Virus record (IMG/VR): IMGVR_UViG_3300048833_000190
Coordinates: 1-30,121 of that record
DNA: 30,121 bases
Direction: 5' to 3' (one strand)
Source: a virus
Shown here: one piece after another, positions 1 to 30,121 of the stretch
Layout of the letters: every line of letters begins with the position of its first letter
How positions within the stretch are numbered: position 1 is the stretch's first letter
Made by a program: the position numbers and the translations under genes
The notes under the pieces: model-generated
Databases searched by the model: none
What the model saw: only the letters and a program-made list of their open reading frames with translations
Told to the model about the DNA's origin: nothing

Positions 1-979
1 CTACAAACGGCTGCGCTACAAGGACAAGGCGGGCAAAGACGAGGTGGAATTGTCCAAGAGCAACATTCTGCTCATTGGCCCCACGGGTTCAGGCAAGACC
101 TTGCTGGCACAGACGCTGGCACGCATGCTCGACGTGCCCTTTGTGATGGCCGATGCCACGACGCTCACCGAGGCGGGCTATGTGGGCGAGGACGTGGAGA
201 ACATCGTCCAGAAGCTGCTGCAAAGCTGTAACTACGAGGTCGAGCGTGCGCAGCGCGGGATCGTCTACATCGACGAAATCGACAAGATTTCGCGCAAGTC
301 CGACAACCCCAGCATTACCCGCGATGTGTCGGGTGAAGGCGTGCAGCAGGCCTTGCTCAAACTCATCGAAGGCACCATGGCCAGCGTTCCGCCCCAGGGC
401 GGGCGCAAGCACCCAAACCAGGATTTTCTGCAGATCGACACGACCAATATCCTGTTTATCTGTGGTGGTGCGTTCGCGGGCCTGGAGAAGGTCATCGAGA
501 ACCGTACCGAAGCTTCCGGCATCGGTTTTGGCGCCGCCGTCAAAAGCAAGAAGCAGCGTTCGTTGTCCGACGTCTTCCAGGAAATCGAACCCGAGGATCT
601 CATCAAGTTCGGCCTCATTCCCGAACTGGTCGGACGCATGCCTGTCGTCACGGCCTTGGCCGAGCTGCACGAAGATGCCCTGGTGCAGATCCTGACCGAG
701 CCCAAGAACGCCTTGGTCAAGCAATACAGCAAGCTGCTGGCCATGGAAGGCGCCGAGCTGGAAATTCGGCCCGCAGCACTCAAGGCCATCGCTCGCAAGG
801 CCCTGGCGCGCAAGACCGGCGCCCGTGGTCTGCGTTCGATTCTGGAGCAGGCGCTGATTGGCACCATGTTTGATTTGCCGAATACGAGCAATGTAGACAA
901 GGTGGTGGTGGACGAGTCCACCATTGATGAGAACAAGCCTCCACTGCTGGTGTACCGCGAAGCGGCGAAGAAGGCTTGA
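1..979 (+). CDS. clpX: ATP-dependent Clp protease ATP-binding subunit ClpX, 5' truncated
   Basis: AAA+ unfoldase that recognises tagged or folded proteins and feeds them into the ClpP peptidase in the cytoplasm. The gene is open from the first bases of the window (codons in phase from position 2), so the zinc-binding N-terminal domain lies outside; a GTG at 44 is only an internal codon. Visible motifs in order: Walker A (GPTGSGKT), pore loop GYVGED, Walker B (VYIDEIDK), RKH loop, the IGF loop (GIGFGAA) that docks on ClpP, and the C-terminal small AAA+ domain with sensor-2 GARGLR. About 325 residues are present, against a usual full length near 420. It ends 121 bp before lon on the same strand. 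Identification is very secure. Confidence 0.97.
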
Positions 980-1047
980 TGACACGGCGAGGGCGTTGCG
1001 GCGCTCCCGCCCGGCCCAAACCCTCGCGTCTGCGGTATGCACGCGGG

Positions 1048-1075
1048 GTTGAAAATTGCTGTCTGCGGACCATAT
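1048..1075 (+). promoter_or_regulatory. putative sigma-32 (heat shock) promoter of lon
   Basis: The sequence GTTGAAA (1048-1054), a 13-bp spacer and GACCATAT (1068-1075) closely match the heat-shock consensus CTTGAAA-N12-14-CCCCATNT. It lies about 26 bp before the lon start codon. Known lon genes of proteobacteria are sigma-32 controlled, which fits. The site is read from sequence only. Confidence 0.5.
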
Positions 1076-1100
1076 TCCCTGTAGTTTCATGAGGATCTCC

Positions 1101-3533
1101 ATGTCCGGACATACCCCCCTTTCTGCCACACCCATCGAGCTGCCGCTGTTGCCGTTGCGCGATGTGGTTGTTTTCCCTCATATGGTCATCCCGTTGTTCG
1201 TGGGGCGTCCCAAGAGCATCAAGGCGCTGGAATTGGCCATGGAGACCGACCGTCGCATCATGCTGGTGGCGCAAAAGGCCGCAGCCAAGGACGAGCCATC
1301 GGTCTCCGACATGTTTGATGTGGGTTGCATCTCGACCATCCTGCAGATGCTCAAGCTCCCCGACGGCACGGTGAAGGTGCTCGTCGAAGGCCAGCAGCGC
1401 GCCTTGGTCGGCACGATTGATGATGCCGATTCGCATTTCTCTGCCAGCGTGACGCCGGTCGAGCCGACCGAGGGCGCGCACCGCCCCAGCGAGATCGAAG
1501 CGTTGCGCCGTGCCGTGATGCAGCAGTTTGACCAGTACGTCAAGCTCAACAAGAAGATTCCGCCGGAAATCCTGACCTCCATCTCCAGCATCGATGATCC
1601 AGGGCGCCTGGCCGACACCATTGCGGCGCATCTGCCGCTCAAGCTCGAAAACAAGCAGGCCGTGCTGGATCTCGCGGATGTCAAGGAGCGGCTCGAAAAC
1701 CTGTTCGAGCAGCTCGACCGTGAGGTGGACATCCTCAACGTTGACAAGAAAATCCGTGGCCGTGTGAAGCGCCAGATGGAAAAGAATCAGCGCGATTTCT
1801 ATCTGAACGAGCAGGTCAAGGCCATTCAGAAGGAGCTGGGTGAGGGCGAAGAAGGCGCCGACCTGGAAGAGGTCGAAAAGAAGATCAAGCTCGCCAAGAT
1901 GCCTGCCGAAGCCCGCAAGAAGGCTGAAGGCGAACTCAAGAAGCTCAAGCTGATGTCACCCATGTCGGCCGAGGCGACCGTGGTGCGCAACTATATCGAT
2001 GTGCTGGTGTCGCTTCCCTGGAGCAAGAAAACCAAGATCAAACACGATCTTGCCAATGCAGAGGGCGTGCTCAACGAGGACCACTACGGGCTGGAGAAGG
2101 TCAAGGATCGCATCATGGAATACCTTGCCGTGCAGCAGCGCGTGGACAAGGTCAAGGCCCCCATCCTGTGCCTCGTCGGCCCGCCGGGCGTGGGAAAGAC
2201 CTCGCTGGGTCAGTCCATTGCGAAGGCCACGGGGCGCAAGTATGTACGCATGGCGCTGGGTGGCATGCGCGACGAGGCCGAGATTCGTGGCCACCGCCGC
2301 ACCTACATCGGTGCCATGCCTGGCAAGGTGTTGCAGAGCCTGGGCAAGATCGGCACGCGCAACCCGTTGTTCCTGCTCGACGAAATCGACAAGTTGGGCA
2401 CCGACTTCCGGGGCGATCCGTCGAGTGCCTTGCTGGAGGTGCTTGACCCCGAGCAAAACCACACCTTTGGCGACCACTATGTCGAGGTTGATTTTGATTT
2501 GAGCGATGTGATGTTTGTCGCCACATCGAACTCGATGAACATCCCTTCAGCGCTGCTCGACCGCATGGAGGTGATTCGTCTTTCGGGCTACACCGAGGAC
2601 GAAAAAACCAACATCGCCATGAAGTACCTGCTGCCCAAACAGCTCCGGAACAACGGCGTGAAGGACGAAGAACTGCAGATTACCGAGGCTGCAGTGCGTG
2701 ACATGGTGCGCTACTACACCCGCGAAGCGGGTGTGCGTTCGCTGGAGCGCGAGTTGTCCAAGATCTGCCGCAAAGTAGTCAAGGCGCTGTTGCTCAAGAA
2801 GCTGGAGCCTCAGGTCGTGGTCACGGCCGACAACCTTCCGGACTTTCTGGGCGTGCGCAAATACACCTTTGGCCGGGCGGAACAAAAGAACCAGGTCGGC
2901 CAGGTCGTTGGGCTTGCCTGGACCGAGGTGGGTGGCGATTTGCTGACCATCGAGGCAGTGACCATGCCTGGAAAAGGCGTGATTACCCGTACCGGCTCGC
3001 TGGGTGACGTGATGAAGGAGTCCGTCGAGGCGGCCCGCACCGTGGTGCGCAGCCGTGCGCGCATGCTGGGCATCAAGGACGATGCCTTCGAGAAAAGAGA
3101 TGTGCATATCCATGTGCCTGACGGCGCCACGCCCAAGGATGGCCCGAGCGCCGGCGCAGCCATGACCACAGCATTTGTATCGGCGCTGACGGGTATTCCG
3201 GTGCGCGGTGATGTGGCGATGACCGGCGAGATCACGCTGCGCGGTGAAGTCACGGCAATTGGTGGTTTGAAGGAAAAACTGCTGGCCGCATTGCGCGGAG
3301 GCATCAAGACGGTGCTGATCCCCGAAGAAAACGTCAAGGATTTGCAGGAGATCCCGGACAACGTCAAGAGTGGCCTGGAGATCGTGCCGGTCAAGTGGAT
3401 CGACAAGGTGCTGGAGGTTGCTCTGGAACGCCAGCCGGTGCCCCTGACCGATGCCGAAGTTGCCGCTGCTGCTGTGGTGACCGTGGCCGCAGAGCCCTTG
3501 GTGGGCGCGGCGGCAGAATCCGTAAAACATTGA
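1101..3533 (+). CDS. lon: ATP-dependent Lon protease
   Basis: Soluble homohexameric AAA+ serine protease that degrades misfolded and short-lived regulatory proteins. I chose the ATG at 1101 (810 aa), preceded by GAGG at 1091, because the protein then begins MSGHTPLSATPIELPLLPLR, as is usual for the family; an in-frame start at 1056 would add 15 unrelated residues. Domains in order: N-terminal substrate-binding LON domain, a coiled region rich in Lys/Glu, the AAA+ module with Walker A (GPPGVGKT) and Walker B (LFLLDEIDK), then the protease domain with the catalytic Ser in DGPSAGAAM and the Lys in AIGGLKEKLLAA. The length is typical. It follows clpX, a common order in beta-proteobacteria, and the upstream heat-shock-like promoter suggests its own stress regulation. 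Confidence 0.98.
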   Translation: MSGHTPLSATPIELPLLPLRDVVVFPHMVIPLFVGRPKSIKALELAMETDRRIMLVAQKAAAKDEPSVSDMFDVGCISTILQMLKLPDGTVKVLVEGQQRALVGTIDDADSHFSASVTPVEPTEGAHRPSEIEALRRAVMQQFDQYVKLNKKIPPEILTSISSIDDPGRLADTIAAHLPLKLENKQAVLDLADVKERLENLFEQLDREVDILNVDKKIRGRVKRQMEKNQRDFYLNEQVKAIQKELGEGEEGADLEEVEKKIKLAKMPAEARKKAEGELKKLKLMSPMSAEATVVRNYIDVLVSLPWSKKTKIKHDLANAEGVLNEDHYGLEKVKDRIMEYLAVQQRVDKVKAPILCLVGPPGVGKTSLGQSIAKATGRKYVRMALGGMRDEAEIRGHRRTYIGAMPGKVLQSLGKIGTRNPLFLLDEIDKLGTDFRGDPSSALLEVLDPEQNHTFGDHYVEVDFDLSDVMFVATSNSMNIPSALLDRMEVIRLSGYTEDEKTNIAMKYLLPKQLRNNGVKDEELQITEAAVRDMVRYYTREAGVRSLERELSKICRKVVKALLLKKLEPQVVVTADNLPDFLGVRKYTFGRAEQKNQVGQVVGLAWTEVGGDLLTIEAVTMPGKGVITRTGSLGDVMKESVEAARTVVRSRARMLGIKDDAFEKRDVHIHVPDGATPKDGPSAGAAMTTAFVSALTGIPVRGDVAMTGEITLRGEVTAIGGLKEKLLAALRGGIKTVLIPEENVKDLQEIPDNVKSGLEIVPVKWIDKVLEVALERQPVPLTDAEVAAAAVVTVAAEPLVGAAAESVKH

Positions 3534-3542
3534 CGATTTTTT

Positions 3543-3571
3543 CTGGCAGCCCCAAAAAATTGCGCTACAAT
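3543..3571 (+). promoter_or_regulatory. possible sigma-70 promoter for the tRNA genes
   Basis: CTGGCA (3543-3548), a 17-bp spacer and TACAAT (3566-3571) give a plausible housekeeping promoter, with a start about 40 bp before tRNA-Gly. A second AT-rich box, TATACAAT, lies at 3593-3600. No test of activity is possible from sequence. Confidence 0.35.
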
Positions 3572-3617
3572 ACCTTCACTGCAGACAAACGTTATACAAT
3601 GTGAGGCTTCAGTAAAT

Positions 3618-3693
3618 GCGGGAATAGCTCAGTTGGTAGAGCGCAACCTTGCCAAGGTTGAGGTCGAGAGTTCGAGACTCTTTTCCCGCTCCA
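3618..3693 (+). tRNA. tRNA-Gly (anticodon GCC)
   Basis: A full cloverleaf can be folded. The acceptor stem GCGGGAA pairs with TTCCCGC (3683-3689), the D-arm GCTC...GAGC is present, and the anticodon stem CAACC/GGTTG encloses the loop TTGCCAA with anticodon GCC. The T-arm GAGAG-TTCGAGA-CTCTT is followed by discriminator T and an encoded CCA (3691-3693). Length is 76 nt. Confidence 0.95.
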
Positions 3694-3701
3694 ATTTCCA
3701 C

Positions 3702-3730
3702 AAAAAGGGAAGCGTTTGCTTCCCTTTTTT
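3702..3730 (+). terminator. Rho-independent terminator after tRNA-Gly
   Basis: The inverted repeat AAAAAGGGAAGC (3702-3713) and GCTTCCCTTTTT (3718-3729) has a 4-nt loop and ends in a run of T. It lies between the two tRNA genes, so tRNA-Cys may need read-through or its own promoter. Confidence 0.7.
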
Positions 3731-3749
3731 GTCAGGGGTACGGTTTTCT

Positions 3750-3823
3750 GGCGCGGTAGCAAAGCGGTTATGCCCCGGATTGCAAATCCGGTTAGTCCGG
3801 TTCGACTCCGGACCGCGCCTCCA
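3750..3823 (+). tRNA. tRNA-Cys (anticodon GCA); probable prophage attachment site
   Basis: Acceptor stem GGCGCGG pairs with CCGCGCC (3813-3819). The anticodon stem CCGGAT/ATCCGG carries the loop TTGCAAA-type anticodon GCA, the T-arm is GTCCG-GTTCGAC-TCCGGAC-like, and CCA is encoded at 3821-3823. The tRNA is intact. A tyrosine integrase gene begins 167 bp downstream on the same strand, the usual arrangement when a phage integrates into the 3' end of a tRNA gene and restores it. The duplicate core (attR) would lie beyond the right end of the window, so the att assignment is inference. Confidence 0.93.
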
Positions 3824-3858
3824 GTCTCAAGCCTTGCAAAGTAAGCCTCTACAGCTAT

Positions 3859-3879
3859 AAAAAGCGTAGCGGCTTTTTT
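3859..3879 (+). terminator. possible weak terminator after tRNA-Cys
   Basis: AAAAAGC (3859-3865) can pair with GCTTTTT (3872-3878), leaving a 6-nt loop and a T-run. Only two G-C pairs support the stem, so it may be weak. The surrounding GCTATAAAAA...GCGTAGC also resembles the host's small palindromic repeat. Confidence 0.35.
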
Positions 3880-3911
3880 GTTTTCTGAGGCTGGATGTAG
3901 TGCAAACCAGC

Positions 3912-3944
3912 GCTCTGCTACCGCGTTTCAGTAGCTCTGCTACC
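3912..3944. repeat. 11-bp direct repeat upstream of the integrase gene
   Basis: GCTCTGCTACC occurs at 3912-3922 and again at 3934-3944, 22 bp apart, which is about two helical turns and so on the same DNA face. It lies between tRNA-Cys and the integrase start. Such spacing suits arm-type integrase or excisionase binding sites, but this is inference. Confidence 0.45.
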
Positions 3945-3989
3945 TTTAACCGGATCGTGCAGTTCCCCGAGCCGAGTTACCATTGCGCG

Positions 3990-5129
3990 ATGTCATTCAA
4001 CGTTCAACAGCGCGGCAAGCGGTATCAGTTGCGGGTAAAGCATGCCCTGTTGCACAAGCCGTTTTTTTTCACTTTCGACACCGAAGCCGAGGCGCTTGCC
4101 TACGGCGAGGTGCTGGAATCGGTGCTCTCCCGTGGCATTGTGCCGTCCGAGCTGCTGGCCGGGCCGGTGGTCAAGGCTGACGACCCGCTGGTGATTGAGG
4201 TCATCCGCGCCTACAGCCGTGCGGCGCATGTGGCGCCGTCTGATGGCGAGGTGCTGGATTTGCTGGTGCGCGAGACGCCTGGCCTGCGCGTGTCTGGCGT
4301 CACGTTTGCATGGTGCGATGACTACGTGCGGCGCCTCAAGCGCGTCAACAACCTGGCGCCTGGCACGATCCGCAAGCGGGTGGGGTCGCTGGCGCGGGTG
4401 CTGGACTGGCACATCCGGCAGACGACAGCACCGGGCGCACCGCCCCAGGCCAATGCACTGCGCCTGCTGCCCCGTGGGTACAGCGCCTACACGCCCGACG
4501 ATGTGGCCGCAGGGGCAAAGCCCAAGCGTGACGAGGTGCGCAACCGGCGCCTGGCGCCCGACGAATGCGCGCGCATCCTGCAGGCCCTGGCCGGGCACAA
4601 GCGGCCCGACAGGCAGCGTGCGCTGGAGGTGGACCCGGCATTTGCCCTGCTGTTTGATTTGATCGTGGACACCGGCCTGCGGTTGTTTGAGGCGTACCGC
4701 CTGCGCGTGACGTCGGTTGATTTTGACCAGGGCGTCATCAACGTGGACGGCAGCAAGGGGCACCACGGCGTCATCAAGCCGCGCGTGGTGCCACTCAAAC
4801 CTGCGCTGCGCGAAAAGCTGCGCGCGTGGTGCGATGGCCGGGTGGGGTTGGTGTTCCCGTTCTGGGATGGGTCGCCGGGGGACAAAGACCTAGCGTCTGG
4901 CCGGTTGACGGCGCGCTTCGCGGTGCTGTTCGACTATGCCGAGGTGCCCGATTTTAGGGAGCACGATTTGCGCCACGAGGCCACCTGCCGCTGGGTGGAG
5001 CTGCGCAACGCTACGGGCTGGGTGTTTTCCGAGATTGAGATTTGTCGAATAATGGGCTGGTCTGACACGCGCATGATGCTGCGCTATGCATCGCTGCGCG
5101 GGTCTGACCTGGCCTCACGCCTGGCCTAA
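3990..5129 (+). CDS. int: tyrosine-family site-specific integrase
   Basis: Catalyses integration and excision of the prophage by strand exchange between attP and attB. The ATG at 3990 (379 aa, MSFNVQQRGKRYQ...) is chosen because the N-terminal arm-binding region with KRYQLRVKH begins there; an in-frame start at 3900 would add 30 residues with no resemblance to the family. A core-binding domain follows at about residues 80-180. The catalytic set is visible: Arg231 in TGLR, the Lys of DGSKGHHG, His325-Arg328 in HDLRHE, Trp in MGWSDTRMM and the nucleophile Tyr366 in LRYASLRG. The gene lies beside tRNA-Cys and is convergent with the excisionase-like gene, overlapping its 3' end by 15 bp. Confidence 0.93.
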   Translation: MSFNVQQRGKRYQLRVKHALLHKPFFFTFDTEAEALAYGEVLESVLSRGIVPSELLAGPVVKADDPLVIEVIRAYSRAAHVAPSDGEVLDLLVRETPGLRVSGVTFAWCDDYVRRLKRVNNLAPGTIRKRVGSLARVLDWHIRQTTAPGAPPQANALRLLPRGYSAYTPDDVAAGAKPKRDEVRNRRLAPDECARILQALAGHKRPDRQRALEVDPAFALLFDLIVDTGLRLFEAYRLRVTSVDFDQGVINVDGSKGHHGVIKPRVVPLKPALREKLRAWCDGRVGLVFPFWDGSPGDKDLASGRLTARFAVLFDYAEVPDFREHDLRHEATCRWVELRNATGWVFSEIEICRIMGWSDTRMMLRYASLRGSDLASRLA

Positions 5130-5387
5130 AAATGCGGTCAGGTCGGGCGGTGCCTGGCGCTTGCTTGGCACCTGGCGCAGCACTGCGCGGGTGGGTGCCT
5201 TGGGCTTGGGCGCGGTGTTCTCCAGCGCGCGGCGGTTGACTACCTCCAGCAGCGCGGCGCGGGGGAATCGCCAGTGCTTCCCGAATTTGACCGCCGGTAG
5301 CTCTCCTTCGCGCGCCATGGTTTGCACGGTTGAGGGCTCGCAGGCCAGCAGTGCGGCCACTTCGGTTTCGTCGAGGATGTCGGTCAT
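5115..5387 (-). CDS. excisionase-like helix-turn-helix protein
   Basis: A 90-residue DNA-binding protein. The N-terminal part (LDETEVAALLACEPSTVQ...GELPAVKFGKHWRF...) fits the MerR-like excisionase fold (HTH_17): a recognition helix followed by a wing with KxGxxWRF. The C-terminal 35 residues are Pro/Lys/Arg-rich. It is the last gene of the minus-strand operon and sits tail-to-tail with the integrase, so a role as Xis in prophage excision is likely. The start ATG at 5387 lies 18 bp after the preceding stop. Alternatively it could be a plain regulator, since the fold does not by itself prove excisionase activity. Confidence 0.75.
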   Translation of the reverse strand: MTDILDETEVAALLACEPSTVQTMAREGELPAVKFGKHWRFPRAALLEVVNRRALENTAPKPKAPTRAVLRQVPSKRQAPPDLTAFLGQA

Positions 5388-5405
5388 GGGCGGGCCTCTG
5401 TGTCG

Positions 5406-5723
5406 TCAAAGTCGGGGATGGTCTGGCGCTTGTCGCGGCGGTTGCGGCGCTGCTGCGATGGCAAGCTGGATTGCGAGCTGCATGTCGCCGAACGGCATGT
5501 ACGCCTCCTGGGCCGCATCCACCATTTCAGCGCTCGGCTCCACAGGCACAAGCGCATACCATGCGGGCACAGGCTGCGCTCCCCACTTTGCAAGGACTGC
5601 GCGGGCGAAGTCGCGCACTTGGGTGAACTCTTTGATGCCGCGCCCATTCGAGGTGATCCCGAACTCCGATCTTAGAGCTGCAATCTCTGGGTCTGTCGGC
5701 GCCAGCGGGGTGTCAGTTGTCAT
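5406..5723 (-). CDS. hypothetical phage protein (105 aa)
   Basis: I do not recognise a family. The ATG at 5723 is preferred because an AAAGGA ribosome-binding site lies about 10 nt upstream; an in-frame upstream start would overlap the neighbouring small gene fully. The product, MTTDTPLAPTDPEIAALRSE..., contains an Ala/Val-rich helical segment (VRDFARAVLAKWG) and ends in a Pro/Gln tail (AAAPQPPRQAPD). There are no membrane segments or cysteines. It overlaps the upstream 55-aa gene by 11 bp. The codon pattern (G/C at third positions) supports real coding. Confidence 0.6.
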   Translation of the reverse strand: MTTDTPLAPTDPEIAALRSEFGITSNGRGIKEFTQVRDFARAVLAKWGAQPVPAWYALVPVEPSAEMVDAAQEAYMPFGDMQLAIQLAIAAAPQPPRQAPDHPRL

Positions 5724-5880
5724 GGCTTCTTGTCCTTTCCAAAATATCCCGTTCAATGATCTCCGTGTGTCGCGTTACCTCATCGCTGAGGTAGTCCGGG
5801 AACGGCACCTTGGATGCCAACATTGCGCTTTCCATCGCAGAGAGCAGGCGCATGAGGCTCAGAAGTTCGGTTGTGCTCAT
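5713..5880 (-). CDS. small phage protein (55 aa)
   Basis: Short gene with start ATG at 5880, overlapping the preceding stop codon as ATGA, which argues for translational coupling. The product begins MSTTELLSLMRLLSAMES and is mostly helical, with an acidic/amphipathic end (HTEIIERDILERTRSHDN). Function is unknown. Its 3' end overlaps the start of the next gene by 11 bp. The ATGA junction and the lack of any other frame filling the gap are the main support. Confidence 0.5.
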   Translation of the reverse strand: MSTTELLSLMRLLSAMESAMLASKVPFPDYLSDEVTRHTEIIERDILERTRSHDN

Positions 5881-6098
5881 GGCTTGTTGCCCTCCTGTGC
5901 TGCTGCGTGTGCCCGCTTCGTGAGCCCCCGCCAGTGGTCAACCATCATCGGTAACGGGACGATGAATCCAGTGCCGTCCCACTCCAGGCGCCACAACAAC
6001 GCGGGCACGCTGCTCGAAATCCGCACCACGCATTCATACACCCCCAGCCGCGCCGGGTGAACGTGCCGGGGAAACCACCGGGTTACTCCTTTGGGCAT
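5877..6098 (-). CDS. small phage protein (73 aa)
   Basis: Basic, Trp-rich protein (MPKGVTRWFPRHVHPARLGVYE..., later LLWRLEWDGTGF and VDHWRGLTKRA). The alternation of aromatic and charged residues suggests a small beta-rich fold, but I recognise no family. Its ATG at 6098 overlaps the end of the upstream gene by 16 bp, and its TGA overlaps the next ATG. Small proteins of this kind are common in the early operons of beta-proteobacterial prophages. Confidence 0.6.
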   Translation of the reverse strand: MPKGVTRWFPRHVHPARLGVYECVVRISSSVPALLWRLEWDGTGFIVPLPMMVDHWRGLTKRAHAAAQEGNKP

Positions 6099-6574
6099 GA
6101 CTTGTCCTCCTGTGCTGCACGGGCGGCGTCCCAGCCGCGCTCAAAACCCGCTTGAAACACCTTGCGGCGGTCGGCGCTGACGATCTGCGGGCGGGCCGCA
6201 AAATATTCGTCGCTGGCTGCAATCTCGTTACCCTCCCGAATCGCTCTTGCCTGCTCATGCCAAGCCATCGGCTCCTGCGCCTCCTGCTGGGGTGCTGGCT
6301 GGGCGGTGGGCGCGGCGGCGCGTTCATGCTCGCGCCTTGCTGCTGCTCCGACTTCCTGCACGCGGCGCTGCAGGCTCTCAATCTCCAGCCGCGCGGCTGT
6401 GTAACCCAGGCGCAGGACCTGATTGTCAGATCGTGCGTTGTCCAGGTCGTCTAGAAGCGCGGTGATGTCCCGCATGCGCACTGCGGGCCAGCCGTCGGGG
6501 GAGTGGTCTGTCTCCAGGCTGCGCAGGTAGTCGTGCAGTTCGGTCAGTGCCTCTGGTTGTTTTGTCGTGCTCAT
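6083..6574 (-). CDS. hypothetical phage protein with coiled coil (163 aa)
   Basis: Residues about 1-45 carry an acidic segment (TELHDYLRSLETDHSPDGW). A predicted coiled coil follows (VLRLGYTAARLEIESLQRRVQEV), then an Ala/Pro/Gln linker (APTAQPAPQQEAQEP), and a C-terminal FQAGFERGWDAARAAQ segment typical of small phage early proteins. No enzymatic motif is visible. The start ATG at 6574 is 20 bp after the previous stop. Function is unknown. Confidence 0.65.
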   Translation of the reverse strand: MSTTKQPEALTELHDYLRSLETDHSPDGWPAVRMRDITALLDDLDNARSDNQVLRLGYTAARLEIESLQRRVQEVGAAARREHERAAAPTAQPAPQQEAQEPMAWHEQARAIREGNEIAASDEYFAARPQIVSADRRKVFQAGFERGWDAARAAQEDKSCPKE

Positions 6575-6592
6575 TGGTTTCCTTCAAATTGG

Positions 6593-6637
6593 CATCAAGC
6601 GCTTGTCTGCAAAGCGCTGGCAGCTATGGTTTTTAAT
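6593..6637. repeat. Comamonadaceae-type small palindromic repeat
   Basis: CATCAAGCGCTTGTCTGC followed by AAAGCGCTGGCAGCTATGG resembles the host repeat at 16361 and 25653 (AAGCGCT / AGCTAT halves). It overlaps the 3' end of the 70-aa gene and therefore encodes part of its C-terminus. Confidence 0.55.
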
Positions 6638-6807
6638 GTGTTCAGCGCGTCCTCGATCTCGCGCAGGGCCACGCGGGCCGCTGCCAGCTCGTGCGCCATT
6701 TGCAGCTCTACGGCGGCTTCGCTGGCCCGGATGCTCTGCAGCAGCGTCACGGTTTCCTCGGCTTTGATGGCGCGGCGCTTCCATTGCTTTGCTGTGGGTT
6801 CGGTCAT
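6595..6807 (-). CDS. small coiled-coil phage protein (70 aa)
   Basis: Almost entirely helical: KQWKRRAIKAEETVTLLQSI...ELAAARVALREIEDALNTLK has a heptad pattern. The start ATG at 6807 overlaps the methyltransferase stop codon as ATGA, so the two are probably coupled. The last ten or so residues (AASALQTSA) are encoded by an inserted host-type palindromic repeat, so the original C-terminus may have been different. Function is unknown; an overlapping frame starting at 6823 is Arg-rich and less credible. Confidence 0.6.
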   Translation of the reverse strand: MTEPTAKQWKRRAIKAEETVTLLQSIRASEAAVELQMAHELAAARVALREIEDALNTLKTIAASALQTSA

Positions 6808-8528
6808 GCCGCCCGCCTTTCATGCTGTTGCTGCGCCTCGGCGTAGTTCGCTGCCACCAGGGCGCGGGCCAGGGGTGGGCAAACCGAGTTTCCGCACATG
6901 CGCACTTGGGCGGTTTTGGTGATGGGCTCGCCTGCGGCGCCGCGGTCGATGCGGTAGCTTTCGGGGAAGCCCTGGGCGCGGTACAGCTCGCGGGGGGTTA
7001 GCATGCGCAGGCCGATGTCCACGATGGCGTAGGGTTCGCCGTGCACCAGCACCAGGCCAAAGCGGTCTTTGGTGGTGACGGTGTGCAGTGGCTCGCGCAT
7101 GGCGGGGTCTTGGTCGGTGCCGTAATACTTGACCAGGAAGGCGCGCACCTCTCCGTGGTGCGTGCCCTGGGCGCTGATGGTGTGCACGTGGTCGGTGGCC
7201 GGGGCGCCCACGTTGTCGCCGCGCAGCTTGATCATGTGGCTGGTGACCAGGCCCGCCGCCGCGCCCTGCGCCGTGACGGTGTTCAGGGGCTGCTCTACGC
7301 TGCGAATGCCGTGGCTGAATCGCTTGGTGCCGCACGCGCCCTCGCCATGGCCCATGTGCACCAGGTGCGCGGCCACCAGGCTGTGGTGGTCCACGGTGGT
7401 GGCCGTGCCCATGGGGGCGGCAAGGCTGCTGCCTACTACCCCGGTGTAGTGCTTGGCCAGGAAGGCGGTGACCAGTGCGTGTTTTTGCCCGGCCACTACG
7501 GTGCCCAGGGGCTTTTCCAGCCCTGGCACGCGGGGCGATTGGCCGGGGCGTTCGCCGTAGCCGGTCTGGATGAGGGTGGATGCACTGAGCGCCGTGGAGC
7601 CTGGCATTTCAGACAGGGCCCGTCTCGCGCGGGCTCGATTTTCCACGGTGCCGGGTGGCTCGCTTGCGGCGAGTAGTTCCCCGAATTCCCCTGACGGTGC
7701 ACCCGAAACATTGTATTGGCTTGTGGCGACAACAAACGGCGCCTTCGCATCCACCACATACCGCACGATTCCCTTGGCAATGCGCCTGCAGGTGGCGTCT
7801 GCCAGGGGCTTGGTGCGCTCAAAAATGCTGGGCGCGGGCACCGTCCAATCGATGCAGTCTGCGGCGGTGCGCCAGGGCTTCATGCCTGCGGGCACCTTGC
7901 CGCGGGCGTCGGGCTGGGCGTGGGTGGGGCTGGGCCACACAATGGGCTGGCCGTCGCACCGGGCTACCAAAAACAGGCGCTTGCGGATGGTGGGTGCGCC
8001 GTAGTCGCAGGCGCGCAGCTCGCGGTGCTCTACCTGGTAGCCCAGGTTTTGCAGTTGCTTCTTCCACAGGGCAAAGGTCTGGCCCTTGCGCTGCGGGCAG
8101 GGGCGGCCGTCGTCTGCCAGCGGGCCCCAGGTCTGGAATTCTTCGACGTTCTCCAGGCAGATCACGCGGGGGCGCACGGCTTTGGCCCACTTGACCACCA
8201 CCCAGGCCAGGCTGCGGATTTTCTTGCTGACGGGCTTGCCGCCCTTGGCCTTGCTGAAGTGCTTGCAGTCTGGCGACGCCCACAGCAGGCCCACGGGCTG
8301 GCTGTCTGTGACGGTGATGGGGTCTACCTCGAAGACGTCGCTGCAGAAGTGGCGGGTTTGCGGGTGGTTGGCCGTGTGCAGACTCACGGCCTCGGTGTCG
8401 TGGTTGACGGCCACGTCCACATGGCGGCCAATGGCCTGCTCGATGCCGGTGCTGGCGCCGCCGCCACCCGCAAACAGGTCTACGACCAGCTCGCGGTGCA
8501 TGGGGAGGATGTATTGGGGGGTTAGCAT
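6804..8528 (-). CDS. DNA (cytosine-5-)-methyltransferase
   Basis: Transfers a methyl group from SAM to C5 of cytosine in DNA, probably protecting phage DNA from host restriction. The start ATG at 8528 gives 574 aa and overlaps the end of the upstream gene by 7 bp. Motifs in order: I (DLFAGGGGASTG), IV with the catalytic Cys in ASPDCKHFSKAKGG, VI (CLENVEEF), VIII (DYGAPTIRKRLFLVAR), a long variable target-recognition region at about residues 290-500, then IX/X (RELYRAQGFPESYRI and GNSVCPPLARALVAANY). Motif IV reads P-D-C instead of the more usual P-C, as in a known phage subgroup. No restriction enzyme lies beside it, so it is an orphan enzyme. Its target sequence cannot be read from sequence. 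Confidence 0.92.
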   Translation of the reverse strand: MLTPQYILPMHRELVVDLFAGGGGASTGIEQAIGRHVDVAVNHDTEAVSLHTANHPQTRHFCSDVFEVDPITVTDSQPVGLLWASPDCKHFSKAKGGKPVSKKIRSLAWVVVKWAKAVRPRVICLENVEEFQTWGPLADDGRPCPQRKGQTFALWKKQLQNLGYQVEHRELRACDYGAPTIRKRLFLVARCDGQPIVWPSPTHAQPDARGKVPAGMKPWRTAADCIDWTVPAPSIFERTKPLADATCRRIAKGIVRYVVDAKAPFVVATSQYNVSGAPSGEFGELLAASEPPGTVENRARARRALSEMPGSTALSASTLIQTGYGERPGQSPRVPGLEKPLGTVVAGQKHALVTAFLAKHYTGVVGSSLAAPMGTATTVDHHSLVAAHLVHMGHGEGACGTKRFSHGIRSVEQPLNTVTAQGAAAGLVTSHMIKLRGDNVGAPATDHVHTISAQGTHHGEVRAFLVKYYGTDQDPAMREPLHTVTTKDRFGLVLVHGEPYAIVDIGLRMLTPRELYRAQGFPESYRIDRGAAGEPITKTAQVRMCGNSVCPPLARALVAANYAEAQQQHERRAA

Positions 8529-9514
8529 GTGGGGGCTCCATTCCACTCGCGGCCATCCAGCAGACGGCCTGCGGCTTTCTTGCCGACGTGCCGCAACTCG
8601 TAGCGCTTCCGGCCGCCGTCGGTGCTGATGGCGACATAGTGGTCTGCGGTGACACCATCGCGCGTGACCCGGCATAGGTTTCCCGGTAGGCGCGTCGCCT
8701 CGGGGTGAACCGGCAATTCGGCTACCTGCGCCCACTCTCCCCACTGCTTGAACAAGAACGGAACGCCAGCGGCCTCGCATTGATCGCGCAGCGAGCGCGC
8801 CCAGTCCGGGTGCATTGGACGGGCGCGGGGGCCGCTCTCGCCGCCAACGATCACCCAGTCCAGTGCTGGAACGTCATCGGTTGGTGCGCCCTCGTCATCC
8901 ACGCAATCTGTCGTTCCTTTGAGGGGGTAGATTTCTGCATCGCCGCCCCAGACCTCGATGTGCGTCAGGTTCACCGGCCCAAGCAGCGGCTCCATGGACA
9001 GAAACCGCACGCGGGCAGGCGCCTGCAGCAGCTTGGGGATGTCGCGGTCGGCCTCGGCCTGGTCCACGATGGAGGCGCCCAGCCACAGGTTATCCGGCGG
9101 GCCATCCAAGAACATCTGGCCCAGCATGGCCCCCGCATTGCCGATGCGCTTGGTCAACAGCAGCCAATCCAGGTCGGGCGTGTTCAAGATCAGTGTGGCG
9201 AGGTCGTCACGCCACTCGCGGTCCACCGCGTTGTCAAACACATCTGCCAGACTGGCGCAGAAAACCCGCTGGCGGCGGCCGTGCTGCGCCATGAAGGCAG
9301 CGGCCTGGGCGTTCCAGCGTTTGGGCAGATTCCAGTTGCTCGCACTGGTGCGGCGGCGCGGTGCGCCCGGCCCCCAATTGATGGCCGTGCCGCCCGCGAA
9401 GCGCGCATTGCGTGTTTCGGCGTAGCAGTGGTCACACCCGGGGCCGACTTTCTGGCAGCCCTCCCAGGGGTTGAAGGTGTGGTCGCACCATTCGATTTTG
9501 GTGTTTTGTGTCAT
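8522..9514 (-). CDS. DUF5131 (phage Gp37/Gp68) family protein
   Basis: 330-residue protein that opens with MTQNTKIEWCDHTFNPWEG, the hallmark of the phage Gp37/Gp68 family. The cysteines in CQKVGPGCDHCYAE form a CxxC-type cluster reminiscent of radical-SAM proteins, and the later motifs (WLLLTKR, RFLSMEPLLGPV, WVIVGGESGPRARPM, FLFKQWGEW) are also characteristic. The biochemical role of this family is not established to my knowledge. The ATG at 9514 has AGGGGAAG 6-8 nt upstream. It is followed by the methyltransferase with a 7-bp overlap, a pairing that suggests a joint role in DNA modification, though that is inference. Confidence 0.88.
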   Translation of the reverse strand: MTQNTKIEWCDHTFNPWEGCQKVGPGCDHCYAETRNARFAGGTAINWGPGAPRRRTSASNWNLPKRWNAQAAAFMAQHGRRQRVFCASLADVFDNAVDREWRDDLATLILNTPDLDWLLLTKRIGNAGAMLGQMFLDGPPDNLWLGASIVDQAEADRDIPKLLQAPARVRFLSMEPLLGPVNLTHIEVWGGDAEIYPLKGTTDCVDDEGAPTDDVPALDWVIVGGESGPRARPMHPDWARSLRDQCEAAGVPFLFKQWGEWAQVAELPVHPEATRLPGNLCRVTRDGVTADHYVAISTDGGRKRYELRHVGKKAAGRLLDGREWNGAPTC

Positions 9515-9528
9515 CGCTGTGCTTCCCC

Positions 9529-10086
9529 TCAAATCGCCATCACATGCACCCCATCGGGCAGGTGATCAATGCGGCCAAAAATCTCGCGGATGCGCTTTTC
9601 TGTTGCGCGGTGGCAGCGCACCATGGTGCGGGCGGGCAGGCATTCCAGGGCGGCTTGGTAGTCTTCGAGCACGGCGCGCACGGCTTGCAGGCCGGGGCCG
9701 TCCAGGCGCATGGGCTGGCCGTTGAATGCGCGCTCGCCTGCCTTGCTCATGGCGGTAATGGCGTCGAGCAGCAGGCCGCTGGAGTCGCCCACTTCCACGG
9801 GCTGGCCGTCGCAGCCGCGCCAGTGGCTGGCAATGGTTTTGCCGGTGGTGGCGTCTTTCACTGGGGCTTCGCCGCACAGCACCAGGGTTTCGAGCAGGTT
9901 GACCGCATCGCTGATGACGCGCCAGGCTTCATTGCCGGGCCTGGGGGCGTGCATCATTTCGTTCAGTGCATCGGCCATGCGCGTGAGCTGGTGGCGGCGG
10001 GTGTGCGCGGGCATGGGGGTGGTGTCGCTGGCGAACAGTTCGTGCACCAGGCTGTAGTGGGTTTTTGGTTGGCGTTTGCGGGTCAT
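9529..10086 (-). CDS. hypothetical phage protein (185 aa)
   Basis: Starts at ATG 10086, overlapping the previous stop as ATGA; the frame is open further upstream but that stretch is antisense-like and overlaps the DUF7694 gene. N-terminus is basic (MTRKRQPKTHYSLVHELFAS), the centre is helical (LTRMADALNEMM, WRVISDAVNLLETLVLCGEA) and the end is KRIREIFGRIDHLPDGVHVM. Two cysteines do not form an obvious metal site. Proteins of this kind occur in early operons of related prophages. I cannot assign a function. Confidence 0.7.
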   Translation of the reverse strand: MTRKRQPKTHYSLVHELFASDTTPMPAHTRRHQLTRMADALNEMMHAPRPGNEAWRVISDAVNLLETLVLCGEAPVKDATTGKTIASHWRGCDGQPVEVGDSSGLLLDAITAMSKAGERAFNGQPMRLDGPGLQAVRAVLEDYQAALECLPARTMVRCHRATEKRIREIFGRIDHLPDGVHVMAI

Positions 10087-10460
10087 CGCAGCACCCCGAG
10101 TTCCTTGTAGCCGACCATGTAGGACGGGGGCAGCGGTACCGCGCATTGCTGGGGCCTCCAGAGGTGCAGGCAAAACCGGTGGTTGTTCACCCAGTCCGAG
10201 CGCGGCGGGTGCAGTTCCATCACTGCGTCCTCGTCGTCCCAAAACAGTGCCTTGATTCGGCACATTTCCTCCCATGTGGGGCAGCGGTCTGGCAGGCTCG
10301 CGCTTACGTGGTCCCAGCCGTCGCCATCGCTGGCGATGACCATGAATGGTGTTTTGCCCGGGCGTTGCGGCACCAGAAACGCGCCGTTGTTGCCGTTGGT
10401 TTCGTCCGTTGCTACGCGGCCCTTTCGGACGCGAAATTGGTTTGGCGCGTGAAAGCTCAT
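10083..10460 (-). CDS. DUF7694 domain phage protein (125 aa)
   Basis: The conserved body WDHVSASLPDRCPTWEEM, then FWDDEDAVMELHPPRSDWVN and NHRFCLHLWRPQ, matches a small phage family now named DUF7694. These proteins are common in siphovirus early regions; no biochemical role is known to me. ATG at 10460 overlaps the preceding stop as ATGA, and its own stop overlaps the next ATG in the same way, so it is embedded in a translationally coupled chain. Confidence 0.8.
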   Translation of the reverse strand: MSFHAPNQFRVRKGRVATDETNGNNGAFLVPQRPGKTPFMVIASDGDGWDHVSASLPDRCPTWEEMCRIKALFWDDEDAVMELHPPRSDWVNNHRFCLHLWRPQQCAVPLPPSYMVGYKELGVLR

Positions 10461-10933
10461 GCCACCCCCTCCACCCGCCCATCCCGGTACTCGCGCCGAT
10501 CAAACCGGCGGCTGGGCAGGGCGAAGGCGTCCATGGCGCCGGGGCGGCCTTCGTAGGGGCGCAGCTCGGGGCAGGTGTAGGGTGCGCCGCGCATCACGCT
10601 GTTTGCGATGATGGCCCGGGCTGTTGCGCCCAGGGCCGGGATGGGTGCGGGGCCGTAGGTGGTGGCGGTGGCCATGATGCTGTGCAGGCCCGTGGTCTTG
10701 GGCATTGCGCCGGGGCGGCCCCGTGCTGCTGGCTGATTGGGCCGTGGCGCGGCATATTTGGCCCGGTTGTCGGCTTTGTTCACGCCGAGGGCGTTGGCGT
10801 GGCGCGACACGGCTTGTGCTGTGCGCCCAAGGTGCGCCGCGATGGCTGTATCGGTCTGCAGGCCGTACCAGCGGCGCAGGTACTTGTCTTCTGATGCCGT
10901 CCAGGTGTTGGACGGTTTGAGTTCTAGATTCAT
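10457..10933 (-). CDS. SANT/Myb-like DNA-binding phage protein (158 aa)
   Basis: Residues about 8-50 (TWTASEDKYLRRWYG...IAAHLGRTAQAVSRHANALG) form a Myb/SANT-like three-helix DNA-binding domain: W-x-ED start, a spaced Trp, then a helix-turn-helix ending in a recognition helix. The remaining hundred residues are low-complexity with Pro/Ala/Arg. A regulatory or DNA-binding role in the early operon is plausible. It overlaps both neighbours by ATGA. The target site is unknown. Confidence 0.7.
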   Translation of the reverse strand: MNLELKPSNTWTASEDKYLRRWYGLQTDTAIAAHLGRTAQAVSRHANALGVNKADNRAKYAAPRPNQPAARGRPGAMPKTTGLHSIMATATTYGPAPIPALGATARAIIANSVMRGAPYTCPELRPYEGRPGAMDAFALPSRRFDRREYRDGRVEGVA

Positions 10934-11592
10934 GGCATCGCCTTTGTGGTTGTGGGTAGTGGCGCTGAAAAGTCCCGGCCGCAGCGCCGGGCATCCAGGG
11001 TGCGATAGCGCTGCAAAAATGTGTCGCGGTGGTGGCGCCAGGTCATGGCGGCGCGGGCGGGGTTGTTGAGGTCTACGCCGTCCAGCGGGTGCACTTCCTG
11101 CCCGGGTGTGTCAAGCGCGGGCCATGGGGTGTTTTGTGCGGTGTCGTAGCGCATGAGGTCGCGCCGCTCTGTGGCCAGGGCGATCAGGTCGGCCTGTTTC
11201 ACGGCTGCGCGGTGTGCAACGTGGGCTGTTTTGATGGCGAAGGCTTCGCGCACGGCCAGGGCGTGCATGTTTTCCAGTTCGAGCCACGGCGCTCCAAGTA
11301 CCCATTTGATGGGGGTGGCCACATCGCCACAAAAGGCTTCGTGGGCGTCATGCAGTAGCGCGGCCATTTGTGCATGCAGGTTGCCGCCACGGGCTGCAAC
11401 GATGTCGCACACCAGCACGCTGTGTTCTGCCACGCTGTAGGGGCGGCCGGCGTGGCCGGTGAAGCGGTTGATTTGCGCCAGGGCGTGGGCGATTACTTCG
11501 ATGCGCGGGGCGTTGTCGGGCAGCAGCACGGTGGCGCCGGTAAGTGGGTGGTCTGCGCCGTGGGCGGTGACAAGCCAGGGGGAGTTGGTCAT
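10930..11592 (-). CDS. HD-domain phosphohydrolase (YfbR-like)
   Basis: 220-aa HD-superfamily metal-dependent phosphohydrolase. The metal-binding set is visible: His in SVAEHSVLVCD, the HD pair in ALLHDAHEAFCGDVATPIK, and a later Asp in KQADLIALATE. This arrangement is that of YfbR-type nucleotidases, which remove phosphate from deoxynucleotides, so it may alter the dNTP pool during infection. The ATG at 11592 overlaps the stop of the DUF6378 gene as ATGA; the open frame upstream of it is an Arg/Pro-rich shadow. Substrate specificity is inferred from the family only. Confidence 0.85.
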   Translation of the reverse strand: MTNSPWLVTAHGADHPLTGATVLLPDNAPRIEVIAHALAQINRFTGHAGRPYSVAEHSVLVCDIVAARGGNLHAQMAALLHDAHEAFCGDVATPIKWVLGAPWLELENMHALAVREAFAIKTAHVAHRAAVKQADLIALATERRDLMRYDTAQNTPWPALDTPGQEVHPLDGVDLNNPARAAMTWRHHRDTFLQRYRTLDARRCGRDFSAPLPTTTKAMP

Positions 11593-11969
11593 GCGTTGCC
11601 CGCCCCGTCTGCTGCGGCCTCGGCGCCCAGGGCGGCATAGGCGGCGCCGTCCAGGTAGTCGTCGGGGTTGAACCGCCCGTTGCGCGCCGTGTTGGCCGCC
11701 CGGGCCAGCTTCAAGAACTGCATGAATGCCCATCCCTGGCGCTCGGTCAGGCTGGTGCCCTCGATGGCGTTGAATGCGGCCACCGTGGCGGTCATGCTGC
11801 GCTCTTGCTGCTGGCCGTCGGCGCTGGTGTCGCGCTCCTGGCCGCGCTGCAAGATGGTGTTGGCCGCGTTGTGCAGCAGGCGCACGGGGTAGGGCTGTGC
11901 GGGCTGTGGCGCCTGGGCGGGCGGTGGCAGAGGCCGGGCAGTGGTGGGGCGGTTTTTTGGCGGGGGCAT
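11589..11969 (-). CDS. DUF6378 domain phage protein (126 aa)
   Basis: After a Pro-rich N-terminus (MPPPKNRPTTARPLPPPAQ) the protein carries a four-helix-like body: LLHNAANTILQRGQERD, then TERQGWAFMQFLKLARAANT and DDYLDGAAYAALGAE. The pattern LKxxR...D-x-x-DxAxYAAL is characteristic of DUF6378, related to MazG-like nucleotide hydrolases, although not all metal-binding acidic residues are obvious. It comes directly before the HD hydrolase (ATGA overlap), so two possible nucleotide-handling genes are paired. It begins 30 bp after the reverse transcriptase gene. Confidence 0.7.
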   Translation of the reverse strand: MPPPKNRPTTARPLPPPAQAPQPAQPYPVRLLHNAANTILQRGQERDTSADGQQQERSMTATVAAFNAIEGTSLTERQGWAFMQFLKLARAANTARNGRFNPDDYLDGAAYAALGAEAAADGAGNA

Positions 11970-11999
11970 GGGGGGCTCCGGTGGTAGTGGTTGAGTGGT

Positions 12000-13397
12000 T
12001 CACGCGGCTGTGCTGGCCGATGGATTTGGTGTGGTGGTATGCACGCGGTGCAGTGCCTTGCTGAGGTTTTTGCCTTCCACCGGGTGGCCGCGTTTGAGTA
12101 GCGCTTTGCACATGGCGGCGCGCTCCTGGTGGCTGTGGCTGGCCTGGCGCACCAGGCCCAGGTAGCTGTTGCCCGTGGCGTAGGTGTCGGCGTCGGGCAT
12201 TTGCGCGATGCGCTGCAGGGCGGTGGCCAGGGTGCGGGGGCGGGTGGTGCGGCGCCATGGCTTGATGACGTGCCCCACGAAGTCCACGCCGCGCGCCACG
12301 GGCTGCAGGATGGTCTTGCGGGGGTTGAGCTGCAGGTGCAGGCCGGCCAGGTGCTGCTCGATGGCGGCGCGGGCGGCGTTGAGCCACTGCGGGCTGTGGT
12401 GCAGCAGGATGAAGTCGTCCACATAGCGCACGTAGTGCGGCGCGCGCAGGCGGTGTTTGATGAACTGGTCCAGGTCATCGAGCAGCACGTTGGCAAAGAA
12501 CTGGCTGCTCAAATTGCCGATGGGTAGGCCGTGGTGGGCTGGGGCGTTGAACAGGCGCTTGTGCGGCGGCACCAGGGCGCTTTCGCGCGGGGTGCCGCGC
12601 ACCTCCACGTCGCCGCGCGGGTCGTGCATGAGGATGGTTTCGGCCAGTGCCATCCACCAGGGCTCATGCACGCGGCGCTGCAGCTGGGCGAGCAGCACGG
12701 TTTTGTCGATGCTGACGAAGAAGTTGGCCAGGTCGCACTTGAGGTAGTGGGCCGGGTGGCTCCAGTTGGCCGTGGCGCTGCGCACCTGGCTCTCCAGCCG
12801 CTGGGCGGCATACAGCGTGCCCCGGCCTGGGATGCAGGCGCAGCTGTCTGCCGTGAAGCTGGCGTGAAAGCGCGGCGCGATTTGGTTGTAGAGCAGGTGA
12901 TGCACGATGCGGTCGCGAAAGCGTGCTGCCCACACCTCGCGCGGCTTGGGGTGGGTGATGACGAAGCACACGCTGCGGCCGGGCTGGTAGGTGCCGGCGC
13001 GCAGTTCGTCGTGCAGTTGCCGAAGGTTGTGCTCGGCCTGGGCCTCGAAGGCCATCGCACTGGCGCTGTTGCGCTTGTGGCGGCGGCAGTCGAGCCAGGC
13101 TTGCACGAGCAGCTGGAACAGGTGCGGATCTGCGGAGGGCAACGGCTGAACCCTCAAAGCTCTTGTGGTTGTTGTTCTGGTTGCCGTTGTTGAAGTTGCA
13201 ATTCCAGGCGTAGGAGGCGCAACCATCGCGCTATGTAGGCCGCGCTGCCGAAGGATTTGGCCGATCAGCGGTGCGGCTGCACCGGACGCGCCGCGCGCGG
13301 GCGCGGCCGTTTCCGTTGTGTGCCTGTCGGTGGGCTTGTGGCCCAGCGGCGCGACCAGATTCACCATGCGCACGGGCATGAGGGCCTTGACCGTCAT
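12000..13397 (-). CDS. DGR reverse transcriptase
   Basis: Retron/group II-like reverse transcriptase that copies the template-repeat RNA into adenine-mutated cDNA. RT motifs in order: N-terminal LRAGTYQPG and PKPREVWAARFRDRIVHH, ACIPGRGTLYAAQRL, LKCDLANFFVSIDK, the DGR-diagnostic IGNLSSQFFANVLLDDLD (the family has IGxxxSQ), the catalytic YVDD at 12414-12425 and a thumb with DFVGHVI. The start is uncertain. ATG 13397 overlaps the avd stop as ATGA and gives 465 aa, but it reads straight through the TR. Other in-frame starts are ATG 13226, TTG 13157 or TTG 13142 (408, 385 or 380 aa), while typical DGR RTs have 330-400 aa and conserved sequence begins near HLFQLLVQAW (about 13125). The C-terminus is Ser/Thr/Pro-rich. 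Confidence 0.93.
   Translation of the reverse strand: MTVKALMPVRMVNLVAPLGHKPTDRHTTETAAPARGASGAAAPLIGQILRQRGLHSAMVAPPTPGIATSTTATRTTTTRALRVQPLPSADPHLFQLLVQAWLDCRRHKRNSASAMAFEAQAEHNLRQLHDELRAGTYQPGRSVCFVITHPKPREVWAARFRDRIVHHLLYNQIAPRFHASFTADSCACIPGRGTLYAAQRLESQVRSATANWSHPAHYLKCDLANFFVSIDKTVLLAQLQRRVHEPWWMALAETILMHDPRGDVEVRGTPRESALVPPHKRLFNAPAHHGLPIGNLSSQFFANVLLDDLDQFIKHRLRAPHYVRYVDDFILLHHSPQWLNAARAAIEQHLAGLHLQLNPRKTILQPVARGVDFVGHVIKPWRRTTRPRTLATALQRIAQMPDADTYATGNSYLGLVRQASHSHQERAAMCKALLKRGHPVEGKNLSKALHRVHTTTPNPSASTAA
13128..13219 (-). repeat. DGR template repeat (TR)
   Basis: 92-bp segment matching VR1 (13800-13891) and, over 88 bp, VR2 (14234-14321). Read in the frame used by the targets it would encode NCNFNNGNQNNNHKSFEG: a run of AAC/AAT codons, the codon bias that gives adenine mutagenesis the widest amino-acid range. 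The end nearest the RT core (13128-13163) is identical to VR1 and corresponds to the homing initiation (IMH) part. The TR lies between avd and the RT core and overlaps the open RT frame. Confidence 0.95.
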
Positions 13398-13756
13398 ACT
13401 GCTGGCGCCCTGTTCTTGGCGGACTTGAGCCACCCGCCGGCCTGCGCACCGATGCTGCCCAGCAGCTGCACGGCCTGGGCCCACAGCTTGGGCGAGACGC
13501 GGCGCGCGTCAAAGCTGACGCGCAGCAACACCTCTACCGTACGCTGGTGCTTGAGCAGCTCGCGCAGGTAGTGCGCCCGCTGGTCCTTGGAGGCGTTGGC
13601 CAGGGCCATCAACTCCAGGATGTCGGTGCAGTGCTGGGCGATCTTCTCGCCCACGGTGCGCTTCATGCCGCGCGGCATCTGCTCTTGAACGCTATGGGCC
13701 AGCGTGAGCAGCTCCAAGCCTGTGCGGTAGATGGGTAGTTGGGTGTGCAGGGCCAT
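13394..13756 (-). CDS. avd: DGR accessory variability determinant Avd
   Basis: 120-residue, basic, four-helix-bundle protein of the Avd family. Landmarks are LPIYRTGLELLTLAHSVQEQ near the N-terminus, MPRGMKRTVGEKI, the HYLRELLKHQRTVEVLLRVS helix, and a C-terminal helix with VSPKLWAQAVQLLGSIG. In BPP-1, Avd forms a pentamer that binds the RT and the template RNA and is required for cDNA synthesis. It lies between target 1 and the TR, the canonical position. ATG 13756 is 32 bp after the target 1 stop, and its stop overlaps an ATG of the RT frame. Identification rests on sequence pattern plus context. Confidence 0.92.
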   Translation of the reverse strand: MALHTQLPIYRTGLELLTLAHSVQEQMPRGMKRTVGEKIAQHCTDILELMALANASKDQRAHYLRELLKHQRTVEVLLRVSFDARRVSPKLWAQAVQLLGSIGAQAGGWLKSAKNRAPAV

Positions 13757-13788
13757 GGGGTGGGGCTCAAGTCAAAGGATTGAAGGAT

Positions 13789-14181
13789 TTAAGGAATCAA
13801 TCTGCGGAGGGCAACGGCTGAACCCTCAAAGCTCTTGTGGTAGCCGTACTGGGAGCCGAAGGTGAAGTTGCAAAGCCAGGCGGAGGAGGCGTCTTCTTCA
13901 TCTTCCTGGCCCGACCAGTACCAGCCCGGCTGCAGGTGCGGCTTGCAGTTGGCGAAAAGCAGTGCCTGTTCTTGCCGGTCGGGCAGTTCGCCGCCCACGC
14001 TGGTGGCCCAGGCCTTGGCGGCGTCCCAGTTCAGGCGGGATTCGGGGCGGTGGGGCAGCAGCACCAGGTGGTGTTTGACGCGGCCTTCGGCGTCGAGCAC
14101 GGGGCCTGCGTAGCGCTCTCCGGGGTGTAGCTCGATGGTGATGGCGGGGATCTGGAGGGGGGTGGTTTCGGTGGTGGTCAT
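13789..14181 (-). CDS. DGR target protein 1 (variable CLec/DUF1566-type)
   Basis: 130-aa protein whose C-terminal third is VR1. The N-terminal part (MTTTETTPLQIPAITIELHP) is followed by the core LNWDAAKAWATSVGGELPDR, then PGWYWSGQE and the variable segment AWLCNFTFGSQYGYHKSFEG, ending SAVALRRLIP. The WAxxxGGELPxR plus W-x-W plus SFEGSAVALR layout fits a C-type-lectin-like/formylglycine-enzyme-like fold as in DUF1566 and other DGR targets. Variable residues correspond to TR asparagine codons. No signal peptide or membrane segment is seen. It is paralogous to target 2. The start ATG 14181 follows AAGG. Its ligand is unknown. Confidence 0.88.
   Translation of the reverse strand: MTTTETTPLQIPAITIELHPGERYAGPVLDAEGRVKHHLVLLPHRPESRLNWDAAKAWATSVGGELPDRQEQALLFANCKPHLQPGWYWSGQEDEEDASSAWLCNFTFGSQYGYHKSFEGSAVALRRLIP
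13800..13891 (-). repeat. DGR variable repeat VR1
   Basis: Same length as TR (92 bp), with 12 substitutions, each at a TR adenine on the coding strand: TAC to TCC, AAT to CTT, AAC to ACC, TTC, TCC, TAC, GGC and TAC. The 37 or so bases at the low-coordinate end are identical to TR. Confidence 0.95.
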
Positions 14182-14212
14182 GGGATGGCCTTGAAGAAAA
14201 GGACTGAAGGAC

Positions 14213-14614
14213 TCAAGAACTGAGGGGAATCAAGCGGAGGGCAACGGCTGAACCCTCAAAGCTCTTGCGGGTGTCGTTCTGGCCGCCGTAGCTGAAGTCG
14301 CAATTCCAGGCGTAGGAGGCGCCTTCGGTCTCCTGGCACCAGTGCCATGCGGGCTTCAGCAGGGGCTTGACATTGGCGAACAGCATTGCGGCGATGGGGC
14401 GGGTGGGCAGCTGGCCCCCGCGCTCTGCGGCCCAGGCGGTGGCCTGGCTGTGGTTCAGGTTTTCGCCACGGTCGGGCAGCAGCACTACGGCGCAGTGCGT
14501 GCCGTCGGGTTGGGTGGTGATGCCTGCGAAGGTGCCGCCGTCGAGTGGGGCAGAAAGGGTTGGGAGTTGGCTGAAGTTCACGGGGGAGGCTCCTGTGGTG
14601 GGTGAATGGGTCAT
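14213..14614 (-). CDS. DGR target protein 2 (variable CLec/DUF1566-type)
   Basis: 133-aa paralogue of target 1. The order is N-terminal Thr/Pro/Ser-rich leader, GTHCAVVLLPDRGENLNHSQ, TAWAAERGGQLPTRP, KPAWHWCQETEGASYAW, then variable NCDFSYGGQNDTRKSFEG and SAVALRLIPLSS. Start ATG 14614 overlaps the preceding stop as ATGA. Eight TR adenines are changed, so this copy is closer to TR than target 1. Compared with target 1 it lacks one Arg codon after SAVALR and has four extra C-terminal residues. The position in the early operon, not in a tail module, is unusual for a phage DGR target. Function is unknown, although such folds display variable ligand-binding surfaces. Confidence 0.88.
   Translation of the reverse strand: MTHSPTTGASPVNFSQLPTLSAPLDGGTFAGITTQPDGTHCAVVLLPDRGENLNHSQATAWAAERGGQLPTRPIAAMLFANVKPLLKPAWHWCQETEGASYAWNCDFSYGGQNDTRKSFEGSAVALRLIPLSS
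14234..14321 (-). repeat. DGR variable repeat VR2
   Basis: 88 bp aligned without gaps to TR 13132-13219, with 8 substitutions, all at TR adenines on the coding strand: AAC to GAC, AGC, TAC, GGC, GAC and ACC, and CAC to CGC. One AAC, the AAT and the TAC that changed in VR1 are unchanged here. Confidence 0.95.
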
Positions 14615-14970
14615 GCGGCCACGCGGGCCTGTAGCTCTTGATTTGATAGCTGCTTGCGCACGGATGGCGGGCGTTTCGGTTCGATTTCGATGGAAATCAC
14701 GCGCGCATGTATCTCGGGTACGCCGCCCTGGCCCTGGTAGGCGCGGGCGCGCTCCAGGTGCACGCGCAGCACGGCGCCGGGCTCCAGCAGGTGCTGGTGC
14801 TGGGCATGCCAGGCGCGGGCCGCGTCGCCCACCCAGCGCACGCGCCAGGCCTCGGTTTCGTGCGTGCCCTGGCGGTCGAGCAGCAGCAGGGTCAGGCGCC
14901 ACGCGCCATCGGGCGCCGTGTCGACCACGGGCCGCGTGCGGCTGAGGTACAGGGTGCCGGTGTGGTGCAT
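14611..14970 (-). CDS. hypothetical phage protein, possible OB-fold (119 aa)
   Basis: Start ATG 14970 lies 26 bp after the DUF2303 stop; further upstream the frame overlaps that gene. Residues MHHTGTLYLSRTRPVVDT, then AWRLTLLLLDRQGTHET and GAVLRVHLERARAYQGQGG... alternate hydrophobic and polar residues as in a small beta-barrel, reminiscent of phage single-strand-binding-like proteins, but no diagnostic motif is present. The C-terminus (PKRPPSVRKQLSNQELQARV) is basic and is encoded in part by a host-type palindromic repeat. It is coupled to target 2 by ATGA. Function is uncertain. Confidence 0.65.
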   Translation of the reverse strand: MHHTGTLYLSRTRPVVDTAPDGAWRLTLLLLDRQGTHETEAWRVRWVGDAARAWHAQHQHLLEPGAVLRVHLERARAYQGQGGVPEIHARVISIEIEPKRPPSVRKQLSNQELQARVAA

Positions 14971-14996
14971 GGCGGGCCTTGCTGCGGTTGTGGTGC

Positions 14997-15902
14997 TTAC
15001 TGCGCCTTGGTGTACTGCCCCACCAGCACGGGGATGGTGGCGAGGTCGATGGCGTCGCGCACCAGCATGCACAGCTCTTCGGCCATTTCTTCGGCGTGCT
15101 CTTCGGCTTTGAGCATGCGCAGCATCAGGCGGGGCGTTTTCTCGCCTGTCAGCACGCCCAGGCGCAGCACGAAGGTGCGGCTTTGCAGGTCTGCGTAGGG
15201 CTTGCAGGCGAAGTAGATGCGGGTGGGGATGGGCTCTTTGCTGCTGGCCGTCACGCTCTCAAAGGCTGAGCGGGTGGCGCTAAGCGACTGCTCTTCGCTC
15301 TCCACCTTTGCCAGCGCCTCTATAGTGATGCGGCGCACAGCTGCCACGGCCTGCTTGGGGGTGACTTGCGCGTCGTCGGTGTAAAACGCCAGCTCGCCCG
15401 CCCAGTCTTCAAAAAACTCTGCCGCCTGCTGCTGGGTAATGGGCCCGCGCGTAATGGCCAGCAGCGCCTGGTAAGCCGCGGTCTTGATGGGCGTGAGCTT
15501 GGCCAGGTTGTCCGCGTGGCCGGGCACGTCTGGCGTGCCCAGGTTCAGCACCGCCGTGGCTTGCATGTCGGTGGCGTTGATGAATATGCAGGCACCATCT
15601 TCGGCGTGGGCGGTGGTGTAGCGGGCGAAGGGGTCGACAAACGGGGTGGTCATGCTGCCGCGCGCATGGCGTCGGTAGGGCATGGCGTGTTCCAGGTCGT
15701 GCACGGTCATGCTGTCGGGCAGGGCTGCCAGGCCGGTGCAGTCGCTAATGGCGGCGCCCACGGCGCTTGCGGCGGCGGTAATCTCCTGGCCGCTTTCAAG
15801 GGCCTCGATGAAGGCGTCGGGCACCGTCATGGCGGGGCTGAAAATGGCGTGCGCCATGTCTTGCGCTTCGGCGCTGGCGGTGGTGCTGTTGGTGTCGCTC
15901 AT
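14997..15902 (-). CDS. DUF2303 (YfdQ) family phage protein
   Basis: 301-aa protein of the DUF2303/YfdQ family. Recognisable segments are SMTVHDLEHAMPYRRHARGS, the strand-rich FVDPFARYTTAHAEDGACIF, then TPIKTAAYQALLAITRGPITQQ and AAEFFEDWAGELAFY. The family is widespread in prophages next to recombination or early genes; its molecular role is not established to my knowledge. ATG at 15902 follows a GAACCC-like leader with no strong Shine-Dalgarno. It lies 57 bp after the neighbouring 120-aa gene, with which it usually travels. Confidence 0.85.
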   Translation of the reverse strand: MSDTNSTTASAEAQDMAHAIFSPAMTVPDAFIEALESGQEITAAASAVGAAISDCTGLAALPDSMTVHDLEHAMPYRRHARGSMTTPFVDPFARYTTAHAEDGACIFINATDMQATAVLNLGTPDVPGHADNLAKLTPIKTAAYQALLAITRGPITQQQAAEFFEDWAGELAFYTDDAQVTPKQAVAAVRRITIEALAKVESEEQSLSATRSAFESVTASSKEPIPTRIYFACKPYADLQSRTFVLRLGVLTGEKTPRLMLRMLKAEEHAEEMAEELCMLVRDAIDLATIPVLVGQYTKAQ

Positions 15903-15959
15903 GGGTTCTTTCGGGTGGGTGGTGGTTGGGGTGGGTGCTGCTGCGTTGCCTGGGCGGCA

Positions 15960-16322
15960 TCAGCCCACGGTGGGCTCGCCCTTGCGGTCGAGAAATGCCA
16001 TCTGGTTGGGCGGCGCCAGCGACAGCACGCCAAACTTGCCCACATGCAAAGCGGTTTTGCGGGTGACTTCTTCGCCCGCCTTGCCGTCCATCGTGGGGCG
16101 GCTGAACTTGCAGGTGTGTTTGCACAGCACCTGGTGCGTGCCGGGAATCTTCTCGAAGGCGAACTCGACCGACACCTTGCCGGTCTTCTCGTTGTCGATC
16201 ACGCCAGCCGCCACCTGGCTGAGTGCGGCAGAAAGCATGCGGTCGAACTGGCCGCCGTCCAGATCGGTGATGAACTCGCCCACGTCGGTGGTGGAAGCGG
16301 TGGTTTGTGGTGCTGCGTGCAT
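15960..16322 (-). CDS. conserved phage protein, DUF2303 neighbour (120 aa)
   Basis: Segments VGEFITDLDGGQFDRMLSAA, VAAGVIDNEKTGKVSVEFAF, HTCKFSRPTMDGKAGEE and LHVGKFGVLSLAPPNQMAFL are typical of a small protein that regularly precedes DUF2303 in prophage early operons. It is probably alpha/beta with a helix at the N-terminus, and there is no catalytic motif. GGAGA (minus strand) lies about 6 nt before ATG 16322. A 94-bp gap with a host-type repeat separates it from the gene before. Confidence 0.7.
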   Translation of the reverse strand: MHAAPQTTASTTDVGEFITDLDGGQFDRMLSAALSQVAAGVIDNEKTGKVSVEFAFEKIPGTHQVLCKHTCKFSRPTMDGKAGEEVTRKTALHVGKFGVLSLAPPNQMAFLDRKGEPTVG

Positions 16323-16360
16323 GGTGAAAATCTCCTGTGGGAGAGGTTGAGGAAACTACT

Positions 16361-16400
16361 AAATTGATAGCTACAAGCGCTTGTCCATCAAGCGCCAGAG
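16361..16400. repeat. Comamonadaceae-type small palindromic repeat
   Basis: AAATTGATAGCTACAAGCGC followed by TTGTCCATCAAGCGCCAGAG shows the internal inverted repeat (AAGCGCTTG...CAAGCGC) and the GATAGCT end that I associate with this family's dispersed repeats. It fills most of the gap between the 82-aa and 120-aa genes. Confidence 0.65.
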
Positions 16401-16416
16401 GCCACATTGCCCAAAA

Positions 16417-16665
16417 TTACCGCCGTAGCCGCCATGGCTGCCAGCACCACCAGCACCAGGGCGAAAACGCTCTGTTTTGTGCTGGCGTGGCTGTGCTGCT
16501 GGGCGGGCGCTCGACTCGTTCAGTAGGCCATTCGTCACCCAGGCCATTGCCGTCGCTCATCCATCGCGTCTTGATGATGGATTTAGCGTGTGCACGACAC
16601 GCCGCGCGCAGGGTGAACCAGCGCCGGCCGCCGCCGTAGTAGATGCGGGAGATTCCGATCTTCAT
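16417..16665 (-). CDS. small phage protein (82 aa), C-terminal frame doubtful
   Basis: Start ATG 16665 overlaps the preceding stop as ATGA. The first 55 or so residues look real (MKIGISRIYYGGGRRWFTLR, then GNGLGDEWPTERVERPP). The last 20 turn into a Trp/Arg-rich tail (FSPWCWWCWQPWRLRR) that looks like a hydrophobic stretch read in the wrong frame. In another frame the same DNA (stop at 16388) reads as a clean membrane segment, FALVLVVLAAMAATAVILGN. So the gene may be frame-shifted, or two small genes may overlap. Function is unknown. Confidence 0.5.
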   Translation of the reverse strand: MKIGISRIYYGGGRRWFTLRAACRAHAKSIIKTRWMSDGNGLGDEWPTERVERPPSSTATPAQNRAFSPWCWWCWQPWRLRR

Positions 16666-17054
16666 GCTTCACCGCCTTCCTGGGGCGCCTTGCGGCCGAC
16701 CCGCAGGCTCCCCGCGTGGGTGCTGTAGTTGGAGGCCATCGCCTCATAGTGGTCCTGGAGGCCGCGCAGCGCGCGGGCCAGCGTGCCACCCGTGTGCTCG
16801 TGAAGCCAGGGTGCCCGCGTTCCGTAGCCCGACGAGCGCGCCGTGTACTCCACCACGCCGCCGCTCTCACGGCGCTCGACTTTGAGCGTGGAAAGGCGGT
16901 TGCTGCCGCTGGACTGGATGCCGGTGGCAGTCAGCAGGGCCGGATGCTCCGGGAACTTCTCCCGCAGCCACTTGTTTGTGCGGTTGCTGTGAACCGTCCA
17001 CGAGTAGCCGGGCATGATCTTCACCAGCTCGGCGCGGAAATCGTTGGCGTTCAT
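16662..17054 (-). CDS. hypothetical phage protein (130 aa)
   Basis: MNANDFRAELVKIMPGYSWT opens the protein, followed by KWLREKFPEHPALLTATGIQ, a Ser/Arg-rich strand region (STLKVERRESGGVVEYTARS) and a helical end (LARALRGLQDHYEAMASNYS). Resembles small proteins of beta-proteobacterial prophages without known role. The strong purine-rich leader GGGGAGGAAGGAAG directly precedes ATG 17054, and the stop of the gene before overlaps as ATGA. Confidence 0.7.
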   Translation of the reverse strand: MNANDFRAELVKIMPGYSWTVHSNRTNKWLREKFPEHPALLTATGIQSSGSNRLSTLKVERRESGGVVEYTARSSGYGTRAPWLHEHTGGTLARALRGLQDHYEAMASNYSTHAGSLRVGRKAPQEGGEA

Positions 17055-17316
17055 TTCTTCCTTCCTCCCCTAGGCTTGATCCAGGTGAAATGCGGGGGAT
17101 CACCCGCTGCTTGGTAGGCGGCCCACAGCTCGGCCCCGGCGGGGCAGCGGTGCAGGGCTTGTGGCCTTGTCGGCACAGGTCGGCATTGCAAATGCGGTGC
17201 GACCGGCGCGGCGCTGGTGTGCAGCCGTTGCAGGGGCGGGTGTGGCCCTGGCACACGCCGAGCTGGTCGCAGGTGCGGGCCGGGGTGGGGTTGCGGGTGG
17301 CGGTGGGCGTGGTCAT
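17051..17316 (-). pseudogene. Cys-rich phage gene with apparent frameshift
   Basis: ATG 17316 overlaps the previous stop (ATGA) and opens a Cys-rich frame: TCDQLGVCQGHTRPCNGC, then RICNADLCRQGHKPC, two similar C-x4/5-C...C blocks that could bind zinc. That frame has no stop until 16867, deep inside the next gene. The neighbouring frame instead ends exactly at 17051, overlapping the next ATG, with a natural-looking C-terminus (ELWAAYQAAGDPPHFTWIKP). The 266-bp span is one base short of a whole number of codons, so a one-base loss (or a -1 shift) near the GCTGCCCCGCCGGGG run at about 17120-17140 would join the two. It is either a broken gene, a sequencing error or a programmed shift. A GTG-started 67-aa frame (17254) is the alternative. 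Confidence 0.55.
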
Positions 17317-17516
17317 TTCAGCCACCCCACCAGGGCCGCCAGGGCCACGCCGTTGACCAAGCCTATTGCCAGGCCCTGCAGCCATCCGGTGGTCCATTCG
17401 CGCTGTGCCACTTGCTGCAGCGCGGGCAAGGGCTGCGGCTTGGGCAGGCGCGGGGGCATGTAGGCCAGGCGGGCGGCGTGTTCGGCCCAGGTGTGGATGC
17501 GTTGCAGGCGGGTCAT
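17313..17516 (-). CDS. small phage membrane protein (67 aa)
   Basis: Start ATG 17516 overlaps the previous stop as ATGA. The N-terminal half is basic and soluble (MTRLQRIHTWAEHAARLAYM, PPRLPKPQPLP). The C-terminus is one transmembrane helix (WLQGLAIGLVNGVALAALVG) ending WLK. No signal peptide is seen, so it is probably anchored in the inner membrane by its C-terminus. Its role is unknown; small inner-membrane proteins in this position can be superinfection-exclusion or host-takeover factors, but nothing here proves it. Confidence 0.65.
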   Translation of the reverse strand: MTRLQRIHTWAEHAARLAYMPPRLPKPQPLPALQQVAQREWTTGWLQGLAIGLVNGVALAALVGWLK

Positions 17517-17674
17517 GCTGCACCGCCTTGCAGCCGCAGGGGCTTGGCCGTGATGGTTTGCGCGCCGTGCAGGGCCATGGCGTCGGCAATGGCTGCGCAT
17601 GGGCCGGTGGCCAGGGCGATGTATTCGAGCCCGGCTACGGTGATGCGGTAGGGGCGCAGGGTGGTGGCTTGCAT
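17513..17674 (-). CDS. small phage protein, first gene of the minus-strand operon (53 aa)
   Basis: Product MQATTLRPYRITVAGLEYIA, then LATGPCAAIADAMALHGAQT and ITAKPLRLQGGAA. The pattern looks like a short beta-hairpin followed by a helix. A near-perfect Shine-Dalgarno, AGGAGGA, stands 5 nt before ATG 17674, and the stop overlaps the next ATG. It is the promoter-proximal gene of the long leftward operon, comparable in position to the first genes of a PL transcript. I do not recognise a family. Confidence 0.65.
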   Translation of the reverse strand: MQATTLRPYRITVAGLEYIALATGPCAAIADAMALHGAQTITAKPLRLQGGAA

Positions 17675-17686
17675 CGATTCCTCCTG

Positions 17687-17735
17687 AAACTAAGGTTTAT
17701 TAAACCATGGTTTCCAAGGATGTGCAACTATAGTT
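17687..17735 (-). promoter_or_regulatory. leftward early promoter with repressor operators
   Basis: On the minus strand, TTGCAC (plus 17722-17727), a 17-bp spacer and TTTAAT (plus 17699-17704) form a sigma-70 promoter for the long operon. Three operator-like dyads cover it: AACTATAGTT (17726-17735) on the -35, AAACCATGGTTT (17702-17713) over the -10 and spacer, and AAACTAAGGTTT (17687-17698) just downstream. The same dyads occur between the repressor and Cro genes, so a repressor-controlled PL-like promoter is likely. Confidence 0.65.
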
Positions 17736-17775
17736 TTTTGGTTTGCAGCAGAATCAACGCAACTAAAGATTTGTC

Positions 17776-18285
17776 ATGAAGTTGCGTGTAGCTTTTTTGC
17801 TGGCGTTCGCTGCGTGTGCATCGGGGGCGAATGCCCAGGTGCATTGCCGCATGCCCAATGGGGTGGTGATTGAGCAGCGGCTTGCCAAGGTGTGCCCGTC
17901 TGGTGCGCTGGAGGCGACGACGCCGGATGGCGCGCCAGCCAAGGTGCGCGGCCCGGCGCTTGCCCCGCCTGGGCCGGTGACCATGGATAAGCGTTTTGTG
18001 AAGCGCCAGGCAGTGAGCCGTGCCGAGTTTGGTGCGGCCTGGCCGTTGACGGTGGATGGCGGCACCCTGCGGTGCAAGTTCCCCGACCCCGATAGGCCGC
18101 AGCTGCACGCGCTGCTGATTGAGGTGGGCGCCGAAACCTATGCGCTGAATGGGGTGGCGAGCACGCACGCCGCGCGCAATGGCTGGCGTGACGTCAAAGA
18201 GGTGTGGCGCGATAACCCGCGCCTTCCCGGCACCAAGGTGCCAGTGGCGCCGCTGCTGGAGCGGGCCGAGGTGCTTTGCCGGTAG
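17776..18285 (+). CDS. secreted protein, DUF2511 (YebY)-like
   Basis: 169 residues with an N-terminal signal peptide (MKLRVAFLLAFAACASGANA, probable cleavage after ANA). The mature part has AQVHCRMPNG near the start and a C-terminal domain: AVSRAEFGAAWPLTVDGGTL, then LRCKF, ETYALNGVAS and APLLERAEVLC. The W-x-L/F-TVdxGTLxC...YALNG pattern resembles DUF2511. Paired cysteines suggest a disulfide in the periplasm. It stands alone on the plus strand between divergent early units, a typical place for a lysogenic-conversion gene. The role is unknown; the domain call is from pattern memory only. Confidence 0.7.
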   Translation: MKLRVAFLLAFAACASGANAQVHCRMPNGVVIEQRLAKVCPSGALEATTPDGAPAKVRGPALAPPGPVTMDKRFVKRQAVSRAEFGAAWPLTVDGGTLRCKFPDPDRPQLHALLIEVGAETYALNGVASTHAARNGWRDVKEVWRDNPRLPGTKVPVAPLLERAEVLCR

Positions 18286-18321
18286 GCTGCATTCACCGCC
18301 TGGGCGGTTGGGTGTGGCGGG

Positions 18322-18939
18322 CTATTTGCAGGCCTTCATGTCGCGCAGTTTGCGCTGCAGCACGGCGCGCTGGTCGGGAGTGTTTGTCAGGCTGTCTGCG
18401 GCAATCTCGGCATCGTGCACTTCGTTGCTGAGCGGGCAGCGCCCGTTTGCGGCCTTGAAGGCGTTGCGCGGTCCGTGGGCGCCGTGCGGCCCGTGCGGGC
18501 GCAGCTCGGGCGGAAGGGGGCGGTGCTGCACATGCTCTACCACCCCAGCGCGCACGTAGACGTACCAGGTTTCCGTTTCTCGCTCATACACCGCCTGTTC
18601 GCGCAGGCCGCCCGCGCCGGTGTCGGTGTTGACCGTGGTGGCTGGCCCCATGGCGGCCTCAAGCTGCCGGGTGTTCATGCCCACCACAGGGCGCTTTTCT
18701 CGGATGGCGGCGGCCAGGGCGTTGTCGCCCTTCACCTGCTGCGCACGCGCCTGGGCCTCTTGCGCGGCTGCCGGGCTTGCCGGAATGGGGCGCACGGTCA
18801 GCACCTCGGCTTTGCCGCTGGTGCACGGCATGTCTTGCAGGACTACTTTGCCGTCTGCGCCGGTGCATTTGTTGATGGCATGCACGGGCAGGCAGGCGGC
18901 CGCGAGTGCTGCGGCGGCCAGTGCGTTTTTGTAAAGCAT
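18322..18939 (-). CDS. periplasmic protein with DUF4124 N-terminal domain
   Basis: 205 residues. The signal peptide MLYKNALAAAALAAACLPVH ends near VHA, followed directly by INKCTGADGKVVLQDMPCTS, the DUF4124 pattern (K/W-C...G-x-V-x-x-x-x-x-PC). The rest includes a Gln/Ala-rich helix, MNTRQLEAAMGPATTVNTDT similar to SmpA/OmlA-like 'lid' segments, a His-rich turn (RPHGPHGAHGPR) and a terminal helix with two cysteines. It probably acts in the periplasm. With the DUF2511-like gene it makes a convergent pair of exported accessory proteins inside the prophage, so expression in lysogens is plausible. Confidence 0.75.
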   Translation of the reverse strand: MLYKNALAAAALAAACLPVHAINKCTGADGKVVLQDMPCTSGKAEVLTVRPIPASPAAAQEAQARAQQVKGDNALAAAIREKRPVVGMNTRQLEAAMGPATTVNTDTGAGGLREQAVYERETETWYVYVRAGVVEHVQHRPLPPELRPHGPHGAHGPRNAFKAANGRCPLSNEVHDAEIAADSLTNTPDQRAVLQRKLRDMKACK

Positions 18940-19048
18940 TTCGAGCTCACTCCATCGGGTTTCGGATGGTCATTTTGCGCCCGGCAGGGTTCAGCAGCCG
19001 CGCACGCGCCTGCGCCAAAGTGGAAACTCGATCACCACGCAGGCCGGT

Positions 19049-19468
19049 TTAGGCTGCGGCCTGGCCGCCATTGCTTTTGTCGTGGTTGGCGTCCAGCATT
19101 GCGCGAATCTGGCCCTCGATGTGGCCCTGCTGCCGTTCGGTCAGTGTGTTGTATTCGCGGCGGGTGATGGTTGCCATGGGCCAGGTGTTGTACGTTGCCA
19201 GGTCCTCTCTGGCGCACAGCCCGCCATCCACTTGTTGGGCCGGTATATCGTCATCCAGCATGCTGCCCTGGCCCGTGGCAAACCAGAAGTAGTTGACTTT
19301 CAGCAGTTTGGCGGTGACTGCGCACCGCTCTGCGGTCATTGACTTGGAGCGGCCATCCAGCAGCTTGTCGATGGCTACGCGAGAGACGCTCAGACGTGCC
19401 ATGAGCCACTCGCGCGTCACCTTCGCGTGCTCCATTGCTGCCCTGAGTCGGTCCCTGAATTCAACCAT
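19049..19468 (-). CDS. phage repressor (CI-like, XRE helix-turn-helix)
   Basis: DNA-binding protein that should maintain lysogeny. The ATG at 19468 (139 aa) is preferred since the product then starts MVEFRDRLRAAMEHAKVTRE. The HTH is at about residues 15-40 (VTREWLMARLSVSRVAIDKL), followed by GRSKSMTAERCAVTAKLLKV and NYFWFATGQG, a fixed feature of this repressor family. There is no S24 peptidase domain, so it is shorter than lambda CI and not obviously RecA-cleavable. In-frame starts at 19501 and 19555 would place the gene across operators. It is divergent from the Cro-like gene, and an operator overlaps its start codon. Confidence 0.85.
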   Translation of the reverse strand: MVEFRDRLRAAMEHAKVTREWLMARLSVSRVAIDKLLDGRSKSMTAERCAVTAKLLKVNYFWFATGQGSMLDDDIPAQQVDGGLCAREDLATYNTWPMATITRREYNTLTERQQGHIEGQIRAMLDANHDKSNGGQAAA

Positions 19469-19529
19469 AGTTGATAGTGTCGCACTGTGAGGAAAAACCA
19501 TGGTTTTCTTTCTGAAACTATGGTTTAAT
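19463..19529. promoter_or_regulatory. immunity operators and divergent promoters
   Basis: Dyads AACCATAGTT (19463-19472), AAACCATGGTTT (19495-19506) and AAACTATGGTTT (19515-19526) lie between repressor and Cro-like genes; the last two are 20 bp apart centre to centre. A rightward -10-like TTTAAT at 19524-19529 lies only about 7 bp before the Cro ATG, and a leftward CACTAT (plus 19474-19479) a similar distance from the repressor ATG. This suggests both could be made as leaderless messages. Assignments are from sequence pattern. Confidence 0.65.
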
Positions 19530-19535
19530 TGCGGC

Positions 19536-19802
19536 ATGTTCAAAGACGAAGCCATTGATCTACTCGGTGGTAGCGCGGTCCGCGCTGCTGAGTTGATGGG
19601 CGTTACCTACCAGGCCGTCAACAAGTGGCCGCCTGTGCTGCCGCAGCGCATTGCCGACCGCGTGCTGGGGGTGTGTGTGCGTCACGGCATTGCTGTGCCG
19701 GTGCAGTATTTGAATCTTGCGGCTTCCAAGCAAACCACCCGCCAAGCCACCGCCCATCAAGCGCGGGCAGCTACTGAATCTGTAGCGCAGGGGGCCGCAT
19801 AG
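19536..19802 (+). CDS. Cro-like antirepressor/regulator
   Basis: 88-aa protein starting MFKDEAIDLLGGSAVRAAEL. The HTH (GGSAVRAAELMGVTYQAVNK, then WPPVLPQRIADRVLGVCV) is that of the Cro/YdaS group. In the lambdoid scheme it would bind the same operators as the repressor and favour lytic growth. ATG 19536 has no Shine-Dalgarno and follows a -10-like box at once; upstream in-frame sequence from 19500 runs through operators. The C-terminal 25 residues (QTTRQATAHQARAATESVAQ) are Gln/Ala/Thr-rich, partly encoded by a host-type palindromic repeat near 19755-19787. Confidence 0.8.
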   Translation: MFKDEAIDLLGGSAVRAAELMGVTYQAVNKWPPVLPQRIADRVLGVCVRHGIAVPVQYLNLAASKQTTRQATAHQARAATESVAQGAA

Positions 19803-19810
19803 TGCGTGCC

Positions 19811-20029
19811 TCATGCCAGCACCTTGCGCTGCAATTGCTGCAGCGCGGCCACGGTGGCCGGTGGTGCGCTGCGCGTTGCGGCCATGCGCCTGCAGGCCAC
19901 AGTAAGCCATTGGTCCAGGCGCTCGGCGGTAAATGCGCGTTCGCATTCGATGGTCAGCACCAAGTGCTGCAAAAAAAGCTCCAGCGCTTCGATGCGCTGT
20001 TCTGTGGTGGGGGTTGCTGCTGTGTGCAT
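19811..20029 (-). CDS. small helical phage protein on opposite strand (72 aa)
   Basis: Between Cro-like and CII-like genes, but read on the minus strand. AGGAG stands 8 nt before ATG 20029. The product contains TTEQRIEALELFLQHLVLTI, then ECERAFTAERLDQWLTVACR and PPATVAALQQLQRKVLA; codon third positions are strongly G/C, so coding is credible. It is mostly helical with no known motif. Transcription toward the Cro-like gene would make antisense RNA to any rightward early message, which could be regulatory. Function is unknown. Confidence 0.55.
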   Translation of the reverse strand: MHTAATPTTEQRIEALELFLQHLVLTIECERAFTAERLDQWLTVACRRMAATRSAPPATVAALQQLQRKVLA

Positions 20030-20195
20030 GGCGGGCGCTCCTGTGGTTCAAATTTTTCCCGCCCACGCCACCGCGCATGCCGCCACGCGGCCGGGGTGCA
20101 TCCTCCCCCATACCAGACGGGCCGCAGCGCGCAGGCAAGTGCGCTGTGTTCCGCGTGGCGGGGTGGTGTGGGCGGTTTTGTGTTGAGGGGTTGGC

Positions 20196-20729
20196 ATGGG
20201 TATTAATGTCTCCATTCACGACCGCGAGGTCTATGCTGCCGACGCCCCCTTGCCCGACAAGCCGGTGGGCCTGGATGTGGCCGATGCCGTGTACCACGCA
20301 GTGCACAACTACCGGGGCGGTGCCACGGCGCTGGCGGCCCGCATGGGTATGCCGGTGGAGACGTTGACGGCAAAGGTCAACACCAACAACACCACGCACT
20401 TTTTGCGGCCGCACGAGCTGCAGGCGGTGATGTATATGTCTGGCGACCTGGGGCCGCTGCATGCCATGGCGGCCCACCTGGGCCAGGTTTGCTACCCTGC
20501 CGCGCCAGACCGCAGCGGCGGCGACCCGGTAGAGGCGTTCATGCACCTGCAGGTGGGCGTGGCCGACCTGGCCCGCGCCCTGGCCGACCCGCTTGCACGC
20601 GGTGGCGCGGTCACAAAAAATGAAATGCGCCGCGCCGAGGCCATGGCCGCAGACCTGCAGGCCACCATTGGCCATGCGCTGGCTGCGCTGCGCGGGCGCA
20701 TGCGCGCTGCACCTGTTGCGGAGTTTTGA
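20196..20729 (+). CDS. phage regulatory protein, CII family (Phage_CP76-like)
   Basis: 177 residues with the family segment VYHAVHNYRGGATALAARMG, MPVETLTAKVNTNNTTHFLR and PHELQAVMYMSGD. This matches the beta-/gamma-proteobacterial phage CII/CP76 group of regulators, distinct from lambda CII. The second half is helical (VEAFMHLQVGVADLARALAD and MRRAEAMAADLQATIGHALA). Start ATG 20196 has GAGGGG about 7 nt upstream. It probably activates lysogeny or early promoters, as far as the family is known. A 166-bp leader upstream (20030-20195) carries no gene I can support. Confidence 0.85.
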   Translation: MGINVSIHDREVYAADAPLPDKPVGLDVADAVYHAVHNYRGGATALAARMGMPVETLTAKVNTNNTTHFLRPHELQAVMYMSGDLGPLHAMAAHLGQVCYPAAPDRSGGDPVEAFMHLQVGVADLARALADPLARGGAVTKNEMRRAEAMAADLQATIGHALAALRGRMRAAPVAEF

Positions 20730-20950
20730 TGCCATGCAGCACATGCCAGACGTTCGAGTTGTGCGCGGCGGGCCGCCGTCCGCACGGTGGTTTCAACATG
20801 TTGTGCGCCCGCTGCTGTGCCCGCCTGGTGCGGTCGGCGCGGCCATTGCGGATGGCGCAAGAGGCCATGCTTGCCTGCATTGCGCGCCACCCCGGCGCCC
20901 CTACGCGGGAGGCTGTTTTGCAGGCCCTGAAGGCACTGGATGCGCCTTGA
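20729..20950 (+). CDS. small Cys-rich phage protein (73 aa)
   Basis: ATG 20729 overlaps the CII-like stop as TGATG, so translation is probably coupled. MPCSTCQTFELCAAGRRPHG and FNMLCARCCARLVRSARP provide Cys pairs at C-x2-C and C-x2-CC spacing, suggesting a small zinc-ribbon-like fold. The C-terminal helix is MAQEAMLACIARHPGAPTRE. Possibly DNA- or protein-binding; no family recognised. Confidence 0.65.
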   Translation: MPCSTCQTFELCAAGRRPHGGFNMLCARCCARLVRSARPLRMAQEAMLACIARHPGAPTREAVLQALKALDAP

Positions 20951-21009
20951 GCCTTGACGAGTTGGTGATCGCGCAGCGGCAGGGCCTGCTGGATGGGGGT
21001 GTGCTGTGA
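20947..21009 (+). CDS. possible 20-aa peptide (TTG start)
   Basis: The frame TTG 20947 to TGA 21009 encodes MSLDELVIAQRQGLLDGGVL. It overlaps the previous stop (TTGA) and its own stop overlaps the GTG of the next gene, so it fits the coupling chain and fills an otherwise empty gap. Very short, so support is weak. Confidence 0.3.
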   Translation: MSLDELVIAQRQGLLDGGVL

Positions 21010-21323
21010 GTGGCGGCTATATGCAAGAGGCGAACGAGATTGCGGCGCGCCTGCGGGCCGGTGGCCGGCGTGGCGTGCGCTACCCATCGCGCAGCGGTGC
21101 GCGCAAGGGCACGGGCCCATCGCCGCGCAGCCTTGAGGTGCTGGAGTATCTGCAGCGCTTTTTTGCCGAAAACGACCAGCTGCCCCCTATTGCGCGCATT
21201 GCCGCAGAGTTTGGGTGGGGTTCTGCCCAGTCTGCCCATGAGCACATGCACAAGCTGGCGCGCTGGGGCTATATCGAGCCCAACGCGGTGGGCAAATGGC
21301 GCTTTGTGCGCGATAGGGGTTGA
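21006..21323 (+). CDS. LexA-like winged-helix DNA-binding phage protein (105 aa)
   Basis: Residues about 38-100 (SPRSLEVLEYLQRFFAENDQ, LPPIARIAAEFGWGSAQSAH, EHMHKLARWGYIEPN) reproduce the N-terminal winged helix of LexA, with GKWRFVR as the wing. There is no peptidase domain, so it binds DNA without self-cleavage. The GTG at 21006 is used here because it overlaps the upstream stop; an ATG at 21021 is a possible alternative. It may be a regulator of host or phage genes in the early operon. Confidence 0.7.
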   Translation: MSGGYMQEANEIAARLRAGGRRGVRYPSRSGARKGTGPSPRSLEVLEYLQRFFAENDQLPPIARIAAEFGWGSAQSAHEHMHKLARWGYIEPNAVGKWRFVRDRG

Positions 21324-21328
21324 TCGCC

Positions 21329-22132
21329 ATGGAAGTCTCCATCAAGGTCGAAAACCTGGGCGCCGTGCAAGAAGTGCTCAAGCGGCTGTCAGGCCCGCAG
21401 GCCAAAGAGGCGTATGCCAAAGCCCTGAACGACACGGGGTTTCAGGTGCGCCGTCAAATGCAGGCCGCCCTGCGCGACAGCTTCGACCGCGTAACGCCCT
21501 GGGTCGAGCGCAGCCCCAAGGTCTTCAAGGCCACGGCAGACAAGCTCTCTGTCAGCATTGCGCCCACCACCAGCAGCACCAACGCGCCCAGCAAGGGCGG
21601 CAAAGCCGGGGTTGACCCGCAAGACGTTTTGCAGGCGCAGGAATTTGGCGGCAGGCGGCGCGACAAGCGCAGCGAAGCGGCATTGCGCCGTGCAGGCATC
21701 TTGCCCGCTGGCATGCAGACCGCGATACCGCGCGACCCGTTTCCGGGCAGCGACGACGGCCGTGGCAACCTGCGTGGCGCCTTCCTGCAGCAGCTTCTGA
21801 GCTACCTGCAGGCGTACAGCGAGGTGGGCTACAAGGCCAACATGACGGACAAGCGCAAGGCCGGCATCCGCAAGGGCACCGCCAAAACGCAGGGGCGCCG
21901 CTACTTTGTGGCCTACGGCATGTGGCGCGATGGGCGCGGTGCCCACCTGGCGCCCGGCATTTGGGCTGCCAGTGGCACGGGCGGCGTTGTGCTGCGCCCT
22001 GTGCTCATGTTTGTGCGCACCCCCACCTACCGCCCCCGCATCAGCATGGACCGCATCGCCCGCGAGTCAGACGCCCAGGCGTATTTGGACAAGCGCCTGC
22101 GCTTTCGCATCAGGGAGGCGGCTGGCATATGA
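21329..22132 (+). CDS. putative virion protein (gpZ/tail-completion-like), uncertain
   Basis: 267 residues starting MEVSIKVENLGAVQEVLKRL. The segment AKALNDTGFQVRRQMQAALR followed by DSFDRVTPWVERSPKVFKAT resembles minor tail Z/neck-type phage proteins, in which a conserved 'ALN(D)TA/TG..VR' helix opens the domain. The end (RPVLMFVRTPTYRPRISMDR, RIARESDAQAYLDKRLRFRI) also fits. The GCGAACGA... GATCGCC leader gives a weak ribosome-binding site; ATG 21329 is favoured over upstream TTG 21320. If correct, a structural gene sits before the replication gene, far from the other virion genes. The assignment is by loose pattern only. Confidence 0.5.
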   Translation: MEVSIKVENLGAVQEVLKRLSGPQAKEAYAKALNDTGFQVRRQMQAALRDSFDRVTPWVERSPKVFKATADKLSVSIAPTTSSTNAPSKGGKAGVDPQDVLQAQEFGGRRRDKRSEAALRRAGILPAGMQTAIPRDPFPGSDDGRGNLRGAFLQQLLSYLQAYSEVGYKANMTDKRKAGIRKGTAKTQGRRYFVAYGMWRDGRGAHLAPGIWAASGTGGVVLRPVLMFVRTPTYRPRISMDRIARESDAQAYLDKRLRFRIREAAGI

Positions 22133-23034
22133 GCTCACGGTGTACCGCAGCGGTATTTGAGCGCTACCCGGCGGGCGGGGGTGAGTTCGCCCTGGCCCTG
22201 GCCCTGGCAGACAACGCGCACGATGATGGCACGCACATCTTCCCCAGCGTGGAGACCATGGCGGTCAAGAGTCGCCAGTCGGTGCGGGCCGTGCAGATGC
22301 ACCTGCGGGCCATGATCTCCAAGGGCTGGCTGCTGTGCGTGCGCAGCGGCGGCGGGCGCGGCGTGTATGCCGAGTACCGCATCAGCCCCAATTGGCTAAA
22401 GGGTGCAGATATTGCACCGTTTTCCGGGGCTGTGGGTAACAGCGAAAAGGGTGCAGATATTGCACCCTTTGGCGCCGGAAAGGGTGCAAAACGACGTACA
22501 GAAAGGGTGCAAAACGACGCGCAAAAGGGTGCAAAACAGAGCACTCCCTATATAACCGATAGAACCTCCATAGAACCTAATACCCCCCTACCCCCCGCCA
22601 CGGGGGGCATGCAGGGTTTTGAAGAGTTCTTTGCAGAATACCCTCGCAAGGTCGCTGCAGGCCAGGCAAGGCAGGAATGGGCGAAGCTGTCCCCGGATGA
22701 AGCGCTTCGCAAGCGCATCGTGTCGGCAGTGCGTGCATGGGCTCGGTCCACCGAGTGGGCACGCAACGATGGGCAGTTCATTCCCAAGCCCGCCCGCTGG
22801 CTGCGCGAGCAGCGATGGGAGGATGTGCCCGGGGTGTCGCTCGCACCGACACCCGCCGTGCCACCGCCTCGGTTGGTCGCGGCTGCTCCACTCACACCGG
22901 AGCAGCTCGCCATCAACGCAGACCGGGCGCGTGCTGCGGCTGCCCTCGCACGGCAGACCCTCGGGCACAAGTCGCCACCACGCCCACCACGGACCGCTCA
23001 CACCGGCCCGGCCCTCACACGGATGGTGGCGTGA
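22129..23034 (+). CDS. phage replication initiator with N-terminal winged HTH
   Basis: 301-aa protein; ATG 22129 overlaps the previous stop as ATGA. Residues about 1-90 carry a wHTH (FPSVETMAVKSRQSVRAVQM, HLRAMISKGWLLCVRSGG). The centre holds repeats (KGADIAPF twice, then KGAK units) that are the translation of DNA iterons. The C-terminal domain (FEEFFAEYPRKVAAGQARQE, WAKLSPDEALRKRIVSAVRA, FIPKPARWLREQRWEDV) is that of DnaT/phage O-like replication proteins. By analogy with lambda O it should bind the repeats inside its own gene and recruit the host helicase. No helicase loader gene follows, so the partner must be host DnaC/DnaB-type. Confidence 0.8.
   Translation: MSSRCTAAVFERYPAGGGEFALALALADNAHDDGTHIFPSVETMAVKSRQSVRAVQMHLRAMISKGWLLCVRSGGGRGVYAEYRISPNWLKGADIAPFSGAVGNSEKGADIAPFGAGKGAKRRTERVQNDAQKGAKQSTPYITDRTSIEPNTPLPPATGGMQGFEEFFAEYPRKVAAGQARQEWAKLSPDEALRKRIVSAVRAWARSTEWARNDGQFIPKPARWLREQRWEDVPGVSLAPTPAVPPPRLVAAAPLTPEQLAINADRARAAAALARQTLGHKSPPRPPRTAHTGPALTRMVA
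22398..22533 (+). repeat. iteron array, probable phage replication origin
   Basis: AAAGGGTGCA occurs five times, at 22398, 22446, 22479, 22502 and 22524. The second copy is followed after GATAT by its exact inverse (TGCACCCTTT, to 22470), and the first by TGCACC (to 22418). Copies 3-5 are extended to AAAGGGTGCAAAAC and lie 23 and 22 bp apart. An AT-rich stretch with TATATAACC follows at 22549. All lie inside the initiator gene, as in lambda ori. Confidence 0.75.
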
Positions 23035-23150
23035 TGCGCGGTAGCTTCCCTCCCGTCCCCCGTCGCGGGTCCTCCCCGGCTCCCTCCAGTGCGGGTAATT
23101 CGCGCCGCCCTCTCGGACTGTTCGCCATGCCTCCTAAGGGGGTTATGTGA
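23034..23150 (+). CDS. possible small phage protein (38 aa)
   Basis: ATG 23034 overlaps the initiator stop as TGATG and its TGA overlaps the terminase small subunit ATG in the same way. The product (MRGSFPPVPRRGSSPAPSSA, then GNSRRPLGLFAMPPKGVM) is Pro/Ser/Arg-rich and may be no more than a coupling spacer. It fills the 115-bp gap before the terminase. Confidence 0.4.
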   Translation: MRGSFPPVPRRGSSPAPSSAGNSRRPLGLFAMPPKGVM

Positions 23151-23701
23151 TGCAAGTGGTTGATTTATCAGCACCTTTTTCACAAACGGCGCTTGCTGAA
23201 CTGGTGGGGGTGACCCAGCCCGCCATCAGTGCCATGGTGTCTGACGGCAAGCTGCAGGGCGATGGCACGCTGGGCGAGGTTCTGCAGGCCTACTGCCAGC
23301 GCTTGCGCCTGCAGGCCGCAGGCCGCATGGGCGATGAAGTGGGCGGGCTTGACCTGGTGCAAGAGCGCGCCGCCCTGGCCCGTGAGCAGCGCGAGGGCCA
23401 GGCCATCAAGAACGCCGTGGCCCGCAAAGAGTTTGCCCCGGTGGGACTGCTGGCCGATGTGCTGGGCATGGCTGCAAGCGCCGTTGTCGACCGCTTCGAC
23501 CAGCTTGAGGGCGCGCTGCGCAAAGCCTGCCCTGACCTGCCCGACGACGCCAAGACCACGGTGCAGTCGGTGATTGCCGCCGCCCGCAACGAGTGGATTC
23601 GCAGCACAGAGCGGCTGGTGACCGAGGCCATTGACGCCATGCTGGCCGCCCAGGACGAAGACGACCAGCCAGCAGAGTTTGAAGAAGACGCCACCGCATG
23701 A
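23150..23701 (+). CDS. terminase small subunit (Nu1-like)
   Basis: 183 residues. The N-terminal HTH (PFSQTALAELVGVTQPAISA, MVSDGKLQGDGTLGEVLQAY) is that of Nu1-type DNA-recognition subunits. A coiled-coil region (LVQERAALAREQREGQAIKN) and the helical RKEFAPVGLLADVLGMAAS block follow, and the tail is very acidic (AAQDEDDQPAEFEEDATA). It should bind the packaging site and load the large subunit onto concatemers. ATG 23150 overlaps the small upstream ORF and its stop overlaps the large subunit start (23698). Confidence 0.88.
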   Translation: MQVVDLSAPFSQTALAELVGVTQPAISAMVSDGKLQGDGTLGEVLQAYCQRLRLQAAGRMGDEVGGLDLVQERAALAREQREGQAIKNAVARKEFAPVGLLADVLGMAASAVVDRFDQLEGALRKACPDLPDDAKTTVQSVIAAARNEWIRSTERLVTEAIDAMLAAQDEDDQPAEFEEDATA

Positions 23702-25797
23702 CCACCATGCCCACCATCCACCCCGAGACGGCAGAGGCCATCAAGGCCGCCGTGCGCCTGGGGCTGGAGAGCCTGCGCGCCGAGCCGCCGCAGCGGCTGG
23801 GTGATTGGGCGCGCGACCACTTCAAGCTGGCGGGCGAGAGCAGCCACACCAAAGGCGCCTGGGTGGCGTGGGCGTTTCAGGTGGGCATTCTGGACTTCAT
23901 GAGCGACGACCAGATCGAGGAACTGGACGTGATGAAGGCCAAGCGCGTGGGCTACACCAAGATGGTGACCGCCTACATCGCCTACAACGTGGCGCACCGC
24001 CGCCGCAAGCAGGCCCTGTGGCAGCCCACGGACGATGACCGCGACAGCTACGTCAAGAGCGAGATTGACCCGGTGCTTGACCCCCTGACGGGTGTGCCTG
24101 CCGTCAACAAGGCCCGCAGGCGCGGCAAGGGCGCCAGCGAAGAGACCATCAAGTACAAGCCCTTCCGCGACTCTGCCCTGCACCTGCTGGGCGGAAAGGC
24201 ATCGCGGGCGTACCGGCGCATCACCGTGGCCGCGGCCATCCTCGACGAAATCAGCAAGTTTGATCGCAGCATCGAAAAGAGCGGCCCGCCGCGCGGCCTG
24301 GCCCGTGGGCGGCTGGAGGGCGCGCCATACCCCAAGCTGGTGTGCGGATCCACGCCGCTGCTCAAAGGCCTGTGCCACATTGAGGACGCGGTAGAAGAAG
24401 CCGAGGGCCTGGTGCGCTTTCACATCGAATGCAAGCACTGCGGCGCAGAGCACCCGCTGATGTGGGGCGGCAAAGACAAGGCGCACGGCTTCAAGTGGGA
24501 GCGCGGCAACCCGGCCAGCGTGCGCCATGTGTGCCCGCACTGCCGGGACAGCATCACCCAGGCCGACTACATGCCCGGCGGCACGCCCGTGGGCGGCGCC
24601 TGGGTGTGCGAGCGCACCGGCAAACGCTACGGCCCCGACCGCGTGTGGCGCGACAACAAGGGCATGCCCTGCCGCCCGCCGCGCAGCCTGGCCGTGCATG
24701 TGTGGACGGCCTACAGCCCCCAGCGCGCCTGGTCCGACATCGTTACCGAGTTCGAGAACGCCCTGAAGGCGCTGGAAAAGGGCGACGTGGGGCCCATGCA
24801 GCTGTTCGTCAACGAAACCCTGGGCGAGACCTGGGAGCTGGCCGGCGAGCGCACCGACGAACACGCCCTGCAGGCCCGGGCCGAACCGTACAAGCTGTGC
24901 ACCGTGCCGCGCGGCGCGCTCATCCTCACGGCCGGGGTTGATGTGCAGCGCAACCGCTGGGAAATCACCGTGTACGGATGGGGCAGGGGGCTGGAGAGCT
25001 GGGTGGTGGATGTGGCCGTGCTGGAAGGCAACCCCGCCGTGGACGAAGAATGGGGCGCCGTGCTCGAGTACCTGCAGCGCCGCTACCCGCAAGAGGCCGG
25101 TGGCCTCACCATGGGCATCAGTGCCACCAGCATCGACAGCTCCGACCAGACCCAGGCCGTGTACAGCTGGGTCAGCAAGGCACAGCACATGCTAAAAGGG
25201 CTGCGCGCCATCAAGGGCGACGGTAACGACAACGTGCCACTGCTGGGCCCCAGCAGCCTGCAGGAAATCAACTGGCGCGGGCGCAAGGTGGCGCGCGGCA
25301 TCAAGCTGTGGCGCGTGGGGGTTGATTCGGCCAAAGACCTGCTGTTGGGCCAGCTCAGCATCCAGCAGCCCGGCCCCGGCTACGTGCACTTTTCCGACGA
25401 ACTGCCCCGCGAGTTCTACGAACAGCTCACCGCCGAACAGCGCGTGCTGGCCCGCGTCAACGGGCGCGAGGCGTACCGCTGGATCAAGCGGCGCCCGCGC
25501 AACGAGCAACTCGACAACCGCAACTACGCCATGCACGCCGCCATGGGGATGGGCCTGCACAAGTACACCGATGCGCAGTGGGAGCGGCTGGAAGCCGCTG
25601 TGCAGCCCCCGGCCGACCTGTTCAGCCAGCCGCAGCAAATACAAGTAAAAACAGGCTCTAGCGCTTATGAGAAAAGCGCAAGCAGCTATCAAAATAATAG
25701 TAATGAAGCTGCACCCGCAGGCTCTCTGGCCGTGCCGCATCCGCCAGCCATGGCCCGGCCGTCCGTCCCCCGCAAACCACTTGCCCGCAACTGGTAA
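23698..25797 (+). CDS. terminase large subunit (GpA family)
   Basis: 699-aa packaging ATPase/nuclease of the lambda GpA type. ATPase part: DVMKAKRVGYTKM as a degenerate Walker A, and AAAILDEISKFD as Walker B with the catalytic Glu. Zinc-finger-like pairs follow: CKHCGAEHPL and CPHCRDS. Nuclease part: AGVDVQRNRWEI with the first acidic residue, then SWVSKAQHMLKGLRAIKGDG and NEQLDNRNYAMHAAMGMGLH. The C-terminal 55 residues (QPQQIQVKTGSSAYEKSASS onward) are low-complexity and coincide with a host-type palindromic repeat at 25653-25705, so the original end was probably different. It is coupled to the small subunit by a 4-bp overlap. Confidence 0.93.
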   Translation: MTTMPTIHPETAEAIKAAVRLGLESLRAEPPQRLGDWARDHFKLAGESSHTKGAWVAWAFQVGILDFMSDDQIEELDVMKAKRVGYTKMVTAYIAYNVAHRRRKQALWQPTDDDRDSYVKSEIDPVLDPLTGVPAVNKARRRGKGASEETIKYKPFRDSALHLLGGKASRAYRRITVAAAILDEISKFDRSIEKSGPPRGLARGRLEGAPYPKLVCGSTPLLKGLCHIEDAVEEAEGLVRFHIECKHCGAEHPLMWGGKDKAHGFKWERGNPASVRHVCPHCRDSITQADYMPGGTPVGGAWVCERTGKRYGPDRVWRDNKGMPCRPPRSLAVHVWTAYSPQRAWSDIVTEFENALKALEKGDVGPMQLFVNETLGETWELAGERTDEHALQARAEPYKLCTVPRGALILTAGVDVQRNRWEITVYGWGRGLESWVVDVAVLEGNPAVDEEWGAVLEYLQRRYPQEAGGLTMGISATSIDSSDQTQAVYSWVSKAQHMLKGLRAIKGDGNDNVPLLGPSSLQEINWRGRKVARGIKLWRVGVDSAKDLLLGQLSIQQPGPGYVHFSDELPREFYEQLTAEQRVLARVNGREAYRWIKRRPRNEQLDNRNYAMHAAMGMGLHKYTDAQWERLEAAVQPPADLFSQPQQIQVKTGSSAYEKSASSYQNNSNEAAPAGSLAVPHPPAMARPSVPRKPLARNW
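25653..25705. repeat. Comamonadaceae-type small palindromic repeat inside terminase gene
   Basis: GGCTCTAGCGCTTATGAG, then AAAAGCGCAAGCAGCTATCA and AAATAATAGTAATGA, match the dispersed host-type repeat. It is in frame and encodes GSSAYEKSASSYQNNSNE of the terminase tail. Confidence 0.65.
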
Positions 25798-25801
25798 CCC
25801 T

Positions 25802-26113
25802 ATGTCTCACACACCGCCCCAAGAACTGCAGGCCCTGTTGGCAGCAGAGCCCGATTTGGTAGACCGAATTTTTGACTACCTGTTGTCCGAGTTCCCGCAA
25901 CTCGCTGGTGATGCCTGCCGTGTACGCAAGGCCCAGACGGCCGTGCGTGCAGAGTTTGCGGGAGAAGAGGTGTACATCCAAAAGCGCTCCAGCCGAGAGA
26001 TTGCCGCCGAGGTGCTGCGCCTGTTCAATGGCCGCAATGCCACCGAGGTGGCGCGGCGGCTCGGAATCCACCGCGCCACTGTGTACCGCTACCTGAAGCA
26101 GTCTGGGAAGTAG
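25802..26113 (+). CDS. Mor-like transcription activator (103 aa)
   Basis: Opens MSHTPPQELQALLAAEPDLV. The C-terminal half GEEVYIQKRSSREIAAEVLR, LFNGRNATEVARRLGIHRAT and VYRYLKQ is the Mor/Mor-like DNA-binding domain, with a HTH whose recognition helix is IHRATVYRYL. In phage Mu, Mor activates the middle promoter. Here the gene sits between terminase and gpW, followed at once by a 30-bp dyad repeat that recurs before the capsid gene. The start ATG 25802 is 4 bp after the terminase stop. A role in activating head-gene expression through those repeats is inferred. Confidence 0.8.
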   Translation: MSHTPPQELQALLAAEPDLVDRIFDYLLSEFPQLAGDACRVRKAQTAVRAEFAGEEVYIQKRSSREIAAEVLRLFNGRNATEVARRLGIHRATVYRYLKQSGK

Positions 26114-26161
26114 TCGCAGTTTTTCCGGGATTTGCGACAGGCAAGCCGGTAGCGTGCGGGT
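26111..26161 (+). promoter_or_regulatory. conserved 51-bp leader, copy 1 (dyad TCGCA-N14-TGCGA)
   Basis: 30 bp (26111-26140) are identical to 27904-27933, starting at the TAG stop of the preceding gene. They contain the dyad TCGCA...TGCGA. The next 21 bp agree at CCGG, TGCGG and the start ATG position. The repeat begins exactly 51 bp before ATG 26162. Confidence 0.75.
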
Positions 26162-26383
26162 ATGAGCACGCCCGACCAACAGCAGCGCCTTGCGCAACTC
26201 AACGCCGCCATCCATTCGGGTGAGCGGACCATTACCGACGCCAAAGGCGCCTCCGTCACCTACCGCAGCCTCGACGAGATGATCGCCGCGCGCCGTGATC
26301 TGGAGTCGCAGATGGCACCGGCAGCCACCCGGCGCCGTGCCATGGTGGCCCGCGCGACGTTCACCACCCTGCGCGGAGGCTGA
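26162..26383 (+). CDS. gpW-like head-tail joining protein
   Basis: 73 residues, compared with 68 in lambda gpW. MSTPDQQQRLAQLNAAIHSG, then GASVTYRSLDEMIAARRDLE and RRRAMVARATFTTLRGG show the helix-hairpin-helix layout of gpW, which plugs the portal and allows tails to attach after DNA packaging. The order terminase large subunit, gpW, portal is the lambda order, here with the Mor-like gene inserted. Start ATG 26162 follows the conserved 51-bp leader. Confidence 0.85.
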   Translation: MSTPDQQQRLAQLNAAIHSGERTITDAKGASVTYRSLDEMIAARRDLESQMAPAATRRRAMVARATFTTLRGG

Positions 26384-26388
26384 TCGCC

Positions 26389-27906
26389 ATGACCAAGCCC
26401 AAAAAACCCGCGCCCACCTGGCTTGATCGCACCATCGGCTGGATCAACCCGCGCGCCGGGCTGCGCCGCGCCAGCGCCCGCGAAATGCTGGGCCGGGCCT
26501 ACGAAGGCGCCAGCCGCGGCGATGGCTGGCGCCCACGGCGCCCAGGTGCCAGCGCCCAGGCTGACCACCTGGCAGACGCCCGCGAGCTGCGGCACCGTGC
26601 GCGATCGCTGGTCAGCAACGTGCCGTGCATTGCGCAGGCGGTCAACGTCATGGTGTCGTGCACTGTGGGCACGGGCATTGTGCCGCGCTGGGTGAACGAT
26701 GCCGATGGCCGTGTGGCAAAGCGCTGGAAGGAATGGGTGCCGCTTGCAGACTACGACGGCTTGCTCGACTTCTATGGGCTGGAGGCAAAAGCCTGGGGCA
26801 CCGTGAAGGTGGATGGCGAAGTGCTGGCGCGCCTACGCGAGCGGCGCGTGGGCCCAACGTTGGTGCCGTTGCAGATCCAGCTCATGGAAATTGACTGGCT
26901 CGATGACCAGCGCAACGAAGTGCGCGGCACCAACGAGGTGATTGCAGGCATTGAATACAACGCACGGGGCGAACGCACGGCCTACTGGCTGTTTGACCGA
27001 CACCCTGGCGACGTGGGCCTGCGCGCCACCCTGCGCGAAAGCCAGCGCGTGCCGGCCGAAGAAATCATCCACCTCTTCAACCCCGCGCGCCCGGGGCAGC
27101 AGGCGGGCATTTCTGCCCTGGCGCCTGTCATACCCACCGTGCGCGACCTGCAGGTGTATGAAGACGCAGAACAGGCCCGCAAGAACCTCGAAGCCCGTAT
27201 GGGTGCCTTGGGTGAATGGGATGAATCCTTGCTCGAAGGCGTCAAGCTGCCCGACAGCCTGGCCAATCAGGCGCCTGGCTCTGGGCCTGTCATGCTTGAC
27301 CTCGGTGAGCTTGCGGGCGGTGGCGTTGTGGGCCTGCCGCCCGGCATGCGCAACCCCACATTCATCCAACCCACTGCGGCGCCTGGGTATGTGGACTACG
27401 TCAAACACAAGCAAAAGATCATCGCCGCAGGCGTTGGTGTGCCGTATGAGTTCATGACCGGCGACATGAGTGAGGTCAACTTCAGCAGTTCGCGTGTGCG
27501 CACCAACCAGTACAAGCGCGACGTGGAGCGCGACCAGTGGACCCTGCTGGTGCCCATGTTCTGCGGGCGCATCACCACCCGCTGGCTGTCGCTGATGGAC
27601 CTGACCGGTGTGCCTGCACCCAGGGATATATACCCCGACTGGACCACGCCCAAGTGGGCCAGCGTGAACCCGTTGCAGGACGTGGCTGCCGACCTGTCTG
27701 AAATCAAAGGTGGGCTGTCATCCATCATCGAGAAGATTCGCCAGCGCGGGTACGACCCCGAACTGGTGTTCTCCGAGCTCAAAAGCGACCTCGACCGGCT
27801 CAGCAAAGACGGCACGCTCCCGCTGCTGGCGGCGCTGCTTGGTGCGCAAAACCCGCTCGAATTGGTGGCCAGCCTGGATGGGGCGCAAGAGGGCGCCCGC
27901 AAATAG
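26389..27906 (+). CDS. phage portal protein (lambda gpB family)
   Basis: 505 residues. It begins MTKPKKPAPTWLDRTIGWIN, with the family segment ARSLVSNVPCIAQAVNVMVS, VGTGIVPRWV, then PLQIQLMEIDWLDDQ, the conserved EEIIHLFNPARPGQQAGIS and NFSSSRVRTNQYKRDVERDQ. The dodecameric portal forms the head vertex for DNA entry and exit. ATG 26389 is 5 bp after the gpW stop, with GGAGGC and GATCGCC before it. Its TAG stop is the first codon of the second copy of the conserved repeat. Confidence 0.95.
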   Translation: MTKPKKPAPTWLDRTIGWINPRAGLRRASAREMLGRAYEGASRGDGWRPRRPGASAQADHLADARELRHRARSLVSNVPCIAQAVNVMVSCTVGTGIVPRWVNDADGRVAKRWKEWVPLADYDGLLDFYGLEAKAWGTVKVDGEVLARLRERRVGPTLVPLQIQLMEIDWLDDQRNEVRGTNEVIAGIEYNARGERTAYWLFDRHPGDVGLRATLRESQRVPAEEIIHLFNPARPGQQAGISALAPVIPTVRDLQVYEDAEQARKNLEARMGALGEWDESLLEGVKLPDSLANQAPGSGPVMLDLGELAGGGVVGLPPGMRNPTFIQPTAAPGYVDYVKHKQKIIAAGVGVPYEFMTGDMSEVNFSSSRVRTNQYKRDVERDQWTLLVPMFCGRITTRWLSLMDLTGVPAPRDIYPDWTTPKWASVNPLQDVAADLSEIKGGLSSIIEKIRQRGYDPELVFSELKSDLDRLSKDGTLPLLAALLGAQNPLELVASLDGAQEGARK

Positions 27907-27954
27907 TCGCAGTTTTTCCGGGATTTGCGACAGCCAAACCGGAACACTGCGGCC
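27904..27954 (+). promoter_or_regulatory. conserved 51-bp leader, copy 2 (dyad TCGCA-N14-TGCGA)
   Basis: 30 bp (27904-27933) are identical to copy 1 at 26111, again beginning with the stop codon of the gene before (portal) and ending 51 bp before the next ATG (27955). The following bases CAAACCGGAACACTGCGGCC resemble those of copy 1. Confidence 0.75.
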
Positions 27955-30048
27955 ATGCCTCAAGCTGCAGCACCCAACACCCCAACACACCAGCGCGACG
28001 TGCGCGACCTGCCGGTGCAGGTGCGCGCTGCCACCCTGGAGCCCGCCACCTTCAACGAAGCCGACAACACGGTCGAGGTTGTTTGGACGCAAGGCGCCAC
28101 CGTGCGCCGATACGACTACTGGGAGGGCAAGCCCTACGACGAAGCGCTCGATGTGACCACCGAGGCCGTGGACATGACGCGCTTTGACTCTGGCGCAGTG
28201 CAGGTGCTCGATGGTCACCGTGTATATGGTGGCGTCAGTGCAATTTTGGGTATTGCGGATCGCGGCTGGATCGCTGCTGGCGAAGGCCGCGCCACCATTC
28301 GCCTGAGCCAGCGCCCCGAGCTGGCCGGCATCGTGGCAGACATTCGCTCTGGCGTCATTCGTGCCATCAGCTTTGGCTACAGCGTGCAGCAGTACGCCAT
28401 CACGCCCGGTGCGCAGCGCACCGACGGCGGCACGGTGGATCTGTACCGCGCTGTGCGCTGGACGCCGCAAGAAATCTCTTTCGTGACCGTGCCCGCCGAT
28501 GCAGGCGCAGGCACACGGTCAGCACCCCAAGCCTCGCAACAGCAGGGCGCCCAGCCGGGCGGCCTGCCGTGCGAATTCGTCCGGGCAGCCGCCCATCCAT
28601 CCGCAACTCAGGAGCAACGCATGCCCCAAGCAAACACGCAGGGCGACGGCGGCACCGCCGACACCCAACAAACCGCCGCCACCGCAGGCGACAACACCGC
28701 AAACCGCGCAGCACCCGGCGCTGGCCCGCAAGGCACGCAGGCGCCCGCAGCGCCCCAGGCCGACGCCGCCCGCGCCGCTGATGTGCTGGCCCTGTGCCAA
28801 CGCCACGGCGCCAGCGACCTGGCAGAAAGCCTGCTGCGCCAAAACGCCACCATCGACCAGGCCCGCGCAGCCATCCTTGACCGCATGGACGCCACCGACC
28901 AAAGCCGTCGGGGTGGCAGCACCGTCAGCGTGCAGACCGTGCGTGATGAGCACGAAACCCGCATGCGTGGCATGGAAGAAGCCCTCATGAACAAGCTGGA
29001 CTCTCGCGCCCAGCTCACTGACCTCGGTCGCAACTACCGTGGCCTGTCGCTGACCGAGATGGCCCGCGAGGCGCTGGAAGGTCTGGGCGTTTCCACGCGC
29101 GGCCTGTCGCGCAACGAAATCGCCACGCGGGCGTTTGCAACGCGGTCTGGTGGCTACCACACCACGGGCGATTTCCCAAGTCTGCTGGGTGGCGTTGGCG
29201 CCCGCCGCCTGCGCGCTGCGTATGAGGCAGCGCCTACCACCTTCCAGCTGTGGGCCCGCCGCGCTGCCAACCTGCCCGACTTCCGCATCACCAACGTGCT
29301 GGCCGTGGGCGGCGCGCCTGAGCTGAAGAAGCTGAACGAGGCAGGCGAGTACACCTACGGAACCATCAGCGAAGACGCCACCAGCTACCGCGCCTTCAGC
29401 TATGGCCGCGCCATCGGTCTCACACGCCAGATGTTCGTCAACGACGACCTGGGCGCATTCGACCGCCTGCTGCAGCGCTTTGGCGAATCCGCCCGCCGCC
29501 TGGAAAACCGCCTGGTGTACGACCAGATCGCCAAGAATCCCACCATGCAGGACAGCAAGGCCCTGTTCCACGCGGACCACGGCAACCTGCTTGCAGCCAC
29601 CAGCACGCTCACGCTCGACAACATGGGCAAGGTGCGCGCGCTGATGCGCAAGCAAAAGGACCTGGACGGCAAGACGCAGCTGAACCTGGCGCCCGCGTAT
29701 CTGATCGTTCCGTCTGATCTGGAGCAGGCAGCGTACACGTTCACCAGCTCCAACTACGCGCCAGCCACCATGTCTGACGTGAACGAGTTCCGCACAGGCG
29801 GCCGCACCGCGGTGGAGCCCATCGTGGAGCCGCTGCTGGATGAAGTCAGCACCGCCGCCTGGTACATGGCAGCCCGCTCGGGTCAGATCGACACGGTGGA
29901 ATACGCCTACGTCGACGGCTCCGAAGGTGTGCGCACCGAGACCTTCGCCAGCGAAGACATCGACGGCGTGAAGGTCCGCGCCACGCTGGATTTCGCCGCC
30001 AAGGTCATCGACTGGCGCGGTCTGGCCAAAGCCAACGGCGCAACCTAA
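27955..30048 (+). CDS. prohead protease / major capsid protein fusion
   Basis: 697 residues. N-terminal part (about 1-190): strand-rich HK97-type prohead protease, with VRAATLEPATFNEADNTVEV, LDGHRVYGGVSAILGIADRG, SGVIRAISFGYSVQQY and SFVTVPADAGAG. A linker rich in Gln/Ala/Thr (about 190-300) follows, and then a Mu/HK97-fold major capsid part (GGYHTTGDFPSLLGGVGARR, LWARRAANLPDFRITNVLAV, FSYGRAIGLTRQMFVNDDLG, SGQIDTVEYAYVDGSEGVRT). Such fusions are known. In this gene an ATG at 28621 with a Shine-Dalgarno lies in frame at codon 223, so a separate scaffold-capsid product is possible. Start ATG 27955 follows the conserved leader. Confidence 0.9.
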   Translation: MPQAAAPNTPTHQRDVRDLPVQVRAATLEPATFNEADNTVEVVWTQGATVRRYDYWEGKPYDEALDVTTEAVDMTRFDSGAVQVLDGHRVYGGVSAILGIADRGWIAAGEGRATIRLSQRPELAGIVADIRSGVIRAISFGYSVQQYAITPGAQRTDGGTVDLYRAVRWTPQEISFVTVPADAGAGTRSAPQASQQQGAQPGGLPCEFVRAAAHPSATQEQRMPQANTQGDGGTADTQQTAATAGDNTANRAAPGAGPQGTQAPAAPQADAARAADVLALCQRHGASDLAESLLRQNATIDQARAAILDRMDATDQSRRGGSTVSVQTVRDEHETRMRGMEEALMNKLDSRAQLTDLGRNYRGLSLTEMAREALEGLGVSTRGLSRNEIATRAFATRSGGYHTTGDFPSLLGGVGARRLRAAYEAAPTTFQLWARRAANLPDFRITNVLAVGGAPELKKLNEAGEYTYGTISEDATSYRAFSYGRAIGLTRQMFVNDDLGAFDRLLQRFGESARRLENRLVYDQIAKNPTMQDSKALFHADHGNLLAATSTLTLDNMGKVRALMRKQKDLDGKTQLNLAPAYLIVPSDLEQAAYTFTSSNYAPATMSDVNEFRTGGRTAVEPIVEPLLDEVSTAAWYMAARSGQIDTVEYAYVDGSEGVRTETFASEDIDGVKVRATLDFAAKVIDWRGLAKANGAT
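28610..28623 (+). promoter_or_regulatory. internal ribosome-binding site and start in capsid fusion gene
   Basis: AGGAG at 28610-28614, six bases before the ATG at 28621, in frame with the fusion gene. Use of this start would give a 475-aa scaffold plus capsid protein beginning MPQANTQGDGG, comparable in logic to lambda C/Nu3. Confidence 0.55.
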
Positions 30049-30057
30049 GCCCCTGGC

Positions 30058-30085
30058 GGCTGGCCTGCACTCCCGCAGGCCAGCC
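30058..30085 (+). terminator. strong hairpin after capsid gene
   Basis: GGCTGGCCTGC (30058-30068) pairs perfectly with GCAGGCCAGCC (30075-30085) around a 6-nt loop, 10 bp after the stop codon. No T-run follows, so it may stabilise the capsid message or attenuate read-through and not be a full terminator. Confidence 0.5.
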
Positions 30086-30116
30086 ATCGGCAACCCCCAT
30101 ATTCGGAGTCAACACC

Positions 30117-30121
30117 ATGAA
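30117..30121 (+). CDS. start of next gene (cut by window end)
   Basis: ATG at 30117, with CGGAG about 7 bp upstream (ATTCGGAGTCAACACC). Only two codons are visible, so the product cannot be named; in related phages a head-decoration or completion gene follows the capsid. Confidence 0.4.

Follow-up and report, generated by a model that had tools for sequence, protein, structure and literature searches.

A phage diversity-generating retroelement whose template repeat is a predicted loop of the conserved RT-15 RNA

The diversity-generating retroelement (DGR) of the Bordetella phage BPP-1 needs structured RNA 3' of its template repeat (TR), and an adenine in this 3' spacer primes cDNA synthesis (PMC12875486). 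In BPP-1, avd abuts the TR, and the Rfam family Phage_DGR covers the 3' spacer; in BalMu-1, the corresponding spacer is covered by RT-14. The msr-msd RNA of retrons has complementary 5' and 3' ends that form a stem, which stops beside a guanosine whose 2'-OH primes the cDNA (PMC6868368). DGRs whose TR overlaps the 5' end of the reverse transcriptase (RT) reading frame and that have multiple variable repeats (VRs) were listed in 2012 (PMC3521204). In clades 1, 4, and 6, most targets of viral DGRs were classed as tail proteins (Roux 2021, PMC8144416), although remote targets escape that survey, as its authors noted.

We analyzed a window of 30,121 nucleotides, an IMG/VR record and the whole of the viral stretch under study, and confirmed that the cassette on its minus strand is a DGR with the order target 1, target 2, avd, TR, and RT (Table 1). 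The first-pass annotation had described an RT with IGNLSSQ and YVDD motifs and an Avd-type protein, and profile searches bore out both: the RT matched PF00078 (RVT_1, E 7e-15) and the PHROG RT family (E 1e-114), while avd matched PHROG 3206, "Avd protein of DGR" (E 7e-22), and bAvd PF22296 (E 3e-9, slightly below the gathering score). The RT frame contains no stop between 13127 and 12003 and is open back through the TR; its closest solved relative is 8ub7, whose molecule is named "Reverse transcriptase". PADLOC matches to defence RTs were set aside as generic RT-domain matches. At the left end of the record, host-type clpX and lon reading frames (recognized in translation), tRNA-Gly, and tRNA-Cys precede an integrase and a leftward operon; next come a repressor-like HTH gene and, pointing rightward, genes for CII-like, terminase, portal, and capsid proteins. 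The carrier of the cassette is a lambda-like temperate phage.

Table 1. Features of the minus-strand cassette at 12000-14614 of the window
Feature	Position	Strand	Description
Target gene 1	14213..14614	-	133-aa ORF with C-terminal VR; small, soluble, C-type-lectin/Lcl_C-like
VR1, distal	14234..14322	-	8 differences from TR, all at A
Target gene 2	13789..14181	-	130 aa; Lcl_C-like C-type lectin fold (predicted)
VR2, proximal (nearest avd)	about 13800-13892	-	12 differences from TR, all at A
avd, accessory variability determinant	13394..13756	-	PF22296, PHROG 3206
RT-15 structured RNA (Rfam RF03018), 5' scaffold	13219..13410	-	3' end abuts TR
a1 strand of long-range helix	13356..13364	-	GUGAAUCUG; linker between RT-15 helices 1 and 2
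Invariant G directly 3' of a1	13355	-	94/94 representatives; putative 2'-OH primer
Template repeat (TR)	about 13128..13220	-	3' homology limit = start of a2
a2 strand at TR 3' boundary	13124..13132	-	CAGAUCCGC; complementary to a1
Reverse transcriptase	12000..13127	-	IGNLSSQ, YVDD; RVT_1 and PHROG RT matches

The TR and VRs were compared base by base. A repeat of ~89 nt occurs in three minus-strand copies, at 13132-13220 (the TR), 13804-13892, and 14234-14322, matching the 92-bp TR and two VRs described previously. The 12 and 8 differences claimed for the two VRs were recovered in the avd-nearest and the distal VR, respectively, and all 20 fell at TR adenines; by simple arithmetic, the chance of this outcome is ~4e-12 given that 24 of the 89 TR bases are A. 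The 89-nt register also begins with a lone G-to-A change, which is not part of the homology. The homing end is identical as stated, with TR and VRs matching at the 3' end through ...GCCGTTGCCCTCCGC, and most TR adenines (15/24) are indeed altered in one or both VRs. A search of both strands of the 30-kb record, which ends within a capsid gene, detected no additional VR. A subset of DGRs has a hairpin downstream of the VR. Stems of at least 6 bp follow 26-49% of the VRs in the wider family described below, compared to ~3% in shuffled sequence, and were not seen after the TR; the window itself has only 4-bp stems downstream of its VRs.

Pattern scans with tblastn confirmation yielded loci with related RTs, 80 from genomes and 80 from viruses; they belong mostly to Pseudomonas and Burkholderiales prophages and form a large Pseudomonadota prophage family. 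No close DNA relatives of the window were found among phage records. TR/VR pairs were identified in 147 related loci and the window using a repeat finder that does not favor A mismatches, with one locus (L043) added later (~149 loci with pairs, vs 160 relatives). Two local targets lie ~0.65-0.75 kb and 1.1-1.4 kb upstream of the TR in the family, and about a third of the loci have a further, distant target 1.9-9.6 kb away. In 300 unique family pairs, counted after excluding pairs with more than 3 non-A mismatches, 3729 of 3908 TR-VR mismatches were at A, a base that makes up 30% of TR bases. Melainabacteria relatives (42-46% RT identity) have no TR upstream of the RT; in one of them, avd continues directly into the RT.

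The comparison of related strains proposed in the first-pass annotation, which expected changes at TR adenine positions, was run on near-identical relative pairs. VRs differed at 440 of 1107 TR-adenine sites, compared with 22 of 2449 other VR positions and 8 of 2029 TR positions. In one pair (L145 and L146), differences were found at 31/59 VR adenine sites, 1/150 other VR sites, 0/107 TR sites, and 0/2584 flanking sites, while in another (L115 and L117) 15/39 VR adenine sites and 1/1666 flanking sites differed. Since near-identical relatives differ almost solely at VR adenines, the DGR family is active today; this activity is seen in relatives and not in the window's own phage. That a single TR has been the source of mutagenic retrohoming into two genes, as originally proposed, is thus supported both by the A-only differences in the window and by the VR changes in its relatives.

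Upstream of the TR, the window matches the Rfam family RT-15 over its full length (154.9 bits, E 2.4e-38, against a gathering score of 82 bits), and a newly built covariance model scored the same RNA at 181 bits. Because single-sequence folding was uninformative in this GC-rich RNA (z 0.46), covariation was used to evaluate the structure. In an independent alignment of 19 sequences, compensatory changes were observed in 24 of 47 RT-15 pairs, a level reached in 0/500 shuffles, and 97.1% of alignment cells paired compared to at most 39.7% when partners were slid. The new model matched nearly every related locus in which sequence upstream of the RT exists. In 146 of 148 loci, the RNA's 3' end fell at the TR start, within -8 to +2 nt; VR alignments were truncated in the remaining two. 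The GenBank record of one relative annotates RT-15 beside its RT. No credible match to RT-15 was found in BPP-1-like or Melainabacteria loci.

A strand in the RT-15 linker, a1, is complementary to a strand at the TR 3' boundary, a2, and the two can form a long-range helix that we call P0. The window's P0 has 8 bp and one A-C mismatch. Across 94 non-redundant loci, with both strands anchored on sequence outside the helix, P0 was 86% Watson-Crick over 9 positions. All four Watson-Crick types occur at pair 7 (GC in 72 loci, UA in 11, AU in 6, and CG in 2), and rare variants covary (AAUCCG/CGGAUU and CACCUG/CAGGUG). This degree of pairing was reached in 0/5000 shuffles, a pair-counting tool agreed (0/500 for the main measures), and sliding the strands gave 0.80 in register vs at most 0.31 elsewhere. 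The G directly after the a1 linker was invariant in all 94 loci, and the TR-VR homology limits coincided with P0. P0 pairs poorly in three of the 94 representatives (L052, L063, and L077), and pair 6 is mismatched, mostly as A-C, in about a third of them, the window included. When 300 Burkholderiales genomes were searched with the RNA first, six scored over the cut-off, and three new genomes had A-changed VRs and P0 at 7-9 of 10 pairs. The P0 evidence from this search covers five loci, these three and two already in the family set; anchoring failed in one further locus, and another yielded no result. Because P0 joins the RT-15 linker to the TR 3' boundary, the TR would be closed into a loop, bounded on its 5' side by the base of the RT-15 core and on its 3' side by P0, a topology that resembles that of a retron msr-msd. 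Neither the structured RNA nor the long-range helix appears in the first-pass annotation.

This layout differs from that of other DGRs. The gap between the TR and the RT domain is 0-46 nt in the RT-15 family, compared to 144 nt between the TR and brt in BPP-1. In six other phage DGRs, the TR is preceded by 8-34 nt and followed by 141-326 nt, while the corresponding intervals in the Bacteroides phages F2 and BS-TP1 are 110-128 nt and 51-70 nt. DGRs related to that of F2 have a covarying stem at the TR 3' boundary (UUAUCUGUAAA/UUUACAGAUAA and UUUCCGUAA/UUACGGAAA) that is 0.79 Watson-Crick, a value matched in 2/5000 shuffles, with other registers reaching at most 0.37. A P0-like stem was not found in BS-TP1, and no Rfam family matched in the Bacteroides clade. 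In an RT tree, DGRs with a 3' spacer were set apart from all others with support of 100/99, although the tree has some long branches and a small sample. Within the RT-15 family, L043 carries a gene between the TR and the RT, which starts ~0.85 kb downstream with its own ATG, and nonetheless keeps RT-15, the TR, a perfect 10-bp P0, and three VRs with A-only changes. Since these elements are intact despite the inserted gene, sequence beyond a2 appears dispensable in nature. The "BPP-1 order" previously assigned to the cassette holds for its genes and fails for its RNA, which has a 5' scaffold and no 3' spacer, as well as for its setting, an early integrase-to-repressor operon rather than a tail module.

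Overlap between a2, the TR, and the open RT frame raises the question of whether P0 is instead a translation-control or RNA-processing element that hides or frees the RT start and is unrelated to priming, particularly since a start codon is missing between the TR end and the RT motif in 36 of 92 representatives. We consider this unlikely, as P0 is still perfect in L043, where the RT start is distant, Bacteroides DGRs keep P0 at the TR boundary with the RT start 40-61 nt away, and the TR-VR homology limits fall at P0. An even less probable reading is that the cassette is a conventional BPP-1-type DGR, with its 3' priming spacer hidden within the RT coding sequence and RT-15 an extra. While the need for structured RNA 3' of the TR in BPP-1 and the position of Phage_DGR and RT-14 in BPP-1 and BalMu-1 would favor it, neither family matched in the window region, an unrelated gene stands after a2 in L043, and the first RT codons show no raised synonymous-site constraint, on which ground we rejected it. 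Finally, the window's own cassette could be a decayed remnant, given that it has only two targets, its RT start codon is not evident, and activity was detected in relatives only. However, its RT motifs, Avd, RNA, and homing ends are intact, the RT lacks internal stops, and the VRs carry A-only changes, making decay highly improbable.

The two targets are 45% identical to each other. Target 2 matched Pfam Lcl_C below the gathering score (E 7e-4), and its AF2 model (pLDDT 84) had the Lcl C-terminal domain 8q4e as its best PDB match (prob 1.00, E 7.8e-3). Modeling thus predicts that the VR occupies a C-terminal C-type-lectin fold of the target, with Legionella Lcl as the closest solved match. Scanned family targets were likewise Lcl_C-like; several of them passed the Pfam cut-off and several fell short of it. 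We considered whether such proteins could be virion receptor-binding proteins, as in BPP-1, that are merely encoded far from the tail genes; their C-type lectin fold and the prevalence of tail proteins among targets of the surveyed viral clades fit this possibility. In contrast, five isolate phages of the family place the cassette between the integrase and a CI-type repressor, away from the tail module, whereas six DGR phages outside the family have it beside baseplate, antireceptor, or virion genes, and family targets are 120-235 aa long with little beyond the VR domain. We therefore find the virion reading less likely than not. Based on the early integrase-repressor operon and the short, cytoplasmic-looking targets, our guess is that the targets act within the cell by binding molecules of the host or of a rival phage, which seems to us more likely than a tail-fibre function; this reading is consistent with location, size, and fold only.

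Taken together, we think it probable that the cassette is a phage DGR of an active family whose TR is the loop of the conserved RT-15 RNA, with priming from the 5' side and targets that lean toward an intracellular role. The sequence shows the RT, Avd, and an invariant TR diversifying two adjacent small proteins of predicted C-type-lectin fold at TR adenines. Likewise, covariation strongly supports a predicted non-coding RNA that runs from hairpin P1 through a1, the invariant G, and a closed, multi-branched core to the TR and a2. The RT-Avd complex would dock on the 5' core, and P0 would set the TR 3' end in the RT active site, such that cDNA synthesis may begin on the 5' side, at the invariant G or close to it. 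By analogy with retrons, there is about an even chance that the primer is the 2'-OH of this G. The loop would be copied with errors at A, synthesis would stop at the core base, and the cDNA would then replace the VRs. On this basis, the layout of the RNA may divide DGRs into two mechanistic classes, one priming from a 3' spacer (BPP-1) and the other, in retron fashion, from a 5' scaffold with a long-range stem that bounds the template (Pseudomonadota RT-15 and Bacteroides-phage DGRs), a division that we judge as apt to be right as wrong.

These observations give the orphan Rfam RNA RT-15 a role. They show that the template RNA of a DGR can depart from the layout of BPP-1, the source of the current mechanism, and suggest that RNA structure alone could predict template borders, primer, and stop site. 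If priming is retron-like, two retroelement classes would be linked, and the element could serve as a compact, modular targeted-mutagenesis tool. If the division into two classes is true, DGR and retron priming would be tied mechanistically, and the 5'-scaffold class would be separable from the RT and re-targetable by loop swap. The early-operon location also raises the question of why a temperate phage would diversify small proteins that are not part of the tail. Both the assignment of a 5' scaffold and the P0 helix appear new within the literature searched, in which no mention of RF03018, RT-15 RNA, or RT-15 motif was found, although a similar proposal may exist.

Among known systems, Rfam RT-15 (RF03018) is the same RNA, under a name and description without a DGR assignment; here, it is joined to the TR, its 3' limit is explained, and a long-range helix is added. 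The DiGReF group 3 DGRs and that of Pseudomonas fluorescens WH6, which has two VRs, share the TR/RT overlap and multiple VRs, but the sections of the 2012 paper that treat them describe no RNA scaffold or long-range helix (PMC3521204). The F2-type DGRs of Bacteroides phages share a short TR-RT gap, a long avd-TR interval (128 nt in F2), and a covarying a1/a2-type stem, but they lack an Rfam match, the RT identity to them is 34-36%, and their gene neighborhood is different. The BPP-1 DGR (bRT/Avd/mtd; Phage_DGR, RF03022), whose RT is likewise related to structure 8ub7, has in common an RT, Avd, and an invariant TR that bring about adenine-specific diversification of a C-type-lectin-fold C-terminus. 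It differs in that a 144-nt structured spacer 3' of the TR primes the cDNA and the target is a tail fibre, while the cassette described here has structured RNA 5' of the TR in place of such a spacer and two adjacent early-operon targets. Unlike retrons, which have a retron-clade RT without Avd and TR/VR, this cassette combines a DGR-type RT and Avd with adenine mutagenesis and retrohoming into VRs. A further mark of retrons is msDNA with a 2'-5' branch, and we do not file the cassette as a retron. The cassette's likeness to the retron msr-msd is one of RNA topology, read here from sequence alone: complementary ends next to a conserved G are found in P0 and the invariant G, and the same succession of 5' stem strand, adjacent G, structured 5' RNA, template, 3' stem strand, and RT is shared by both (PMC6868368).

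Two related viral contigs, L145 and L146, differed at 31 of 59 VR-adenine positions while sharing 2584 identical flanking bases, indicating that their VRs diversified very recently. At another related locus, L119, the two VRs were nearly identical to the TR, with mismatches at just 2 positions in one and 5 in the other, a pattern resembling a recent reset or a new seeding.

A gene separated the TR from the RT at locus L043, with the structured RT-15 RNA, the TR, the long-range helix and three VRs all intact, making this locus a natural case of a template RNA separated from its RT. In 36 of 92 relatives the stretch from the TR to the RT motif contained no start codon, so the TR may be translated as the N-terminus of the RT, in a frame differing from that used in the targets. 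Among the gut Melainabacteria/Gastranaerophilales relatives (L078-L083; 42-46% RT identity), avd continued into the RT with no TR in between at L082; downstream of this locus lay a large opposite-strand gene with a possible C-type-lectin VR. In the window, the region containing two tRNA genes is probably the prophage-host junction.

Coordinates of features in the window and in related loci
Feature	Position	Remark
Window RT open frame	12003-13379	reaches back across TR and RT-15
Window tRNA-Gly and tRNA-Cys	3618-5129	immediately ahead of integrase, adjoining host clpX/lon-type genes
L043 intervening gene	9059-10001	between TR and RT; putative PAPS-reductase relative, by eye
L082 locus	9565-11110	
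L119 TR	-119 to -13	upstream of RT

Several relatives (L013, L033, L036, L108, L124 and others) carried further remote targets, the third and fourth, within the same leftward, integrase-to-repressor operon. In the annotated isolate phages Magia and Cruim01, the remote target sits toward the repressor end of this operon.
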